Assembly (NCBI GenBank): GCA_038040445.1
Contig: JBBPIG010000010.1
Location: forward strand, 124,001 to 188,000
Direction: 5' to 3'
Length of the DNA: 64,000 bases
DNA from: Acidobacteriota bacterium
GTDB taxonomy: Bacteria > Acidobacteriota > Blastocatellia > UBA7656
Shown one piece after another: positions 1 to 64,000 of the stretch. The notes below the pieces were generated by a model. The model worked only from the letters and a program-made list of their open reading frames with translations, was not told the origin of the DNA and did not search any database. Position 1 is the stretch's first letter. Each line of letters begins with the position of its first letter. The translations under genes and the position numbers were made by a program.

Positions 1-337
1 TCCACCAAAACGCCCGCACCTGGCCAGTGCTGTCGGTGCCGGAGATTTCGAAAATGCGCAGCTTGCCGCTCTTGACCGGATAGGTTCCGGCGATTCGCAC
101 CTCGACTTCGATGGCTGCCCACATTCCGTTTTGCAGGTCGCGTATGTGCGCGAGGTTGGAGCGGTCTTCGTAGCGCATCGGCAGACAGTGGATCAGGTCT
201 TCGACGGTCACCTGATGCGCATCGCCAACCGGCGTCGCCGCCGCAACGCCTTGAGCGAGTTTCTGCGCGGTCCTCAGCGCGACGCGCGGGATCTCGTGCA
301 GATGTAGCTCGTACAGCGGTGTTGACAGCTTGAGCAA
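1..337 (-). CDS. recG: ATP-dependent DNA helicase RecG, N-terminal part (runs off the window)
   Basis: RecG unwinds branched DNA and reverses stalled replication forks. Only about 112 N-terminal residues are inside the window; the helicase motor lies beyond position 1. The reverse strand reads LLKLSTPLYELHLHEIPRVA, then VTVEDLIHCLPMRYEDRSNL. The 'LPxRYEDR' motif opening the wedge/OB domain is characteristic of RecG, and it is followed by an OB-like stretch ending STGQVRAFWW. I chose a TTG start at 337 because a GAGG lies seven bases upstream. The frame is open back to an ATG at 442, but the extra residues (VPSPRIRLVGRVHRYSPRG) do not look like RecG. The gene is divergent from the M64 peptidase. 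Confidence 0.75.
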   Translation of the reverse strand, partial: MLKLSTPLYELHLHEIPRVALRTAQKLAQGVAAATPVGDAHQVTVEDLIHCLPMRYEDRSNLAHIRDLQNGMWAAIEVEVRIAGTYPVKSGKLRIFEISGTDSTGQVRAFWW

Positions 338-528
338 GTAACAGCCTCGTGGTGAGTAGCGATGGACCCGGCCAACGAGACGAATTCTAGGAGAGGGAAC
401 TTCGACGGTCAAGAAAGGCGCATTCCAGCAGGGATGCGACATGGTAGTGAACGAAGAGCAAAACTCGAGTCGTGCGCTTGTTGACGAACGCCCTCTTCTC
501 ATTCGAAGAGGTTTGGTACAATCACCCC

Positions 529-1941
529 ATGACTAAGAGACTCGTGATCTCGCTAGCGCTTTTTGCCCTGCTTTCTCTGTGCGCGACTGCCGGCGCGGCC
601 GCTGCGCCGCCGACGATGCGGGTTGACTACTATCACACCGGCAATGCATCGCAGGAAATGTTCAGCCTTGACCGCGTAGTCATCGAACCTCTACCGTGGC
701 CGGGAAATCCGCGGAAGAACGTCGACGAAACGAACCTCGGCAAGTACCTGTTCGAAGTCCGCGACCGTACAACGAATCGGCTTCTTTATTCTCGCGGCTT
801 CGCCTCGATCTACGGCGAGTGGGAGACGACCGATGAAGCCAAAAGCATGAACCGAACGTTTCATGAATCCTTCAGATTTCCCGCGCCGCCGGCCCCGGTG
901 CAGGTGGTATTGAAAAAGCGCGACTCGAACAACGCCTTTCGCGAAATATGGTCTGCGATCGTTGACCCCGCAGATATGTTCGTCGACCCTTCAAAGCCCG
1001 CGCCGCCCGGCCCGCTGATCGAGATCCAAAAGAGCGGCGATCCGGCCGAGAAGGTCGACTTCTTGATTCTGGGTGACGGCTACACCGCAGCCGAGCGAGG
1101 CAAGTTCGAGAAGGACGCGCGCCGGCTGGTCGATATTCTGTTCGCGGCTTCTCCTTACAAAGAACGTCGAAGAGAGTTCAACGTGTGGGCGCTCTGTCCG
1201 GCTTCGGCGGAGTCCGGGATCTCGCGGCCCTCGACCGGCGTTCATCGAGCCTCACCGCTGGGCGCAAGCTACGACGCATTCGGCTCCGAGCGATATGTTT
1301 TGACGTTTGAGAATCGCGCGCTTCGCAACGTCGCCGCGTTTGCGCCTTACGAGTTCATCGAGATCATCACCAACTCGCGCACATACGGCGGCGGCGGGAT
1401 CTTCGGCCTGTACAGCACGGTGGCTGCCGACAGCGAGCAAGCGCCTTACGTGTTCGTTCACGAGTTCGGGCATCACTTCGCCGGTCTTGCCGACGAGTAC
1501 TACACGTCACCGGTGGCCTACACAGCGCCGGCCGTTAAGACCGAGCCGTGGGAGCTAAACGTCACTGCGCTGCTTGATCCGAAGGACCTCAAGTGGAAAG
1601 ACCTTGTAGCGCCGGGCACTCCGATTCCCACTCCGTGGCAGAAGGAAGAATACGAAAGGCACTCGCTCGAGTATGGCACGCGTCGCGCAAAGATTCGCGC
1701 GGAGAATCGGCCGGAGTCAGAAATGGAAGCGCTCTTTCGCGAGAACCGCGATTGGGAGATCAAGTTCTTTGCCGCCGAAAAGTACGCAGGCAAGGTGGGC
1801 GCGTTTGAAGGCGCAATGTATGAAGCGAAGGGTTACTACCGGCCCGAAATTGATTGCATCATGTTCACGCGAAGCCAGATCTTTTGCGCGGTGTGCCGCC
1901 GGGCGATCGAGCGGGTGATTGATCTTTATTCGGGTCGATGA
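529..1941 (+). CDS. Secreted M64-family (IgA peptidase-like) zinc metallopeptidase
   Basis: Predicted extracytoplasmic metalloendopeptidase of the M64 family, which is named after an IgA-cleaving clostridial enzyme; the substrate here is unknown. I start at the internal ATG (529) because MTKRLVISLALFALLSL followed by CATAGAAAA is a clean signal peptide, whereas the 19 residues upstream are not. The N-terminal third is a beta-rich M64 N-domain (YYHTGNASQEMFSLDRV). The catalytic domain opens with KVDFLILGDGYTAAE, and the zinc site is HEFGHHFAGLADEYY, giving HExxH with a downstream acidic ligand. Cysteines near the C-terminus (CIMFTRSQIFCAVCRRAIE) may form disulphides. Length, about 470 residues, is normal. 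Single gene, divergent from recG. Confidence 0.85.
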   Translation: MTKRLVISLALFALLSLCATAGAAAAPPTMRVDYYHTGNASQEMFSLDRVVIEPLPWPGNPRKNVDETNLGKYLFEVRDRTTNRLLYSRGFASIYGEWETTDEAKSMNRTFHESFRFPAPPAPVQVVLKKRDSNNAFREIWSAIVDPADMFVDPSKPAPPGPLIEIQKSGDPAEKVDFLILGDGYTAAERGKFEKDARRLVDILFAASPYKERRREFNVWALCPASAESGISRPSTGVHRASPLGASYDAFGSERYVLTFENRALRNVAAFAPYEFIEIITNSRTYGGGGIFGLYSTVAADSEQAPYVFVHEFGHHFAGLADEYYTSPVAYTAPAVKTEPWELNVTALLDPKDLKWKDLVAPGTPIPTPWQKEEYERHSLEYGTRRAKIRAENRPESEMEALFRENRDWEIKFFAAEKYAGKVGAFEGAMYEAKGYYRPEIDCIMFTRSQIFCAVCRRAIERVIDLYSGR

Positions 1942-2091
1942 CAAAGCCCAGGCATTAGAAGACTGTTTGAAACCCCAACCGAGAGATTAGGTAGTTCGGT
2001 ACCAGCCTTTCAGAGGTCGTTGCAAAACCTCAACGACCGAGCGCAGTTATCCATTAGCCCGGCGTTCAGAGAATGTGTGAAAAGTCGAAAT

Positions 2092-2114
2092 CCCCCCAAC
2101 TTGAAGTTGGGGGT
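2092..2114. repeat. Perfect GC-rich hairpin between convergent genes
   Basis: The arms CCCCCAAC (2093-2100) and GTTGGGGG (2106-2113) pair exactly around TTGAA. The hairpin sits about 150 bases after the M64 stop. There is no proper U-tract, so it is a weak terminator candidate and may be a dispersed palindrome. Confidence 0.5.
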
Positions 2115-2175
2115 ATTTCCGCAGTTTCACAAGAGTCTTCATAGGAGGGAACGGTGGCCATCGCGAGAGAATCAA

Positions 2176-2210
2176 AACGAGCCGCCACGATGGACTCGTG
2201 GCGGCTCGTT
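2176..2210 (-). terminator. Rho-independent terminator of the TonB receptor gene
   Basis: A 15-bp perfect stem (2176-2190 with 2196-2210, loop TGGAC) begins 23 bases beyond the receptor stop codon. Read on the minus strand the hairpin is followed by a T-rich stretch (GTTTTGATT). Strength and placement fit the transcription end of the gene at 2233-5928. Confidence 0.8.
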
Positions 2211-2232
2211 ATTTCGCGCGAAGGCGAGTGGC

Positions 2233-5200
2233 TTAGAAGTTATACTTCAGCGCCATCTGAATCTTGCGCGAGGTGCTCACTGTGTTGCCGCGCGCGCGGC
2301 CGAAAAGCGTGTTGGTAATCACGGCGCTTTCCGGCAACCCGAACGACGGAGTGTTGGTTGCGTTCTGCATCTCGAGCCGGTACTCGAGGTTTTGATTCTC
2401 GGTGATCCGCACTCTCTTCCCGATTGACAGGTTGAGATTGAAGAACGACGGAGTGATGAAGAAGTTTCTGCCGGTATTGCCCAGCTTGCCGGGCTCCGGA
2501 ATAGAGAATATTCCGCGCTTGTTTGTGGCGCCGTCAAAAGCAGCCCCGCGCGTTGGCAGATTAAAGTAGAACTCAGTCCCCGCCGCAGTTTCGAATATCC
2601 GCCGGATCATGTCGGGAGTGCAGCCGGTGCAATCGGCCGGCGATTGAACGACGCTGCTAAAGGTGTTCGACCCCGCGTAGATGGTAAATGGACGCCCCGA
2701 CTGCCATACTATCGAGCCGGTCAACGACCAGCCTCCAATCACTCGATCGAGCGCCGGGTGCCAGTTGCTTCCCCATTGCCGGCCGGCACCGAAGGGTAGA
2801 TCATAGACCGCGCCTCCCTGTAACGAATGCCTGCGGTCGAAGTCCGAGCGCGCATAGTTCAAATCGCGATTTCGCGGATCGAACGGTGTGCTTGACGCCG
2901 ATTGATTTGATCCGGTGGACACAGTCGTAAAAGCAGGATCAAACGAGCGGGTGTCGAGTGACTTCGCCAACGTATAGCTAAACTGGAAGCTAAACCCGCT
3001 CGAGAATCGTCTCTGCAGTTGAGCCTCGAGTCCGTGATAGGTAGACCTGTCGTGGCTGTCCAGGACATTCAATCCGCCCGCAAACTGCGGGTAGGGGAAG
3101 AAGAAGAACGCGCCCAGACCGCTGAGCTCGGGGATCGGCCGGCCTCCCGCCCCCGTGCGTCTCCCCAGCGTTGCCGCAAGCTCTGCTACTGAATTCTGGC
3201 TCAGTTGGGTGGGGAACAATCGGCGCACTTCTACCGAGCCCGACTCTCCCGTGCGGCGGCTTGTGTCGGGTTGCATCAGTTGATTGATCAACGCGCTCTC
3301 GCCGCCGGCTTTGACGACCTTGAAAGCATCGACGAATCCGTTGCTGAAAATCTCAGCTTGATTCACATTGTATGCGCCAAACAGGTTCACCCCGCGTCGC
3401 CCGATGTAATTCAGTTCGACTACCGTGTTCCAACCGATCTCTCGCTGGATGCTCAGGCTCCACTGATATGTCTTTGGCGCTTGCCAGTTCGGGTCTATCA
3501 CGTGGAAAGTATTAGTCGAGAATGACGCTGGCTGGCGCAACTGCGCAGGTGTCACTCCGGCCGGCGGCGCAATTGCCGGAAGACCATCCCGCAAGCGCCC
3601 GCCATTCTGGCCGAACTGAGTGTTGATGACTCCAAGCGTCAATCCCGGCTCGCTCTGATAGATGGTCGAAGAAACCACGAAGGTATTCATTCGATCATAA
3701 GCGATGCGGTAGTTGGCGCGCACGGAAGTCTTGCCGGTGCTGAACGGGTCCCAGGCAATTCCGATCGACGGACCGAAGTTATTCAAATCGCTGTCGAACA
3801 ACTCTCCTTCGGTCCACTTTAGCGCGTCGGTGGGCTGCGAGCCCACTACGAACGGCTGTTCGGGTCGGAGGATGGGGTTGCCGCTCGAGCGCGGCGACTT
3901 CTTTACCTCCCATCTGAGTCCGAGATCAATCGTGAGGTTTGGGCGGATTTTCCAGTTGTCCTGCCCGTAGAAATCATACTCGCCGTAGCGCGCGTCGAAA
4001 TTGAACACCGTTCCCGGCGCCCCAAATTGATCGCCCTGTGCTACGAATCCCCTGCTGATACTGCCGATTCGTCCAAGCAGATTATTGATGGTGCGCTGTA
4101 GCCTCGGGCGATCATTTGCAGTGTTGATGTCTGCCGGAACGCTGAATGCCGTCAGATCAACCGTGTTAATTGTGGTGCTGAAGTTAATCGACGGCTGCAC
4201 GTTCAAGCCTGCGACGCTGCCCCGCGTATCGACATGCTGCTGATAGCGGAAGTTTATTCCTCCCTTGAACGTGTGCGCGCCTCTAATGTAGGTAGCATTG
4301 TCCACAAACTGGTAAGTGGAAAACTTGCGAATGTTTCCCAACTCGCTGTTGAACGGATCGGTGACGTCGTTGAGGATGAAGGGCGGCACATCCGGGAAGT
4401 TTGGATCCGGATTGGCGAAGTTGAAAGCGAACCGGCTTATGCCGAATACAAACTCGTTGGTGATGTGCGCGGAGGGAGTCCACCGCCAGTTTGTCGCAAG
4501 GTTCTTCGGATTGCGGAAGGTGTCAACGATCCGCGGGGTATCGGGGAATCGGGCCAGCCCGGCGTTGGCGTTGTCGCCAACTGTGTTCTGGTGCCCTTGA
4601 GCATATCGACCGTAAACGCTGTGCTGCGCATTGATGACGTGATCAATCTTGAAGACCGCATCCTGTTGCTGCTCGCGCTGAATCGGCGAGAAGGTATAGC
4701 CTGCGGTGTTCAGCCCATCGCCGGCAGTGAAGTTGTTCGGCAGCGGAGTCACTCCGATCAATGCCGATATTGTGGGATCGAGTCCTTTCCCTGCCGGGTC
4801 ATTTGCGGCGACGTTATATGTTCCGATATTGAGGCCCGGTAGAACACTGCCGCTGGCATCCACCGATGCAGTCGATGTGCCCGCTGCGCCGTTCTGCCCT
4901 CCTTTGACATAACGGAAAATGCCTTGCCGGGCAAGCTGGGTGTAGACCGTTCTTGTGACGGTTACCGTCTGGCGCGTGCGAAGCCACTGAAAATTGGTGA
5001 AGAAGAATGTCTTGTTGCGCCCGTCATAGAGCTTTGGAATCCAGACCGGCCCGCCCACGGTGAAGCCTGCGATGTGCTGGACGAATTGAGGCTTCACTGC
5101 ATTGTTGAGATTGTTCGCAAACTCATTGGCGTGAAACCGGGGCGTCTGGTAGAACTCGAATCCATTTCCATGAAACTCATTCGACCCGGAACGGGTGACC

Positions 5201-5928
5201 ATCGCCACCTGGGCGCCGCTGTTGCGCCCATACTCCGCAGTCGGATTGCTGGTTATGACCCGAAACTCAGCCAACGTATCCGGGTTGGCTCTGGTCGGCG
5301 CGAAATTTGAGCCTCCGGCACTGGGATCGTTATTGTCGATTCCGTCGAGGGTGAAGTTCCAGGCGCGATCTCGCGCGCCATGTACGTGGATACCCCCACC
5401 GGTGTTGGCCCCGTTTACCACGCCCGGTTGAAGTAAAACAAAATCGAGCGGATTGCGCCCCCGCACTCCAACTATCGGCAATCTCTCGATCATGCGCTGG
5501 TCAAGGATATTGCCGAAGTTGCCCGAGGAACTTGTTTGCACCAGTTCGGCTCCACCTCTAACCTCGACTACTTCCGCTACCTGACCTACTTCCAGCGTAA
5601 CGTTGACCGTCGTTGGCTGACCGATTGACAGCACGTTGTTCGTTGTGACGAATTTCTTGAACCCTGCTTTTTCAACGGTGATCGTGTAGGACCCGACCTG
5701 CACTGAATCAAAGACGTAGGTTCCGGCAGAGGTGGTCTGGGCGGTGAAAGAAATCCTGGTTGCTTCATTAGTCAGTGTTACGGTTGCGTCCTCGACGACT
5801 GCGCCGTCGGCGTCCAGCACGTTGCCGACAACGCGCGAGGTCGTCCCCTGCGCAACCGCCGGCCCGGCCATAAGCGTCACAATGACCAACGAAATCAGTA
5901 AAGCGATTAGCTTTCGTAGACTCTTCAT
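2233..5928 (-). CDS. TonB-dependent outer-membrane receptor, Oar-like, with N-terminal carboxypeptidase-regulatory-like domain
   Basis: A 1231-residue outer-membrane transporter. The start is the ATG at 5928, eight bases after GGAGG; it gives signal peptide MKSLRKLIALLISLVIVTLM ending AVAQ. A carboxypeptidase-regulatory-like beta-sandwich follows (SRVVGNVLDADGAVVEDATV). Next comes a plug domain (IERLPIVGVRGRNPLDFVLL and FTLDGIDNNDPSAGG) and a long beta-barrel. The last residues, MALKYNF, end in the aromatic residue typical of barrel proteins. This architecture is expanded in Acidobacteriota and usually serves uptake of large substrates. It lies 192 bases downstream of, and on the same strand as, the NamZ-fusion gene, which suggests but does not prove import of peptidoglycan fragments. 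A strong terminator follows. Confidence 0.92.
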   Translation of the reverse strand: MKSLRKLIALLISLVIVTLMAGPAVAQGTTSRVVGNVLDADGAVVEDATVTLTNEATRISFTAQTTSAGTYVFDSVQVGSYTITVEKAGFKKFVTTNNVLSIGQPTTVNVTLEVGQVAEVVEVRGGAELVQTSSSGNFGNILDQRMIERLPIVGVRGRNPLDFVLLQPGVVNGANTGGGIHVHGARDRAWNFTLDGIDNNDPSAGGSNFAPTRANPDTLAEFRVITSNPTAEYGRNSGAQVAMVTRSGSNEFHGNGFEFYQTPRFHANEFANNLNNAVKPQFVQHIAGFTVGGPVWIPKLYDGRNKTFFFTNFQWLRTRQTVTVTRTVYTQLARQGIFRYVKGGQNGAAGTSTASVDASGSVLPGLNIGTYNVAANDPAGKGLDPTISALIGVTPLPNNFTAGDGLNTAGYTFSPIQREQQQDAVFKIDHVINAQHSVYGRYAQGHQNTVGDNANAGLARFPDTPRIVDTFRNPKNLATNWRWTPSAHITNEFVFGISRFAFNFANPDPNFPDVPPFILNDVTDPFNSELGNIRKFSTYQFVDNATYIRGAHTFKGGINFRYQQHVDTRGSVAGLNVQPSINFSTTINTVDLTAFSVPADINTANDRPRLQRTINNLLGRIGSISRGFVAQGDQFGAPGTVFNFDARYGEYDFYGQDNWKIRPNLTIDLGLRWEVKKSPRSSGNPILRPEQPFVVGSQPTDALKWTEGELFDSDLNNFGPSIGIAWDPFSTGKTSVRANYRIAYDRMNTFVVSSTIYQSEPGLTLGVINTQFGQNGGRLRDGLPAIAPPAGVTPAQLRQPASFSTNTFHVIDPNWQAPKTYQWSLSIQREIGWNTVVELNYIGRRGVNLFGAYNVNQAEIFSNGFVDAFKVVKAGGESALINQLMQPDTSRRTGESGSVEVRRLFPTQLSQNSVAELAATLGRRTGAGGRPIPELSGLGAFFFFPYPQFAGGLNVLDSHDRSTYHGLEAQLQRRFSSGFSFQFSYTLAKSLDTRSFDPAFTTVSTGSNQSASSTPFDPRNRDLNYARSDFDRRHSLQGGAVYDLPFGAGRQWGSNWHPALDRVIGGWSLTGSIVWQSGRPFTIYAGSNTFSSVVQSPADCTGCTPDMIRRIFETAAGTEFYFNLPTRGAAFDGATNKRGIFSIPEPGKLGNTGRNFFITPSFFNLNLSIGKRVRITENQNLEYRLEMQNATNTPSFGLPESAVITNTLFGRARGNTVSTSRKIQMALKYNF

Positions 5929-6120
5929 TTTCGGATCCTCCAAATTCGCTTGATGCGGAATGATAACCGTCGGACACAAGAGTCCCCGATACTCAGGGGA
6001 CATGTCGAGTCGGAGACAATCAATCAACAATGCGTAACTGCCGCTGCGCGCAGGCCCACTTTTCAAACGAGAAGTCGTGTCACCCCCGGCGCTGTCAAGC
6101 CGCGCCGCTTCCGGTGCACG

Positions 6121-8697
6121 TCAGTAGATCAGATACTTCTGCCTGATCCGAGCGAACTCCGCAAGTCCCGGCTGCCACGTCGCCGCGATCTGCGAAGACG
6201 TTTTGCCTTCTTTCAGCGCGGCAAGCGCCCCGCGGTTCACAAGCAATCGCAAAAACTCCTCAACTTTCCAGGCGCCGGGATACACCAGGTTTAGTTGATA
6301 TGCGATTTCCACTCCGGTGGCCACGGGCCTGAAGGCTACGCGATCGGTGATGATGATGTTTACACCGCCGCATTCTTCGTTTGCAAACTTCGACGAGTGC
6401 GGAGTGAATCTTACCGGAACGAACCGCGCTCCCGCCAGCCCCGCTCGATTGAGCGATTCGGCGAGCTTCTGACCGTCGAGCCACGGCGCGCCAATCACTT
6501 CAAAAGGCGTGTCCGTTCCGCGCCCGACTGATAGGTTTGTCGTCTCGAGCAATCCGATGCCGGGATAAAGCAGCGCTTCGGTGAGGCTGCGCATGTTCGG
6601 CGAAGGGTTCACCCACGTCAGCGCCGTGCCGTCGAAGTAGTCCGCGCGCCGCCAGCCCTCCATTTTAATCACGGTCAGATCGGCGCCAATCTTGCGCTCC
6701 GAATTGAACAGCATCGCGAGCTCCCCGATCGTCATGCCGTAACGCACCGGAACCGGGTGATACGAAGTGAACGAGTACGATGGCAGCTCGGCGAGCTCTC
6801 GATCTGCGACCGGGCCCTCGACATCGTAGCCGTTGATGGGATTCGGACGATCGAGCACCACAAACTTGATCCCGTGCTTCGCCGCTGCTTCCATCGCGTA
6901 GCCGCAAGTCGTCGTGTAGGTGTAGAACCGCGCGCCGATGTCCTGAATATCGAACACCAGCGTGTCTATTCCCTTCAGCATATCCGGCGCCGGCCTTCGC
7001 CGGTCTTGCTCATAAAGACTATAGACCGGCAGCCCGGTTTTCTCGTCGCGCGTGTCGCCGACGTGAGTGTCTTCGATTCCCCTCAACCCATGCTCTGGCG
7101 AAAACAGCGCAACCAGCTTCAGGTTCCTGGCTGCGGCAAGCAAGTCAATCGTCGAGCGCCCCTTGCGGTCACGTCCGGTGAGATTCGTGATCAGCCCGAT
7201 TCGTTTTCCTTCAAGCTGTTGGAAGCCGTCACGCACCAGCACGTCTATCCCGGTGAGCACAGGATGAAGCGGCCCCGTAGGAACACCGCGAGTGATGACG
7301 GCGCGCGGCGCATCGATTTCGGATGGGGGCTCTTTCAAGTGCCCTAAGACCGGCGCGTGAGGAGGCTCTGTGATCGCGCCGGCGACGATTGAAGCGACGA
7401 ATGACCGCAATCGCGTCACATCTCCCTTACCGTTCGGATGAACTCGATTGGTCAGCAGAACTACGAAGGTTTCGCTTGCGGGATCGAGCCAAATGCTCGT
7501 GCCGGTGAACCCGGTGTGCCCGAACGTGCCGACCGGAAATAAGTCGCCCCGATTCGATGAATACGATGTGTTCACATCCCAACCGATGCCCCGCATCTGC
7601 GAAGTCGGCAGCGTCTGCGCGCTGACCATTCGTTCGACTGTGTACGGCGCCAGGGTTCGTGTGCCGTTGTATTCGCCTTTGTTGAGGATCATCTGGCAGA
7701 AGATCGCCAGGTCGTCAGCGGTTGAGAAGAGACCGGCGTGACCGGCTACGCCGCCCATCTCATAAGCTCGCGGGTCGTGGACTTCGCCCCGCATCCATCG
7801 GCCTTCGCGGTTCTCCGTCGGAGCGGTTCGCTCGATCCGCCCAAACCACGCATAGGCCCAATCGGTGAAGTCGAGAGACGCCGATTGGGCACGGAGAACC
7901 GGAAGTAATTTCACAAGTTCTGGGTTATTGAACCAAGTGTCGTTCATCCCAAGACTGGTGTAAATGTTTTCGCGCGCGAACTGGTCTATGGGTTTACCAG
8001 ACACTTGCCGCACGATCTCGGCCGCGACGATGAAACCAACATCCGAATAAACGAACCGCGTGCCCGGCTCGTAGCTCGGTCGCAGATCGTAGATCAGTTG
8101 AAGAGGATCAATGCTCTTTCCAACATAGTCGGCGATCTCGTTATCAGGAGGCAGCCCAGCGCGATGGGTCATCAACTGCTCGACCGTCACTCGCTCTTTG
8201 CCGAACTTGCCGAACTCGGGAATGTAGAGAGCAACCGGATCAGCGAGTGAGACCTTGCCTCGCTCGACGAGAATCATTATCGAAGTTGCGGTTGCGACGA
8301 TCTTGGTCAGCGAAGCCAGGTCGAAGATCGTGTCAACAGTCATCGCTTCGCGCTTAGGTTCAATCGCGCGGTCGCCAAACGCCTTTCGATAAACGATGCA
8401 GCCTTTTCGCGCAACCAGCACCACCGCGCCGGGCGTTGCTTTGCGCGCGATCGATTCGAGCACAGCTTCATCGATCTTCGCGAGCCGCTCGCTCGACATG
8501 CCTACTGATTCGGGTCTTGCTGCAACAAGCGGTCGCGACGGTTGAGTCTTTGCGCCGTCTGACGCTCGTTGGGCAAGAGTCGGAGCGGGAAGAAGGGCGA
8601 TGATTACAAGGAGAGTAAGCGACAACCGCAGGGGGCGCAGAGGGGCGCGGAAAAGATCCAGCCGCCCCTGCGTTCCTCTGCGTCCTCTGCGGTTCAT
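6121..8697 (-). CDS. Secreted two-domain enzyme: beta-lactamase-fold serine hydrolase (AmiE-like) fused to NamZ exo-N-acetylmuramidase (DUF1343, GH171)
   Basis: An 858-residue periplasmic fusion. Residues about 45-450 are a class C beta-lactamase/transpeptidase-fold hydrolase: the nucleophile motif is SLTK (serine near 129), followed by VYSDVGF and GHTGFTGT. Residues about 475-858 are NamZ, with LFSPEHGLRG, VFDIQDIGARFYTYTT, VLDRPNPINGYDVEGP, WVNPSPNM and GRGTDTPFEVIGAPW. In Bacillus subtilis the stand-alone homologues AmiE and NamZ act one after the other to free MurNAc from cell-wall material, so the fusion plausibly does both steps. The ATG at 8697 has GGAGAGG six bases upstream. Codons 2-25 are a palindromic repeat that also forms the arginine-rich front of the signal peptide. 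The stop of the symporter gene lies 33 bases upstream. Confidence 0.85.
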   Translation of the reverse strand: MNRRGRRGTQGRLDLFRAPLRPLRLSLTLLVIIALLPAPTLAQRASDGAKTQPSRPLVAARPESVGMSSERLAKIDEAVLESIARKATPGAVVLVARKGCIVYRKAFGDRAIEPKREAMTVDTIFDLASLTKIVATATSIMILVERGKVSLADPVALYIPEFGKFGKERVTVEQLMTHRAGLPPDNEIADYVGKSIDPLQLIYDLRPSYEPGTRFVYSDVGFIVAAEIVRQVSGKPIDQFARENIYTSLGMNDTWFNNPELVKLLPVLRAQSASLDFTDWAYAWFGRIERTAPTENREGRWMRGEVHDPRAYEMGGVAGHAGLFSTADDLAIFCQMILNKGEYNGTRTLAPYTVERMVSAQTLPTSQMRGIGWDVNTSYSSNRGDLFPVGTFGHTGFTGTSIWLDPASETFVVLLTNRVHPNGKGDVTRLRSFVASIVAGAITEPPHAPVLGHLKEPPSEIDAPRAVITRGVPTGPLHPVLTGIDVLVRDGFQQLEGKRIGLITNLTGRDRKGRSTIDLLAAARNLKLVALFSPEHGLRGIEDTHVGDTRDEKTGLPVYSLYEQDRRRPAPDMLKGIDTLVFDIQDIGARFYTYTTTCGYAMEAAAKHGIKFVVLDRPNPINGYDVEGPVADRELAELPSYSFTSYHPVPVRYGMTIGELAMLFNSERKIGADLTVIKMEGWRRADYFDGTALTWVNPSPNMRSLTEALLYPGIGLLETTNLSVGRGTDTPFEVIGAPWLDGQKLAESLNRAGLAGARFVPVRFTPHSSKFANEECGGVNIIITDRVAFRPVATGVEIAYQLNLVYPGAWKVEEFLRLLVNRGALAALKEGKTSSQIAATWQPGLAEFARIRQKYLIY
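8624..8694. repeat. Palindromic phrase element translated as codons 2-25 of the NamZ fusion
   Basis: On the plus strand, AACCGCAGGGGGCGCAGAGG at the left end is answered by units of CCTCTGCG and CCTCTGCGGTT at the right end, giving a long imperfect inverted repeat. Read on the minus strand it begins directly after the ATG at 8697 and is open throughout. It encodes NRRGRRGTQGR, then LDLFRAPLRPLRLSL. The same architecture with different phrases recurs at many places in the window. Confidence 0.8.
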
Positions 8698-8729
8698 TCT
8701 TAACCTCTCCGAATAATTCTGCTTCAAAT

Positions 8730-10196
8730 CTACGATATCTCGGCCACTACTGCGTCGCGGTCAAACCTCAGGCTCGCCACGTATCCCACTATAAACGTCA
8801 CCGCCGAACCGATCAGGACGTACCACTGCCACGACACATTAACTCGCGCCCATACAAACACCATCACTACGATTCCTGTCACCACACCAGTGAGCGCGCC
8901 GACTCGACCAACTCTCTTGGTCAACGCTCCGAGAAAAAACAAGCCCAGTATAGGTCCGTTTGTGAACGACGCGATAGTCAGCACTGTGTCAACTATGCGC
9001 CTTTCTTTCCCAATCATGTAGAAAGCCGCAGCAATTTGCACCGAGCCCCAAACCGCAGTCAGCAGCCGCGAAACGTTCATGTAATGCGCTTCGTTTCGGT
9101 TGGGCGCAATCAGCGGCTGATAGAAATCCGTCAGCGTGGTTGAAGCCAGCGCGTTTAGCGATGATGACATTGCCGCCGCAAGCATCGCCGCGATGACCAA
9201 TCCTTTCACGCCGGTCATAAGCTCACTCGAGATGAAGTGCGAAAAAACGCGGTCAGGGGTAATGCCCGAGGGCAGCCCCGCATACTGGCTGTAAAAAACA
9301 AACAGCATCACTCCGATCATCAAGAACATCACAAATTGAGCGAAGACGACGGCGCCGCTCGTCAGAAGCGCGGCCGACGCCTGGCGAGCGTTCTTGCTGC
9401 ACAGATAACGCTGCACCATATACTGGTCGGTCCCGTGCGTCGAAGTGGTTAAGAATGCGCCGCCGATCACGCCCGCCCAAAACGTATAACTGCGCGCGAG
9501 GTCCAGCGAGAAATCGAACAATTGAAATTTGCCCGCTGCACTGCCGACAGCCATCACTTCGTTGAAGCCCCCAGGTATGCGATCGAGCAGTATGAAACCC
9601 GCGACGACTGCACCGAGAATGTAGATGAAGAGCTGTATGACTTCCAGCCAGATGACCGCGGTGATGCCGCCGAGATAAGTGAAGACAATCATCACCACGC
9701 CGATCGCCAAAATTGATTTCCAGTCAGCCCATCCAGTCACCACTGCAAGCGGAATTGCGGTCGCATAGATGCGAACGCCGTCTGAAAGCGAGCGCGTCAC
9801 AATGAACAGCGAGGCAGCGGCCCTCTTCACGCTGCCGCCGAACCTGCGGTCGAGGATTTGGTAGACGGTAAAAAGCTCGCCGCGAAAATACAGCGGGATG
9901 AAAAGAGCTACGATGATCAGCCGCCCCAGCATGTAGCCCAGTGCAAGCTGCAGGAAAGTGAAATTGCCGCCGACGCCGCTGCTGGCGGCGAACGCAAAAG
10001 CGGGAACGCTTATAAAGGTGACGACCGATGTTTCGGTAGCGACAATCGAAGCGGCAATCGCCCACCAGGGAATATCGTGATCAGAAAGGAAATAATCGCG
10101 CAGGTTCTTCTGCTTGCGGCTGAAGTACCAGCCGAGCAGCAGCACTCCGGCAATGTAGGCCACGATGATTATGAGGTCGAGTGCATGGAGTTGCAT
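8730..10196 (-). CDS. Sodium:solute symporter (SSS family)
   Basis: A 488-residue inner-membrane symporter with about 13 hydrophobic helices, beginning [20 protein letters not shown]. Family hallmarks are the [20 protein letters not shown] loop, the helix-1 to helix-2 segment [20 protein letters not shown], and [20 protein letters not shown], which corresponds to the sodium-site serine/threonine region. SSS members take up sugars, amino acids or sialic acids with sodium; sequence alone does not fix the substrate. The next gene, 33 bases away on the same strand, encodes a NamZ fusion that releases MurNAc, so an amino sugar or muropeptide is the best guess. The gene is divergent from the M36 peptidase. 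Confidence 0.88.
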
Positions 10197-10435
10197 GGGC
10201 GGAGCATTTTAGCAGAGAAGCAGCATAGACTTTAGTCTGTGTGACGCAGTCCATATGGACTGCGCCGCCTTTGAGTGAGTGAGAAGTTGACTGGCTCTGG
10301 ATCGCTCCTTGAAGGACAGCCTCTTCGGACCGAACTGAAATCCATACGGGCTGTGCTATACTCGCCGCGACTGCCCGACGCTCGAAGAATCACCGAAGCG
10401 AACAGCCAACCAATTTCAGAGGGAGCAGTTTTCAT
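10197..10435. other. Divergent promoter region with two short palindromes
   Basis: The region separates the symporter and the M36 peptidase. It contains AGCATAGACTTTAGTCTGTG (10222-10241), which recurs in reverse complement with one mismatch at 57368-57387, and a perfect 20-base palindrome CGCAGTCCATATGGACTGCG (10245-10264). TATACT at about 10354 is a possible -10 box for the M36 gene. No gene is visible. Confidence 0.5.
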
Positions 10436-13372
10436 ATGCTACAAATGAAACGGCCGAGCGGAACGCTAGTATCGATTCTGGTTCTCGCTTTCGTGCTTCA
10501 ACTGCCACTGGTCGCGACGCCGGCGGGCCGGACACAGTTGGAGGCTGCGGTCCTATCGCATTTCGAGCCGCTTCCTAACTTTGATGCAAGGGACCTGCGT
10601 CCACCTATCAAGCCGACAACAAAGCTCGAAACCCGTAAGCATTCCCTCGCCGTCAAGGCCGCGATCGACGAGGTCGTTGTGACCTGGGATGACAAGCTGG
10701 ACTTGCCGCATAGTCTGCTTTCGCTCAAGGCGGCGCTCACCGCGAGGTCAACCGGCGACGCGGCCCTGATAGCCAGGCGATTCGTTCGCGACAACAGCTC
10801 ATTGTTTGCGATAAGCGAGGGCCAGCTCGAGTCCGCTCGCATCTCGGCGCGTGAGACTGATGGACGCGATGGATTCACAAGGCTCGTGCTCGAGCAGCAG
10901 TCAGGCGGCATTCGCGTGTTCGATTCCGAGATGCTGTTCATCATCGACCGCGAGGGCCGCGTGCGCTCCGAGTCGGGCAGCTTCATTCCTCAGATAGACC
11001 TGCTCGCGCCTGATTCGTCGCCCGCGCTCGCGCCCGAGCAAGCGCTCCAGCGCGCGGCACACTTTTGCGGAGCTGATATTACAGACGTCGTTGCAGCGGT
11101 GACGGACAATAGTCGCGGCCGTCTGCGGGTTCTCTTTTCGTCGGAGGCGGTTGATCCCCGCTCCGAAGCAAGCCTCGTCTACTATCCGGTCACTCGTGAC
11201 GAAGTCAGGCTTGCTTATCAGATCATGCTCTACGGCGTGCCCTCGAAACTTGATGCCTACCTGCTGCTTGTGGACGCACACTCGGGCGAACTGCTCCGAC
11301 GCGACTCGCTCACTTATGCGGCTGACGCACCGGCGGGCCGGGTGTTCACAAAAGAGAATCCCACCATCTCAACAGACCGCGAGATGGTTGCGTTCAAAGG
11401 GGACCCGGCCGCGTCGTCCGCTGGTTGGGTCACGGCTAACCGCACGGCAGGCAACAACGCTCAGATCTTTTTCAATCCGGCCCTGGACGGCGGCAACACG
11501 GTGAAGGCGAACCACGACGGCAATTTCGATTTCGACATCGACCTGACCCGCGGACGTTCGCCGCTGGACTCGTCCGCCGCTTCGGCAGCGAACCTGTTCT
11601 ACTGGGTCAACGTCGCTCACGACAGGTTCTACTCGCTGGGCTTCAACGAAACCTCGCGAAACTTTCAGTTGGACAACCTCAGCAAAGGGGGCCGCGACGG
11701 CGATGCGGTAAGAGCCGAAACGCTGCGCGGCGCCGGGCTCGATCCTGCTTCGACGAATCAACTGGTGCGCAACAACGCGTTCTTCCAGACCGGAATCGAC
11801 GGTACACCGCCGCTGCTGGCGATGCTGATGTGGACCGGCAGTATCAATGGGCAGAACGTCGAGCTGGACAGTTCCTACGATGCGGGGGTGATCATTCACG
11901 AATACACCCACGGAGTGTCGACGCGGCTTGCGGGGACGGACAACAGCACAGGCCTCAGATCGAATCAGGGCGGCGGAATGGGCGAAGGCTGGTCGGACTT
12001 CTTCGCAGTGTCTTTCTTGACCGGGGATCTGCCACAGGACGGCGCATACGCGGCCGGGAGCTACATAACTCAGCGAGCGCGAGGTGTCAGAAACTTCCCT
12101 TACAGCACGCGCTTCGATATCGACCCGCTCACGTTTGGCGATATTCGGTCTTACACCGAAGTTCACGCGCAGGGGACGGTATGGTGTTCGATGCTCTGGG
12201 ACATGCGACAAGCGTTTGTTGAACGCTACGGGTTTCAAACCGGAAAGGAAGCCGTCGAGCGGCTGGTCATCAGCGGCTTGAAAGCGACTCCGCTTGCGCC
12301 GACTTTTGTCGATGCGCGCGACGCGATACTGCTTGCGGACCGGATAACCAACAACGGCGCGAATCAGGATTTGATCTGGCGGGCGTTCGCGCGGCGAGGA
12401 CTGGGCAAGTCGGCGACGGCCGCGCTGGCAACTCCGGTTTCCGGGTTTCGGATTACGGCCACCGAAGGGTATGACGTGCCTGCGGAGTTCTCAGCGGGCT
12501 CACTTATCATCAACGACAAGCCATCAACTCCCGCGGTGATCGGCGAGTTGCTCCCGCTCGTTGTAGTTGATCGCGATCTAACAGCTTCTTCAATTGATGT
12601 GCTTGCGACGAACTTGCGGACCGGCGCGGCGGCAACGTTCACCCTGGCGTCAGGTTCGCCCGGCAGGTATGCCGGCACGCTGAGATGTTTGTTCCCGGGG
12701 CAGGACGGCGGACCGGTAGCGGCGCTCGCGGCCGAGCCCGGCGACGCGATCTCGGTCGCTTATTCGAACGCGCGAAACGAGGCCGGAAAAGCGGAGACAA
12801 TCGAAGTGCGAACGCTCGCCGGCCGCCGACTCCAGGTGTACGCAGCGGACTTTGAGCAGGGCGCCGCTGACTGGAGCCTGACGAGCTTCTGGCACTTGAC
12901 CGAGCGGCGAGCCGCCGGCGGTTCTCACTCTCTCTACTTTGCGAAGCAGAAAGGCTTTAATGAAGCCAAGTCGTTTACCCCGCTTGGGAGCAGCGGATCA
13001 GCATTCTCACCGGCGGCCGGCCTGCAGAGTCTGTCTGGCGCGCGACTCGAGTTCGACTACGCTTTCATCTCGTTTCTGCCAGGAGTCCCGACGAGCTCGG
13101 CGGGTGATTTGTTCACGCTCAATGCCCGCAACTCTCCGTTCATCGGGTCGAGCCCGCTGTCGGCGGAGGACCCTCGGCTCTTTGTGTTTTTTGATCTGCG
13201 CGGAGAAAGCAGTGCTGTCTTTCATCCGGTGAGCATCGACCTTCGATTCCTGGGAAGCGGCAGCGCTTATCTAGGCCTCAGCTTTAGCGCGTCGACGGCC
13301 GACATTGCGCGCAAGAAGCTTGAAGGCTTCTACATCGACAACATTCGCGTGACTGCTGTTTCGACAAAGTAA
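10436..13372 (+). CDS. Secreted M36-family (fungalysin-like) zinc metallopeptidase
   Basis: A 978-residue exported protease. The signal peptide is MKRPSGTLVSILVLAFVLQL (from residue 4). An FTP-type inhibitory propeptide spans about residues 40-260. The catalytic domain follows: zinc motif HEYTHGVSTRLAG near residue 488, then GGGMGEGWSDFFAVSF, which supplies the third zinc ligand. The C-terminal 250 residues are beta-rich (for example YAADFEQGAADWSLTSFWHL) and resemble a surface or substrate-binding module. M36 enzymes are usually broad-specificity secreted proteases. GAGGGAGC precedes the start. Length exceeds fungal fungalysins because of the C-terminal module, which is common in bacterial versions. 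Confidence 0.9.
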   Translation: MLQMKRPSGTLVSILVLAFVLQLPLVATPAGRTQLEAAVLSHFEPLPNFDARDLRPPIKPTTKLETRKHSLAVKAAIDEVVVTWDDKLDLPHSLLSLKAALTARSTGDAALIARRFVRDNSSLFAISEGQLESARISARETDGRDGFTRLVLEQQSGGIRVFDSEMLFIIDREGRVRSESGSFIPQIDLLAPDSSPALAPEQALQRAAHFCGADITDVVAAVTDNSRGRLRVLFSSEAVDPRSEASLVYYPVTRDEVRLAYQIMLYGVPSKLDAYLLLVDAHSGELLRRDSLTYAADAPAGRVFTKENPTISTDREMVAFKGDPAASSAGWVTANRTAGNNAQIFFNPALDGGNTVKANHDGNFDFDIDLTRGRSPLDSSAASAANLFYWVNVAHDRFYSLGFNETSRNFQLDNLSKGGRDGDAVRAETLRGAGLDPASTNQLVRNNAFFQTGIDGTPPLLAMLMWTGSINGQNVELDSSYDAGVIIHEYTHGVSTRLAGTDNSTGLRSNQGGGMGEGWSDFFAVSFLTGDLPQDGAYAAGSYITQRARGVRNFPYSTRFDIDPLTFGDIRSYTEVHAQGTVWCSMLWDMRQAFVERYGFQTGKEAVERLVISGLKATPLAPTFVDARDAILLADRITNNGANQDLIWRAFARRGLGKSATAALATPVSGFRITATEGYDVPAEFSAGSLIINDKPSTPAVIGELLPLVVVDRDLTASSIDVLATNLRTGAAATFTLASGSPGRYAGTLRCLFPGQDGGPVAALAAEPGDAISVAYSNARNEAGKAETIEVRTLAGRRLQVYAADFEQGAADWSLTSFWHLTERRAAGGSHSLYFAKQKGFNEAKSFTPLGSSGSAFSPAAGLQSLSGARLEFDYAFISFLPGVPTSSAGDLFTLNARNSPFIGSSPLSAEDPRLFVFFDLRGESSAVFHPVSIDLRFLGSGSAYLGLSFSASTADIARKKLEGFYIDNIRVTAVSTK

Positions 13373-13405
13373 GTTCCGGCTTAGAAGCCCGTGAGCGCAT
13401 ACCGC

Positions 13406-13486
13406 TGCGCATAGAGTTCAGGCTTTAGCCTGGCAGTACCTTCCTCCTTCGACGCACAACCAGGCTAAAGCCTGAACTCCATGCGC
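13406..13486. repeat. Palindromic element between convergent genes that supplies the RluA-family stop codon
   Basis: GAGTTCAGGCTTTAGCCTGG (13414-13433) is answered by its exact 20-base reverse complement at 13459-13478, flanked by GCGCAT/ATGCGC. Positions 13465-13486 are translated on the minus strand as the last residues (RMEFRL) and TAG stop of the pseudouridine synthase. A related phrase (GTTCAGAG and AAGCTTCAGCTTGC) occurs at 57391-57497. Confidence 0.8.
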
Positions 13487-14538
13487 TTAATCGTTGCCGC
13501 AATGTCTTCGGGCACAGGCGTTGTGAACTCCATCCATTCTCCGCTCGCAGGATGATGAAAGGCGAGCTTCCACGCGTGCAAACACAAGCGCATTGCGAAT
13601 TGCGGATTGAGAATTGCGGATTCTCGCTCGTCACCTTGGTTCTTCTGTCCCGACAATTCGCAATCCGCAATCCGCAATCCGCAATCGTCATGCATTTCAT
13701 CTCCGACGATGGGATGACCTATGTGAGCGCAATGTATCCGCAGTTGGTTGGTGCGGCCGGTTACGGGCTCTAACTCGAGAAGCGTCGTACGTCGCAGCCT
13801 ATCGAGCACCGTGAATCGCGTTTCCGCAGGCTTGCCGGTCTCGATTACTCGCCAGCGTGGCTGCTGATCCGGATCGCGTCCGATCGGCGCATTGATCGAG
13901 CCGGCGTCCGCTTCAACATCGCCGCGTACCAAAGCCACATATCGCTTTTCTACCAGCCGCTTCCGAAAATGACGCGACAGCACAGTGAGCGCGTGAGCCG
14001 TCTTGGCTATCACGATGAGCCCTGAGGTCGCGCGGTCCAGCCTGTGCACCATGCCGGGACGAATCAGCGAATGCCGCTCGCCGTCGGGAAAAGGCGGGGG
14101 TTCCGGGTTCAGTGTTCCGGGTTCAGCGTTCGGTTCCAACTCGGAACCAGGAACTCGGAACCCTGAACCGTAGTTCAGGTGATACGCCAGGGCATTGGCG
14201 AGAGTCCCGGTCTTTACACTCAGAGTCGGATGGACGAGCATGCCGGCCGCCTTGACGACTACGATCACGTGATCATCTTCGTGAATAACTTCGAGCGGGA
14301 TTGGCTCGGCTGACATCGCGGTCGGAGCGCCCTCATTGAACGCCATTTCAACAGAGTCACCTGTGAGAATGCGATAGCCCGCTCGCCCGACGGCTCCATT
14401 CACAAGACCAGCGCCGCCTTTAATCAGGTTCGCAATCCGCATGCGGCTGAGGCTTCCGAAGCGCGACGCTAAAAACTCGTCAAGCCTTTGGCCGGCGTCA
14501 CGTTGTTCGATCTGAAACTGAAAGGAATTGCTAGTCAT
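13465..14538 (-). CDS. RluA-family 23S rRNA pseudouridine synthase (RluD-like) carrying two in-frame palindromic inserts
   Basis: Converts uridines to pseudouridine in rRNA. An S4 RNA-binding domain occupies residues 10-65 (DAGQRLDEFLASRFGSLSRM). The catalytic motif is HRLDRATSGLIV with Asp168. Later motifs are EKRYVALVRG, LELEPVTGRTNQLRIH and HPIVGDEMH, then CLHAWKLAFHHP. Residues 124-147 (from FRVPGSELEP to LNPEP) and 284-316 (DDCGLRIADCELSG to NPQFAM) have no counterpart in ordinary RluD proteins. They correspond exactly to repeat elements at 14099-14170 and 13592-13687. Both lengths are divisible by three and contain no stop, and both fall outside the catalytic motifs. The start codon and final residues also lie in repeat elements. 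Without the inserts the protein would be about the usual 300 residues. Confidence 0.9.
   Translation of the reverse strand: MTSNSFQFQIEQRDAGQRLDEFLASRFGSLSRMRIANLIKGGAGLVNGAVGRAGYRILTGDSVEMAFNEGAPTAMSAEPIPLEVIHEDDHVIVVVKAAGMLVHPTLSVKTGTLANALAYHLNYGSGFRVPGSELEPNAEPGTLNPEPPPFPDGERHSLIRPGMVHRLDRATSGLIVIAKTAHALTVLSRHFRKRLVEKRYVALVRGDVEADAGSINAPIGRDPDQQPRWRVIETGKPAETRFTVLDRLRRTTLLELEPVTGRTNQLRIHCAHIGHPIVGDEMHDDCGLRIADCELSGQKNQGDERESAILNPQFAMRLCLHAWKLAFHHPASGEWMEFTTPVPEDIAATIKRMEFRL
13592..13687. repeat. 96-bp phrase palindrome inserted in frame in the RluA-family gene (insert 2)
   Basis: The left half carries ATTGCGAATTGCGGATTG and GAATTGCGGATT; the right half carries CAATTCGCAATCCGCAATCC and further CCGCAATC units, the reverse complement. 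It spans codons 284-316, between HPIVGDEMH and CLHAWKLAFHHP, where other RluA proteins have a short loop. Confidence 0.88.
14099..14170. repeat. 72-bp phrase palindrome inserted in frame in the RluA-family gene (insert 1)
   Basis: Plus-strand units of GTTCCGGGTTCAG occur two to three times, followed by GGTTCCAACTCGGAACC and by AACTCGGAACCCTGAACC, which are complementary to the first half. It spans codons 124-147, between NALAYHLNY and the HRLDRATSG motif. Similar 'GGTTCAGGGTTC' phrases fill the asd-lysC gap at 61866-62056. Confidence 0.88.
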
Positions 14539-14665
14539 TGGTCATTGGTCATTGGTCATTAGTCACGTAGTCAGTAGTCAGTAGTCCGTAGTCCGTAGTC
14601 CGTAGCTCTTCCGTGCGAGTTGATGGCGAGAGAGCTACGGACTACTGACTACGGACTACGGACTA
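14536..14665. repeat. Phrase palindrome filling the queG to RluA-family gap and overlapping both genes
   Basis: Tandem units GTCATTG (four copies), GTCAGTA (two) and GTCCGTA (three) are followed after a spacer by GCTACGGACTACTGACTACG and further GGACTA units, the reverse complement. The RluA-family ATG (14536-14538) lies in the first unit. The queG stop codon (TAG, 14663-14665) is the far end of the element. Confidence 0.85.
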
Positions 14666-15808
14666 ACAAAGGACCATTTCCGCTTCTTCACGGACCGAAG
14701 CATCGGGGTCGGATTTCAGCGCGCGTTCGGCGATCGACCTGGCCCTTCTTGCGTCGAGTTGCCAAAGAGCCCACAGAGAGTGGCTGCGAATGAGCGGCTC
14801 CCGGTCATTCTCAGCCCGCTCGATCAAAGAGGGCACGGCCGCAGTTGCGCCGACATTGGCGGCTACGACGGCGGCATTGCGAAGCAGGCCCCGACGCTTG
14901 GGACGCGTGAGAGGCGTGCCGCGGAATCGCGCGCGAAACTCATTGTCGCTTGCAATCGACAGCACCTCGACGAGGTCCAGCCGCGGACCGGCGCCCGCCT
15001 CTGGATGGAACTCGGGCCAGCGGGTGTCCGACGCGAAGCGATTGAATGGGCATACGTCCTGACAAACGTCGCAGCCGAATATCCAATCGCCAATCGCGGC
15101 TCGAAGCTCGGTCGGAATCGCGCCTTTGTTTTCAATGGTCAGATACGAGATGCACTTACGCGAGTCCAGTTGGTACGGCGCGGCAAAGGCGTCGGTCGGA
15201 CATGCGTCGAGGCAGCGGCGGCAAGTACCGCAACTAACTTTGATCTCGCGATTGTCGGCGGGCAGCTCGAGGTCGAGGAGAATCTCCGACAAAAAGAACC
15301 ACGAGCCGCTTCGCGGTTGTAGCAAATTCGTGTTTTTGCCGAAGAATCCCAGCCCTGCGCGCGCAGCGACTGCGCGCTCCAGAAGCGGCACCGCATCGAC
15401 GAAGCATCGCGCGTGAATCGGGCGGCCAGCAATTTGTTCGATCTTGTTCACCAGCGCTTGAAGCCGCGGCTTCACGACATCGTGGTAATCGAGTCCCCAC
15501 GCATAGCGCGCCACGCGCCCGTAGCGATGTTGATGTTCAAACACGGGCGCCGCTGAAAAGTAATCGACTGCGAGAGTTATCAGTGACCGGGCGTAAGGCG
15601 CCAGCGCGCCGGGCTGAGCGTGCAGCTCCGGCCTGCGCGTCATGTAGTCCATGCCCGCCGCGAAGCCTGACTCGCGCCATTCTTGAAAAGCAGAGTCGTC
15701 GCGCGTGAGTGGCTCGACCGAAGCGACACCGGCGACTTCGAATCCGATTTGTCGGGCCGCGATTTTGATTTGTTCTACTAGCTCGCTCACAAGAGGCAGG
15801 CTATCCAT
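14663..15808 (-). CDS. queG: Epoxyqueuosine reductase QueG with C-terminal HEAT-like repeats
   Basis: Catalyses the last step of queuosine synthesis, reducing epoxyqueuosine in tRNA with cobalamin and two [4Fe-4S] clusters. The N-terminal half contains ARYAWGLDYHDVVKPRL, AVPLLERAVAARAGLGFFGK and NTNLL, the conserved cobalamin-domain segments. The ferredoxin-like part has CGTCRRCLDACPTDAF and CDVCQDVCPFNRF. The last 90 residues are helical, HEAT-like pairs (RNAAVVAANVGATAAVPSLI) that bind the tRNA anticodon region in the family. At 381 residues the length is normal. The ATG at 15808 has no obvious ribosome-binding site. It may be co-transcribed with the pseudouridine synthase downstream, making a tRNA/rRNA modification pair. 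Confidence 0.93.
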   Translation of the reverse strand: MDSLPLVSELVEQIKIAARQIGFEVAGVASVEPLTRDDSAFQEWRESGFAAGMDYMTRRPELHAQPGALAPYARSLITLAVDYFSAAPVFEHQHRYGRVARYAWGLDYHDVVKPRLQALVNKIEQIAGRPIHARCFVDAVPLLERAVAARAGLGFFGKNTNLLQPRSGSWFFLSEILLDLELPADNREIKVSCGTCRRCLDACPTDAFAAPYQLDSRKCISYLTIENKGAIPTELRAAIGDWIFGCDVCQDVCPFNRFASDTRWPEFHPEAGAGPRLDLVEVLSIASDNEFRARFRGTPLTRPKRRGLLRNAAVVAANVGATAAVPSLIERAENDREPLIRSHSLWALWQLDARRARSIAERALKSDPDASVREEAEMVLC

Positions 15809-16112
15809 TGGCAGAGTGCGGTGTCAATCAATCGCCCACAATCGCCCATGTTCAGTAGCCATGATCGGCTCCGCAAAGCTTGACGATTCGGAGTGAAGAT
15901 TGGGGAGACTAATGTGTCTCGATTTTTGTTCTGCGGTGTCTCTTATGCTTACACGCGCTGTTTGAAGGCGAAGATATTGCAACAGAAACGAGCAATCCTA
16001 TCTGGCACTTACTTTGCCTTTGCTTTCATGTGTACCTACATGTGTACCAATCGGGAGACAGATGTTCCCGATATTCAGAGAACCCGAAGTAACAATGGAT
16101 GAGAGGACAGAA
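15809..16112. other. Intergenic region, no gene recognised
   Basis: Divergent spacer between queG and the small secreted protein. CATGTGTACC occurs twice in tandem at about 16027-16049. A plus-strand open frame continues upstream of 16113, but its residues do not look coding. I see no RNA gene. Confidence 0.4.
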
Positions 16113-16544
16113 ATGAACCGCATCAACTTCAAAGCGATTGCTCTTATCACAATGCTGAGCGCACTAGCGCTCAGCATCAATGTTCTTGCCGGCGCGCAAG
16201 ACAAGTCGATGAAAAGCGCCGAATCGAAGCAGCCAGGCACAACGGCGACCCTGACTGCCAGGCTTGTGGATCCGGAAAAGAAAGCTAAGGAGAAGACCGC
16301 GACAGTGGAGGTAACTGTGAAGGGCGTCGCACTGATCGATCCGGCTGCGGTCAAGGAGCGGCCTCGAAAGGGCCAGGGTCATCTTCACTATCGGGTTGAT
16401 GACGGGCCAGTCATCGCGACGACGGCCCCAAAGCTTAGTTTCCATGAGCTCTCGACGGGGCAGCATAAAATTCTGGTTGTGCTTGCCGCCAACGATCATA
16501 GCCCACTCGGTCCTCAGCAGACTCTCAACGTAACGATTCCGTAA
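16113..16544 (+). CDS. Small secreted beta-sandwich protein, DUF6130-like
   Basis: A 143-residue exported protein of unknown function. The ATG at 16113 is six bases after GAGAGG and gives the signal peptide MNRINFKAIALITMLSALAL followed by SINVLAGAQ. The C-terminal part GHLHYRVDDGPVIATTAPK, followed by STGQHKILVVLAANDHSPLG and QQTLNVTIP, matches the pattern of DUF6130/DUF4399-type domains: a histidine-containing strand, a VDDGP turn and a 'G.H.i.v.l...dH.pl' strand. Those domains are thought to bind metal or ligand, but function is not established. The stop lies 23 bases before the next gene, so the two are probably co-transcribed. Confidence 0.65.
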   Translation: MNRINFKAIALITMLSALALSINVLAGAQDKSMKSAESKQPGTTATLTARLVDPEKKAKEKTATVEVTVKGVALIDPAAVKERPRKGQGHLHYRVDDGPVIATTAPKLSFHELSTGQHKILVVLAANDHSPLGPQQTLNVTIP

Positions 16545-16567
16545 GCTTGGTTAGGAGGATTGTTGTT

Positions 16568-17353
16568 ATGGAACCTGTAACTGGAATTTTCAAGACGCGA
16601 ACCGACGCAAAGCGGGCGATGACCGAACTCGAAGCGGCAGGCATCTCGCCTGAGGATACTAGCCTGTTATCGCCGAACTCGCCTGAGGGGCAGCTAGCCA
16701 GAGTGCCGGTCACCGACGCGGAACAGCCTGGCACGGGCAAGGTGATGGGCGGTGTAGTCGGCGGAGCCGTGGGCGCCGCCGGCGGTTTGGGCTTAGGCGC
16801 GGCTGCGGCGAGCATCTTCATCCCTGCGGTCGGACCCGTGTTGGCGATCGGGCTCGTGGGGGCGGCCCTCTTCGGAACGGGCGGTGCGATTGGCGGCGCG
16901 ATAGCGGGCGAAGCGCTCGAGCAGGGGATGGATGAGGGCTTGCCGGTTGATGAAATGTTTATCTACGAGAATGCGTTGCGCCAGGGGCGGTCTGTCGTCA
17001 TCGTCCTCGCCAAAGAGAGTCTCCGAGCAGACATCGCCAGAGAGGTTATGCGGCAGATGGGAGCGGAAAGCATAGATTCAGCGCGCGAGAATTGGTGGGT
17101 TGGACTTCGCGACGCGGAGAAAGAAAGCTACAAGGAGCCCAAAAGCGATTTCGATTCGGTTGAGCGCAACTATCGAAGCGGGTTTGAGGCTGCCCTTAAG
17201 CCGCGCACGCGGGGCAAGTCTTATGAGGATGGGGCTAGTTACCTCTCGGCAACTTACCCCGAGACTTATTCCGATGACTCCTTCCGCCGCGGGTATGAGC
17301 GCGGACAGAGTCACTATCAAGCCTTGAGTACAAAAAACAAAGGCTCCGACTAG
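16568..17353 (+). CDS. General-stress-protein-like protein with glycine-zipper membrane segment and FRRGYE tail
   Basis: The ATG at 16568 has AGGAGG nine bases upstream. The first 35 residues (MEPVTGIFKTRTDAKRAMTE) resemble the small alpha/beta domain of general stress protein 17M-like families. Residues 60-120 are a glycine/alanine-rich zipper (MGGVVGGAVGAAGGLGLGAA) likely to insert in a membrane. A second alpha/beta piece follows (MFIYENALRQGRSVVIVLAK). The C-terminal 70 residues contain YRSGFEAALK and FRRGYERGQSHYQ, a motif also found in the convergent glycine/tyrosine-rich protein. Function is unknown; a stress role is inferred from the family only. A clear terminator follows. Confidence 0.65.
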   Translation: MEPVTGIFKTRTDAKRAMTELEAAGISPEDTSLLSPNSPEGQLARVPVTDAEQPGTGKVMGGVVGGAVGAAGGLGLGAAAASIFIPAVGPVLAIGLVGAALFGTGGAIGGAIAGEALEQGMDEGLPVDEMFIYENALRQGRSVVIVLAKESLRADIAREVMRQMGAESIDSARENWWVGLRDAEKESYKEPKSDFDSVERNYRSGFEAALKPRTRGKSYEDGASYLSATYPETYSDDSFRRGYERGQSHYQALSTKNKGSD

Positions 17354-17385
17354 TCTCATCTAGCCGGAGCCGATATTCATTTTTC
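17342..17385 (+). terminator. Rho-independent terminator after the stress-protein-like gene
   Basis: GGCTCCGACTAG pairs with CTAGCCGGAGCC around TCTCAT (one internal mismatch), followed by GATATTCATTTTT. The left arm overlaps the last codons and stop of the gene. Confidence 0.75.
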
Positions 17386-17451
17386 CGAAGGAAGCGCCAG
17401 GACGCTAGAGTCTCGGCTGACGCTCAGTCGCCTCAGCGTTCCGCTTCCGGA

Positions 17452-18054
17452 TTACCATCGGCGATTGCCGCCGAATTGGCGGTAACCCTGCTCGTACCCT
17501 CGACGGAATCCCTCGCGATACGCTGCGTTGCCGGATCTATAATGGCTGGAGTTATTCGGATTGGCCGACCTGCGATCGCGAAGATCCTCCTGTCCTCGGT
17601 CCAATCCGTCACGAAAGCCCTTCTGCACTTCGCTGTTGTTGGAGCCTCCGCCGTAACCACCGTAGTTCCCGTAGCCGCCGCCATTATTACCGTAGCCGCC
17701 GTAGTTCCCGTAGCCGCCGCCATTGTTACCATAGCCGCCGTAGTTCCCGTAGCCGCCGCCATTATTACCGTAGCCGCCGTTCGGGTAGGTCCTGGGATAC
17801 ACGGAGCGACTTCTCGCTCGCTCTCGCTGCCACGCCAACTGACGAGCGCGTTCAATCGCGCGGGCGCGCTCAATCTGCTGCCGGCGAGCCCAATCGCCGC
17901 GGTCCCGGTTCCGATCTCGTTGATCACTCCGATCCCAACGACGATTGCGATCTTGAGCCTGCGCCGTGGTCCCTGTAGCGATCCCAATGCTGAACAGGAA
18001 AACGAACGCCAGGGCCGCTCCAGTCGTCACTCTTTTTACTCGACTTAACTTCAT
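17452..18054 (-). CDS. Secreted glycine/tyrosine-rich tandem-repeat protein
   Basis: A 200-residue exported protein. The ATG at 18054 is eight bases after GAGGGGG and gives a signal peptide ending TTAQAQ. A very arginine-rich stretch follows (RDRGDWARRQQIERARAIER). Residues about 92-140 are tandem GGYGNNGGGYGNY blocks encoded by a 39-bp DNA repeat. The C-terminal 60 residues (VQKGFRDGLDRGQEDLRDRR and REGFRRGYEQGYRQFGG) share the FRRGYExG motif with the convergent gene at 16568. Opposite-strand frames over the repeat are open but lack a plausible start. Function is unknown; the low-complexity core suggests a structural or surface role. Confidence 0.72.
   Translation of the reverse strand: MKLSRVKRVTTGAALAFVFLFSIGIATGTTAQAQDRNRRWDRSDQRDRNRDRGDWARRQQIERARAIERARQLAWQRERARSRSVYPRTYPNGGYGNNGGGYGNYGGYGNNGGGYGNYGGYGNNGGGYGNYGGYGGGSNNSEVQKGFRDGLDRGQEDLRDRRSANPNNSSHYRSGNAAYREGFRRGYEQGYRQFGGNRRW
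17661..17778. repeat. 39-bp tandem repeat, three copies, coding for GGYGNN/GGGYGNY
   Basis: CGTAGTTCCC begins at 17661, 17700 and 17739, an exact 39-base period with only single-base differences between copies. The unit is a multiple of three, so copy-number change by slippage would keep the frame. Confidence 0.9.
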
Positions 18055-18351
18055 ACTCAAGTCCCCCTCATTTCGTTCACTTAGGAGTTCTCCCCACCTT
18101 GTCCGATACTCCGCTTACTAGGATTACAATTCCCGGCCCAAAGGTGGCCCGAGGGACCCAAAGAAGTTGCTGGGGTCGTCTCATAGTACTAATTGCCCGC
18201 GGAGAAGGCTGAAGGAAGGAAAGGCGGAGCGGCCTAGTTAGTAGACATTTGTTTCAAGGTTTTCTCAACCACGGGATTTCACGATTTACTAGCTCATAAC
18301 GGAGAATGAACGGTAGTACGCGGATAACTATGAGTCAGGTTGAGCCATTTG
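18055..18351. other. Promoter-side spacer of the glycine/tyrosine-rich gene, no gene seen
   Basis: About 300 bases with no convincing coding frame, repeat or hairpin. It separates two minus-strand secreted-protein genes. Confidence 0.35.
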
Positions 18352-19494
18352 TTAGGGCGCGACTGAAGGCGCGGTGAGCAAGACGACATCCCAAGCCCAT
18401 CGTCCCACATGGGCTCCGCGTAAATCATAGACTTTGCCTCGATACTGGAAGCGATTTCCGTAGCGGTCGGTACGTTTCGACTCTTTGTAGTCGAGATCAA
18501 TTCCGCTCACTCCCAGCGACCGCAATGAGTGCAACTCGCTGGACTCTGAGATACCGTTGTGATTCACATCTTGCCAGAGGACGAGCGAAGAGTAGATGGT
18601 GTCTCTCTTGTCGATCCTCCCATCGTTGTTTCCGCCGCTGGCTTGTTTGTCAAATACAGCGAGGGCGAGAAATCCATTGAACGGTTCTGTAGATCGCGGC
18701 TGTGGCGTAAAGTTGCCAAACAACTCTCTCCCACTATCGATGCGGCCGTTGCCGTTACGGTCCAGCGCCAACCAGGCGTCATCACCCGGCGCAGTCCAAG
18801 AGAGTCGCTCGCGAGTACCGTCACCACCCATATCGAAGAAAACGCCTCCGGCCGCATCAGTTAAATTGAATCCATTCCCATTGAGGTCGATCACTATGGG
18901 GGTGGGGTAGCAACAGCACTCTTCATAGTCCCAAGACGTTCCTGGCGGACAACCGGTCGACCCCCACCGGCAAGGGTCAAAATTGTACAAACATGCCCCT
19001 GATTCCGCGGGCCAGTAAGGACTGCAAGCAGATGGACACCAACAGTCGGAATCACTCCAGTCCGTCGACCCGTCACAATCGTTATCCTTATTATCAGTGC
19101 AATTCTCGTAGGCCCCGGGATGTATGTTGTAATCGTCATCCCTACAATCATTACCCCCACAGTTTACGTCGAGGAATCCATCATTATCAAAATCACACTC
19201 AGGGCAACTCTCATCAATTGTGTCTTGTATTGTGCAACTCGCGCCTCCAAGACGGGTGCACATGACGTCACCTTCATGCGGCTTGACCGTCCCATGTGCA
19301 AAAAGATTCCAAACTCTGTGCGGGTAGTCTCCATAAGGGCCGTTCGGCTCACATTGACAGAGCGTTTCCTCAATGGTGCGTGTGTAACAACCGACACGCG
19401 ATGGTGAGCCCCGCCCATAAGAGTAGGCAAGCTTGTTCGCCGAGCTGAGGCCCAGGGCGGTCAGTACTGCTAGGCACATGAGTGTTTTCTTCAT
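18352..19494 (-). CDS. Secreted calcium-binding protein with MopE-like metal-binding motif and EF-hand/dockerin-like repeats
   Basis: A 380-residue exported protein. The signal peptide is [20 protein letters not shown]. Cysteine-rich segments follow, including [20 protein letters not shown] and [20 protein letters not shown]; the latter fits the MopE-like putative metal-binding motif. The C-terminal half has calcium-loop signatures: [44 protein letters not shown] and [13 protein letters not shown]. Calcium binding is inferred from these loops. The protein is probably extracellular and stabilised by calcium and disulphides. It lies downstream of, and on the same strand as, another secreted protein and an AraC-type regulator, which may form one transcription unit. 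Confidence 0.75.
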
Positions 19495-19589
19495 AGGCCT
19501 CCTTTGATCACACTTCGTGCGTCTAGTTCACCAGGAACAAGCGGCACGTTGACGGACGAAGTTAGGTTTCAGCGATCTCTAATGTCGGA

Positions 19590-20252
19590 CTACTCGATGG
19601 GAATCCATCTGCGAGGATTGTTGGGATCTCGGCGCATTTCTTGACCGCTCCCCCATGCTGTGTCGTCGTCAAAGACAATTAGCTCTAGGCTGATCCGCAC
19701 GTGATTGACATTTCCGAGCGGGATTCTTTCTTCCAGGTGTCGCTTAAGCTCGGTGTAAAGCTCGTCGGAGACTCCGAAAGCCGCCGTCTCATTCTGCTTG
19801 AGTGGTTCCACTCCCTGCACGTTGCCGGGGTCATTGAGACCGACGCCATAATGCATGGGGCAAATCAACAAACGGCCTCCATTGGACTCGGTGTCGGGAA
19901 ATATGAGAAACAGGTCTATCTTGAGGATTCGCTTTTTCGAAAGGTTCTTGACCTTGAAAGAAAGGCCTTTTAGCCATTCCGTATCGGCGTTAATTCCGCG
20001 ACTGAGGTTGGCGGCCTTGCCATTGATCTGGAGGTCTACTAGTTCTACCGGCTGGTTCTGATATGTTATCCCTTGATCGACAACTTTTCTCTTCTGTCCG
20101 ACAACTTCAGCTTGCTGTCCTGGAGTGACGATTGTCTCGACGCCTCTACGACCGCTGGCTGACCATGCGGTTACCGTCAATAGTACCACGCTCGCAAGAA
20201 CGACGACATGAAGTCGGGAATTGAAACTTCTCATTGGCGCTCGCTGATTCAT
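19590..20252 (-). CDS. Exported protein of unknown function (acidobacterial type)
   Basis: A 220-residue protein. The ATG at 20252 has GGAG six bases upstream and gives a signal-like N-terminus MNQRAPMRSFNSRLHVVVLA followed by SVVLLTVTAW. The mature part, LVDLQINGKAANLSRGINAD then WLKGLSFKVKNLSKKRI and IDLFLIFPDT, looks like an all-beta domain. The C-terminal HVRISLELIVFDDDTAWGSG and DPNNPRRWIPIE are highly hydrophilic. I recall similar uncharacterised proteins in Blastocatellia, but no function is known. It lies between an AraC-type regulator gene and the MopE-like protein gene, all on the minus strand. Confidence 0.6.
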   Translation of the reverse strand: MNQRAPMRSFNSRLHVVVLASVVLLTVTAWSASGRRGVETIVTPGQQAEVVGQKRKVVDQGITYQNQPVELVDLQINGKAANLSRGINADTEWLKGLSFKVKNLSKKRILKIDLFLIFPDTESNGGRLLICPMHYGVGLNDPGNVQGVEPLKQNETAAFGVSDELYTELKRHLEERIPLGNVNHVRISLELIVFDDDTAWGSGQEMRRDPNNPRRWIPIE

Positions 20253-20411
20253 AAGTATCTCCAGTGGAATCAGGAACCTCTCGATTCTGCGACCCAGTAT
20301 CTTCCAAGCGTAGGTTGAATGCAAGGAAAAACAAGTGGCCGATCTTACTATACGTGGCGAATCGTCCTACTTCTGTTTCTCTATTAGCATTGCTCCAAAT
20401 TAGAGCGAGGT

Positions 20412-20738
20412 TTAGACCGAGATACCGTTGGCTCTATAGCGGGAGGGTGTTGTGCCGTATGCCTTCTTGAATTCTCGGACGAAATGACTGCGGTCTTGCA
20501 GTCCGACGCTTGCTCGCACCTCCTTTACGCTTAGAGAGGTGCTTTCCAAGAGGTTGCGGGCCTTTTCCATTCTGCGAACCTGGAGGTATCGCCACGGCGC
20601 AATCCCGGTCTGAGTCCTGAACAGGTGGCACATTCGGGAGCGAGAGAGGCGAACCGAGCCGGCGATGGCATCGAGAGTTAGTTGTTGGTCAAGATTAGAT
20701 TCTATGTACTCCACCATCTTTTGAACTTTCCAAAGCAT
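20412..20738 (-). CDS. Stand-alone AraC-type DNA-binding domain regulator
   Basis: A 108-residue protein made almost entirely of the AraC/XylS double helix-turn-helix, with no sensor domain. Helix-turn-helix 1 is LTLDAIAGSVRLSRSRMCHL; the second is VKEVRASVGLQDRSHFVREF, ending KKAYGTTPSRYR, the family signature. I chose the ATG at 20738 because GGAGG lies six bases upstream; the ORF is open nine codons further. Two secreted-protein genes follow on the same strand. A second regulator of the same build lies at 53372-53704, also directly upstream of secreted-protein genes. The ligand and operator are unknown. Confidence 0.82.
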   Translation of the reverse strand: MLWKVQKMVEYIESNLDQQLTLDAIAGSVRLSRSRMCHLFRTQTGIAPWRYLQVRRMEKARNLLESTSLSVKEVRASVGLQDRSHFVREFKKAYGTTPSRYRANGISV

Positions 20739-21107
20739 CGATTGCCTCCGCGCACGTTTTGGCAACCTAACTTAGCGCGTTGATTCACCGCTGGGAAGTT
20801 TGTCTATGTAGTCCCAGTTGAGGTAGTAACTGCTCCGATTGTACTCCATCAGCCTGAAGAAGCAAGAGCGCTTTGGTGGTTCGCGATTAGCAGTCTGTTT
20901 GAAGCGAAACGCTAAAAGAGTTTGGTCACGTAGAGAGACAGGCTTTTCAGAGGTCTACCCAGTTGAGCTTCAGAATGAAGTATCTTGCGGAAAGCTGAAA
21001 AGCTTGATTTGTACCTTCAGAAATGCAGTTCAGCTTGGCTAACAATCGTTGCCGATGGCAACGGCACAGATCATCAATCGCTGATGTTAGAGAGGCTTTC
21101 AGGCTGG
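20739..21107. other. Intergenic region, no convincing gene
   Basis: A 67-codon frame on the plus strand (20839-21042) has no ribosome-binding site and a composition unlike neighbouring proteins. No repeat or hairpin was found. The region probably holds the promoter of the AraC-type gene. Confidence 0.4.
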
Positions 21108-22274
21108 TTACTTAATCAATCCTTCATACTTCGCAAGCGTCGCCGGTAGCGGATCGACGCCCAGCTCGCCGCGTAGCATCTTTCGCAAGCCGTCGAACTG
21201 CTCGATCGCCGCCGCCCGATTCCCCGATTGCACGTGCGCTTCCATTACGCTGCAATGCACGTCTTCCTGATACGGGTCGCGCGCCAGGAACATCTGCCCG
21301 TAGCGAATCACAAGTTCGTGATCGTTGCGCTCACCGTGATAAGCGATCAGCTCCTTGAGCGCCTCGAGATAAAGATCGCGATAGTAGCTCTGAAGCTCCT
21401 CGATCCAGTTGTAATAAAACTCTTCCAGAAAATCGCCGCGGTACAGCTTGGTTGCCTGCGTCAGAAGCTCGGCCGCCCCGTCCGCCGCGCCGCTTCGCCG
21501 AGCCTCGCGCGCATCGGCGAGCAGCCGCTCGAATTCTTCCGTGCCCAGCCTGTACCGGTATTGCGCGTTCAGCGAGTACGCTCCCTCGCGATAGAGCACG
21601 AAGTCCTTCTTAACCACCTGTCCGCTGTTCAGCGCTTTTCTGAGGTGCGAGATCGTCGGGTGAAAGTTCTTGGCGACCGCGTCTTCACCGGCGTCCGACC
21701 AGAACAGCTCTACCAGCGATTCCTTTGGCGCGCGATGATTGCGGCGGGAGCACAGATAGCAGAGGATGTGCAGCGCCTTCGAAAGACGCCACGCTTCTTT
21801 TTCCATGCCTGATGGATCGCGAAAAACCATCGGGAGATTGTTAAAGATGGTCCCGCCGAAAATGCCCGCGGCTCGAAGCGCGTCGAAGTCGGCAGGAGCC
21901 GGCATGCGATGAAAGACTACGAAGACGTTGACCGCGCTCGAGTCGGGAAGCGTGTTGAGCAGCCAGGCCAGCTCAGGATCGAAGCTGCGAATGCCGGTCG
22001 AATCGGCTCCGGTGAGGACGACCCCCTCTTCCCCTGTGTAAGTGAGGGCGTCGGCGCCGGTCAGCACCACACCGTCGGCGCCAGTCAGCACGACTCCATC
22101 CGCGCCGGTGAGCACCACGCCGTCGGCGCCGGTCAGCACTACGCCATCCGCGCCGGTCAACACTACCCCTTGCCCCGGGGTAAAGGAGATACCCGCGAAT
22201 GCGCTGATCGAGGATTGTAGAATTAGGAGTACGGAAAAGAGAATTACGAGGGCTGGGGAGTCCGCTTTTCTCAT
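21108..22274 (-). CDS. Chimera: signal peptide, VVLTGADG repeats and S8-propeptide-like region fused to a BTAD transcriptional regulator domain
   Basis: A 388-residue protein with two unrelated halves. Residues 1-27 are a signal peptide (MRKADSPALVILFSVLLILQ). Residues 33-90 are six to seven copies of VVLTGADG. Residues 95-150 (FDPELAWLLNTLPDSSAVNV and FVVFHRMPAP) resemble the start and inhibitor-like propeptide of acidobacterial S8 serine peptidases. At residue 150 (DNA about 21825) the sequence switches to a SARP-type winged helix (WRLSKALHILCYLCSRRNHR, SLVELFWSDAGEDAVAKNFH) and a BTAD TPR domain, complete to the C-terminus. No peptidase catalytic residues are present. A secreted DNA-binding regulator makes little sense, so a deletion fusion of two genes is likely. 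Whether it is expressed is unknown. Confidence 0.8.
   Translation of the reverse strand: MRKADSPALVILFSVLLILQSSISAFAGISFTPGQGVVLTGADGVVLTGADGVVLTGADGVVLTGADGVVLTGADALTYTGEEGVVLTGADSTGIRSFDPELAWLLNTLPDSSAVNVFVVFHRMPAPADFDALRAAGIFGGTIFNNLPMVFRDPSGMEKEAWRLSKALHILCYLCSRRNHRAPKESLVELFWSDAGEDAVAKNFHPTISHLRKALNSGQVVKKDFVLYREGAYSLNAQYRYRLGTEEFERLLADAREARRSGAADGAAELLTQATKLYRGDFLEEFYYNWIEELQSYYRDLYLEALKELIAYHGERNDHELVIRYGQMFLARDPYQEDVHCSVMEAHVQSGNRAAAIEQFDGLRKMLRGELGVDPLPATLAKYEGLIK
22005..22170. repeat. 24-bp tandem repeat coding for VVLTGADG
   Basis: Plus-strand units of about 24 bases (for example GCGCCGGTCAGCACCAC) are repeated about six times with alternating synonymous variants (GTCGGC versus ATCCGC), plus one divergent copy (LTYTGEEG). 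The unit keeps the reading frame of the chimeric gene. Confidence 0.9.
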
Positions 22275-22461
22275 CTGTCCTGCCTTCTCACTTGTCCACA
22301 TTCACAGGATTTTTGTTCTTAAACCCGTCCTTGTTGGACTTGGTCATTATTAATGGCTGGCCTTGAAAAAACCTTGAAGGATTCTTGAGGCAGACCGTTT
22401 GACCCCTAACCCCGAGACTACGTGCTTTAACGGCAACGATATACGGCTCATTAGGAGGCCT

Positions 22462-23271
22462 ATGCTAGACTGGCTGCAGGCTATGCATACGAAACATCGA
22501 GCATATCTTTCTGGCACTACAGTAGTGGTAATCCGCACGCCAGGGGAGATGGTCATAGGGGCAGACAGCATAGTGGTGGCAAAGACAGAGTTTGGTTCAT
22601 ATGGCGAAACAATGTGCAAGATCATACCCGTCGGCAATCTTGTATTTTTTGCTGCGGCCGGATTGATCGGAGATAGCGATGGAGTCTTCAATGCGTATCA
22701 AATAGCCTTGGAGTGCGGCAACGTAAGCCGTAGAACCCTAGATACAGTCAACTCCTTTGAAAGCGCGGTGAAGCCTCCCCTCATAGCCGCATTAGAAGAC
22801 ATACGACAGAAAGCAATTGGTCCCGTAATAAACAACACGCGTGCCCTCGAAACGGTTTTTATCAGCTTGGAGAACGACGTTCTTTCATATCACCTTAGCA
22901 ACTTTATCCTAACGCTCGATGAAGCAAACCTTATTTCGTTAGACCTCAAACGAGTTAATTGCCCTCCCGATTGCAAGGATGGCGTTGGCTTAAGCACCCT
23001 TGGGCTAACGACGCACATAGCAGAGTACTTTCCCCGTAACCACAGCAGGGCTGATCTTCCAACCGTTGACAAAGCTGAATTAGTTCGTCAGCTCATTCAA
23101 CTTGAAATTGATAATGCAGCCGATGGAGAGGTGGGAGGAACAATAGTCATTCTACGCCTAACCCAAGGCGGCGCTCAGTGGATTCGAAATGAAGGGGTTT
23201 CTCCAGACCTGATTGCGAAAGGTAAGCGACACAAAACAGCCAAAACGAGAGTTAGGCCCCGTCGAAGATAG
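22462..23271 (+). CDS. Proteasome-like Ntn hydrolase (stand-alone, uncharacterised)
   Basis: I read this as a member of the proteasome beta/HslV fold group. SGTTVVVIRTPGEMVIGADS fits the start of a mature beta subunit. Counting the first Thr after Gly as position 1, Asp falls at position 17 exactly as in HslV, and Lys (GETMCKI) at 35, close to Lys33. FFAAAGLIGDSDG matches the family 'aaaGl..D' strand. The C-terminus has GGTIVILRLTQGGAQWI. From the ATG at 22462 a propeptide of about 18 residues would precede the Thr. AGGAGG lies only three bases before this ATG, which is short; an upstream start at 22399 is possible. No ATPase or partner subunit is nearby. Substrate and assembly state are unknown. 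Confidence 0.6.
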   Translation: MLDWLQAMHTKHRAYLSGTTVVVIRTPGEMVIGADSIVVAKTEFGSYGETMCKIIPVGNLVFFAAAGLIGDSDGVFNAYQIALECGNVSRRTLDTVNSFESAVKPPLIAALEDIRQKAIGPVINNTRALETVFISLENDVLSYHLSNFILTLDEANLISLDLKRVNCPPDCKDGVGLSTLGLTTHIAEYFPRNHSRADLPTVDKAELVRQLIQLEIDNAADGEVGGTIVILRLTQGGAQWIRNEGVSPDLIAKGKRHKTAKTRVRPRRR

Positions 23272-23533
23272 GCGGCACTTTCATGTTCTGCTTACGATTT
23301 GTTGCGTTGGTAGAGAGATTATTTTGCGCGTGAAGTCGAAAAACGGGGGAGCGACAGTTTCGCGACAGGCATGCAAGTTTGCTCGATCAAATGCCTCCCG
23401 AAGCGGGTGGTTTCCTACACTTGAGGTGGTCGGGTGGAATCCTTTCACCTCCGAAAGCCGCGATGGCATATTGAGGTCATCCCAAAGCGGTCCATGAAAT
23501 CTGACGATCCAATGACCCATATATCGTAAAGCT

Positions 23534-24037
23534 ATGACCACCATGCAGAACGATCCCAATCCGAAGCCAAAGTCAGGTGGCCGGACGAAGTTGGTAGTCA
23601 TCACCGTTGGGCTACTGGCGCTGGTTGGCCCCCTTGTTTTGTTAGTATGGCTTAACTCGGATTACTCGGACGGGACCGATCCGACGGTTATTAATCCCAC
23701 GAGGCCGCCGGTTAGTTCCCCGCAGACCGGGCGATCAGCGGCCTCGATTAGTGTGGGGGATACCAAGAGGATTCGAGTGGGTAATCCTGCTAGCCGCCGG
23801 GATATGCCCGTGTTCATCACGAAGGAGGCGCTCATAAGATTCTTGCGGGCGCTTGACCAGAACGATAGCGCAGGCATGATGGCTACTTTGCCCGAGACCT
23901 TCCGAGTAGACGACTATACGCCCGTTAGGGTCGTTGATAGCGATTCGATTGGAAATGGTCTCTACAACATATCTATTCTTTTAGGTCCACAAAAGGGCCG
24001 CACCGGATGGGTCCTGGATATAGACCTCAGGGACTGA
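23534..24037 (+). CDS. Single-pass membrane-anchored protein of unknown function
   Basis: A 167-residue protein: a short polar N-terminus, one membrane helix (LVVITVGLLALVGPLVLLVW), a proline/threonine/serine-rich linker (INPTRPPVSSPQTGRSAASI), then a compact C-terminal domain starting at about residue 90 (PVFITKEALIRFLRALDQND). Topology is probably N-in with an extracytoplasmic domain. I do not recognise the family. It follows the Ntn hydrolase gene on the same strand after a 260-base gap in which I see nothing. Confidence 0.5.
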   Translation: MTTMQNDPNPKPKSGGRTKLVVITVGLLALVGPLVLLVWLNSDYSDGTDPTVINPTRPPVSSPQTGRSAASISVGDTKRIRVGNPASRRDMPVFITKEALIRFLRALDQNDSAGMMATLPETFRVDDYTPVRVVDSDSIGNGLYNISILLGPQKGRTGWVLDIDLRD

Positions 24038-24221
24038 ATCCGCCGTCAAGGTACCAACGTCCGCTCTAGAGAATTGGGAAAGGTACTTGCCTAAAGACCG
24101 CTGACGACCAACTCAACATTCGGACAGGACTCCGCAGCGCCTCGGCCAGCGACCCTCGGAAACGCCTCTCACTGTTCGATAAAAGGCCGGTCGCGTCGTA
24201 ACCAGGGCGGCGTGTTGGCAA

Positions 24222-26564
24222 CTACTCCAGCACAGACTCCTCGGGCGTCTTATCCGGGCGCACTCTTATGAACACCGGCTCACGGAGGTTACCGGTGCTC
24301 ACTCGCGAAGCATACTGCACTTCGCATACAAGCTGAGGCTCGAGCCAAACAGTAACTGCGTCGTCGATGGGTTTCTGTTTGATCGGGCGCTCTCCGCGTT
24401 TAACCTTCTGAAGCAAGGCAAGTATCGCTTTCGATGTGCGCTCGTTGAAGCCCGTGCCGACTTTACCCACATACACGAGCTGCTTGCCTCGATAAATTCC
24501 CAACTGTAACGCGCCGAATGTAGATTCGCGCTCGCCTTTGCCCTTGGTGTAGCCGATGATCACGCAGTCCGCCGTGCTCCGAGTCTTGATCTTGAACCAG
24601 TGCGAAGTCCGCTTGCCGGGGAGGTAGATGCTGTTACGCTCCTTTGCCATGATTCCTTCGAGCCCGTGGGCGGCTGCCGCTTTGAACAACGCGGGACCGT
24701 CATCGATCGTCTCGCTCGGCCGATAAGCAGGGTTCGGCAGCTTGATGGAATCAACCATCCAGGCGCGGCGGCGCACCAACGGTTCGTTGACGATCGGCCG
24801 GCCATCGACATAAAGGCAGTCGAATACGTAGCACACTGCCGGATGCTTTGCGCGAGCCCGAGCGACCGAAGCTTCGTTGCGATGCTGCAAGCGGTGCAGC
24901 ACGTCTTCGAAGACTGGCTGACCCTGGGCGTTAAGGCAGACGATCTCGACGTCGAACAAACCACACGCCGCGCGAAACGCCTGCTCCGGAATGAGCAGTT
25001 CCGGGAAAAGGTTGGTTATGTCACGTTGGGCGCGGCTGCGAATGGTGATCTTGCCTTCATCGAGCGAGACCATCGCGCGAATGCCGTCCCACTTCACCTC
25101 GAAGAGAAAGTCCGGCGAGTCGAACGGCTCGTTGCGGCTTTGCGCGAGCATCGGCTCGATAGGGGCGCGCAGCCAGTCGATCTGCGGCGGGACAAGGCGC
25201 TCGCACAGCCAGTCCTTCTCCTTGGTGTGGATCATCCGATACTCGTCGTTCCATTCACGGCTCTGGAAGCGAAAGTAAAAACCGTCCTTCTTCTCCTTTG
25301 TGATTTCGTATCTGCCCCGGGCGAAGATCCACATGTCGCCGCCGCCGTATTCGCCCTTTGGAATCGTGCCTTCGAAGTCGAGATACTTAAGCGGATGGTC
25401 TTCGGTTTGAACTGCCATGCGTTTGATGCCCGGGCGCGGAGGAAGCCCCTTGGGAACGGCCCAACATTTCAGCGTGCCTTCGCGTTCAAGACGCACGTCG
25501 TAGTGTAGCCGGGTGGCATGGTGGCGATGAACGACGAACGCGTTGCCGTCGCCGGCGAACACCTCCGGTCCGGGTTCCGGGGTTTTGTCGAAGGCTCGCT
25601 TGCGTGCATAGTCGGAGAGCGCGTCATTGTTCTTCGAAGCTTTTGCCTTTGGCGACTGCTTGCTCGACTTTGGTTGCTGGGTGTGAAGCTTGGCTGCGTA
25701 GGCGCCGATCGTTTCCCAGGGATCGCCTTCGTCGAGCAGAAGATCAGCCGCGTTGCGCAAGTTGAACTCCGCCGGGTCCTCGACCGACTCGAGCCGTTCC
25801 CAGGTGAGCGGCATCGACACCGGCGCGTGCTCGCGCCCTCGAACGCTGTAAGGAGACACGATCGTCTGGTAAGTGCTGTTGCGGTAGATGTCGATCAGCA
25901 CTTTTCCTTTTCGCTGATCCTTCTTGATCAGAAGCGTAGTCGTCGCACTGTGCTTTTCGATGAACGACCTGGCAACTAACGTAGCCGCTTCCCGCGCTAC
26001 GTCGAACGGCCATTTTGGTTCGATGGGCGCGACGATGTGTACGCCTTTGCCGCCGGTTGTTTTGACGAAGGTGTGATAGCCAAACTTCTCGATGTGCTCC
26101 TTCAAGTCAAAGGCCAGCTCGACGATTTTGGTGAACGGATATTTCTCGGGCGGATCGAGGTCCCACACGATGTAGTCGGGTTTGTCATGGTGAGGAGCGC
26201 GGCAATGCATCTGATGAAGCTCGATGCATGCCAGATTCGCCAGCCACACCAGAGATGCTTCTTCGGTGGCCAGCACGTAGTCGACCTTATCTTCTTTGTC
26301 GCCGAGCACGACGTGTTCGAGCCACGCCGGCGCCCACTCGGGGCGATTCTTTTGAAAGAAGGTTTGATGGTCGATGCCGTCGGGCCAGCGCACCAGCGTA
26401 AGCGGCCGGCCTTTTATATGACGCAGGATGGTCGGCGCGATCTTGAGGTAGTATTCGATCAGCTCTGCTTTGACTATTTCGTCCGAGGGGAAGAGGACCT
26501 TGTTCAGGTTGGAGAGCTCGATCTTGCGTTTGCCGACAGTGACTGTGGTGCTGGTTCGGGGCAT
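24222..26564 (-). CDS. ligD: ATP-dependent DNA ligase LigD (polymerase, 3'-phosphoesterase and ligase domains)
   Basis: Repairs double-strand breaks by bacterial non-homologous end joining together with Ku. Domain order is polymerase, phosphoesterase, ligase, as in the mycobacterial enzyme. The primase-like polymerase (residues about 10-300) has YIVWDLDPPEKYPFT with metal-binding aspartates and TTGGKGVHIVAPIEP. The phosphoesterase (about 335-450) has VVHRHHATRLHYDVRLEREG and TIPKGEYGGGD. The ligase (about 470-780) has the nucleotidyl-lysine motif FEVKWDGIRAMV and an OB fold (VYVGKVGTGFNERT). At 780 residues it is complete. No ku gene lies in this window. The start has only a weak AAGAAGA upstream. 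Confidence 0.95.
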   Translation of the reverse strand: MPRTSTTVTVGKRKIELSNLNKVLFPSDEIVKAELIEYYLKIAPTILRHIKGRPLTLVRWPDGIDHQTFFQKNRPEWAPAWLEHVVLGDKEDKVDYVLATEEASLVWLANLACIELHQMHCRAPHHDKPDYIVWDLDPPEKYPFTKIVELAFDLKEHIEKFGYHTFVKTTGGKGVHIVAPIEPKWPFDVAREAATLVARSFIEKHSATTTLLIKKDQRKGKVLIDIYRNSTYQTIVSPYSVRGREHAPVSMPLTWERLESVEDPAEFNLRNAADLLLDEGDPWETIGAYAAKLHTQQPKSSKQSPKAKASKNNDALSDYARKRAFDKTPEPGPEVFAGDGNAFVVHRHHATRLHYDVRLEREGTLKCWAVPKGLPPRPGIKRMAVQTEDHPLKYLDFEGTIPKGEYGGGDMWIFARGRYEITKEKKDGFYFRFQSREWNDEYRMIHTKEKDWLCERLVPPQIDWLRAPIEPMLAQSRNEPFDSPDFLFEVKWDGIRAMVSLDEGKITIRSRAQRDITNLFPELLIPEQAFRAACGLFDVEIVCLNAQGQPVFEDVLHRLQHRNEASVARARAKHPAVCYVFDCLYVDGRPIVNEPLVRRRAWMVDSIKLPNPAYRPSETIDDGPALFKAAAAHGLEGIMAKERNSIYLPGKRTSHWFKIKTRSTADCVIIGYTKGKGERESTFGALQLGIYRGKQLVYVGKVGTGFNERTSKAILALLQKVKRGERPIKQKPIDDAVTVWLEPQLVCEVQYASRVSTGNLREPVFIRVRPDKTPEESVLE

Positions 26565-26578
26565 GGGTTTGCGTCTTC

Positions 26579-27049
26579 TTAATCACACCTCACGCGCTTC
26601 ATCAGAAACTGGATAAGCTTCGGCTTCCCCTTTTCCATGCCCTCAATGGCGGCAAGCAGCGAGCCATCTACCTGTTTCTGATAAACGATCCGCTGAGGAA
26701 AGTCGTGTTCGACGTTTTCGAAGACCGCCTGCTTGTCGTTTACCTTAACGAGCTTGAACGGTACCGGCTTCCCCCCATTCGGTTGAGCTATGTAGAAAAC
26801 CCCGTCGCTCTGTGCGCGAATTTGCAAGAACTCGTAGAACTCTGTCTTACCTTCTTTGACGGTTCTGCCGATACCGAGCATCGACTGTCCGGCAAGCTTG
26901 GTCCATTGTTCTTCCGTTTGATCTTTGTCGCCGCCCCTCCAACAGCCGGTTATCCACGTTAGCTTCTCCATCTCCGGACTGTTCTCCTGCGCCCATACGC
27001 CGGCGCATATCAGGATGACGCACGAGACGGCGAGCAAATACTTTTTCAC
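26579..27049 (-). CDS. Secreted DUF6265-family protein
   Basis: A 156-residue exported protein of unknown function. The signal peptide is MKKYLLAVSCVILICAGVWA. The conserved pattern WITGCWRGGD, EEQWTKLAGQSMLGIGRTVK, TEFYEFLQI and VFENVEHDFPQRIVYQKQ is that of DUF6265, a lipocalin-like beta-barrel domain frequent in Acidobacteriota and Bacteroidota. It ends 14 bases before LigD starts and begins 12 bases after the MoaD-like gene, all on the minus strand. A transcription unit with the MoaD-like and BNR genes is therefore possible. Confidence 0.75.
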   Translation of the reverse strand: MKKYLLAVSCVILICAGVWAQENSPEMEKLTWITGCWRGGDKDQTEEQWTKLAGQSMLGIGRTVKEGKTEFYEFLQIRAQSDGVFYIAQPNGGKPVPFKLVKVNDKQAVFENVEHDFPQRIVYQKQVDGSLLAAIEGMEKGKPKLIQFLMKRVRCD

Positions 27050-27061
27050 GTTGTTACTCCT

Positions 27062-27322
27062 TCACCCTCCGCTCAGCGCCAGCAGTATCGATACCTCGTC
27101 ATCGGCTCGCAGCCGGCCGGTGAGATCATGCGCCTGGTCGTGATTGACGAAGATCTTTATGTGCGGGCGAATCGAGTCCTGTTCGTCGATGATGCGAAAG
27201 CGAAATCCGGGATAGCGCTTGTCGAGTTCTCGAAAAAGTTCGTCAAGAGATGCACCGCTCGCTTCTACTTCGTCCTTCTGGCCGGTGTAGGACCTCAGCG
27301 CTGATGGAACGTAGACCTTCAC
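27062..27322 (-). CDS. MoaD/ThiS-family ubiquitin-like sulfur carrier protein
   Basis: An 86-residue beta-grasp protein. It starts KVYVPSALRSYTGQKDEVEA, has HIKIFVNHDQ in the middle, and ends DDEVSILLALSGG. The terminal Gly-Gly is the site that is adenylated and thiocarboxylated in MoaD and ThiS. I place the start at a GTG (27320-27322) which overlaps the TGA of the upstream BNR gene (GTGA), so translation is probably coupled. A longer frame upstream runs through the BNR gene in another frame and is not real. No MoaE, ThiG or activating enzyme lies nearby. A role in a pathway other than molybdopterin or thiamine is possible. Confidence 0.85.
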   Translation of the reverse strand: MKVYVPSALRSYTGQKDEVEASGASLDELFRELDKRYPGFRFRIIDEQDSIRPHIKIFVNHDQAHDLTGRLRADDEVSILLALSGG

Positions 27323-28512
27323 TTCAATTGCTCCGCCACCTCGACCGCATAGACGTGCGGAAGATGTCTCGCCAGGCACTCCCAGTGTTTGCCCTCGTTG
27401 GTGCTGCCCCACACTTCGCCGTTGGTTGTGCCGAAATAGATACCGACCGGCTTGTGCGAGTCCGCGGTCATCGACTGCCGTTGGACCGTCAGCCACGCGT
27501 GCTTCCCGGGCAACCCTTTGTCCAGCCTCTTCCACTTCTTTCCGGCGGTGTGCGTCACGTAGACCGCCGGCTTTCCATCAGGACTCGTGCGTGGCCATAC
27601 GGCCGTTCCGTCCATCGGAAATACCCACACCGTGTCCGGGTCGCGCGGATGCAGCACCATTGGAAAGCCGATGTCACCAACCTCCTTTGGCATGTTGTCG
27701 CCGATGCGCACCCAGACTGCTTCGTCTCGCTCCATTCGATATATGCCGCAATGGTTCTGTTGATACAGCCGGTCCGGCATCAGCGGATGTAGTCTCACGC
27801 AATGAGGATCGTGTCCGTACTCGGGATCAGGGATTGGCAGGAAGTCAGCGACACAACCTTTGTTCAGCGGCTTCCAATCGGCGCCGCGATCCGTGCTTTC
27901 AAAAACACCGCCCATGGACATCCCGAGATACATATGATTCGGGTCGCGCGGGTCAATCAATATCGAATGCATCTTCGGGCCGTCGGGTGTTCCGTCGCCC
28001 ATGCCTCCTACCCACTCGTCGCGCATCGGATGGTCGTTGAAACCCGAGATGCCTTCCCATGTTGCGCCGCCGTCTTCCGAGCGGAACAAACCCTGAGGCG
28101 ATGAGCCCGCCCACCAGACTCCAGGCTCGCTCGCGTGGCCGGGCGTGAGCCAGAAGACGTGATCGACGACCCGGCCCTTCTCGCCCTCGGGCGCTTTGGG
28201 AAAGGCGGGAGGCGTTTGAGCTTCCGTCCAGGACGCGCCGAAGTCGTTTGATCGAAACACAGTCGGCCCGAGGTGTCCCGTGCGGCAACCCATCAGGATT
28301 GTCTGGCGCTCTCGCGGGTCCTGGACCATGTGATGAATCATCTGGCCAAGGAAGATAGGCTCGGAGAGCTTCCACCTCTTGCGATTCTTCCCGCCGCGAA
28401 GGATGAAGGCTCCCTTGCGGGTTCCGATGAGTAACGCAAGCGGGCCTTTATCTGGTTTGTGATTGGTTTGTGCAGCCGAAGGGTTCTCGTTTGAACTATC
28501 AGGTTTCGCCAT
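27319..28512 (-). CDS. BNR/sialidase-like beta-propeller protein, cytoplasmic type, coupled to the MoaD-like gene
   Basis: A 397-residue beta-propeller with Asp-box/BNR repeats: VFRSNDFGASWTEAQTPP, LFRSEDGGATWEGISGF, VFESTDRGADWKPLN and VYVTHTAGKKWKRLD. Histidine- and aspartate-rich loops (MIHHMVQDP, VDHVFWLTPGHASEPGVWWA, YGHDPHCVRLHP) are conserved-looking and could form an active or metal site. No signal peptide is present, unlike the giant propeller at 29451. BNR proteins include sialidases, but the sialidase FRIP motif is absent, so 'exo-alpha-sialidase' would be over-annotation. I recall this gene next to MoaD-like genes in other bacteria, which would imply a shared function. Confidence 0.78.
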   Translation of the reverse strand: MAKPDSSNENPSAAQTNHKPDKGPLALLIGTRKGAFILRGGKNRKRWKLSEPIFLGQMIHHMVQDPRERQTILMGCRTGHLGPTVFRSNDFGASWTEAQTPPAFPKAPEGEKGRVVDHVFWLTPGHASEPGVWWAGSSPQGLFRSEDGGATWEGISGFNDHPMRDEWVGGMGDGTPDGPKMHSILIDPRDPNHMYLGMSMGGVFESTDRGADWKPLNKGCVADFLPIPDPEYGHDPHCVRLHPLMPDRLYQQNHCGIYRMERDEAVWVRIGDNMPKEVGDIGFPMVLHPRDPDTVWVFPMDGTAVWPRTSPDGKPAVYVTHTAGKKWKRLDKGLPGKHAWLTVQRQSMTADSHKPVGIYFGTTNGEVWGSTNEGKHWECLARHLPHVYAVEVAEQLK

Positions 28513-28880
28513 AAGGGGGCTCCCGTCACGATTCTTCTTCTTAGTCGTATCAAAGACGTTCCGCAGCAGGCAAGCTGAAGCGTGAACGCCAACCTCTTTC
28601 GCGTTGCATTATACATTCTGAACAGCGGGTTTGCATCGTCAGTCAACAAGCACGTTTTGGATCAAGCATCCGCCCATCCGCCAACCTGACTGAATGGATC
28701 GAACAATCGAAGGGCTGAACGAAATTATCGGCGGTTAACGCTACTTCGTCTTGGGATTGCCGTCCGCTGACGCAGCCTTATTCTCCTCCGCTCGAATCAG
28801 ATCCAGCTTCCCAGCCCTTCATAATGTGATGGTAAGTCGTGATATGATCAACTATCTTACCGTTTGAAGTGGAGCAAAAG
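28513..28880. other. Spacer with remnants of a mazF tail and a VPS10-gene tail
   Basis: Positions 28711-28811 duplicate 29421-29521 (see the repeat entries). The left part reads in frame as a stop followed by MDRTIEGLNEIIGG and TAA, the end of a MazF-like toxin. The right part, read on the minus strand, gives KLDLIRAEENKAASADGNPK followed by TK and a stop, the end of the giant propeller. Nothing else is seen. Confidence 0.7.
28711..28811. repeat. Direct repeat A flanking the mazEF module
   Basis: About 100 bases, matching 29421-29521 at a constant offset of 710. I count seven differences in the 96-base core, all transitions. It contains the 3' end of a mazF-like gene and, on the other strand, the 3' end of the VPS10-like gene. 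Confidence 0.88.
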
Positions 28881-29123
28881 ATGAGCACAACCAAAGTGGC
28901 CATCACAATTGATGAAGCATTGCTAGCAAAGCTGGATCGCTTGGTCGACAAGAACGTGTTTCCGAATCGAAGCAAAGCTATTCAAGAAGCAGTTCAAGAC
29001 AAACTGGCGAGGATGCACCGGGGCCGCCTCGCGCGAGAGTGCGCCAAGCTCGATCCGCGCGCCGAGCAAGCGCTCGCGGAAGAGGGCATTGACGCGGAGC
29101 TGAATGAATGGCCCGAATTCTAA
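28881..29123 (+). CDS. Ribbon-helix-helix antitoxin (MazE/CopG-like)
   Basis: An 80-residue antitoxin of a type II module. The N-terminal ribbon-helix-helix is [40 protein letters not shown]. The C-terminal acidic tail ([19 protein letters not shown]) is the expected toxin-binding segment. The start is the ATG at 28881, with a GGAG-containing stretch (AGTGGAGCAAAAG) upstream. It overlaps the toxin gene by 16 bases, typical of such pairs. It should bind the toxin and repress the operon. Confidence 0.85.
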
Positions 29124-29448
29124 GAGGCGATATAGTTTGGGCGGACCTCAGTCCCACGAGAGGAAAGGAACAAGCCGGTGCGCGTCCAGTCCTCATCTTG
29201 AGCCAAGACATATTCAATCAACGCTCGGGCACGGTCATCGCGATGGCACTCACCAGTAAGCCACAGCGCGCCGGATTCCCGTTGACGTTTGAGCTTGGCG
29301 GCAAGGGCCTTCCGAAGAAGGCATGGGTTGTTGATCCGTCCAGATTCGCACGCTTTCAGTCGAACGCCCCGGCAAGCGAATAGGGAAAGTCAATCCTGAC
29401 GAATTAGCTCAAGTCATCGCGGGTCTGAACGAAATCATCGGCGGCTAA
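29108..29448 (+). pseudogene. MazF/PemK-family endoribonuclease toxin, frameshifted near the C-terminus
   Basis: The N-terminal 75 residues are a normal Maz[51 protein letters not shown]. After WVVDPS the annotated frame ends abruptly at 29383 (RFARFQSNAPASE). The neighbouring frame reads IRTLSVERPGKRIGKVNPDE, then LAQVIAGLNEIIGG and a stop at 29448, which is the normal MazF ending. One base appears to be missing near 29338 (CCGTCCAGATT, where CAGATT would restore the frame). The toxin is probably inactive unless this is an assembly error. An identical-looking tail is found in direct repeat A upstream. Confidence 0.8.
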
Positions 29449-29521
29449 CACTACTTCATCTTGGGATTGCTGTCCGCTGACGTAGCCTTATTCTCCTCCG
29501 CCCGAATCAGATCCAGCTTCC
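29421..29521. repeat. Direct repeat B flanking the mazEF module
   Basis: This is the intact context: the 3' end of the MazF reading frame, then the 3' end of the giant propeller gene (stop at 29451). Together with copy A it brackets about 610 bases containing both module genes. Confidence 0.88.
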
Positions 29522-32500
29522 GACCCGCAAGCACCTTGTTCAACTGCGCCAGATCACTCTTGAGGGTTGCGTTCAACTTCGCGTGCAAAGCGTCCAACTG
29601 CGCGGACAACTCTTTGAACACCACGTATGACTGAGCGGTCGGCCGTCCGTCACCGGTCTCGATGCTTCGCCGCAACGCTGCGATCTGATTGTTGAGCTTG
29701 ATCGGAAAGTTCAACGGGTCCTGATTGCTTTGATTCCGTACTTGATACACCTCTTCTTCAACCGCGCTGAGCTTCTTCGCCAGCACCTCGCCAGCGTCTG
29801 ACACTGTCTGATCTTTTGCCTTTTCCGCGCGATCCTTGATTTGCTTTTTGATCTCGCGGATCAGAATGACCATCTCATTCGCTTCGCTTGTTTTGTCGCG
29901 CACCTTGATCGCGAGACTGAATTGCTCGGCGAGATCGGCGTCGGTCACGTTGTTAAGACGAGGGTCCCTTTTGATCGCAAACGTTTGAGTCTGAGTCTGA
30001 CCGTTAGCCGTCAAGCGGACCTGATAAGCCCCCGGAGGCGCTAGCGGTCCCGCCTCAGCGCGAGCGCTCCACAAGATCATTCCTTCAAACACCGTCGCGC
30101 CCGGATAGCGCATGTCCCACGTGAAGCGATTCGTTCCGGCTTTTCGCCCGGGCGCGCGAGGCGCGGGCGGACCCCCAAACTCGGCTTCTTCTGCACCTGC
30201 TGCGGGTCGTCGCTTGTCTTCGTCGGCCGAGCCCGTGTAACTGCGAATCACCGCCCCCTTACCGTCGAGAATCTCGAGGGTGACTTTGTCGGCAGGCTGG
30301 TTTAGATAGTAATCGATCGCTGCCTGATTTACCGATCTGATCTGAATGCGCGGTTGGAAGAGATGAACGGCGGCGCTTGCGAGCTCCGGGGTTAGCTGTC
30401 TCAGCACGCCGATGTCGTCGAGAACGTAAAACGATCTGCCGTGAGTCGCGATCACCAGATCGTTCTCTTCAACAACCAGATCGGGCACTTGCGTGTCAGG
30501 CAAGTTCAAAGACAGCGATTGCCAGTTCGCTCCGTCATCGAACGAAACATAGATGCCGTGTTCGGCGCCGGCATACAGCAACCCCGGCCGCTTCGGGTCT
30601 TCTCGCACTGCGTGAACGTAGTCGTCTGGACGGATGCCGTTGACGATCTTTTTCCACGTCTTGCCGTAGTCATCGGTCTTGAAGATATACGGCGCGCGGT
30701 CATCCAACTGATATCGCTTCGCGGCGAGATAAGCCGTTCCCGGTTTGTGAGGCGACGCTTCGATCAAGCTGATGCGGCTGAACTCCGGGAGATCCGGCGG
30801 CGTTATCTTGTCCCACTTCTTGCCCCCGTCCCGCGTGATGTAAGCCAGCCCATCATCCGAGCCGGTCCATATCGTGTTGGCCTCCAGACGCGACGGAGCG
30901 AGGGTGAAAATTGTGCCGTAGATCTCCGGCCCATTCTGATCTTTGGTGATCGGCCCGCCCGAATCGCCGAGCGTTTTCGGATCAGCGCGAGTGAGATCCG
31001 GGCTGATCCGCTCCCAGCTCTGGCCGTCGTTGGTGGTCTTCCACAGATGCTGCGACGAGGTGTAGAGCACGTTCGAATCGTGCGGCGAGAAGACTATCGG
31101 GAACGTCCACTGCCAACGCTCCTTCAGCGCGCTTGCGGGCATGCCGGAGAAGAAAAGCGGATAGACCTGGATGTCGCGGGTGTGTCCGGTCGATCGATCG
31201 AACCGGGTCAGCAGAGCGCCCTGACTTCCCGCATAAAACAAATTCGGGTTCTTCGGATGGGGCGCGATGTAGCCGCTCTCGCCCCCGCCAACTGCGTACA
31301 TCACGCTTGGCGTCCTGCCGCGTCCGCCGGCTTCGCTGGATACACAGACCGTCGAGTTATCCTGCTGCGCGCCACAGACGTGATAAGGGAAATCCCTGGT
31401 GGTCGCGACGCGATAGAGCTGCGCCGTGGGATAGTTCTGCCCGGTCCAGGTCTCGCCGCCGTTGATCGACACGTTACCGCCCCCATCGTTGCTGTTGATC
31501 ATGCGCTGGGGGTCGTTGGACGCGATCCACAAGTCGTGATTGTCTCCGTGCGGCACGCGAATCGTTTTGTAGGTCTTGCCTCCGTCAGTCGATTTGTAGA
31601 AGCCGGTGTTGAGCACGTAGACCGTGTCGCGCACTTTTGGATCGGCGTACAGCCGTGAGTAGTAGAACGCGCGTTGCCGCAAGCGGCGGTCTTCGCTGAT
31701 TTTCTTCCAGGTCGCGGCCGAGTCGTCGGATACAAAGACGCCGCCGTCTTCTGCCTCGACAATCGCGTAGACGCGCTTACCGTCGGCTCCCGAAACGCTG
31801 ACGCCGATCTTGCCGACGACGCCTTGGGGCAGACCGGTGTTGCGGGTGATCTCGGCCCAGGTATCGCCGCCGTCGGTTGATTTGAATAGACCGCTTTCAG
31901 GTCCGCCGCTCGACAGACTCCACGGCGTGCGATAGGCGTCCCAGATGGCGGCGAACATCACCTGCGGATCTTGCGGATCGAAGCAAAGGTCAACAGCGCC
32001 CGAATGATTGCTGCGGAACAAGACCTTCTGCCAGGTCTTGCCTCCGTCCTTCGAGCGAAACACGCCTCGCTGTTCGTTGGGTCCATACGGATGACCCAGC
32101 GCACAGGCATAGACAAGATCGGCGTTGGCGGGATGAACTCGAATGCGGGAGATAGCGTGGGTGTCCGCGAGTCCAACGTGGGTCCACGTCTTGCCCGCGT
32201 CGACTGATTTGTAGACGCCATCACCCTGCATGATGTTGCCGCGCAGTTGGACCTCACCCATGCCGATATAGACCACATCAGGATTGGATTCGCTTACCGC
32301 GACCGCGCCAATCGATGAGCTTTTTATCTGCCCGTCGGTGACCGGCTTCCAGGTGACGCCACCATCGCCGGTCTTCCACAAGCCGCCGCCGACCGCGCCG
32401 AAGTAGTATTCGAAGGGCCGGCTGGTGCTTCCAGCGCAGGCGATCGAACGGCCGCCGCGAACAGGACCGATGCTCCGCCACCGCAGCGCGTTGAACAGCG

Positions 32501-32627
32501 AAGAATCGTAGTTCTTCTTCGCTGCATCAGCGGCGGATGATTGGGCGCGAACGTCGCCCGGCAATATCGCTGCGATTGCTACGGCCAACCTCACTCCAAA
32601 AAGCGCGCGCTTCACGATGCGTTGCAT
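29451..32627 (-). CDS. Giant secreted VPS10/sortilin-like beta-propeller glycosyl-hydrolase-like protein
   Basis: A 1058-residue exported protein. GGAGGG lies seven bases before the ATG and the signal peptide is MQRIVKRALFGVRLAVAIAA followed by ILPGDVRA. It then begins NALRWRSIGPVRGGRSIACA, typical of the acidobacterial family. At least eight BNR/Asp-box repeats are visible: LWKTGDGGVTWKPVTD, VYKSVDAGKTWTHVG, VFRSKDGGKTWQKVLF, LFKSTDGGDTWAEI, FYKSTDGGKTYKTI, YITRDGGKKWDKI, IFKTDDYGKTWKKI. The C-terminal 300 residues hold a beta domain (FTWDMRYPGATVFEGMILWS) and a helical tail. These proteins are abundant in Acidobacteriota; some are annotated as glycosyl hydrolases, but activity is unproven. 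Confidence 0.88.
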   Translation of the reverse strand: MQRIVKRALFGVRLAVAIAAILPGDVRAQSSAADAAKKNYDSSLFNALRWRSIGPVRGGRSIACAGSTSRPFEYYFGAVGGGLWKTGDGGVTWKPVTDGQIKSSSIGAVAVSESNPDVVYIGMGEVQLRGNIMQGDGVYKSVDAGKTWTHVGLADTHAISRIRVHPANADLVYACALGHPYGPNEQRGVFRSKDGGKTWQKVLFRSNHSGAVDLCFDPQDPQVMFAAIWDAYRTPWSLSSGGPESGLFKSTDGGDTWAEITRNTGLPQGVVGKIGVSVSGADGKRVYAIVEAEDGGVFVSDDSAATWKKISEDRRLRQRAFYYSRLYADPKVRDTVYVLNTGFYKSTDGGKTYKTIRVPHGDNHDLWIASNDPQRMINSNDGGGNVSINGGETWTGQNYPTAQLYRVATTRDFPYHVCGAQQDNSTVCVSSEAGGRGRTPSVMYAVGGGESGYIAPHPKNPNLFYAGSQGALLTRFDRSTGHTRDIQVYPLFFSGMPASALKERWQWTFPIVFSPHDSNVLYTSSQHLWKTTNDGQSWERISPDLTRADPKTLGDSGGPITKDQNGPEIYGTIFTLAPSRLEANTIWTGSDDGLAYITRDGGKKWDKITPPDLPEFSRISLIEASPHKPGTAYLAAKRYQLDDRAPYIFKTDDYGKTWKKIVNGIRPDDYVHAVREDPKRPGLLYAGAEHGIYVSFDDGANWQSLSLNLPDTQVPDLVVEENDLVIATHGRSFYVLDDIGVLRQLTPELASAAVHLFQPRIQIRSVNQAAIDYYLNQPADKVTLEILDGKGAVIRSYTGSADEDKRRPAAGAEEAEFGGPPAPRAPGRKAGTNRFTWDMRYPGATVFEGMILWSARAEAGPLAPPGAYQVRLTANGQTQTQTFAIKRDPRLNNVTDADLAEQFSLAIKVRDKTSEANEMVILIREIKKQIKDRAEKAKDQTVSDAGEVLAKKLSAVEEEVYQVRNQSNQDPLNFPIKLNNQIAALRRSIETGDGRPTAQSYVVFKELSAQLDALHAKLNATLKSDLAQLNKVLAGRKLDLIRAEENKATSADSNPKMK

Positions 32628-32804
32628 TCTGAATCCCTCCAGTTATGATTCGAGCCCGCGTAGCGGGCTGTTCGCGGGCTGAACGATAACGCTGTTCCCA
32701 TGCGCATGCAACCTCACTGCATGCGACATCGCGCGAGATGGCAGCGCGTGGTTCGAAGAGCTTTACTCGACCCTGATCAACCTAGCAACGACGCGCCTTT
32801 TTGA

Positions 32805-32810
32805 TATAAT
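32805..32810 (+). promoter_or_regulatory. Possible -10 box upstream of the first crotonase gene
   Basis: A perfect TATAAT 36 bases before the ATG at 32846. I see no good -35 at 17 bases, so this is tentative. Confidence 0.35.
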
Positions 32811-32845
32811 CCAGCCCCTATCAAACGACCTCACGAAAGGACAAC

Positions 32846-33634
32846 ATGGCTGACGAAGTTATTCTCACCGAGGTATCAGACAAAGTTGGCAGGCTGACTT
32901 TCAACCGGCCCGACAAGCTCAACGCGCTGAGCATGGACTTGATCGCCGGGTCCATAGACACTTTGAAGAGTTGGAGCGGCGACGCCGAGATAGGCTGCAT
33001 TGTAGTCACCGGCGCGGGCCGGGCGTTTTGCGCGGGCGGTGACGTTTCGACAATGGCTCAGGATGACACTGAGACTCTCGAACAAAAGATCGACCGGCTC
33101 CGGCAGATGCAAGAGCTTAGCTGGCTGCTGTACAACATGCCCAAGGTCACGATCGCCGCGGTCAACGGCTTCGCGATGGGAGCGGGGCTTGGAGTTTGTC
33201 TCGCTTGCGATCTTCGCATCGCGTCGGAGCAGGCGCGATTCGGTACTGCTTATGCGAAGGTCGGATACGGCGGCGATTTCGGAACGACGTGGCTGCTGGC
33301 TCAATACGTGGGCGGACCCAAAGCGAAGGAGTTGTTCTTTCTGGGAGACATGATCGATGCCGCAGAAGCTCATAGGCTTGGATTGGTCAATCGAGTTGTG
33401 CCCGGCGAGAGCCTGGCCTCTGAGGTAGGCGGCATCGCGTCTCGCATCGCGCGCGGGCCGCTGACAAGTTACCGGTATATGAAAGCGAACGTGAATCTGG
33501 CTCCCAGTGTAGATTTCAGGACGCTGCTCGATCGCGAAGCCGAAACTCACATGCGCTGCTCGATGACTGAAGATCACAAGGAAGGCGTTCGAGCGTTTAT
33601 GGAAAAGCGCGAGCCGAAGTTTACCGGGCGGTGA
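32846..33634 (+). CDS. Enoyl-CoA hydratase/isomerase family protein 1 (PaaG-like active site)
   Basis: A 262-residue crotonase-fold enzyme acting on acyl-CoA thioesters. The oxyanion-hole segments are GAGRAFCAGGDVSTMAQ and AAVNGFAMGAGLGVCLACDL. The hydratase glutamate that normally lies in 'LPEV' is replaced (FGTAYAKVGYGGDFGTTW has Tyr there). An aspartate (GGDFGTTW) aligns with the catalytic Asp of PaaG-type isomerases, and the glutamate in KAKELFFLG is kept. Isomerase chemistry is therefore more likely than hydration. AAAGGA precedes the ATG. A second crotonase lies 51 bases downstream, so an operon is probable. Confidence 0.85.
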   Translation: MADEVILTEVSDKVGRLTFNRPDKLNALSMDLIAGSIDTLKSWSGDAEIGCIVVTGAGRAFCAGGDVSTMAQDDTETLEQKIDRLRQMQELSWLLYNMPKVTIAAVNGFAMGAGLGVCLACDLRIASEQARFGTAYAKVGYGGDFGTTWLLAQYVGGPKAKELFFLGDMIDAAEAHRLGLVNRVVPGESLASEVGGIASRIARGPLTSYRYMKANVNLAPSVDFRTLLDREAETHMRCSMTEDHKEGVRAFMEKREPKFTGR

Positions 33635-33685
33635 CGATGATATGTCCGATTCGTCCTACGGGTCCTATTCCGGAAGGGAGTTCAC

Positions 33686-34486
33686 ATGGACTTTCGCGAG
33701 ATCATCTATTCAAAAGAGAATCGAGTCGCAACGATAACCTTGAATCGGCCCGCTAAGCTGAACGCTTACTCGGAAGTCATGGTCCACGAGATAATCTCCG
33801 CGCTCTGTGATGCCCGCGACGACGACGAAGTGCGAGCGGTCATCATCACCGGCGCGGGACGAGGCTTCTGCTCGGGAGGCGACATAAGCCGCGATTTCCA
33901 ATACCCCGCGCGCTATCGAGGGCACCGCATGGAAGCGATGCTCGAGATGCGAGAGAACATGCATCGACTGGTGATCCTTCTCCGGCGGTTCGATAAGCCG
34001 ACCATTGCCGCCGTAAACGGCGCCGCGGTCGCGGGTGGACTCACGCTCGCTCTGTGTTGCGATTTTCGCATTGCCGCTGAGAGCGCGAAGCTTGGCGATA
34101 CCAGCCTCAAGTTCGCGTTGATTCCGGATGAAGGCGGCGCGTATCTGTTTCCGAAACACCTGGGCTTGCAGAACGCGCTGAAGATGTCGCTCTTCTCTGA
34201 AGTCTATCCCGCCAACAAGGCGAGAGAGTTGGGACTGGTGACCGAGGTTGTACCCGACGCGGAATTGTTGCCGGCCGCTCGCCGATGGGCTGAAGCTCTC
34301 GCGGATGGTCCGCCCATAGCGATACGCATGGCGAAGCGAATGATGTACAAGCAACAGACCATGGATTTAGAGAACGCCCTTGAAGACGCCGCGCTTTCGG
34401 TGATGGTGACCAACTACTGCGAGGACGTGAAGGAAGGGACGGCCGCTTTTCACGAGAAGCGGAAACCGAATTTCAAAGGACGCTAA
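33686..34486 (+). CDS. Enoyl-CoA hydratase/isomerase family protein 2 (PaaG-like active site)
   Basis: A 266-residue crotonase-fold enzyme. GAGRGFCSGGDISRDFQY and AAVNGAAVAGGLTLALCCDF form the CoA and oxyanion site. At the catalytic positions it has LGDTSLKFALIPDEGGAY and ALKMSLFSE: neither of the two hydratase glutamates is present, while the Asp of IPDEGG matches PaaG. This suggests a ring- or double-bond-isomerising or hydrolytic acyl-CoA step. GGAAGGGAG precedes the ATG. With the preceding paralogue it may form a small acyl-CoA or aromatic degradation operon. The substrate cannot be read from sequence. Confidence 0.85.
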   Translation: MDFREIIYSKENRVATITLNRPAKLNAYSEVMVHEIISALCDARDDDEVRAVIITGAGRGFCSGGDISRDFQYPARYRGHRMEAMLEMRENMHRLVILLRRFDKPTIAAVNGAAVAGGLTLALCCDFRIAAESAKLGDTSLKFALIPDEGGAYLFPKHLGLQNALKMSLFSEVYPANKARELGLVTEVVPDAELLPAARRWAEALADGPPIAIRMAKRMMYKQQTMDLENALEDAALSVMVTNYCEDVKEGTAAFHEKRKPNFKGR

Positions 34487-34556
34487 TGTCTTTGCGTCCT
34501 TTGCGGCTTTGCGCGAACCTCTTCTCACGCAAAGTCGCAAAGCCGCAAAGAGACTT
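34487..34556. repeat. Phrase palindrome between the crotonase and amidase genes
   Basis: GTCTTTGCGTCCTTTGCGGC and TTTGCG are answered by CGCAAAGTCGCAAAGCCGCA and AAGAGAC. It starts directly after the TAA of the crotonase gene (34484-34486) and ends 15 bases before the amidase ribosome-binding site. Confidence 0.85.
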
Positions 34557-34583
34557 AACACGAACCCTTAGGGAGGAACGAAC

Positions 34584-36023
34584 GTGTCACTATCTAGAGA
34601 GCTGGCAGTGCTGGACGCAACTGCTCAGGCAGAATTGGTCCGCAAGAAGGAAGTGAAGCCCATCGAACTCGTCGATGCGGCCATCGAGCGAATCGAACGC
34701 GTCAATCCCACAATCAACGCGGTGGTCACGCCGATGTTTGATGAAGCGCGCGCGGCAGCGAACGGCGAACTGCCGGTCGGGCCGTTCACCGGAGTTCCGT
34801 TTCTGCTCAAAGATCTGCTGGCTGCTTACGCGGGTGTGCGAATGACTTCGGGCTCGGCGTTCTTGCGCGACTTCGTTCCCACTCACGACTCCGAGTTGGT
34901 CGCTCGCTACAAGCGCGCCGGGTTGGTCGTCGTCGGCAAAACCAACACGCCCGAATACGGAATCATGCCGACGACCGAGCCCGCGTTGTTTGGCCCGAGC
35001 CGGAATCCCTGGGACACGACGCGCGCGACCGGCGGCTCGAGCGGAGGCTCGGCTGCTGCCGTGGCGGCGGGCCTTGTTCCGTTCGCTCACGGCAACGACG
35101 GCGGCGGATCGATTCGCATTCCTGCGTCGTGCTGCGGGCTTTTTGGTCTGAAACCAACCCGAGCACGCAATCCGCTCGGTCCTGATTTCGGGGATATGTT
35201 CAGCGGCCTCGTAGCCGAGCACGCGCTCACGCGATCGGTGCGAGACAGCGCGGCGCTGCTCGACGCGACCGCCGGGCCTGACGTCGGAGATCCTTACTGG
35301 GCGCCGCCTCCCGCTCGACCGTTCCTCAAAGAAGCCGGCGCCGATCCCGGCAAGCTGCGCATTGCGTTTACGACCGCCGCGCCAAGTGGAGTAGCAATCC
35401 ATCCCGACTGCGTCAGCGCGGTCAATGACGCCGCCAGGCTGTGTAGCGATCTCGGCCACGAGGTTGTGGAGGCGTCTCCCAAGCTGGATGGCGAGCTGAT
35501 GGCTCCGATGTTCATGACTGTGTGGTCGGCCGGCTGCACGTGGACTATCGACGGTGCGGCCCACGCGTTGGGGCGGCAACCCTCGCCGGAACATTTCGAG
35601 CCGGGAACGTGGGCGCTTTATCAGATGGGGCTCAAGCAAACCGGCTCAGGATATATGATGGCTCTCAATTGGATCCAGGCAGCGTCGCGCGACGTCGCCC
35701 GTTTCATGCTCGACTACGATGTGTGGCTGACGCCGACCCTTGGAGAACCGCCGCTACCGCTTGGCAGCTTCGACTCACCGCCCGAGAACCCGATGGCAGG
35801 CATGGCCAGGGCGGTGCAGTTCGTTCCGTTCACTCCTGTATGTAATATGACTGGTCAGCCGGCGATGTCGGTGCCGCTATTCTGGAATGATCAAGGCTTG
35901 CCGGTTGGAACTCACTTCGCCGGACGCTTCGGCGATGAAGCGATGCTGTTCCGGTTGGCGGCTCAGCTTGAAACGGCGCGCGCGTGGGCGAATCGCCGTC
36001 CGCCAGTGAGCGCCGCTCAATAA
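34584..36023 (+). CDS. Amidase-signature family amidohydrolase
   Basis: A 479-residue amidase using a Ser-cisSer-Lys triad. The lysine lies in [15 protein letters not shown]. The glycine/serine core is [20 protein letters not shown], followed by [20 protein letters not shown], with the nucleophilic serine in GGSIRIPAS. The C-terminal [14 protein letters not shown] is also conserved. Length is normal for stand-alone amidases rather than GatA, and no GatB or GatC is nearby. The start is GTG at 34584, with GGGAGGAAC just upstream. It lies 16 bases before a deaminase gene on the same strand, so the two probably act on one nitrogenous substrate (inference). Confidence 0.9.
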
Positions 36024-36039
36024 TTCCCAGGCAGGGGCT

Positions 36040-36495
36040 ATGACACGGACCGTTGATTATCACTCGCTGCTTCAAGTGGCGATCGAAGAGGCGCGTCAAG
36101 GACTCACTGAAGGCGGCATTCCAATCGGCGCGGCGCTCTTCGATCGCGAAGGCAATCTCCTCGGGCGAGGCCACAACCGCCGAGTTCAAGATAATGATCC
36201 ATCGGTGCATGGCGAGACCGACGCTTTTCGAAAGGCTGGCCGGCAACGCACCTACCGGGACAAGATAATGGTGACGACGCTCGCGCCTTGCTGGTATTGC
36301 AGCGGGCTGATCCGGCAATTCAACATCGGGATGGTTGTAGTCGGCGAGTCGGTCAATTTTCAGGGTGGAATCGACTGGCTTCGAGACAGCGGCGTCGAGG
36401 TCATAGACCTGGCATCACAGGAGTGCGCGGATTTGTTGGCCGGTTACATCGCCGAGCATTCAGCGGTTTGGAACGAAGACATCGGTGAATATTAG
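36040..36495 (+). CDS. Nucleoside/cytosine deaminase-family zinc enzyme
   Basis: A 151-residue member of the cytidine/deoxycytidylate deaminase fold. The zinc and proton-shuttle motif is VHGETDAF (His and Glu) with PCWYCSGLI (two Cys ligands). Overall it resembles yeast-type cytosine deaminase (SLLQVAIEEARQGLTEGGIP, IGAALFDREGNLLGRGHNRR), so cytosine or another amino-pyrimidine or amino-triazine is a plausible substrate. It follows the amidase gene by 16 bases and is the last gene of the set starting at 32846. Confidence 0.85.
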   Translation: MTRTVDYHSLLQVAIEEARQGLTEGGIPIGAALFDREGNLLGRGHNRRVQDNDPSVHGETDAFRKAGRQRTYRDKIMVTTLAPCWYCSGLIRQFNIGMVVVGESVNFQGGIDWLRDSGVEVIDLASQECADLLAGYIAEHSAVWNEDIGEY

Positions 36496-36599
36496 TTAGA
36501 TCCCATGCATCTGATATCTTATTGTCATGTAGGCCAAGCCAGATACGTCTGTTGACGTGGTTCTGAGTAGATCAAGAGAAGTTGTTCGCTAATGGAGAT

Positions 36600-37460
36600 A
36601 TGGAAATCATCCGCATACTAAACAATCGTGAAATAGCAGTAGTAATATGGCTGTCTCTTCTCTTCCTTTGGGCACTATCCATTAGTTCTGTTAGACATTC
36701 TTTTTTTGGCATTTTAAAGGCATTCTTTGTCAAAACAATTATTGTACCCCTCGCAATAATGCTACTCTACGTCCTTCTAATGGTTCTGGTTTTCAAAAGA
36801 ATAGGGTTTTGGGATACATCGGCATTGAAAGATACGATTCTTTGGACGGTAGGTGCCTTTGCAACGTTCTTAGGTTTGAATAAAGTCGTTGGAGATGAGA
36901 GTTTTTTTAGAAACGCTATTTTGGATAACCTCAAATTGGTTTTGATACTTGAGTTTATTGTCAATCTGTATTCTTTCAACCTCGTCCTTGAATTAGTATT
37001 AGTGCCGATTGTCACTTTCATTGTACTGCTGAACTTGGTTGCAAAATCGAAACCAGAATACAAGAACGTAAGGATTGTCCTCGATTATGCTTTAGGCCTT
37101 TTCGGCCTTGTGCTTATTGTTTTCACATTCCGAGAGCTCTCTGTTGATTTGCAAAACTTTGCTACCCTTGATAAGACGCTAAGGGATTTTTTATTACCAG
37201 CACTCTTTACGATTGTCTTCCTGCCCTATGTCTATTTGATGGCGTTATACATGCAGTATGAAAGACTCTTTCTTCGAATAGATTTTGCTAATGCAAATGC
37301 AGGGCTTGCGAGATATGCGAAACGGAAGATTCTTCAGGCCTGCCATCTTAATTTGTCAAAAGTGAACAAATGCTCGAAAAATGTAGGACTGCCGAAACTA
37401 AACGGTAAGGATGATGTACTAGCCTTAATAAGAACGGCACTAAATCCAACAGGCGCTTAA
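36600..37460 (+). CDS. AT-rich multi-pass membrane protein of unknown function (probably acquired)
   Basis: A 286-residue protein with about six hydrophobic helices in the first 215 residues (AVVIWLSLLFLWALSISSVR, IVPLAIMLLYVLLMVLVF, DNLKLVLILEFIVNLYSFNL, LPALFTIVFLPYVYLMALYM) and a soluble basic C-terminal tail of about 70 residues. I chose the ATG at 36600 with GGAG just upstream; a TTG at 36582 is in frame. The gene is much richer in A and T than its neighbours (runs such as TTTTTTTGGC and third-position A/T), which suggests recent transfer. I do not recognise a characterised family. Confidence 0.6.
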   Translation: MEIIRILNNREIAVVIWLSLLFLWALSISSVRHSFFGILKAFFVKTIIVPLAIMLLYVLLMVLVFKRIGFWDTSALKDTILWTVGAFATFLGLNKVVGDESFFRNAILDNLKLVLILEFIVNLYSFNLVLELVLVPIVTFIVLLNLVAKSKPEYKNVRIVLDYALGLFGLVLIVFTFRELSVDLQNFATLDKTLRDFLLPALFTIVFLPYVYLMALYMQYERLFLRIDFANANAGLARYAKRKILQACHLNLSKVNKCSKNVGLPKLNGKDDVLALIRTALNPTGA

Positions 37461-37679
37461 CTGTTCAATACAACAGACGCGCCTCTCCACCGAAACAGCC
37501 GAGGTGAATAAGATTCAGGAGTACACCCATCGAAGGCGAGAATCATGCAAGTTGGGTCGGACGGAGAGGACCCGAAGGCGGGCTGGAGACTTTCTACCCG
37601 TCTGATTGAACGAGATCTGTCACCGAAGTAGAAATAAAACTGGGCCGCCAAGAACAGCTTCGCCTAGCCGCTATAAGAC

Positions 37680-38360
37680 TTAGCTCAAGTGCTGCGAAAA
37701 GAACTTCGGCACTCGCCGCCACGCGTCCTTAGCTGCTTCTTCATTGTAGACTTCCGGCCGCGTATCGTTAAAAAACCCGTGATCGGCATCCGGGTAGATA
37801 TGAATTTCGGCTGATTTGCCGAGCGCTTTTAACTGACGCTCCAATTCGCGCACCGATTCCGGCGTTACGAAGCCATCGCGCCCCGCGTAGAGTCCGAGCA
37901 CTGGCGCTTGAAGGTTCGCCAGGTCCGGCTTTACGTTCGGGTGTCCGCCATAGAAAATCACGCACGCCCCAACTTGCGAATTCTTGGTAGCCGCGTAAAG
38001 AGACAGCGCTCCGCCCATGCAGAAACCGACGGTGCCGACTTTATTGCCAGTAGTGGCGCCGCGATTGAGTAAGAACTGAGCAGCGCCCCGCAGGTCTTTT
38101 TCGGCTTCATCGATGCGCAGGGCCATCATCAGCTTGCCCGCTTCGTCTGGCGAGGTGGCCGACTTGCCGTGATAGAGATCTGGCGCTAGCGCCACGAAGC
38201 CTTCGGCTGCGAAGCGATCGCACACGTCTTTGATATGTGGAACCAGGCCCCACCATTCTTGAATCACGATCACCCCCGGTCCTTTGCCCGACTCAGGCGC
38301 CGCCAGATAGCCGCTGGCAGTTCCTCCGTTGCTCGAGAACTCAACCATTTGTCCTGCCAT
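37680..38360 (-). CDS. Dienelactone hydrolase-family protein
   Basis: A 226-residue alpha/beta hydrolase. It opens SNGGTASGYLAAPESGKGPG, with IVIQEWWGLVPHIKDVCDRF as the conserved Glu-containing strand. The nucleophile elbow is GFCMGGAL with Cys, as in dienelactone hydrolase. The acid is Asp in YAGRDGFVTPE, and the histidine lies in YPDADHGFFND. Family members open lactone rings in aromatic degradation, but many have other esterase roles. GGGAGG precedes the ATG by about four bases. It is transcribed as a single gene or with ubiX upstream, about 100 bases apart. Confidence 0.92.
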   Translation of the reverse strand: MAGQMVEFSSNGGTASGYLAAPESGKGPGVIVIQEWWGLVPHIKDVCDRFAAEGFVALAPDLYHGKSATSPDEAGKLMMALRIDEAEKDLRGAAQFLLNRGATTGNKVGTVGFCMGGALSLYAATKNSQVGACVIFYGGHPNVKPDLANLQAPVLGLYAGRDGFVTPESVRELERQLKALGKSAEIHIYPDADHGFFNDTRPEVYNEEAAKDAWRRVPKFFSQHLS

Positions 38361-38459
38361 AAGACCTCCCTTGATTGTATGTTAAGGAGCAGCCGAGTTT
38401 AGTTCACCACGTCTAGCTGTTCAACTCGCCCGCACGCAACATAGACTTCAGCTGCTCCT

Positions 38460-39062
38460 TCACTCTTCAAACCGTCCCCCGGTTATCATGACTCCATCCC
38501 ACCGGTTCGCTGCATCGAGATGAATCTCGAACTGATCCAGAATTCGCACAACGATGTGATTGATGATGTCGTCAATCGTGCGAGGGTGATTGTAAAAAGC
38601 AGGCACTGGCGGGATTATGACTACGCCCATCCGCGAGAGTTTCAGCATGTTCTCCAGGTGAATGTCATTGATCGGCGTTTCGCGCACTACAAGCACGAGC
38701 CTGCGGCGCTCTTTGAGGATCACGTCCGCGGCGCGATGAAGCAGGTTGTCACCGTGCCCGTGCGCGATCGCCGCAAGCGTCCTCATGCTGCATGGGGCTA
38801 CAACCATACCTTTGGTCAGAAACGACCCGCTCGAAATTGCCGCGCCCTGATCGCCGCCGGGATAGTAGCAACTCGCCATCTGTTGCACTTCTTCCACGGT
38901 GTAGGGAGTCTCGTGTAGGAGTGTGCGGATCCCCCACTTGCTCATCACCAGATGCGTCTCAATGCCTGAACCCTGAAGCATCTGCAGAAGCCTCACTCCA
39001 AAAATCGTGCCGGTCGCTCCGCTGATGCCAACAACAAGTTTCTCGCCTGTATTCTCGATCAT
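38460..39062 (-). CDS. ubiX: UbiX-family flavin prenyltransferase
   Basis: Makes prenylated FMN, the cofactor of UbiD-type decarboxylases. Hallmarks are VVGISGATGTIFGVRLLQML, ISSGSFLTKGMVVAPCSMRT, LAAIAHGHGDNLLHRAADVI and LKERRRLVLVVRETP, and IIPPVPAFYNHPRTIDDIIN. Length is normal (200 residues). The ATG at 39062 is about eight bases after GAGGG. No ubiD lies in the window, so the partner decarboxylase must be elsewhere. Confidence 0.93.
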   Translation of the reverse strand: MIENTGEKLVVGISGATGTIFGVRLLQMLQGSGIETHLVMSKWGIRTLLHETPYTVEEVQQMASCYYPGGDQGAAISSGSFLTKGMVVAPCSMRTLAAIAHGHGDNLLHRAADVILKERRRLVLVVRETPINDIHLENMLKLSRMGVVIIPPVPAFYNHPRTIDDIINHIVVRILDQFEIHLDAANRWDGVMITGGRFEE

Positions 39063-39497
39063 TTAGAAAGACCCTCGGTTTCAGTCACTTCTTTCAGAAG
39101 CTCCCTCACTGCGGTTCGCCATCGCCTCATACCGGCTCGCGTGTTGCACGTATCGGCGTCGCCGCGGTCGTCCTGATCTTTAATAGTATTCCCAAAGCCG
39201 CCAGGGTAGAAAGCTTTCCATCGCGGGTCACGAGCACTTTCCGGCAAAGACTCTTTTTCGGTTCGCGCTGCTTCCAAGATGTTCAGTTGTCCAAGCAGCG
39301 TTCAAGTAGTTGGCGCGATATATCTCAACGGGCGTCGGGTGGGTCATACGAGGCAAACCTGAAACAGCTTGGAGAGGAGACAAGATGTTACTTCCGAAGA
39401 TATATTGTACGCGCGCCAAGCTCAACGGTTGCTGAGAGGAGAACAGACTAACGGTCTGATAGAAGGGGCCCACATAGGATTGTGACAGGAGGAACTC
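39063..39497. other. Spacer with possible decayed short ORFs on the minus strand
   Basis: On the minus strand a frame starting MTHPTPVEIYRANYLNAAWT (from about 39346) stops near 39228. A second frame (39059-39277) ends in a TGA that overlaps the ubiX ATG and contains ARDPRWKAFYPGGFGNTIKD. Joined by one frameshift they would make a small protein upstream of ubiX. I recognise neither half and would not call a gene. Confidence 0.3.
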
Positions 39498-40518
39498 ATG
39501 TCGAAGATGCGCGTCGTGCAGGTTAGTCAACCGAATGGTGCCTTTGAACTTGTCGAACGAGAAATTCCGGAGCCTGCTGCCGGGTGGGTACGCATCAAGG
39601 TCGAGGCGTGTGGCATCTGCCATAGCGATTCGCTGACCAAGGAGGGTATCCTCCCGGGTATTCAGTACCCGCGAGTTCCGGGACATGAAGTCGCCGGAAT
39701 TGTTGATGAGGTCGGCGCCGGCGTCGTCGGCTGCATCGTGGGCCAGCGGGTGGGAGTCGGTTGGCACGGAGGATATTGCGGGCACTGCGAGCCCTGCCCG
39801 CCGCAGTGATTTTTTGCCTGCCAGTGGGGCCAGATGACCGGCATAACTTACGATGGAGGCTACGCCGACTACATGGTCGCGCACTCAAGCGCGCTGGCGC
39901 TACTCCCCGAAGAGCTTTCCGCCGTAGAGGCGGGGCCGCTCGTGTGCGCGGGGGTCACCACGTTCAACTCTCTTCGCAACAGCGGTGCCCGACCCAATGA
40001 TGTTGTCGCCGTCCTGGGCCTGGGTGGTCCCGGTCATCTGGGTGTTCAGTTCGCCGCGAAGATGGGTTTCAGGACCATCGCCATCGCGCGAGGTAGCGAC
40101 AAGGAGCCGTTGGCCAGGCAACTCGGCGCGCACCATTACATTGATAGTCAGGCGCAGGATGTGGCGGCGGAACTCGTCAAGATGGGTGGCTGCCAAGGTC
40201 ATCCTCGCAACCGTGACGAACGCCGAAGCGATGAGCGCGGCGTTGGGTGGTCTAGGCATCAACGGCAAGTTGCTTGTCCTCGGCGCTCCTCATGAGCCGC
40301 TTGAAGTGCCGGCGGGTCCGCTCCTTGGAGGTCGCCGGTCGGTCGCAGGCTGGTACTCCGGTACGTCCATTGACTCGCAGGACACGCTTTCCTTCAGTAC
40401 GCTAACCGGTGTGCGGGCGATGACCGAAGTCTATCCGCTGGAGCGCGCAGCCGAAGCCTACGAGCGCATGATGAGCGGCAAGGCACGGTTTAGAGTCGTC
40501 CTCACAACCGGGCAGTAG
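39498..40518 (+). pseudogene. Broken zinc-dependent alcohol dehydrogenase (MDR family)
   Basis: Three collinear pieces of one enzyme of about 340 residues. Piece 1 (39498-39809) has GICHSDSLTKEG, GHEVAGIVDEVGAGV and CGHCEPC, then an in-frame TGA. Two small compensating indels explain the damage: an extra C after TGC and one T missing from the T-run near 39811. Piece 2 resumes in the same frame (CQWGQMTGITYDGGYADYMV, VLGLGGPGHLGVQFAAKMGF). Near 40192 an extra T shifts the rest into another frame (AKVILATVTNAEAMSAALGG to RFRVVLTTGQ, stop at 40518). The start has a good AGGAGGA ribosome-binding site. It is either a recent pseudogene or a stretch with base-calling indels. Confidence 0.85.
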
Positions 40519-40539
40519 CAGGGTGCGGTGCGGCCTGAC

Positions 40540-40649
40540 TCTTGATTTTCGATTTTTGATTCTGGATTTTGGACCCCTCTTGATTTTGGATTCTGGACTT
40601 TTCAATTCTCCATTGCCCAAATCCAAAATCCAAAATAATCCAAGATCAA
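40540..40649. repeat. Phrase palindrome (GATTTTGGATT type)
   Basis: CTTGATTTTCGATTTTTGAT, TCTGGATTTTGGACC and CTTGATTTTGGATTCTGGAC are followed by CCAAATCCAAAATCCAAAAT and AATCCAAGATCAAG, their reverse complement. It lies between the broken dehydrogenase and the zinc-finger gene. Confidence 0.85.
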
Positions 40650-40702
40650 GTTAGCGGTCGCGTTCGTCCATAGAGTGCTCCACGAATGAAAGGGAGGTAA
40701 TC

Positions 40703-40969
40703 ATGTCAGACGCAACGTGTTCTCATATCGACGCTATTACAGCCGTCAAACGTCCGAAAACCAGGGAGTGCGAGGAGTGCGCAAAGACCGGCGCACGATG
40801 GGTCCATCTGCGGACGTGTCAGGAGTGCGGTACGACGCTGTGTTGCGACAGCTCACCGAACCGCCACGCCAGCGCCCATGCGCGAGCGAGTGGGCACCCG
40901 GTGATTGCCTCGGCGGAGCCGGGAGAGAATTGGTTGTACTGCTATCCGGATGACGCTTTCGCGGACTGA
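40703..40969 (+). CDS. UBP-type zinc-finger protein
   Basis: An 88-residue protein that is essentially one ZnF-UBP domain. Likely zinc ligands lie in CSHIDAITAVKRPKTRECEE, CAKTGARWVHLRTCQECGTT and LCCDSSPNRHASAHARASGH. In eukaryotes the domain binds the ubiquitin C-terminus; in bacteria single-domain versions are common and uncharacterised. GGGAGG lies five bases before the ATG. The gene is intact although both neighbours are broken. Confidence 0.85.
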   Translation: MSDATCSHIDAITAVKRPKTRECEECAKTGARWVHLRTCQECGTTLCCDSSPNRHASAHARASGHPVIASAEPGENWLYCYPDDAFAD

Positions 40970-41040
40970 TCTTCCTGCGATTCTCAGCTTGTGTAGATCC
41001 ACCTCCGCGCTCAGGCCTTTCTCCTGGAGACTGGCTCTCG

Positions 41041-41476
41041 ATGAATTCATTTAGCGCCGAATCGTTCGCCGCCGCGCTCGCAATCATAGGCGTCGTGATC
41101 ATCGTATCCGCGCTGCTATCCGGTTTGATTGATCGAAGCGGACTACCGCAGGTCGCTGTGTTTCTCGCGCTAGGCGCGGCGCTCGGACCGTTCGGTCTGC
41201 GTCTGCTGAACATCTCGCTGGACTCCGCGACATTGCGCGCAGTCGCGATCTTGAGTCTCGCGCTTGTCCTTTTTTACGGATGCTGTTTCGCTAAACATCG
41301 CTGAGGTTCGACGCCGCGCAACGCTCGCGCTCCGGTTACTGGGGCCGGGAACCCTGCTCACCGCCGCCCTCATTGCGCTCGCCGGATGGTGGGTGTTGGG
41401 ACTTTCGGCGGCGGCGTGGCAGGAAGCCGGACTGCCCGTTGAGTCGAGAGCCAACACGCCAGCGGAGGAAACTTGA
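41041..41476 (+). pseudogene. Truncated and frameshifted cation:proton antiporter
   Basis: Residues 1-77 (SALLSGLIDRSGLPQVAVFL, ALGAALGPFGLRLLNISL) match the first helices of a CPA-type antiporter. A one-base expansion of a T-run near 41270 moves the sequence to another frame, which continues LFTDAVSLNIAEVRRRATLA and LRLLGPGTLLTAALIALAGW up to LSAAAWQ. After that family similarity stops and the frame closes at 41476. More than two thirds of the transporter is missing, so this is a real deletion and not only a sequencing indel. Confidence 0.75.
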
Positions 41477-41805
41477 TCATCAACTCGACGACGCCCGAGA
41501 TTAGGTGGGCTCAGGTCTGTTATTCAGCGTCTTCAGAGTACTGGCTTGAGGCCAGTTTAATGTTTAGTGGAATCTTCCTCTACATCAAGACGTGCAAACT
41601 ATTAGGGGGACGCCGATACAGCATGATTGTCTTCGGCTTCGCCATGCTTCTGATCCAGGGATGGGTCTTCTTTGGCCCGCCGCCGGCTTCTGACAAAGCG
41701 GCCGCTGTAAGCGCGCTACTCTCGTATGCCGCGTTTGGTGGTGTCGCGTACTGGCTTGAGAGGAGTGGCGGTTCGGCTAAGCAGAATCATCTGCCGCGCG
41801 AATAG
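41473..41805 (+). pseudogene. C-terminal fragment of a membrane protein
   Basis: The 110-codon frame overlaps the end of the antiporter remnant and has only a TTG start. EYWLEASLMFSGIFLYIKTC, the loop GGRRYSMIVFGFAMLLIQGW and VFFGPPPASDKAAAV resemble the last three helices of larger bacterial membrane proteins with the same 'N.FGPPP' loop. The N-terminal part is absent. The join at about 41440-41475 probably marks a deletion that fused two genes. Confidence 0.5.
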
Positions 41806-41826
41806 GTGTCAAGATTGGCACAAGCG

Positions 41827-41853
41827 AAAAAAGCGACCGGCTAATGGCCGCTC
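41827..41853 (-). terminator. Rho-independent terminator of the tRNA gene
   Basis: Read on the minus strand, AGCGGCC and GGTCGCT pair around ATTAGCC with one G-U pair, followed by TTTTTTCGC. It lies about 35 bases beyond the tRNA 3' end. Confidence 0.65.
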
Positions 41854-41887
41854 TTGGATCTGCTGTTTGAATGAAAAGGGTAGAATT

Positions 41888-41963
41888 GGTAGCGGCGGGA
41901 GGACTTGAACCTCCGACCTTGGGGTTATGAATCCCACGCTCTAACCACCTGAGCTACGCCGCC
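41888..41963 (-). tRNA. tRNA with CAT anticodon, probably elongator tRNA-Met
   Basis: Minus strand, 76 bases, with an encoded CCA end. Acceptor stem GGCGGCG/CGCCGCT, D-arm GCTC...GAGC, anticodon loop TTCATAA (anticodon at 41927-41929), T-arm GGAGG-TTCAAGT-CCTCC. The anticodon stem closes with an A-C mismatch next to the loop. A CAT anticodon could also belong to the lysidine-modified tRNA-Ile; overall sequence favours Met. The acceptor begins with a paired G-T, so it is not an initiator tRNA. Confidence 0.92.
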
Positions 41964-42297
41964 ATATCTTTCAATCAGTACGTACGGGTTGGTCATACCC
42001 GTCGATTGAGGGCGGTTACGGCGGTCAACAAATTCGGCAACCACTCCTTACCGCACTGTACTGCGCGCCGCTTGCCCTCATCAGTCGCATAAACATAGCG
42101 TATCGTCGAGCGGAATGTCTACGGCAAGCGGCCTTATGATCGAGCCCCCTTCATCAGGGCGTGTCGAGTCGCCTTGAGCCAATCAGCGCTTGCCTCAAGG
42201 CCGCGAGAAGCGCCATAAATGGGTTACACGAAAACCGTCGCCCTGTCATCCCAGGCGTAAACGCGCTGGGCTAGTCGAAAACGTTCGAGCGCGAAAG
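41964..42297. other. Spacer upstream of the tRNA, no gene seen
   Basis: GCCGCTTGCC (about 42068) is partly repeated in inverse as GGCAAGCGGCC (about 42123). No coding frame has a plausible start. The region holds the tRNA promoter and the 3' flank of the next gene. Confidence 0.35.
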
Positions 42298-42951
42298 CTA
42301 GCTCTCGGCGAGCAATTTGTTAAGCTCGCTGGTCGCGACTGCAGCCGAGCTTACGTCCGCCTGTTTTCCATAGAGTGCATCAACTATCCAACTGTAGGCG
42401 CCCTGGAGCGCGCGCTCAGCATCGTTCACCGGCGCAAACCGCGCATTGAGCTGAAGTCGGCCGAGATCGGCGGCCACACCAAATGCGCTACCCGCGAGCG
42501 GCTCAAAGTGGATATACACCACTCCGCAAAATGACGTCGCTCCGGTGCTCTCGACCTCCGGCAGTTGAGGTGTCGCAGTGACAGCGCTGGTGTGTTCCTG
42601 TCGGCGCGGAGGAGCGGCGCTGATGCCACCTTGTGTTCCGACCACCGTAGCTCGAACTCGTTCCCGCGTGCTCGGGATCATAATGGCCAGCAGCGTGCCG
42701 CTTTCGCTCGGCTTAAATTCGCCGCGCAACTCTTTCACGGTCAATCGCCCTTGCAACTGGAGGCGGCGCCCGACAACGAAGGCTTTCGCCGGAGTATAGG
42801 TAAGCTCGTAGCTCGAGCCGCCAACTTGAAAGCTGCCCTGGAAAGTCCGCCCTCGCAACACCGCCGCCACTGAATGAAGTCGCTGGCCGCGCGACGGCAA
42901 CTTCCGCAAGACCTCGTCGCTGTTTTTCTTTTCCGATTGCCTGAATAACAT
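42298..42951 (-). CDS. Uncharacterised protein downstream of a GMC dehydrogenase
   Basis: A 217-residue protein. I start at the ATG at 42951 (MLFRQSEKKNSDEVLRKLPS); the open frame extends to 43107, but those extra codons are a phrase palindrome (SNCRLPIADCRLTAA). The body is beta-rich (RTFQGSFQVGGSSYELTYTP, LQLQGRLTVKELRGEF) with a proline/threonine linker in the middle, and a helical end (AERALQGAYSWIVDALYGKQ). No signal peptide or known motif is visible. It lies about 115 bases downstream of the GMC dehydrogenase on the same strand. Confidence 0.5.
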   Translation of the reverse strand: MLFRQSEKKNSDEVLRKLPSRGQRLHSVAAVLRGRTFQGSFQVGGSSYELTYTPAKAFVVGRRLQLQGRLTVKELRGEFKPSESGTLLAIMIPSTRERVRATVVGTQGGISAAPPRRQEHTSAVTATPQLPEVESTGATSFCGVVYIHFEPLAGSAFGVAADLGRLQLNARFAPVNDAERALQGAYSWIVDALYGKQADVSSAAVATSELNKLLAES

Positions 42952-42970
42952 CAGCCGCTCCAATTCGGAC

Positions 42971-44776
<1,806 letters not shown>

Positions 44777-44820
44777 GTGCAGCCTCCGATAACCTTGACG
44801 CGAGAACGTATCACAGCGAA

Positions 44821-44986
44821 ATAGCAAAGGGCAACGAGTGCTTGTAGTCCCGCGCTCGTAGTCCCGCGCTCGTAGTCCCGCCTTCAGGCGGAAGCTTGTA
44901 TCTCCCTCAGGTGAGACACCGGTCGAACCGAGCATTACGAACTTCCCGCCTGAAGGCGGGACTACGAACGTTCATCGCCCTTTGCT
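44821..44986. repeat. Phrase palindrome (CGTAGTCCCG type) in the divergent promoter region
   Basis: Three copies of CTCGTAGTCCCGC lead into CGCCTTCAGGCGGAAGC; the far end has CTTCCCGCCTGAAGGCGGGA followed by CTACGAACG. Outer arms AGCAAAGGGC and GCCCTTTGCT also pair. It lies between the divergent GMC and isomerase genes and may affect both promoters. Confidence 0.82.
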
Positions 44987-45073
44987 CTTTGCAGCCGCTT
45001 TTAATATGATGCCACCCGACCTGGGGCTTGAGGGGCGTTGAGAGATGGGATTCACCGGGCGGAGGAATCAATC

Positions 45074-45928
45074 GTGGAAGATATCACCCGAAGAGAATTC
45101 GGGATGGGTTTGGCCGGAGCGTTCGCAGGACTAACGCTTACGTCACCTGGCGACAAGGTAAAGCCGTCAATTTTTGGCGGCATCCAGGTTGGAGTCCAGA
45201 GCTACACGTTCCGCACTTTCAGCGTCGACAAGATGATCGAAGCCATGGTCTCGATCGGCCTGAGCAGCATCGAGCTTTGGGACGGCCACCTCAACCCGAT
45301 GAAGGCTTCGGAGGCCGATTTCAAGGCGACGAAGAAGAAGTTCGACGACGCGGGGATTTTTGTCACCGCCTACTGCGTGAACTTTCCGGTCACCGCGACG
45401 GATGAGCATCTGGATCGCGGGTTCAACGGCGCGCTGCTGCTCGGCACTAAGGTGATGACCGCGTCGGTGAAGAAACCAATCGTGCCCCGTCTCAGTCAGT
45501 GGTGCCAGAAATACAAGATCAAACTCGGTCTCCACAACCACTGGTTCGGTGAGAAGTGGTTCAAAGGCGACCGCTCCCAGGAGTTCGAGACGCCCGATGA
45601 TTTCATGAACGCGCTTAAAGGCGCGTCGGATTATTTGAGCATAAACCTGGACGTCGGACATTTCTATGCCGCGGGGTTCGATCCGGTGTCGTTCATACGC
45701 GACCATCACCCCCGCATCGTGAGCCTTCACATTAAGGACCGGGATAAGGATGCCGATCACACGCTGCGGCGCTTCGGCGAGGGCGCGGTTCCGATCGTTG
45801 AGACGATGAAGCTCGTGAAGGAGATCAGTTTCAAATATGCGGCTAACATCGAATACGAACTCGAACCAGCTAATCCAATCGAGGGAACGCGAACGGGCTT
45901 CGAATATCTGAAGCGTAGCCTTTCGTGA
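45074..45928 (+). CDS. Exported TIM-barrel sugar phosphate isomerase/epimerase-like protein 1
   Basis: A 284-residue xylose-isomerase-like TIM barrel with a twin-arginine-type leader (DITRREFGMGLAGAFAG). GTG at 45074 is eight bases after GGAGG. Barrel motifs are VGVQSYTFRTFSVDKMIEAM, LGLHNHWFGEKWF, LSINLDVGHFYAAG and RIVSLHIKDRDK, with metal-binding Glu, Asp and His at the expected strand ends. Substrate is unknown. Proteins of this type accompany GMC dehydrogenases in clusters that oxidise sugars to keto-sugars, so a periplasmic keto-sugar or hydroxypyruvate-type isomerase is a fair inference. Confidence 0.85.
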   Translation: MEDITRREFGMGLAGAFAGLTLTSPGDKVKPSIFGGIQVGVQSYTFRTFSVDKMIEAMVSIGLSSIELWDGHLNPMKASEADFKATKKKFDDAGIFVTAYCVNFPVTATDEHLDRGFNGALLLGTKVMTASVKKPIVPRLSQWCQKYKIKLGLHNHWFGEKWFKGDRSQEFETPDDFMNALKGASDYLSINLDVGHFYAAGFDPVSFIRDHHPRIVSLHIKDRDKDADHTLRRFGEGAVPIVETMKLVKEISFKYAANIEYELEPANPIEGTRTGFEYLKRSLS

Positions 45929-45940
45929 GGGGGAGAGATA

Positions 45941-46017
45941 AACACAAAGACACAAAGCCACGAAGCCAGAAAAGACCAGCTGTTCTTAGTTCTTAGTGTC
46001 TTCGTGTCTTTGTGTTA
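45941..46017. repeat. Phrase palindrome (CACAAAGACAC type)
   Basis: AACACAAAGACACAAAGCCA and CGAAGCC are answered by TTAGTGTCTTCGTGTCTTTG and TGTT. It occupies almost the whole gap between the two isomerase genes and ends 10 bases before the second ATG. Confidence 0.87.
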
Positions 46018-46027
46018 AGAGAATCCG

Positions 46028-46891
46028 ATGATCGACCGAAGAAGTTTTCTGAAGCAGGCAGCAGGCGCGTCAGCGCTATTCGCCGCCGCGCCGATGCTGG
46101 GCGGATCGCGGCCGCAGTCGAAACCAAACGCGGTAAGGCTTTCGGTCTGCATCGACATGATTATGACCGAGATTCCCTTCCTCGAACGGATGGAGCGAGT
46201 AAAGAGGCTCGGCTATCCGGCGTTTGAGTTCTGGGAGTGGAAGAACAAAGACGTCGAGGCGATCCTCCGTACGAAAAACGAGCTCGGGCTCGAGATCGCT
46301 ACCATCATGGGATCGGGTTGGAAGCATATGAACTCGGAAGACGCGCGCAAGACTTTCGTCTCTGAGATTCAAGCGTCGCTGGCAACGGCGAAGCGATTGG
46401 GAGTGAAGACGCTCATCGTGACCACCGGCTTCGAAGACAAGCGCATGCCTCGCTCGGAGCAGCACGCTAACTACGTCGCGGCTTTGAAGGCCGCCGCCCC
46501 ATTCGCCGAGCAAGCGCAGGTGACGCTGGTGCTCGAACCGCTCAACACAAAGGTCGATCATCCGGGCTACTATTTGCAGACCGCGAAAGAAGGCTTCGAG
46601 ATGATTGACGAAGTTGGAAGCCCGGCGCTCAAGATGCTGTTCGATATCTATCATCATCAGATCATGGAAGGGAACGTCATCCAGGACATCACAAAGAACA
46701 TCTCGAAGATCGCGCACTTTCACGTAGCCGACGTGCCCGGCCGTCACGAACCGGGCACAGGCGAGATCAACTACGCGAACGTGTTTCGAGCGATCGCGGC
46801 GACTGGCTATCAGGGATTCGTTGGGCTGGAGTTCAAGCCGTCGCGGAATGCTGATGAAGTCTTAAAAGAGGTGCTTAGGCTGGCAGGTTAG
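46028..46891 (+). CDS. Exported TIM-barrel hydroxypyruvate-isomerase-like protein 2
   Basis: A 287-residue xylose-isomerase-like TIM barrel. The Tat leader is MIDRRSFLKQAAGASALFAA with a complete RRSFLK motif. Barrel signatures are LTLVLEPLNTKVDHPGYYLQ (Glu ligand), LKMLFDIYHHQIMEGNVI (Asp and His), KIAHFHVADVPGRHEPGTGE and YQGFVGLEFKPS. This matches the hydroxypyruvate isomerase (Hyi)-like branch. There is no AGGAGG in front of the ATG because the repeat element ends there; GTTAAGAGAATCCG is the only leader. It probably works with the first isomerase and the GMC enzymes. Confidence 0.87.
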   Translation: MIDRRSFLKQAAGASALFAAAPMLGGSRPQSKPNAVRLSVCIDMIMTEIPFLERMERVKRLGYPAFEFWEWKNKDVEAILRTKNELGLEIATIMGSGWKHMNSEDARKTFVSEIQASLATAKRLGVKTLIVTTGFEDKRMPRSEQHANYVAALKAAAPFAEQAQVTLVLEPLNTKVDHPGYYLQTAKEGFEMIDEVGSPALKMLFDIYHHQIMEGNVIQDITKNISKIAHFHVADVPGRHEPGTGEINYANVFRAIAATGYQGFVGLEFKPSRNADEVLKEVLRLAG

Positions 46892-46904
46892 TCAGAGCCT
46901 GAGA

Positions 46905-47126
46905 TTTCAGATTTCAGATATTTCAGATTTCAAATCTCGGATTTTAAAAGACTTTTAAACTTAGAAGTCAGACTTCAGAATTCAAATCTCGGATTTCGGA
47001 TTTCAAGTTTGGAATTTGTGATCGTGCGATCTCAATCCGAACATCGGAATTGAGCGTCGAGATCATTTGAAATCAAAAACCGAAATACCTGAAATCCGAA
47101 ATCTGAGATTTTGAAATTTGAGATCC
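46905..47126. repeat. Long phrase palindrome (TTTCAGATTTC type)
   Basis: GATTTCAGATTTCAGATATT and TCAAATCTCGGATTT run through the first half; TGAAATCCGAAATCTGAGAT and TTGAAATTTGAGATC close the second. Inner arms TTAAAAGAC/GACTTTTAAA also pair. It fills the gap between the isomerase and the second GMC gene and is far more AT-rich than its surroundings. Confidence 0.85.
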
Positions 47127-47139
47127 CCTTAGATCGCCA

Positions 47140-48840
47140 ATGGCAAAACAAGAAATCTACGATGCGATTGTTGTCGGCTCAGGCGCGACTGGCGGGTGGG
47201 CCGCAAAGGAACTCACCGAAAAAGGCATGCGAGTGCTGGTGCTTGAAGCCGGACGCAAGCTCGATCCCGAGAAGGATTTCAACGAGCACACCTGGCCCTA
47301 CGAAGTGAAGTATCGCGGAACCGTCGGCAACCGGACGCTCTTCCGCGAGCGCCAGGCCATCCAGTCAAAGTGCTACGCGTGTAACGAGTATGGCCGGCAC
47401 TTCTTCGTCGACGACGTTGATAATCCCTACACAACGGCTAACGGTAAGCCTTTCGACTGGATTCGCGGCCGTCAGGTCGGCGGGCGCACGATCACTTGGG
47501 GCCGCCAGGTCTATCGGCTCTCCGATTATGAGCTGAAAGCTGCGAGCCGCGACGGCTACGGCGATGACTGGCCCATCTCGTATGCGGAACTCGCGCCTTA
47601 CTACGACAAGGTCGAGGAGTTTATCGGCGTGAGCGGCTCGTATGAGAACGTGCCCAACCTGCCGGACGGAAAGTTCCTGCCCGCAATGAAGATGACCTGC
47701 GGCGAACGGCTCCTGAAAAAAGGGGTCGAGCGAAAATGGAAAGACCGAAAGGTGACGATCGGCCGCGCGGCGATTCTTACTCAAAAGCATAACGGCCGCG
47801 CCGCGTGTCACTACTGCGGACACTGCGATCGCGGATGCACCACGTCGTCGTATTTCAGCAGTCCCGGCTCGACACTTCCCGCCGCCGCCAAGACCGGCAG
47901 ACTTACGCTTCGCACCAACGCGGTCGCGAGTCACGTCATCGTCGACACTAAAACCGGGAAAGCGAAAGGCGTTGCTTGCATCGATCAGATGACGAAGAAA
48001 GCGTTCGAGGTTTTTGGGAAGGTGGTCTTGTTGTGCGCTTCGACGATTGAATCGACCCGGCTATTGATGAATAGCGCGACCCGGCAGCATCCGGCGGGAC
48101 TGGCCAACTCTTCAGGCGTGCTTGGTCAGTATTTGATGGACCACATTTTTCAAGTCGGCGTAGGCGGACTGGTGCCGGCGGTTTCGAACTATCCTTACAA
48201 CTACGACGACGGGCGCGCGAACGGCATTTACATTCCAAAATTCCGGAACGTCAACGAGCGCCATCCCAAGTTTATTCGCGGCTATGGAATGCAAGGCGGC
48301 GTTCAACGCGGATTGCTGCCGACAACGATGAGACAGATTCCCGGCTTTGGTTCTGAGTTCAAGAAGATGGTGCGAGAGGCAAAAGATCCGGCGCCGTTCT
48401 GGATCGGAATGTGGGGCGAGATGCTTGCGCGAAAAGAGAATCGCGTGACGATCAACAAGGACGTGAAGGACGCGTGGGGAATTCCGGCGGTTCACATTGA
48501 ATGCTCGCACGGCGACAACGAGAAGGCGATGGCGTCGGATGCGCTCGATAGCTTGAAAGAGATGGTTCAGGAAGCGGGCTTCGAGATGACCTATGCGAAT
48601 CCGTTTCTCGCGGCGCCCGGATTGTGCATTCACGAAGTGGGAACGGCTCGGATGGGCAACGACCGGAAGACTTCAGTGCTCAATCGATTCAATCAAAGCT
48701 GGGACGTTAAGAACCTTTTCGTCACCGACGGCGCGTGTTTCGTATCGATCGGTTGTCAGAACCCTACACTGACGATGATGGCGCTGACCGCGCGAGCTTG
48801 CGACTATGTTGTCGATCAGTTCAAGAAGGGCAATCTTTGA
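47140..48840 (+). CDS. GMC-family oxidoreductase (gluconate-2-dehydrogenase-like flavoprotein) 2
   Basis: A 566-residue paralogue of the enzyme at 43067. FAD fold [39 protein letters not shown]; cysteine cluster [20 protein letters not shown]-terminal [20 protein letters not shown] and a FAD-closing [20 protein letters not shown]. No signal peptide is present; related enzymes are exported by the Tat path with a small partner subunit (gluconate dehydrogenase subunit 3), which I do not see here. An oxidation step on a sugar or glycoside is inferred. The MFS permease follows on the same strand. Confidence 0.9.
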
Positions 48841-49000
48841 GAATTGAGGTTTGAGATTGAGGAGCGAGTCCGAGGCGGAATCCGTGCGAATCCGTCAAAC
48901 CCGCGTGATCGGTGGTCTATGGGTTTGTAAGAATCGCACTGTCAGCGTCGCATAGACCACGGGTGACACTGATTCGGCGGATTTGCGCGGATACCCACTC
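48841..49000. repeat. Phrase element with a 44-bp block shared with 55223-55266
   Basis: GGTCTATGGGTTTG and CGCATAGACCACGGG pair imperfectly. Positions 48951-48994 match 55223-55266 in reverse complement with two differences in 44 bases. The element lies between the GMC and MFS genes. Confidence 0.87.
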
Positions 49001-49022
49001 AATGGAGAACGGGAGAAGACGA

Positions 49023-50246
49023 ATGGATCGAAGAATCTATTTCCGATTGAGCGTGATGATGTTCCTCGAGTTTTTTGTTTGGGGCGCGTGGTTTGTCACC
49101 TTGGGTACGCATCTGTTAAAAGGGATTGGCTTTACACAGGGTCAAGTCGGCTACGCCTTCTTGATGAACAATATCGCCGCCATCGTTTCACCCTTCTTCA
49201 TCGGCATGATCGCTGACAGATTCTTCGCCTCGCAGAAAATCATGGGTGCGCTGCATCTGCTTGGCGGGATCATTCTTTATTTGTTCGCCGGCGTCACTAC
49301 GGTGGGCTGGCTGATCTTCGGCCTTTTGCTTTACAACCTCTGCTACATGCCGACGTTGGCGCTTGTCAACAATGTTTCATTTCATCAAATGGAAAAGCCG
49401 GGTTCGCAATTTCCCAAAGTGCGCGTCTGGGGAACCATCGGCTGGATCGCCGCCGGCCTGAGCATCTCCTATATCCTTGCCAGGTTTTACCCTGATGTCG
49501 AGGCGGGCGCCATGCCAATGAAGATGGCCGCGATTGCTTCGATTGTTATGGGACTCTACTCGTTCACGCTGCCGAACACACCGCCGCAAAACGTCGGCAA
49601 AAAAGTCAGCGCCGGCGAAGTGCTTGGCCTCAAAGCAATCAGGCTGCTGAAGGAGAGATCGTTCTTCGTTTTCGTGCTCTGCTCATTGCTCATCTCGATC
49701 CCGCTGGCCTTCTATTACAATTTCACGAATCCGTTTCTGAACAATTTGAAGATGCCAGACGCGGCGGCCAAACAGAGCATTGGGCAGATGTCGGAAGTGA
49801 TCTTCATGGTTCTTATGCCGTTCTTCTTCGTCCGCCTTGGCGTGAAAAAGATGCTGCTTGTCGGGATGCTGGCATGGGCGGCGCGTTATTTATTGTTTGC
49901 TTACGGCAACCTCGACGCGGCGGCGTGGATGATCTATGGCGGACTTCTTTTGCACGGCATCTGCTATGACTTCTTCTTCGTCACCGGGCAGATTTATGTG
50001 GACAAGAAAGCGCCGCGCGAGATTCGCGCAAGCGCGCAAGGGTTCATTGCGCTGATTACTTATGGCGTCGGTATTGGGCTTGGCTCAATTGTCTCCGGGA
50101 AGGTCGGCGATGCGGTTACGACGAATGGGGTCACGGATTGGCGGGTGTTCTGGTTGATTCCCTGCGCTTTCGCGGCAATAATCACATTGTTCTTCGCTCT
50201 CACATTTAAGGATAAGGTGTCGGATAAGGCAGTCGATTCTCGTTGA
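49023..50246 (+). CDS. MFS permease, nucleoside:H+ symporter (NupG/XapB)-like
   Basis: A 407-residue, 12-helix transporter. It begins MDRRIYFRLSVMMFLEFFVW followed by GAWFVTLGTHL, the start pattern of the NupG family. The helix 2-3 loop is GMIADRFFASQKIMGALHLL; VRVWGTIGWIAAGLSISYIL and YVDKKAPREIRASAQGFIAL are further family segments. NupG-like permeases in Acidobacteriota, Planctomycetota and Bacteroidota often sit with GMC dehydrogenases and TIM-barrel isomerases, where they probably import sugars or keto-sugars. I start at the ATG at 49023 after GGGAGAAG; the upstream open frame is a repeat element. Confidence 0.87.
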   Translation: MDRRIYFRLSVMMFLEFFVWGAWFVTLGTHLLKGIGFTQGQVGYAFLMNNIAAIVSPFFIGMIADRFFASQKIMGALHLLGGIILYLFAGVTTVGWLIFGLLLYNLCYMPTLALVNNVSFHQMEKPGSQFPKVRVWGTIGWIAAGLSISYILARFYPDVEAGAMPMKMAAIASIVMGLYSFTLPNTPPQNVGKKVSAGEVLGLKAIRLLKERSFFVFVLCSLLISIPLAFYYNFTNPFLNNLKMPDAAAKQSIGQMSEVIFMVLMPFFFVRLGVKKMLLVGMLAWAARYLLFAYGNLDAAAWMIYGGLLLHGICYDFFFVTGQIYVDKKAPREIRASAQGFIALITYGVGIGLGSIVSGKVGDAVTTNGVTDWRVFWLIPCAFAAIITLFFALTFKDKVSDKAVDSR

Positions 50247-50361
50247 TCCCATTCCGAATCACCCGATAGTGGCCACTACGACGCCCACCGTCACCGCTAG
50301 ATTGATTGGATACCAGCACCGGATTACACTGTCTTGAGCTTTGCTAATCCGAAGGAGAACC

Positions 50362-50616
50362 ATGAGTAAGCAGGCCTCGATTGAACAGCAGTTCGTCCGC
50401 GAGATTCGGGCCATCCCGGATGAGTACTTACCCAACCTTTTGCAGATAGTTCGTCTATACCGTGATAGCGTTGCGTTGAAGCCCGCCGAAGAGTGTTTTC
50501 GCGAGGGCTGGCGAGACGCGTTGCGCGGAAACACCATACCGCTGTCTGAATTATGGGATGGCAAAGATTTACTTGTAGCATTTTTCAAACCCTTCAGTGT
50601 TGGTACGCTCTACTGA
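50362..50616 (+). CDS. Small orphan antitoxin-like protein
   Basis: An 84-residue protein: MSKQASIEQQFVREIRAIPD, EYLPNLLQIVRLYRDSVALK, EECFREGWRDALRGNTIPLS, ELWDG. The helical N-terminus and the 'GWRDALRGNTIPLSELWDG' ending are characteristic of small antitoxins that precede RelE- or PIN-type toxins. Here the usual short acidic end is replaced by KDLLVAFFKPFSVGTLY and no toxin gene follows. It may be a solitary remnant whose toxin was deleted. AAGGAG precedes the ATG. Confidence 0.5.
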   Translation: MSKQASIEQQFVREIRAIPDEYLPNLLQIVRLYRDSVALKPAEECFREGWRDALRGNTIPLSELWDGKDLLVAFFKPFSVGTLY

Positions 50617-50850
50617 ATCTCGAGGCAGGTTGAGCGCGTCATTGAGCAGAGCGCCGTGAGCTTTGTGATTGTGCTCGCGAACGGTTCTGCGTAGTTAATC
50701 CGGTGATCAACTCATTGGAAGGAGTGTTTCGGAAGGGCGGTTACTTGATGTTGTAGTCTGAGACAGAAACGGTCGCGCGACTAAAAGACGGGCGGCAACT
50801 AGGCACTCCGGAGCAGACGGCTCTACTCAACGCCAGGCCGTCTGAGAACG

Positions 50851-52800
50851 CTAGTGTCTAACCGGTAATTTTTTCTTGCTGCTCGCTTCAGGTACGGCGG
50901 TTTTGGAATTAAGCAACTCCTTCTGCAATTCGCTCACGATACCCAGTTGAGCTAAGGAACTCAGTCCTAAGTGAGCCAATTCGTATGCCGTAGACTCGGC
51001 TCTGTCCAGGTCGCGCTTTGTCATTTCTTTGAACAGGGGACCAATCATCTCAGTCAACTCAAGAACTTCGTCATAGCGAAGTGTTCGGATAGGTAAGCTA
51101 ACCCAGGACGCTAGTGCCCCGCTGCTCTCAGAATCTGTTAACAACTCACTGCCTTTTGCTACCTTATTCAGCACGAATACAGCCCAGTTCATTGCTTCAA
51201 GGCTGCGGTCTGGATCAATCGTACCCAATGATTTGGCTATGATCAGGAAACCCTTCGCCACATCCTCTGTTGCCCCGTCGCGTTGAAGTTTTGATAGCGC
51301 GGTATCATAAACCTGTTTGGTGTCGTCTTGTTTCCCCTTACCGGACCGCATAATCATCTGAGCGATTATGTCGAGAATAAGCGTTCGCCCGAGGGGGTGC
51401 ATTATCTTCAAAGCATCGGTTTGTGCTTTCGTCCAGTCAGCTTCGCTGAGTTCTTTCCTAATCGCAGGCCCGTATACGCTGATGGTGGTTTCTCGGCGGA
51501 CCTCATCGCTGTCGATCTTCGACATCAGCTCTTCGGCGAGCGATAAGTTCTCTTTGCTCGCGGCGGCACCGGCCAATCTCTGATACTCCTTGTCTCGGGC
51601 CTTCGGATCGCTAATCCTCTGAAGCCGTTGAGCGCCCTGTTCAACTTCGGAGGTATCCCCGGCTTTGGCTGGCGCCATCATTGACGTGTCAACGGCGACG
51701 CTGCGAGTTGCCGGAGACGGAGCAGCAGACCGAGAGATCAGCATTGACTCATATTGCGAGACGATCTCTTGAAACTTGCCCGGCCAGACTGGTCCGGTTG
51801 CCATGCTTAGCGCTCTTTGAGCCGTCTGCATACCAACTCGGAGAGCTGCGGTGGGGCTATCAGGACGCAGATCTTGCGCGAACCGAGTCGTAAGTGCTCG
51901 AAAGAACTTTTCTTGAAACTGTGGCGAGCGACCCGTGTCTAATGCAAATCGATCGAGGTTGAGCAGCTCAAAGGGAGGAACTGAAATGCTACTGAACCGG
52001 TTCATTAGCACCTCAGCCACCTGCTCTGCCTGAGCACTATCCTGCGCGCTCAACTTGTTAAGGAAAGGCACCCAATCTACCAAACCGAACGGCAAGCTGC
52101 GCTGCGCCAGTTGGATGGCAAGCGCCGGGTTGGCGTCCACCTGTTCTTCGGCGACCGACATCATAGCTCGCGCTTCGTCTGTCCACTTGCCCAAAACTGT
52201 TACGGGCTCGCCGTAGCCATCTGAGTTACTGGAACCGAGCTGTTTCAGAAGATCCGGGTTCAACCTGGCGATCCTGCGGAGCACGGCGAACCGGAGCCTT
52301 TGCTGTTTCCGGCTTGGACGGTCATAATTAGCCTTCTTCTGCTCTTCAAAGAGTTCGTTTAACCGGTCCCAAGCCTTCTTGAGCACGGCCAAGGAGCGAT
52401 CCCTATCGGACTCCCATAACAGCGTGGCTGCCTCCACCTGGATCAACAGGCCGTATTCCAGAGGAGTGATTCGATGAGCACTGTCAAGAACTCCCTCAAG
52501 TAAAGACACTGCCAGTTCTTTCTTGCGCTGCTGCGCAGCAGAGACTTCCTCGCTGACGTGTCCCGCTGGTTTGATCTTGAGGCTTGATCCCTGGCTCTCG
52601 AGTTCAGTCTTCTTGTCCCTCTCGCTTGCCTCTCTCGATTGGTTGTTACCCCGCTCGGGCGATACTGGCCGCTCCCGCTCTTGAATTGACTCGCGACAGA
52701 ATCCGCCGGCGCCCGATGTTGGGGATATCAAGAGGCTCAGGATCACGCCAGTCAGACATACCGGCAAATACCGCAAGTGAACTTTAGGCTGATACGACAT
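50851..52800 (-). CDS. Large secreted helical-repeat protein of unknown function
   Basis: A 649-residue exported protein with signal peptide LRYLPVCLTGVILSLLISPT and a charged linker (QERERPVSPERGNNQSREAS). The remainder is almost entirely alpha-helical with pairs of helices (EQVDANPALAIQLAQRSLPF, VAEVLMNRFSSISVPPFELL, TEMIGPLFKEMTKRDLDRAE) resembling an alpha-solenoid. It lacks recognised TPR consensus. I recall comparable proteins in Blastocatellia without known function. It lies 59 bases downstream of the 8-cysteine peptide gene and in the same direction as the AraC-type regulator gene. Confidence 0.65.
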   Translation of the reverse strand: MSYQPKVHLRYLPVCLTGVILSLLISPTSGAGGFCRESIQERERPVSPERGNNQSREASERDKKTELESQGSSLKIKPAGHVSEEVSAAQQRKKELAVSLLEGVLDSAHRITPLEYGLLIQVEAATLLWESDRDRSLAVLKKAWDRLNELFEEQKKANYDRPSRKQQRLRFAVLRRIARLNPDLLKQLGSSNSDGYGEPVTVLGKWTDEARAMMSVAEEQVDANPALAIQLAQRSLPFGLVDWVPFLNKLSAQDSAQAEQVAEVLMNRFSSISVPPFELLNLDRFALDTGRSPQFQEKFFRALTTRFAQDLRPDSPTAALRVGMQTAQRALSMATGPVWPGKFQEIVSQYESMLISRSAAPSPATRSVAVDTSMMAPAKAGDTSEVEQGAQRLQRISDPKARDKEYQRLAGAAASKENLSLAEELMSKIDSDEVRRETTISVYGPAIRKELSEADWTKAQTDALKIMHPLGRTLILDIIAQMIMRSGKGKQDDTKQVYDTALSKLQRDGATEDVAKGFLIIAKSLGTIDPDRSLEAMNWAVFVLNKVAKGSELLTDSESSGALASWVSLPIRTLRYDEVLELTEMIGPLFKEMTKRDLDRAESTAYELAHLGLSSLAQLGIVSELQKELLNSKTAVPEASSKKKLPVRH

Positions 52801-52859
52801 TGCAGAATCCTCCCTTTACAGATTGCTGCTCTAAGAAGCCGACGGAAAGAGCCAAACTC

Positions 52860-53171
52860 TTACTGGCAGCATGTCTCAGAGCTACATGTATAAGGGAAAG
52901 ATGTATAGCAGCAAACAGCGCAGACGTTCCCATTCGTGTAGACCAACTGAGTACCCGGAGTTGTGCAGTGTAAACCGCAACCGTCTTTACTAACTTGCAC
53001 CGGCCTCAAAGGCGTCGGGTAGGCGCCTTGCGACTGCTGTGGTGAGAGGGCTCCAACAAAAAGCATGATTGTGGCGAACGCAGCACATAACAACCACCTT
53101 CGCCAAGCAGGCTTTCGCGAACGATCAAAGCTTGCTATCGCCGCAGGTTTTTGATTGTTTTGTTTGGACAT
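52860..53171 (-). CDS. Small secreted eight-cysteine peptide
   Basis: A 103-residue exported precursor. The ATG at 53171 follows GGAGGT by eight bases. A basic N-region (SFDRSRKPAWRRW) and hydrophobic core (LLCAAFATIMLFVGALSP) end at about SQGA. The mature chain of about 54 residues contains eight cysteines in three groups: DGCGLHC, NVCAVCCY and TCSSETCCQ, the last at the C-terminus. This pattern suggests a disulphide-knotted extracellular peptide; a modified peptide is possible, but no maturation enzyme is adjacent. It is located between a stand-alone AraC-type regulator and a large secreted solenoid. No family recognised. Confidence 0.6.
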   Translation of the reverse strand: MSKQNNQKPAAIASFDRSRKPAWRRWLLCAAFATIMLFVGALSPQQSQGAYPTPLRPVQVSKDGCGLHCTTPGTQLVYTNGNVCAVCCYTSFPYTCSSETCCQ

Positions 53172-53371
53172 TGACCTATACCTCCAGGTTATCGAAGTGG
53201 CGCAATGAGCAGCCTTCACCTCAGGCAACTCTGACTATTGCAAGCGAAGGTTGAATCTAGTTAACGGTAGCGCGACGGGCACCAGTATCGGCCATCACAA
53301 TTCCTTTGTCAACTAAAAAGTAATGCCTGTTATTCCGTTTTAGTGGCGGATTTAACTATTTTCTGTCTATT

Positions 53372-53704
53372 TCAACTCAGATTCGCGTTACCGTGGCCCG
53401 CTCTGTACTGAGATGGCGTGAGTCCGAAATGAGCCTTGAAGTCTTTAAAAAAGTGGCTGTGATCATATCCGACCTCGAGCCTGATTCGATCGACTCTCCA
53501 AAATGTATTCTCCAAGAGATCGCAGGCCTTTTGCAGTCTCAGGATTTTATGATGCTGGAGTGGCGCATTGTCGAACTCAGACTTGAACAGGTCGTTCAAA
53601 CGCGAATGGCCTAGTCCAGCTACTTCCGCTACCTCGTCAAGCGTTAGCTTGCGATGAAGATTCGACTTCATTAACTGTACCACCACACGTACCTTCGGAT
53701 TCAT
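53372..53704 (-). CDS. Stand-alone AraC-type DNA-binding domain regulator (second copy)
   Basis: A 110-residue protein: MNPKVRVVVQLMKSNLHRKL, then helix-turn-helix LTLDEVAEVAGLGHSRLNDL, and the second motif VDRIRLEVGYDHSHFFKDFK followed by AHFGLTPSQYR. No effector domain. I start at the ATG at 53704; the frame extends 16 codons further. It is similar in size and layout to the regulator at 20412 and, like it, stands directly upstream of secreted-protein genes on the same strand. Confidence 0.82.
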   Translation of the reverse strand: MNPKVRVVVQLMKSNLHRKLTLDEVAEVAGLGHSRLNDLFKSEFDNAPLQHHKILRLQKACDLLENTFWRVDRIRLEVGYDHSHFFKDFKAHFGLTPSQYRAGHGNANLS

Positions 53705-54157
53705 AGCCACACCCCGTTCTAGCTTCGAGTTTCCGTGCGAGCACGGCAACATCGTGTGGAAACCTAACCGTTTCCTGACTGGCTATCCGATCTCGTCGAC
53801 ATGCTTACAGGTCCGGTGCGCTTATCTCACGCCCCGTGCCCCCATTCACTCGCACGCCATCTACAGGTGGAGACTGTCAAGGTTCGCGTTATTATATATT
53901 GCGAGCGCATAAGTCAAGCCTAGTCGGTAGCGTAGCGTAGCACAAGCTTGCATGGGCTTTACGCTCTCCAAGGCAATCTGAATCCGGTGATCACAAGCGA
54001 TCTCCCGAGAGAGACCCATTTCACCTCTAACAAGAATGCAGATTCTCCGGCTCTCTTTTCTTTGGTTGCTTGAGGTCAACAAGGGCAGCTCATGACAACG
54101 GGTAGTTTGTAGGCTATTGTTTCTCAGGCCTACTGGCTGAGCGTACGGAGTAATTTT
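53705..54157. other. Divergent intergenic region, no gene recognised
   Basis: About 450 bases between the AraC-type and LLM genes. TTATTATATATTG (about 53889) is AT-rich enough to be part of a promoter. No repeat element of the phrase type and no RNA gene found. Confidence 0.4.
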
Positions 54158-55183
54158 ATGCGACTTGGACTAAACTTCGGCTACTGGGGTTCCGGCCCCT
54201 CTGACAACATCGCGATAGCTCAAGAGGCCGAGCGGCTGGGTTATCACTCTCTGTGGACGGCTGAGGCTTATGGCTCGGACTCGGTCTCGCCGCTGGTTTG
54301 GCTTGCGGCACACACTGAACGGATCAACGTCGGCACCGCGATCATGCAGATGCCTGCGCGAACACCGGCGATGACCGCGATGACCGCGGCGACGATTGAC
54401 TTGTTGACTGGCGGCCGCTTCTTGCTGGGCATCGGAGCTTCAGGCCCTCAGGTCGTCGAAGGCTGGCATGGCGTCGTCTACGGCAAGCTGCTCACTCGAA
54501 CGCGTGAGTACGTCGAGATAGTGCGCACCATCCTGAAACGCGAGCAGCCGCTCGAACATCACGGCGAGTACTACGACATACCGGTGCAGGGCGGGACGGG
54601 ATTGGGCAAGCCGTTGAAGCTGATCGTGCATCCGCTGCGATCGAACATTCCGATCTACGTAGCGGCGATCGGGCCGAAGAACGTCGCGCTTGCGGCGGAG
54701 ATCGCCGATGGCTGGCTGCCGGTATTCTTCTCGCCTCACCGAGTCAACGTGTTTCGTAAGTCGCTCGATGAAGGCTTCGCGCGAAGGACCGACGGAAAGA
54801 CGCTCGCTGATTTCGACATAGCGCCGACCGTGAGCATCGTGGTTGGCGACGATGTTGACGAGTGCCGCATGAAAGTGAAGCCCAACCTGGCGCTGTATAT
54901 TGGCGGGATGGGTGCTCGCGGGAAGAATTTCTACAACGAGCTGGCGTGCCGCTACGGCTACGAAGAAGCGGCGAAGACCATTCAAGACTTCTACCTCGCC
55001 GGCAAAAAGAACGAAGCCATTGCCGCGGTGCCGGACGAACTGGTCGACGAAATCGCGCTGTGTGGTCCTCGCGAGCGAATCAAAGATCAGCTCGGCGCGT
55101 GGCGAGAAGCCGGCGTGACCACCCTTATCTGCGGGGCTAACAGCATTGAAGCGATTCGAACCATGGCCGAACTCGTAGGCTAA
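54158..55183 (+). CDS. LLM-class F420-dependent oxidoreductase
   Basis: A 341-residue luciferase-like TIM barrel. It begins [20 protein letters not shown], with [20 protein letters not shown] and [20 protein letters not shown], then [20 protein letters not shown], all typical of the F420-dependent subgroup rather than FMN monooxygenases. [20 protein letters not shown] follows. The C-terminal [20 protein letters not shown] is the usual end. F420 biosynthesis genes are not in the window. CGGAG lies nine bases before the ATG. The substrate is unknown. Confidence 0.87.
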
Positions 55184-55222
55184 CTAGCAGACTGTAACAT
55201 CCGCTTCACTAGTGAAAGAGGT

Positions 55223-55345
55223 GTATCCGGGCAAATCCGCCGAATCAGTGTCATCCGTGGTCTATGCGGCGCTGGCAATGCGACTCTTACGAACGCATAG
55301 ACCACGGATGACACTGATTTGACGGATTCCCACGGAGATCCGGGC
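55223..55345. repeat. Phrase palindrome sharing a 44-bp block with 48951-48994
   Basis: Positions 55223-55266 are the reverse complement of 48951-48994 with two differences. Inside this copy CGGATGACACTGATTTGACG (from 55307) is the partner of the left arm, so the element is a hairpin with arms of roughly 40 bases. It fills the space between the LLM and CocE genes. Confidence 0.88.
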
Positions 55346-55366
55346 TCAATTTCAGACCGAGACGAC

Positions 55367-57235
55367 ATGAGTCAATCACACACTCGTAACAAGCTCGCCC
55401 TAACACTACTCGCATCAATCGCGCTATGCGTATTCCTCGCGGGGACTCGCGCACAGACCGGTTCGGATGTCCTCAACCGTTTCCAGACAACCGAAGCCAT
55501 GATCCCGGCGCGCGACGGGGTCCGCTTGCACACGCTGATCTACGCGCCCAAAGACGCGCGCGAGCCGCTGCCCATCATCATGCTTCGAACTCCCTACGGC
55601 ATAGACGGCCGGGCCGGCGGGGCGTTCGCCGGCTACTTCAAAGACCTGGTCGCCGAAGGCTACATCTTCGTGTTTCAAGATGATCGCGGGCGCTTCAAAT
55701 CCGAAGGCCAGTTCGTGATGCAGCGCGCGCTCCGCGATAAGCGCGATCAGAAAGCGATAGACGAAAGCACCGACGCATACGACACGATCGCCTGGTTGCT
55801 GAAGAACGTGCCCAACAACAACGGCCGCGTTGGGATGCTCGGCATTTCTTATGACGGCTGGCTGACGGTGATGGCCATGCTCGACCCGCATCCGGCGCTG
55901 AGAGCTGTCTCGCCCCAGGCATCGCCCGCCGATATGTTTTTGGGAGACGACTTCCATCACAACGGCGCTTTCAGGCTGAGCTACGGTTTCGAATACGCGG
56001 CGATGATGGAGACGTCAAAGGTGAGCGAGCAATTCGCCTTCGACCGCTACGACACATACGAGTGGTATTTGAAGCTTGGAGCATTGTCCAACGTCAACCA
56101 AAAGTACCTTCACGGAAAGATTCCGAGTTGGAATGATTTCGTCGAGCACCCCAACTACGATCTGTTCTGGCAGCGCCAGGCATTCCCCCTTCAAACGGGC
56201 GAGGTGAGGGTGCCTACGCTGAACGTCGCGGGATGGTGGGATCAGGAAGACTTCTACGGCCCGATCAGAATCTACAAAACGCTCGAGAAGAACGACCCGC
56301 GCAACCTGAACTTCCTGGTCGCCGGGCCGTGGAATCACGGAGGCTGGAGCAGGGGCGACGGAAGCAAACTCGGCAAGATAGATTTCGAGAGCCCGACCAG
56401 CCAGTACTTTCGCGAGAAGGTGCAGGGTCCTTTCTTTGCATACTACCTGAAAGACAAAGGCAAGCTCGAACAGCCCGAGGCGTTAACCTTCGAGACCGGT
56501 GCAAACAAATGGACGGCTTATGATCGCTGGCCGCCGCGCCAGGCATCCGAGCGGCGCCTATACTTTCGCAGCGGCGGCAGGCTTGGTTTTGAAGCGCCCG
56601 ACGCTGACGGCGATTCTGAATTCGACAGCTATGTTTCGGATCCTGCTCATCCTGTTCCATACCGTCCACGCCCGATCGAGCCGACCTATCATCCCGGCGG
56701 GTCCGGCTGGTACACATGGCTGTTGGAAGACCAGCGCTTCGCTCATATGCGTCCCGATGTTTTGAGTTGGGAAACTGAGCCGCTTGATAAAGAGCTGATC
56801 GTGAGCGGGGACATCACGGCTCACTTGTTCGCTTCAACTTCGGGATCGGACAGCGACTGGATCGTAAAGCTGATCGACGTCTATCCCGAACAATACTCAA
56901 AGGACCCGAAGATGAGCGGATATCAATTGATGATCGCCAACGACGTGCTTCGGGGCAGGTTCAGAAAGAGCTTCGAGACGCCGGACCCGATAACGCCGGG
57001 GCAGGTGAATTCATACACGATCGACCTGCACGGCAACAATCATCGCTTCCTGAAAGGCCACCGCGTGATGGTGCAGGTGCAGAGCACATGGTTCCCGGCC
57101 ATCGATCGTAACCCACAGACGTTTGTCGAAAACATCTTCAAGGCGAAGGAGTCAGACTACCAGCCGGCAACGCAACGCGTTTTTCGATCGAAGCGTTATG
57201 CCTCACACGTGACTGTGCCGGTGCTTGCGCAGTGA
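55367..57235 (+). CDS. Secreted CocE/NonD-family serine hydrolase (X-Pro dipeptidyl-peptidase-like)
   Basis: A 622-residue exported alpha/beta hydrolase. The signal peptide is LALTLLASIALCVFLAGTRA. The catalytic domain has MIPARDGVRLHTLIYAPKDA, LRTPYGIDGRAGG, YIFVFQDDRGRFKSEGQF, nucleophile elbow GMLGISYDGWLTVMA, acid region VRVPTLNVAGWWDQEDFYGP and histidine in VAGPWNHGGWSRGDGSKL. The C-terminal jelly-roll (ELIVSGDITAHLFASTSGSD) is the PepX_C domain. Such enzymes act as acylases, esterases or glutaryl-type amidases; the substrate is not evident. The start is ATG 55367; the ribosome-binding site is weak. Confidence 0.9.
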   Translation: MSQSHTRNKLALTLLASIALCVFLAGTRAQTGSDVLNRFQTTEAMIPARDGVRLHTLIYAPKDAREPLPIIMLRTPYGIDGRAGGAFAGYFKDLVAEGYIFVFQDDRGRFKSEGQFVMQRALRDKRDQKAIDESTDAYDTIAWLLKNVPNNNGRVGMLGISYDGWLTVMAMLDPHPALRAVSPQASPADMFLGDDFHHNGAFRLSYGFEYAAMMETSKVSEQFAFDRYDTYEWYLKLGALSNVNQKYLHGKIPSWNDFVEHPNYDLFWQRQAFPLQTGEVRVPTLNVAGWWDQEDFYGPIRIYKTLEKNDPRNLNFLVAGPWNHGGWSRGDGSKLGKIDFESPTSQYFREKVQGPFFAYYLKDKGKLEQPEALTFETGANKWTAYDRWPPRQASERRLYFRSGGRLGFEAPDADGDSEFDSYVSDPAHPVPYRPRPIEPTYHPGGSGWYTWLLEDQRFAHMRPDVLSWETEPLDKELIVSGDITAHLFASTSGSDSDWIVKLIDVYPEQYSKDPKMSGYQLMIANDVLRGRFRKSFETPDPITPGQVNSYTIDLHGNNHRFLKGHRVMVQVQSTWFPAIDRNPQTFVENIFKAKESDYQPATQRVFRSKRYASHVTVPVLAQ

Positions 57236-57554
57236 GTCCTGAGTTCATGTGGTTCCGGCTGATCGACAGGCTCTGGCGTCTATGCCCAACTCGTGACGAG
57301 GTGGGTATACGCGAAAACCTGACGCGCACGCGTCTGTGTCGGTGACTCCGCTAGTAGAATGACCGGGCACAGACTAACGTCTATGCTACGTGGTGGGTTG
57401 GTTTGAGTTCAGAGTACAAGCTTCAGCTTGCTTCTCACGCTCATGCGGCGGAAAGAGCAAGCTGAAGCTTGAACTCTGAACTCAAACTGACCCACTACCC
57501 TATGCTACTTCTGCTTGATATTTCGGTGCTCGTTGCATACAAACATTAGTAGGC
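57236..57554. other. Spacer with two repeat elements
   Basis: AGCATAGACGTTAGTCTGTG in reverse (57368-57387) matches 10222-10241 with one difference. Immediately after it lies the palindrome at 57391-57497. No gene is seen. Confidence 0.6.
57391..57497. repeat. Phrase palindrome (GTTTGAGTTCAGAG type)
   Basis: GTGGGTTGGTTTGAGTTCAG and AAGCTTCAGCTTGCT on the left pair with AGCAAGCTGAAGCTTGAACT, CTGAACTCAAACTGACCCAC on the right, a stem of about 38 bases with few mismatches. Its phrase style matches the element at 13406-13486. Confidence 0.87.
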
Positions 57555-58142
57555 ATGACAGACAAAATACATCCAGGGCAGAGCGAAACTCGAACGCTGG
57601 TCGCGCTCGACACCGGAATCGGCGAGATGCCTTTCGGCAAGGAAGAGCTCTTGACCGAAGAGCAAGCTAATGCCAAACGCGAAGCGCTTCGACTCTTTCA
57701 GGAGGCTTATGAAGGCCAAATGCGCGGCGATCTGGACGAAGCGGCTAGCCTCTACAGTCAATCGGTCGCAGCGTACCCGACTGCCGAAGCTCACACGTTT
57801 CTTGGTTGGACTTACAGCTTCATGAACATGACGGATGAAGCGATCGAGGAGTGCCATCGCGCGACTGAGGTTGATCCGGACTTCGGCAACCCGTATAACG
57901 ACATCGGCGCTTATCTGATCGAGCAAGGCAATCTGTTCAGCGCGATTCCGTGGCTACAGCGAGCGATGACGGCGCCGCGATATGAGTCTTATTTTTATCC
58001 GCACTTCAACCTCGGTCGAGTCTATGAAGCACAAGGACGCGCATACGACGCGCTGCGCGAATACAAGGCGGCGATTGATTTGAATCCGAAGTACGCGCTG
58101 GCGCTTCGAGCGTTCCGAAAGCTGCAGGCGAAGCTGAACTAA
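57555..58142 (+). CDS. Tetratricopeptide-repeat protein
   Basis: A 195-residue soluble protein with three to four TPR units: ALRLFQEAYEGQMRGDLDEA, TFLGWTYSFMNMTDEAIEEC, YNDIGAYLIEQGNLFSAIPW, FNLGRVYEAQGRAYDALREY, ending KYALALRAFRKLQAKLN. The N-terminal 45 residues (LVALDTGIGEMPFGKEELLT) are not TPR. No enzymatic domain or export signal is present. It likely mediates protein-protein contacts; the partner is unknown. It stands alone between a repeat-rich spacer and a toxin-antitoxin pair. Confidence 0.8.
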   Translation: MTDKIHPGQSETRTLVALDTGIGEMPFGKEELLTEEQANAKREALRLFQEAYEGQMRGDLDEAASLYSQSVAAYPTAEAHTFLGWTYSFMNMTDEAIEECHRATEVDPDFGNPYNDIGAYLIEQGNLFSAIPWLQRAMTAPRYESYFYPHFNLGRVYEAQGRAYDALREYKAAIDLNPKYALALRAFRKLQAKLN

Positions 58143-58332
58143 ACAGTTAGGCAGTTTGACAGGATTGGGAAGCGATGTTGCGCGAACTGCAAGAGTAACA
58201 GGCTGGCAAATGTGGCGCCACATGGTTCGAGTTGGGCATTCTGCTCGGTCTTCCCTGCGGGTCCGACGGTACTCCTTAGCAAACTCACGGCGAGGAGAGT
58301 AGAGTGACGAAGCGTGTAGTGAGGTGACTGGC

Positions 58333-58557
58333 ATGGAAACAAAACCCATAACAATTCGCGTCAGCTCGGAAGCGGCCTTCGCCTACGAAGCAGCGCCAGC
58401 GGAGCAAAGGCGCAAGCTCGATGCGTTGCTTAGCCTGAAATTGACTGAAGTGGCGCGGGCTAGGAGACCATTGGAAGAGATCATGAGCGAGATCAGCCGA
58501 ACGGCTCAAGAACGTGGTCTGACCGCGGACATTCTGGAGTCGATTCTGGGTGAGTAG
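58333..58557 (+). CDS. Antitoxin component of a PIN-toxin module
   Basis: A 74-residue protein: METKPITIRVSSEAAFAYEA, APAEQRRKLDALLSLKLTEV, ARARRPLEEIMSEISRTAQE, RGLTADILESILGE. The short N-terminal strand (ITIRVSSE) followed by helices fits a dimerising DNA-binding segment with a C-terminal toxin-binding helix. The family is recognised mainly by its position: it overlaps the PIN toxin gene by eight bases. GAGGT lies upstream of the ATG at 58333. Likely autoregulated. Confidence 0.78.
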   Translation: METKPITIRVSSEAAFAYEAAPAEQRRKLDALLSLKLTEVARARRPLEEIMSEISRTAQERGLTADILESILGE

Positions 58558-58978
58558 CGTGCGTTATGTCTTTGATACGAACACGTTGATAAGCGCCTTG
58601 TTGTTTGAGCACTCGACGCCCGGGCGGGCCCTTCTCCAGGCTCTGCGGCTTGGAGAGATTCTGTTATCGCAGGCAACTTTGGAGGAGTTGGCGGAAGTTC
58701 TTCAACGCGAGAAGTTCGATCGCTATGTGACACCTGCACAACGAGAAGAATTCCTTGAGGCGCTTGTTGAGCGTGCGAACTTCATCGAAGCAACTGAAGA
58801 GGTACGCGTGTGCCGCGATACCCGAGATGACAAGTTTCTAGAGGTGGCCATCAGTGGAGGCGCCAGGTATATCATCAGCGGTGATAACGATCTGTTGTCG
58901 CTCCACCCGTTCGGCGATGTAGCTGTAGTGACGCCCGCTGAGTTTTTGGCAGCGATCGAGGGAGCCGATGAAGACTGA
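58550..58978 (+). CDS. PIN-domain toxin (VapC-like, COG1569 type)
   Basis: A 142-residue PIN-domain ribonuclease. Acidic metal-binding residues lie in VRYVFDTNTLISALLF (first Asp), ATLEELAEVLQREKFDRYV (Glu), CRDTRDDKFLEVAISGGARY (Asp pair) and IISGDNDLLSL (last Asp). This arrangement is typical of PIN toxins that cleave tRNA or rRNA. A GTG start overlaps the antitoxin stop; GTG at 58559 is an alternative. The module appears intact, unlike the mazEF module at 28.9 kb. Confidence 0.87.
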   Translation: MSSVRYVFDTNTLISALLFEHSTPGRALLQALRLGEILLSQATLEELAEVLQREKFDRYVTPAQREEFLEALVERANFIEATEEVRVCRDTRDDKFLEVAISGGARYIISGDNDLLSLHPFGDVAVVTPAEFLAAIEGADED

Positions 58979-59005
58979 TCTAGATTCGACGCGATAGGAT
59001 GGATT

Positions 59006-59641
59006 ATGGACGGTTTTAATTCCAGAGGCGGGTGGATCGAAGTAATCACCGGCGGAATGTTCAGCGGCAAGAGCGAAGAGTTGATCCGCCGCATACGACG
59101 CGCCGAGATAGCCCGCCAGCGGTCGCAGATTTTTAAACCGGCGATCGACGATCGCTTCGAGCTGAAGCGAGTCATCTCGCGCGACAATCGGGGACTGGAT
59201 GCCACAGCCGTCAGCAACTCCTCGGACCTTCGCGCTAATATCGTGTTCGGAGTGAAGGTCGTCGGCATCGACGAAGTGCAATTCTTCGATGATGAAATCG
59301 TCGACGTGTGCATGGAGCTTGCAGACGGCGGCGTGCGAGTTATCGCAGCCGGGCTTGATCAAGATTACTTGCGCCGTCCATTCGGCCCGATGCCTGCGCT
59401 TCTGGCCGTGGCTGAGGACGTCTCGAAGATGCACGCGGTGTGTGTTCGATGCGGGGGACTCGCCCACTACACGCAGCGAGTCGCGGGCGGCAACTCGCAA
59501 ATCGAAATCGGGGACGGCACCTACGAAGCACGCTGCCGGGTTTGCTACGAGCCCTATCGAGCAGAGAATCAACCCCGCGCTACTGCTGAGCAGATCGAAA
59601 CCGGGGTGGGCGCTTTTAGCACAGCTAAGGCAGATGACTGA
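59006..59641 (+). CDS. tdk: Thymidine kinase
   Basis: Phosphorylates thymidine with ATP in the salvage pathway. Walker A is GGMFSGKSEELIRRIRRAEI; Walker B is VVGIDEVQFFDDEIVDVC. The lasso region and zinc site are AVCVRCGGLAHYTQRV and ARCRVCYEPYRAE, giving the four-cysteine zinc knuckle of type II thymidine kinases. ALLAVAEDVSKMHAVC is also conserved. At 211 residues it is complete. It lies 70 bases upstream of the M20 peptidase on the same strand. Confidence 0.93.
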   Translation: MDGFNSRGGWIEVITGGMFSGKSEELIRRIRRAEIARQRSQIFKPAIDDRFELKRVISRDNRGLDATAVSNSSDLRANIVFGVKVVGIDEVQFFDDEIVDVCMELADGGVRVIAAGLDQDYLRRPFGPMPALLAVAEDVSKMHAVCVRCGGLAHYTQRVAGGNSQIEIGDGTYEARCRVCYEPYRAENQPRATAEQIETGVGAFSTAKADD

Positions 59642-59710
59642 AGATCCTGCTTCGCTAGCGGCCGTTCATCACCTACAGCCCGCGCCTTCTCTCCGCTTTC
59701 ACAACTGACA

Positions 59711-60706
59711 ATGAACGTATTCGAACTGACCGGGAGACTGATTTCAATCCCTTCAATCAGCGGGAGTGAAAAGGCCGTCGCTCTTTTCCTGGCTGACCAT
59801 CTGAGCGCGATTGGATTTCAGGTTAGTTTGCAGGACGCTGAGGCCGACAGACCAAATGTCTACGCCCGGCGAGGCCAGCCTGACGTCGTGCTCTCGACTC
59901 ACACCGATACCGTTCCGCCTTACGTCGAGTTGAATGAAGATGACGACTTCATCTACGGCCGAGGAGCTTGCGATGCAAAAGGCATCATCGCGGCAATGAT
60001 CAAAGCCGGCGAAGCATTGATCGACGCGCAGGTGACTGACTTTGGTCTGCTCTTCGTCGTCGGCGAAGAAGCCGGCAGCCCGGGCGCGCGCGCCGCCAAC
60101 GCGATTCCCAACCATTCGCGATACCTGATCAACGGCGAGCCGACGGAGTCAAAGCTGGCGCTCGGCTCGAAAGGCGCTTTGCGAGCCGTTCTAAAGGCAA
60201 GCGGCCGCGCGGCTCATTCGGCTTATCCCGAGATGGGCGAGTCGGCGATCGAGAAGCTGCTCGATGTGCTCGACGACCTTCGGCGACTTGAGCTTCCGCG
60301 TGACAAGACGCTCGGTGCTACTACGATGAACATCGGAATGATCAAAGGCGGCGTCGCGGGCAACGTCGTCCCGCCCGAAGCAGAAGCCGAGTTGATGTTC
60401 CGCGTGGTCGCCAGCACGGACTCGCTCAAGCAGGTTGTTCGAGACACCGTGGCCGCGCGCGTTGAAGTCCAGTACACGTTCGCGTGCGACCCGGTTTTCA
60501 CAGAGCGGCTGGACGGTTTTGAGACGGCGGTCGTCGCATTCACGACGGATATCCCACTGCTGACGAACTGGGGCAAGCCGTTGCTGTTCGGCCCAGGATC
60601 GATACTCGATGCACACACACCCCACGAAAAAATCTCGAAGAGGGAACTCCTGGGGGCCGTCGAGGCTTACAAACAAATGGTGCTGCGATTGAAAGCCGAC
60701 GGTTGA
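59711..60706 (+). CDS. M20-family deacylase (ArgE/DapE-like)
   Basis: A 331-residue di-zinc amidohydrolase. The metal ligands lie in VVLSTHTDTVPP (His, Asp), FIYGRGACDAKG (Asp), FVVGEEAGSPGARAAN (catalytic Glu, Glu) and LINGEPTESKL. The C-terminal zinc histidine is probably in DAHTPHEKISKREL. Family members deacylate N-acetylornithine, N-succinyl-DAP or N-acetyl-lysine. The gene stands directly before asd and lysC, so a role in DAP/lysine synthesis (DapE-like) is the best inference. Length is shorter than classical DapE by about 40 residues. Confidence 0.85.
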   Translation: MNVFELTGRLISIPSISGSEKAVALFLADHLSAIGFQVSLQDAEADRPNVYARRGQPDVVLSTHTDTVPPYVELNEDDDFIYGRGACDAKGIIAAMIKAGEALIDAQVTDFGLLFVVGEEAGSPGARAANAIPNHSRYLINGEPTESKLALGSKGALRAVLKASGRAAHSAYPEMGESAIEKLLDVLDDLRRLELPRDKTLGATTMNIGMIKGGVAGNVVPPEAEAELMFRVVASTDSLKQVVRDTVAARVEVQYTFACDPVFTERLDGFETAVVAFTTDIPLLTNWGKPLLFGPGSILDAHTPHEKISKRELLGAVEAYKQMVLRLKADG

Positions 60707-60751
60707 TGGCTGTATGTTTTCTTTGCGGGTTGGCGTCTTCGTTTTTATTGG

Positions 60752-60806
60752 GTTCGCGCAAAAGCCCGCAGAGACTCGCAAAGGACGCAAAAGACGCGAA
60801 GGTCGA
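60752..60806. repeat. Phrase half-element (CGCAAAGGACGC type) upstream of asd
   Basis: CGCAAAAGCCCGCAGAGACT, CGCAAAGGACGCAAAAGACG and CGAAGG form tandem phrases like those at 34487-34556, but I find no inverted partner next to it. It ends seven bases before the asd start and provides the only purine-rich stretch (GAAGG) there. Confidence 0.7.
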
Positions 60807-60812
60807 GTTGCT

Positions 60813-61865
60813 ATGGCGGAGAGGATTCCAGTCGGAGTACTGGGCGCGACAGGCGCCGTCGGACAGAAGTTCGTTACTCTGCTTGAGAACCACCCCTGGT
60901 TCGAGTTAACCGAGCTTGCCGCGTCGGATCGCTCCGCGGGCAAGAGCTACAAAGACGCAACCGTCTGGCGGCAATACAAGCCGATTCCTGAGCGCTTGAA
61001 AGACCGAACCGTAAAGCCCTGTGACCCGGCACTCGATTGCCGCGTGGTTTTCTCAGGACTGGACTCTTCAGTCGCCGGCGAAGTAGAAGAGAGCTTCGCG
61101 CGAGCGGGCCACCTCGTTCTGAGCAATTCCAAGAACCATCGCATGGATGAGGACGTCCCGCTGCTGATTCCCGAGGTCAACCCGGATCACCTGGATCTGA
61201 TTAAAGTCCAGCGCGAACTTCGCGGCTGGTCCGGCGCTATCGTGACGAATCCGAACTGCTCGACAATCGGGCTGGTGATGGCGCTTGCTCCAATTCATCG
61301 CGCCTTCGGTGTGAAGCGAGTGATCGTCGCAACTATGCAAGCTCTATCAGGCGCAGGCTACCCCGGGCATTCGGCGATTGATATGCTCGGCAATGTGATT
61401 CCGTTCATCAGCGGCGAAGAAGATAAAGTCGAGACGGAGCCACTCAAGATAATGGGCGCGCTCGACGGCGACAGGATTCGGTTTGCTGACTGCCGCATTA
61501 GCGCGCATACCAATCGGGTCTTCGTCGAAGACGGTCACATGGAATGCGTTTCGCTCGAACTCGACAAGAAGGCTACGCCCGATGACGTCGCAGATGTGCT
61601 CGCCCGGTTCAGCTCGCTGCCTCAAGAGTTGAAGCTGCCTTCCGCGCCTGAACGCCCGGTGATCGTTACTGATGAGAAGGACCGCCCGCAGCCGCGTTTC
61701 GATCGCGACGCCGGAAACGGCATGAGCGCCGTGGTCGGCCGTATTCGCGAATGCCCGGTGTTTGACATTCGGTTAGTCGTTCTCTCGCACAACACGATTC
61801 GCGGAGCGGCGGGAGCTGCAATCCTCAATGCCGAGTTGATGAAGGCGAAGGGACTCTTAGAATAA
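60813..61865 (+). CDS. asd: Aspartate-semialdehyde dehydrogenase
   Basis: Reduces aspartyl phosphate to aspartate semialdehyde, the branch point to lysine/DAP, threonine and methionine. The start is the ATG at 60813 (MAERIPVGVLGATGAVGQKF); the longer frame to 60714 is the repeat element. The NADP fold is VGVLGATGAVGQKFVTLL. The catalytic cysteine is in IVTNPNCSTIGLVMALAPIH. ATMQALSGAGYPGHSAIDML and RISAHTNRVFVEDGHMECVS match the archaeal/fungal-type subgroup, as does the length of 350 residues. The lysC gene follows, separated by a repeat element. Confidence 0.93.
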   Translation: MAERIPVGVLGATGAVGQKFVTLLENHPWFELTELAASDRSAGKSYKDATVWRQYKPIPERLKDRTVKPCDPALDCRVVFSGLDSSVAGEVEESFARAGHLVLSNSKNHRMDEDVPLLIPEVNPDHLDLIKVQRELRGWSGAIVTNPNCSTIGLVMALAPIHRAFGVKRVIVATMQALSGAGYPGHSAIDMLGNVIPFISGEEDKVETEPLKIMGALDGDRIRFADCRISAHTNRVFVEDGHMECVSLELDKKATPDDVADVLARFSSLPQELKLPSAPERPVIVTDEKDRPQPRFDRDAGNGMSAVVGRIRECPVFDIRLVVLSHNTIRGAAGAAILNAELMKAKGLLE

Positions 61866-62056
61866 CGGTTCAGGGTTCAGGGTTCAGGGTTCGGGGTTCA
61901 GGGTTTCTGGTCTATGGTTTCTAGTTCAGTCTGGTGATCAAAAACCAGAACGGAGACGCCAGAAACCATAAACCAGAAACCCGGAACCCTGAACCCTGAA
62001 CCACGAACCCGGAACTCTGATCCACGAACCCTGAACCACGAACCCGGAACCTGCCT
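61866..62056. repeat. Phrase palindrome (GGTTCAGGG type) filling the asd-lysC gap
   Basis: Right after the asd TAA come GGTTCAGGGTTCAGGGTTC, GGGGTTCAGGGTTTCTGG and CTATGGTTTC. The second half has CCAGAAACCATAAACCAGAA, ACCCGGAACCCTGAACCCTG, then repeated AACCACGAACCCGGAAC. The element ends at the lysC ATG. Its phrases resemble insert 1 in the RluA-family gene. Confidence 0.88.
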
Positions 62057-63457
62057 ATGATAGTAATGAAATTCGGCGGCACCTCGGTTGAAGACGCGCC
62101 TTCAATCGAGCGCGTGGCTGAGATCATTCGCGCGCGGCTCAGCCTCAAACCCATCGTCGTTGTATCGGCGATGGGGAAGACCACCCGCAAGCTGCTTCAG
62201 GCTGCGGAAGCTTCCGCCAGCGGCGACAATCGAACAACCCTCGGTATCGTCGCCGATCTGAAGACTCGTCATATGAGCGAAGCTCGCCGGCTCGTGAAAA
62301 GCTCGGACGGCCGCGAAGTCTTCTCGCTCATCGACAAACACTTCGACGAGTTGAAGAAATTGCTCGAGGGCCTCGCGATACTCGGCGAAGTGCCGCCGCG
62401 CGGGCTCGACAAGATACTTGCTTATGGCGAACTGCTCTCGTCGGCGGTGTTGACCGATGCGCTTTCGGAGAGAGGCATTCCAGCGCGCTTATTCGATGCG
62501 CGTGAGCTGATCAAGACCGATGATCGTTACGGTTCGGCGTCGCCGCTGTTCGAAGACACCAACAAGAGGATTCGCGCAACGATCGGACAGGTTGTCGAAG
62601 AGGGCGCGGTGCCTGTCATACAAGGCTTCATCGGTTCATCGCGCGATGGAGCTACGACAACGCTCGGATTCGAGGGATCGGACTACACCGCTACGATAAT
62701 TGGCGCGGCACTCGATGCAGAAGACATTCAGATCTGGAAAGACGTTGCAGGGCTGATGACCGCGGACCCGGCGATCTTCTCCGGCGCGCGAACGGTCAAA
62801 AGTTGTTCTTTCGCGGAAGCGGCCGACCTGACTTACTTCGGCGCAAAGGTGCTTCACCCCAAGGCCATTCATCCGGCCGCCAGAAAAAACATTCCCGTTC
62901 ACATCTACAACTCGAAGCAGCCGGAAGCGGTTGGCACGACGATCACATCGGACGCGGTGCAGTGCGCGAACCCGATCAAGTCCATAGCATACAAACGCCC
63001 GGTGACCATCATTGACGCGACCGCGTCGGCGAGCGCGGACGGGTCGCGCTTCATTTCGGCGCACAATCTGCTGAGCGCGTTTCTCGACGTTCTTGCGAAG
63101 CGCCGTATCGAGCCGCTGATCAGTTCAGTCTCAGCCTCGAATGTCGTGGTTGCAATTGATTCTAGAGATCTTCGCCACGGCGGCCGCGACTTGATAGAAG
63201 CGATTGCGGACTACGGCGCCGCGATAGCCGAGCCCAATCGCGCAATCGTTTCGCTGGTTGGCGACGGGCTTCGAAGCGACCCGCAGCTTGTCAGCCGGGT
63301 GTTCAAAGCAATTGACGAGATTGAGTTGGGAGTGATCTTGAAGGGGTCGTCTCCTCTCACGATGAGCTTCGTCGTCGCCGAAGCGGACGTCGAAACGGTG
63401 ATTGCCAGGCTGCACGAGGAGTTTTTCCGCCAGCTTGACCCTCGGGTCTTCGCATGA
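62057..63457 (+). CDS. lysC: Aspartate kinase
   Basis: Phosphorylates aspartate, the first committed step to lysine/DAP, threonine and methionine. MIVMKFGGTSVEDAPSIERV is the kinase start; VVVSAMGKTTRKLL and LGFEGSDYTATIIGAALDAE with IWKDVAGLMTADPAIFSGAR are the catalytic and aspartate-binding parts. Two C-terminal ACT domains (IIDATASASADGSRF; LVGDGLRSDPQLVSRVFKAI) imply allosteric feedback. It is the monofunctional, lysine-sensitive-like form of 466 residues. It has no room for a normal leader: the phrase palindrome runs up to the ATG, with GGAACCTGCCT the only ribosome-binding candidate. Confidence 0.93.
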   Translation: MIVMKFGGTSVEDAPSIERVAEIIRARLSLKPIVVVSAMGKTTRKLLQAAEASASGDNRTTLGIVADLKTRHMSEARRLVKSSDGREVFSLIDKHFDELKKLLEGLAILGEVPPRGLDKILAYGELLSSAVLTDALSERGIPARLFDARELIKTDDRYGSASPLFEDTNKRIRATIGQVVEEGAVPVIQGFIGSSRDGATTTLGFEGSDYTATIIGAALDAEDIQIWKDVAGLMTADPAIFSGARTVKSCSFAEAADLTYFGAKVLHPKAIHPAARKNIPVHIYNSKQPEAVGTTITSDAVQCANPIKSIAYKRPVTIIDATASASADGSRFISAHNLLSAFLDVLAKRRIEPLISSVSASNVVVAIDSRDLRHGGRDLIEAIADYGAAIAEPNRAIVSLVGDGLRSDPQLVSRVFKAIDEIELGVILKGSSPLTMSFVVAEADVETVIARLHEEFFRQLDPRVFA

Positions 63458-63574
63458 CCTTGCGAACCCTTTCGGCACCGAACGTTCATTTCAGCCCGTC
63501 AGTTCAGACTAGGCAGTTTCCCGCATCAACGATTAGAATCTGTTCTTCATAAGGGAAAAGTGTTTAACGTTCAG

Positions 63575-64000
63575 ATGTTGATATTAGAGCGAATCAAGTT
63601 GGCGCGTATTGTTGCGTTCGCGGCGTTGCTGTCACTGCTCGCCTATTCGCCGGCGGCAACCTCCGCGCCGGCAGTGAAGAATTCCTGGCGGGGCATAACT
63701 CCTCTTCGTTCCTCCTCTGAAGACGTGGCTCGGCTAATCGGCGCCGAACCCGATTCTACCGAAGCGATGCTGAGCGGCCCGTTCAAAGTTGAAGGCGGCG
63801 AGGTGACCTTCTCATACCTGACGACGAGTCTTGCGAAGATCTACCGAGCGCCTCGTTCGATGGTCGGCAAAGTCTTCACGATATACTTCGAGCCTGGCGC
63901 CCCGATGTCGCGCGCCGACTTAACGCTCGCGCCGGGCTTCAAACGCTGCGTCGAAGAGCGCGACAGGACCTTCTACTACTTCGTGAGCGATACCGGCGTG
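63575..64000 (+). CDS. Secreted protein of unknown function, N-terminal part (cut by window end)
   Basis: 142 residues are visible: signal peptide LARIVAFAALLSLLAYSPAA with cleavage near TSA, then NSWRGITPLRSSSEDVARLI, GAEPDSTEAMLSGPFKVEGG and YYFVSDTG at the window edge. The 'W.GItPL.St..DV..llG' start is a pattern I recall from many acidobacterial exported proteins of unknown function. GTG at 63560 is an in-frame alternative start with AAGGGA just before it. Confidence 0.6.
   Translation, partial: MLILERIKLARIVAFAALLSLLAYSPAATSAPAVKNSWRGITPLRSSSEDVARLIGAEPDSTEAMLSGPFKVEGGEVTFSYLTTSLAKIYRAPRSMVGKVFTIYFEPGAPMSRADLTLAPGFKRCVEERDRTFYYFVSDTGV

Follow-up and report, generated by a model that had tools for sequence, protein, structure and literature searches.

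Putative inserted palindromes of 7-bp words recur in frame at the same two loop sites of rluD in Blastocatellia

Introduction

The gene at positions 13465–14538 of the window (the 64,000-nucleotide stretch of DNA analysed here, which is part of contig C10 of a 6.75-Mb Blastocatellia genome, G000) raises a simple question. It encodes a pseudouridine synthase of a conserved family, and its reading frame runs through two self-complementary stretches. Are these ordinary protein sequence, or are they elements that came from elsewhere, and if so, what placed them at these two points?

In-frame palindromes of bacterial proteins are usually viewed as a single family scattered over many genes, those of the Rickettsia palindromic element (RPE) family being 105–146 bp long. 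For heptanucleotide repeats, which make up the stretches described here, we know of no agreed explanation so far. RPE are palindromic repeats found in frame within conserved protein genes (Ogata 2000; reviewed in PMC2229807), and a guanylate kinase that bears one is translated and active (PMC2229807). GTAG/CGTC REPs also lie inside genes, as in-frame insertions encoding 20–30 aa, with some genes doubly inserted; their hosts include the pseudouridine synthase genes truB and truA, and they can supply a TAG stop (Di Nocera 2013, PMC3733652). REPINs are inverted doublets that form a hairpin, are dispersed within one genome, and have outer arms that are better conserved than the spacer between them (Bertels and Rainey 2011, PMC3116915). 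In Geobacter metallireducens, tandem hepta- and octanucleotide repeats are paired on opposite strands at variable distance and in consistent orientation, and another family there, GGGACCG x4, has both intergenic and intragenic copies (PMC2700814). Heptameric simple repeats, namely the STRRs of Calothrix, GGGNATC in Xanthomonas and Nostoc (PMC4692102) and TAACTGA (PMC4679880), have been described as direct arrays.

Results

The gene and its flanking palindromes

The gene lies on the minus strand and is a single uninterrupted open frame of 357 aa through both stretches. Its product belongs to the RluA/RluD family (TIGR00005, 245 bits over residues 13–352; PF00849, 104 bits) and has an S4-like part at the N terminus and the RluA-family catalytic domain, with the motif HRLDRATSG at residues 165–173. 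The AlphaFold model of the protein was matched by Foldseek to RluD structures (PDB 1v9f and 2ist). It is thus an RluD-type 23S rRNA pseudouridine synthase, although the score against the NCBI RluD equivalog (199 bits) is below the cut-off of 351 bits, and for that reason its substrate site in the rRNA is only presumptive.

Two palindromic elements bound the gene and two interrupt it. The upstream element, at 14532–14665, consists of CCAATGA heptads followed by a (GTAGTCC)n palindrome with 35-nt arms (94%; period 7 by TRF at 14532–14605). The ATG start codon of rluD sits in the final CCAATGA heptad of the run, beside the palindrome. At the other end, a REP-like palindrome at 13407–13486, which reads GAGTTCAGGCTTTAGCCTGG...CCAGGCTAAAGCCTGAACTC on the coding strand and has 27-nt arms that are 96% complementary, gives the gene its last codons and its TAG stop. 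The 3′ codons ATG-GAG-TTC-AGG-CTT-TAG all belong to this palindrome (GAGTTCAGGCTTTAGCC), and a related tag, GAGTTCA, is carried by REPs adjoining a RAYT gene on contig C7. The initial annotation of this DNA had placed one element over the start codon and one over the last codons, which is what is found.

Of the two internal palindromes, the stronger is site 2 (13592–13687; codons 284–316, DCGLRIADCELS...SAILNPQFAM), in which arms of GATTGCG heptads surround a variable spacer of about 25–40 bp. Its inverted repeat of 35 nt is 86% complementary, with z of about 14 against shuffles, and its 7-bp-period array has z 13. Site 1 (14099–14170; codons ~124–147, GFRVPGSELEPNAEPGTLNPEPP) has arms of GGTTCAG/GGTTCCG heptads, and is weaker yet well over chance (inverted repeat z 7.7, period-7 z 6.6). 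It was missed by a 9-mer seed search for inverted repeats and also falls under the seed of the 832-kb genome scan described below, so that it is additional to the 129 elements of that scan. Both palindromes are imperfect, with arms made of tandem 7-bp words, and a search of Rfam with positions 13000–15000 returned no family.

Two self-complementary elements inside the frame, of 72 and 96 bp, had been proposed from the window alone. The inverted repeats are indeed there, at 14099–14169 and 13592–13685, with the frame open, and the proposed lengths and codons are right to within one codon. The further point that both lengths are multiples of three holds only in the sense that the frame stays open without a stop, because the exact ends of both inserts are fuzzy.

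Comparison with orthologues and with the predicted structure

The simplest explanation would be that the two segments are ordinary RluD sequence that is palindromic by accident, and an open frame without a stop is what this would give. We fetched 80 orthologues from 84,980 species genomes. In most of them both sites are empty, site 1 being a linker of 7–13 aa and site 2 one of about 9 aa, and E. coli RluD is without either segment. The initial annotation had held that residues of both segments conserved across phyla would mark them as ordinary protein, and no such conservation was seen among the homologues compared. Given their absence in homologues, palindrome z scores of 7.7 and 14, and a genome-wide family of the same words, we attach practically no weight to this explanation, and it is also contradicted by the scan of whole genes presented in the next section.

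The AlphaFold model is confident nearly throughout. The pLDDT is below 50 only at residues 128–156 and 285–315, which are the two inserts, both of them low-confidence loops of the model. The comparison shows that both segments are lineage-specific inserts. Apart from lengthening a disordered loop, they probably change little in the enzyme.

Repeats can break assemblies, and contigs C28 (28–96) and C47 (60–92) of the window genome start inside GATTGCG arrays, suggesting that the elements do so here. It could be argued on these grounds that the inserts are an artefact of assembling a metagenome bin. However, a diverged genome of the same genus (G001) has both inserts at the same sites, and the insert-bearing frame is intact in independent assemblies. 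An artefact is therefore very improbable, and was rejected.

Two of the other rluD genes have a disturbed frame. In L091 an in-frame stop precedes site 1, which has a tail of AATCC words, and in L157 there is a frame shift at site 2; each could be a sequencing error or decay.

Recurrence at the same two sites

A scan of 82 rluD genes from end to end was made for inverted repeats (score at least 14) and period-7 arrays (score at least 12). All of the strong ones map either to window residues 120–161 (14 genes) or to 284–317 (4 genes), and none was found elsewhere in rluD in the 82 genes. The codon-shuffled control gave one inverted repeat and no arrays. The words vary from genus to genus. At site 1 they include GGTTCAG, GATTGCG, a GGACGGGG-type word, GAGAAGAG, GATTTTG, AATCCGA and AATCAGC, as well as REP-type hairpins, and at site 2 they are GATTGCG, GGGGACA and GAGTCTG. 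Relatives had been expected either to lack the segments or to have different phrases in their place, and this is confirmed. Because the words are unrelated, they do not represent one insertion that has decayed. A tree built without the insert columns requires a minimum of 12 switches between presence and absence of an element at site 1 and of 3 at site 2, counts in which gains and losses are indistinguishable. The sequences show that, in several genera, unrelated elements arrived independently at these same two loop sites.

Close pairs of filled and empty sites exist (L089 with L149, and L104 with L113). A target-site duplication was sought in these and in L101/L128, and none was seen: the linkers are replaced rather than cleanly interrupted, which makes the junction unreadable. 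No insertion was caught in the act among these comparisons.

Repeated use of two sites might also mean that the inserts are kept for a function, as sites for DNA- or RNA-binding proteins or as loops useful to RluD, with recurrence due to positive selection or to insertion targeted at these sites. Applied to 178 kb of ORFs next to rluD in the same loci, the same loose scan gave only chance-like 11-mer pairs, none of them a heptad array, which would fit with targeting of rluD. Paired heptads of Geobacter have been annotated as putative IHF/HU sites (PMC2700814), and earlier REP/RPE insertions were also in pseudouridine synthase genes (PMC3733652). A functional explanation is nevertheless quite improbable, given that the words are unrelated between genera, that most orthologues have none, and that the segments are predicted to be unstructured. 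Their position is explained by purifying selection against insertion elsewhere.

Dispersal of the words in each host genome

Each rluD checked uses a word that is dispersed in its own genome, and this is true for three words. GGGGACA, at site 2 of the G005 gene, has 36 matches in G005 and none in G000, G001, G002 or G004. GAGTCTG, at site 2 of the G004 gene, is matched 93 times in G004 and never in G000 or G001; G005 has as many as 255 matches, though its rluD does not use the word. GATTGCG has 40 matches in G000, 13 in G001, 37 in G002 and 73 in G004, and the rluD of all four carries it or a close variant, while there are no matches in G005, whose rluD is without it. A control with the reversed pattern was clean for GATTGCG and nearly clean for GAGTCTG; for GGGGACA there is no such control, as the reversed word is almost identical.

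In G000, GATTGCG occurs at about 25 unlinked dispersed sites. The polarity is fixed, with the arms pointing inward (W...W′) in 36 of the 36 listed close pairs (less than 300 bp apart, counted manually). In the ATTTTCC/AAATGGA family both polarities occur. No common spacer or flank was found among the GATTGCG elements, of which only the arms behave as a unit.

These observations bear on the possibility of a local origin, in which slippage expands a resident 7-bp word and replication fold-back copies the inverted arm, with no movement at all. Such an origin would account for arms that differ in copy number with 7- and 14-bp periods and for spacers that are unrelated, and the left arm of site 2 in the window does look freshly homogenised when compared with L080. 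It is hard to reconcile with a constant polarity, with some 25 unlinked sites in one genome, or with the finding that the rluD word is dispersed elsewhere in its own genome and absent from relatives that have a different word. We therefore regard it as unlikely.

Abundance in the genome and the rarity of elements in genes

The same type of repeat is common in the window genome. A sample of 832 kb has 489 cases of a 10-mer that recurs at lag 7, where a Markov shuffle has 1, and 1425 inverted pairs of 12-mers lying within 200 bp of each other, where the shuffle has 15. Period-7 arrays occur at 77 per Mb, compared with an average of 4 per Mb for periods of 5, 6 and 8–11. There are 129 palindromic elements, against none in the Markov shuffle. 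Only 4 of the 129 are in genes, 2 of those with heptads, despite about 84% of the DNA being coding.

Successive copies of a 7-bp word are read in the three frames by turns, which makes the openness of an array a property of the word and not of the frame. About 50% of the possible 7-mers give no stop in any frame of either strand, and the six fully regular rluD words all have this property, although the sample is small. The exceptions are a one-armed AATCAGC array and the mixed GGTTCAG/GGTTCCG site 1, which has a TGA out of frame.

The other certain in-gene heptad element of the 832-kb sample is in an SMC gene (G000:C3:257304–261800, L072/L073), which has an in-frame palindrome of CAGTGGT words at 257954–258108 (GSGQWSVASDQ...ATDHQPLTTV). 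The SMC protein also has a long low-complexity insert near residues 95–260.

Period-7 arrays were absent from the samples of G007, G017 and G020 (100 kb each) and of G033 (60 kb), whereas other Blastocatellia have 20–150 per Mb. These four genomes differ in both GC content and RAYT number.

Possible links to REP elements and RAYT genes

Seven Y1_Tnp matches were found in G000. The REPs beside two of its RAYT genes are tagged GTAGTCC and GAGTTCA, both of which are heptad-family words of the genome, and there are composite elements in G000 in which heptad arms lie outside a REP core. No GATTGCG elements were found beside the RAYT genes examined. Among 13 sampled genomes, the correlation of RAYT density with heptad density is not significant (rho 0.31, p 0.30) and is confounded by GC content. 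At one RAYT-like gene (G000:C2:30160–30715, L039) there are GTAGTCCCGCCTTCAGGCGG REPs on both sides, and the downstream REP has repeated GTAG tags and perfect 53-nt arms.

Palindromes also occur inside one another. We counted 28 nested and 13 side by side, several of the concentric ones being ordinary longer repeats. Concentric palindromes with different outer and inner words are seen at site 1 of L089, at C2:354551 and C3:249665 of G000, and at 61867–62051 of the window. This hints that elements may nest in the loops of earlier elements, which would explain the repeated arrival of new words at an rluD site that is already occupied.

Discussion

We conclude, with a probability of about 0.78, that both segments derive from short palindromic elements, mobile but non-autonomous, of which copies were inserted into rluD in frame. 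Each such element would have a variable spacer flanked by two arrays of a 7-bp word that converge on it, and most copies would be intergenic. Survivors in rluD would be confined to the two loops, as insertions elsewhere would damage the enzyme. An occupied loop would then be a safe harbour, where later elements nest or replace the old one, and arm length would change by slippage of 7 and 14 bp. The initial annotation had proposed that some process spreads palindromes and that a filter retains only those insertions that are tolerated. The lineage-specific inserts, the different words at the same sites, their dispersal in the host's own genome, the 4 of 129 elements in genes and the loop positions all support this, the spreading process itself being what we infer from them.

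The best candidate for the mover is a single-strand transposase of the REP type (HUH/RAYT), which would act on a doublet similar to a REPIN. This is a tentative proposal, for which we would offer somewhat less than even odds; otherwise there would be another mover, or copying by replication fold-back.

How far do these elements resemble known systems? A parallel had been drawn with RPE, and it stands insofar as the rluD palindromes are likewise inside the open frame of a conserved gene, putatively translated, and absent from most orthologues. It does not extend to their make-up: RPE are one sequence family in many genes, whereas here many unrelated families of 7-bp words, with tandem heptad arms, are found at the same two sites of one gene. 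We do not file the rluD inserts as RPE, since their arms consist of 7-bp words in tandem, with different words in different genera. The GTAG/CGTC REPs share with the window rluD the in-frame and double insertion, the pseudouridine synthase host and the supply of a TAG stop. However, the hosts named are truB and truA and not rluD, the only shared site reported is in recB of two Xanthomonas, and there are no heptad arms (PMC3733652).

Closer structural parallels than RPE are provided by REPINs and by the paired repeats of Geobacter. The GATTGCG elements resemble REPINs in being inverted doublets of fixed polarity with a variable spacer and many sites. REPIN arms, however, are single REPs tied to RAYT, and here just two heptad words show a link to RAYT, GATTGCG not being one of them. 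The GATTGCG and GGTTCAG arms in rluD are also without the GTAG-type tag and hairpin core of a canonical REP, which other elements of the genome do have. Because their arms have no REP hairpin core, the in-gene elements may be said to work like REPINs, but not to be REPINs. With Geobacter the window genome shares tandem heptads paired on opposite strands at variable distance, and no relation in sequence is claimed. The Geobacter repeats were read as putative regulator sites, with no comparative test of in-frame insertion or of recurrence at one site (PMC2700814). The heptameric simple repeats are similarly of period 7 and mostly intergenic, with some TAACTGA arrays inside ORFs, but they are direct repeats rather than convergent palindromes, with one or a few words per genome.

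Both in-frame palindromes, as RPE and REP, and paired 7-bp arrays, as in Geobacter, are known already. What is new is that unrelated elements, specific to their genomes, have converged on two loops of a single conserved gene, a pattern of which we found no report in the open-licence papers searched. More speculatively, and in a form that may well prove wrong, Blastocatellia might host a class of mobile 7-bp-word palindromes, with a mover still to be named and a vocabulary that each genome evolves for itself. Conserved protein loops, among them the two in RluD, would serve these palindromes as safe harbours time and again, and new peptide segments would thereby be written repeatedly into the translation machinery.

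On the reading that we prefer, in which mobile elements were inserted in frame, rluD across the class would record repeated independent arrivals of unrelated elements at two points. It offers a natural experiment on the points at which a protein can accommodate new peptide, in which insertions can be compared with the empty site in sister species. It also joins heptanucleotide repeats, REP-like palindromes and in-frame insertion, so that the mover of the 7-bp-word palindromes becomes a directly testable question. In this soil lineage of Acidobacteria, the class Blastocatellia, DNA that spreads like a parasite would keep adding stretches to a conserved rRNA-modifying protein.
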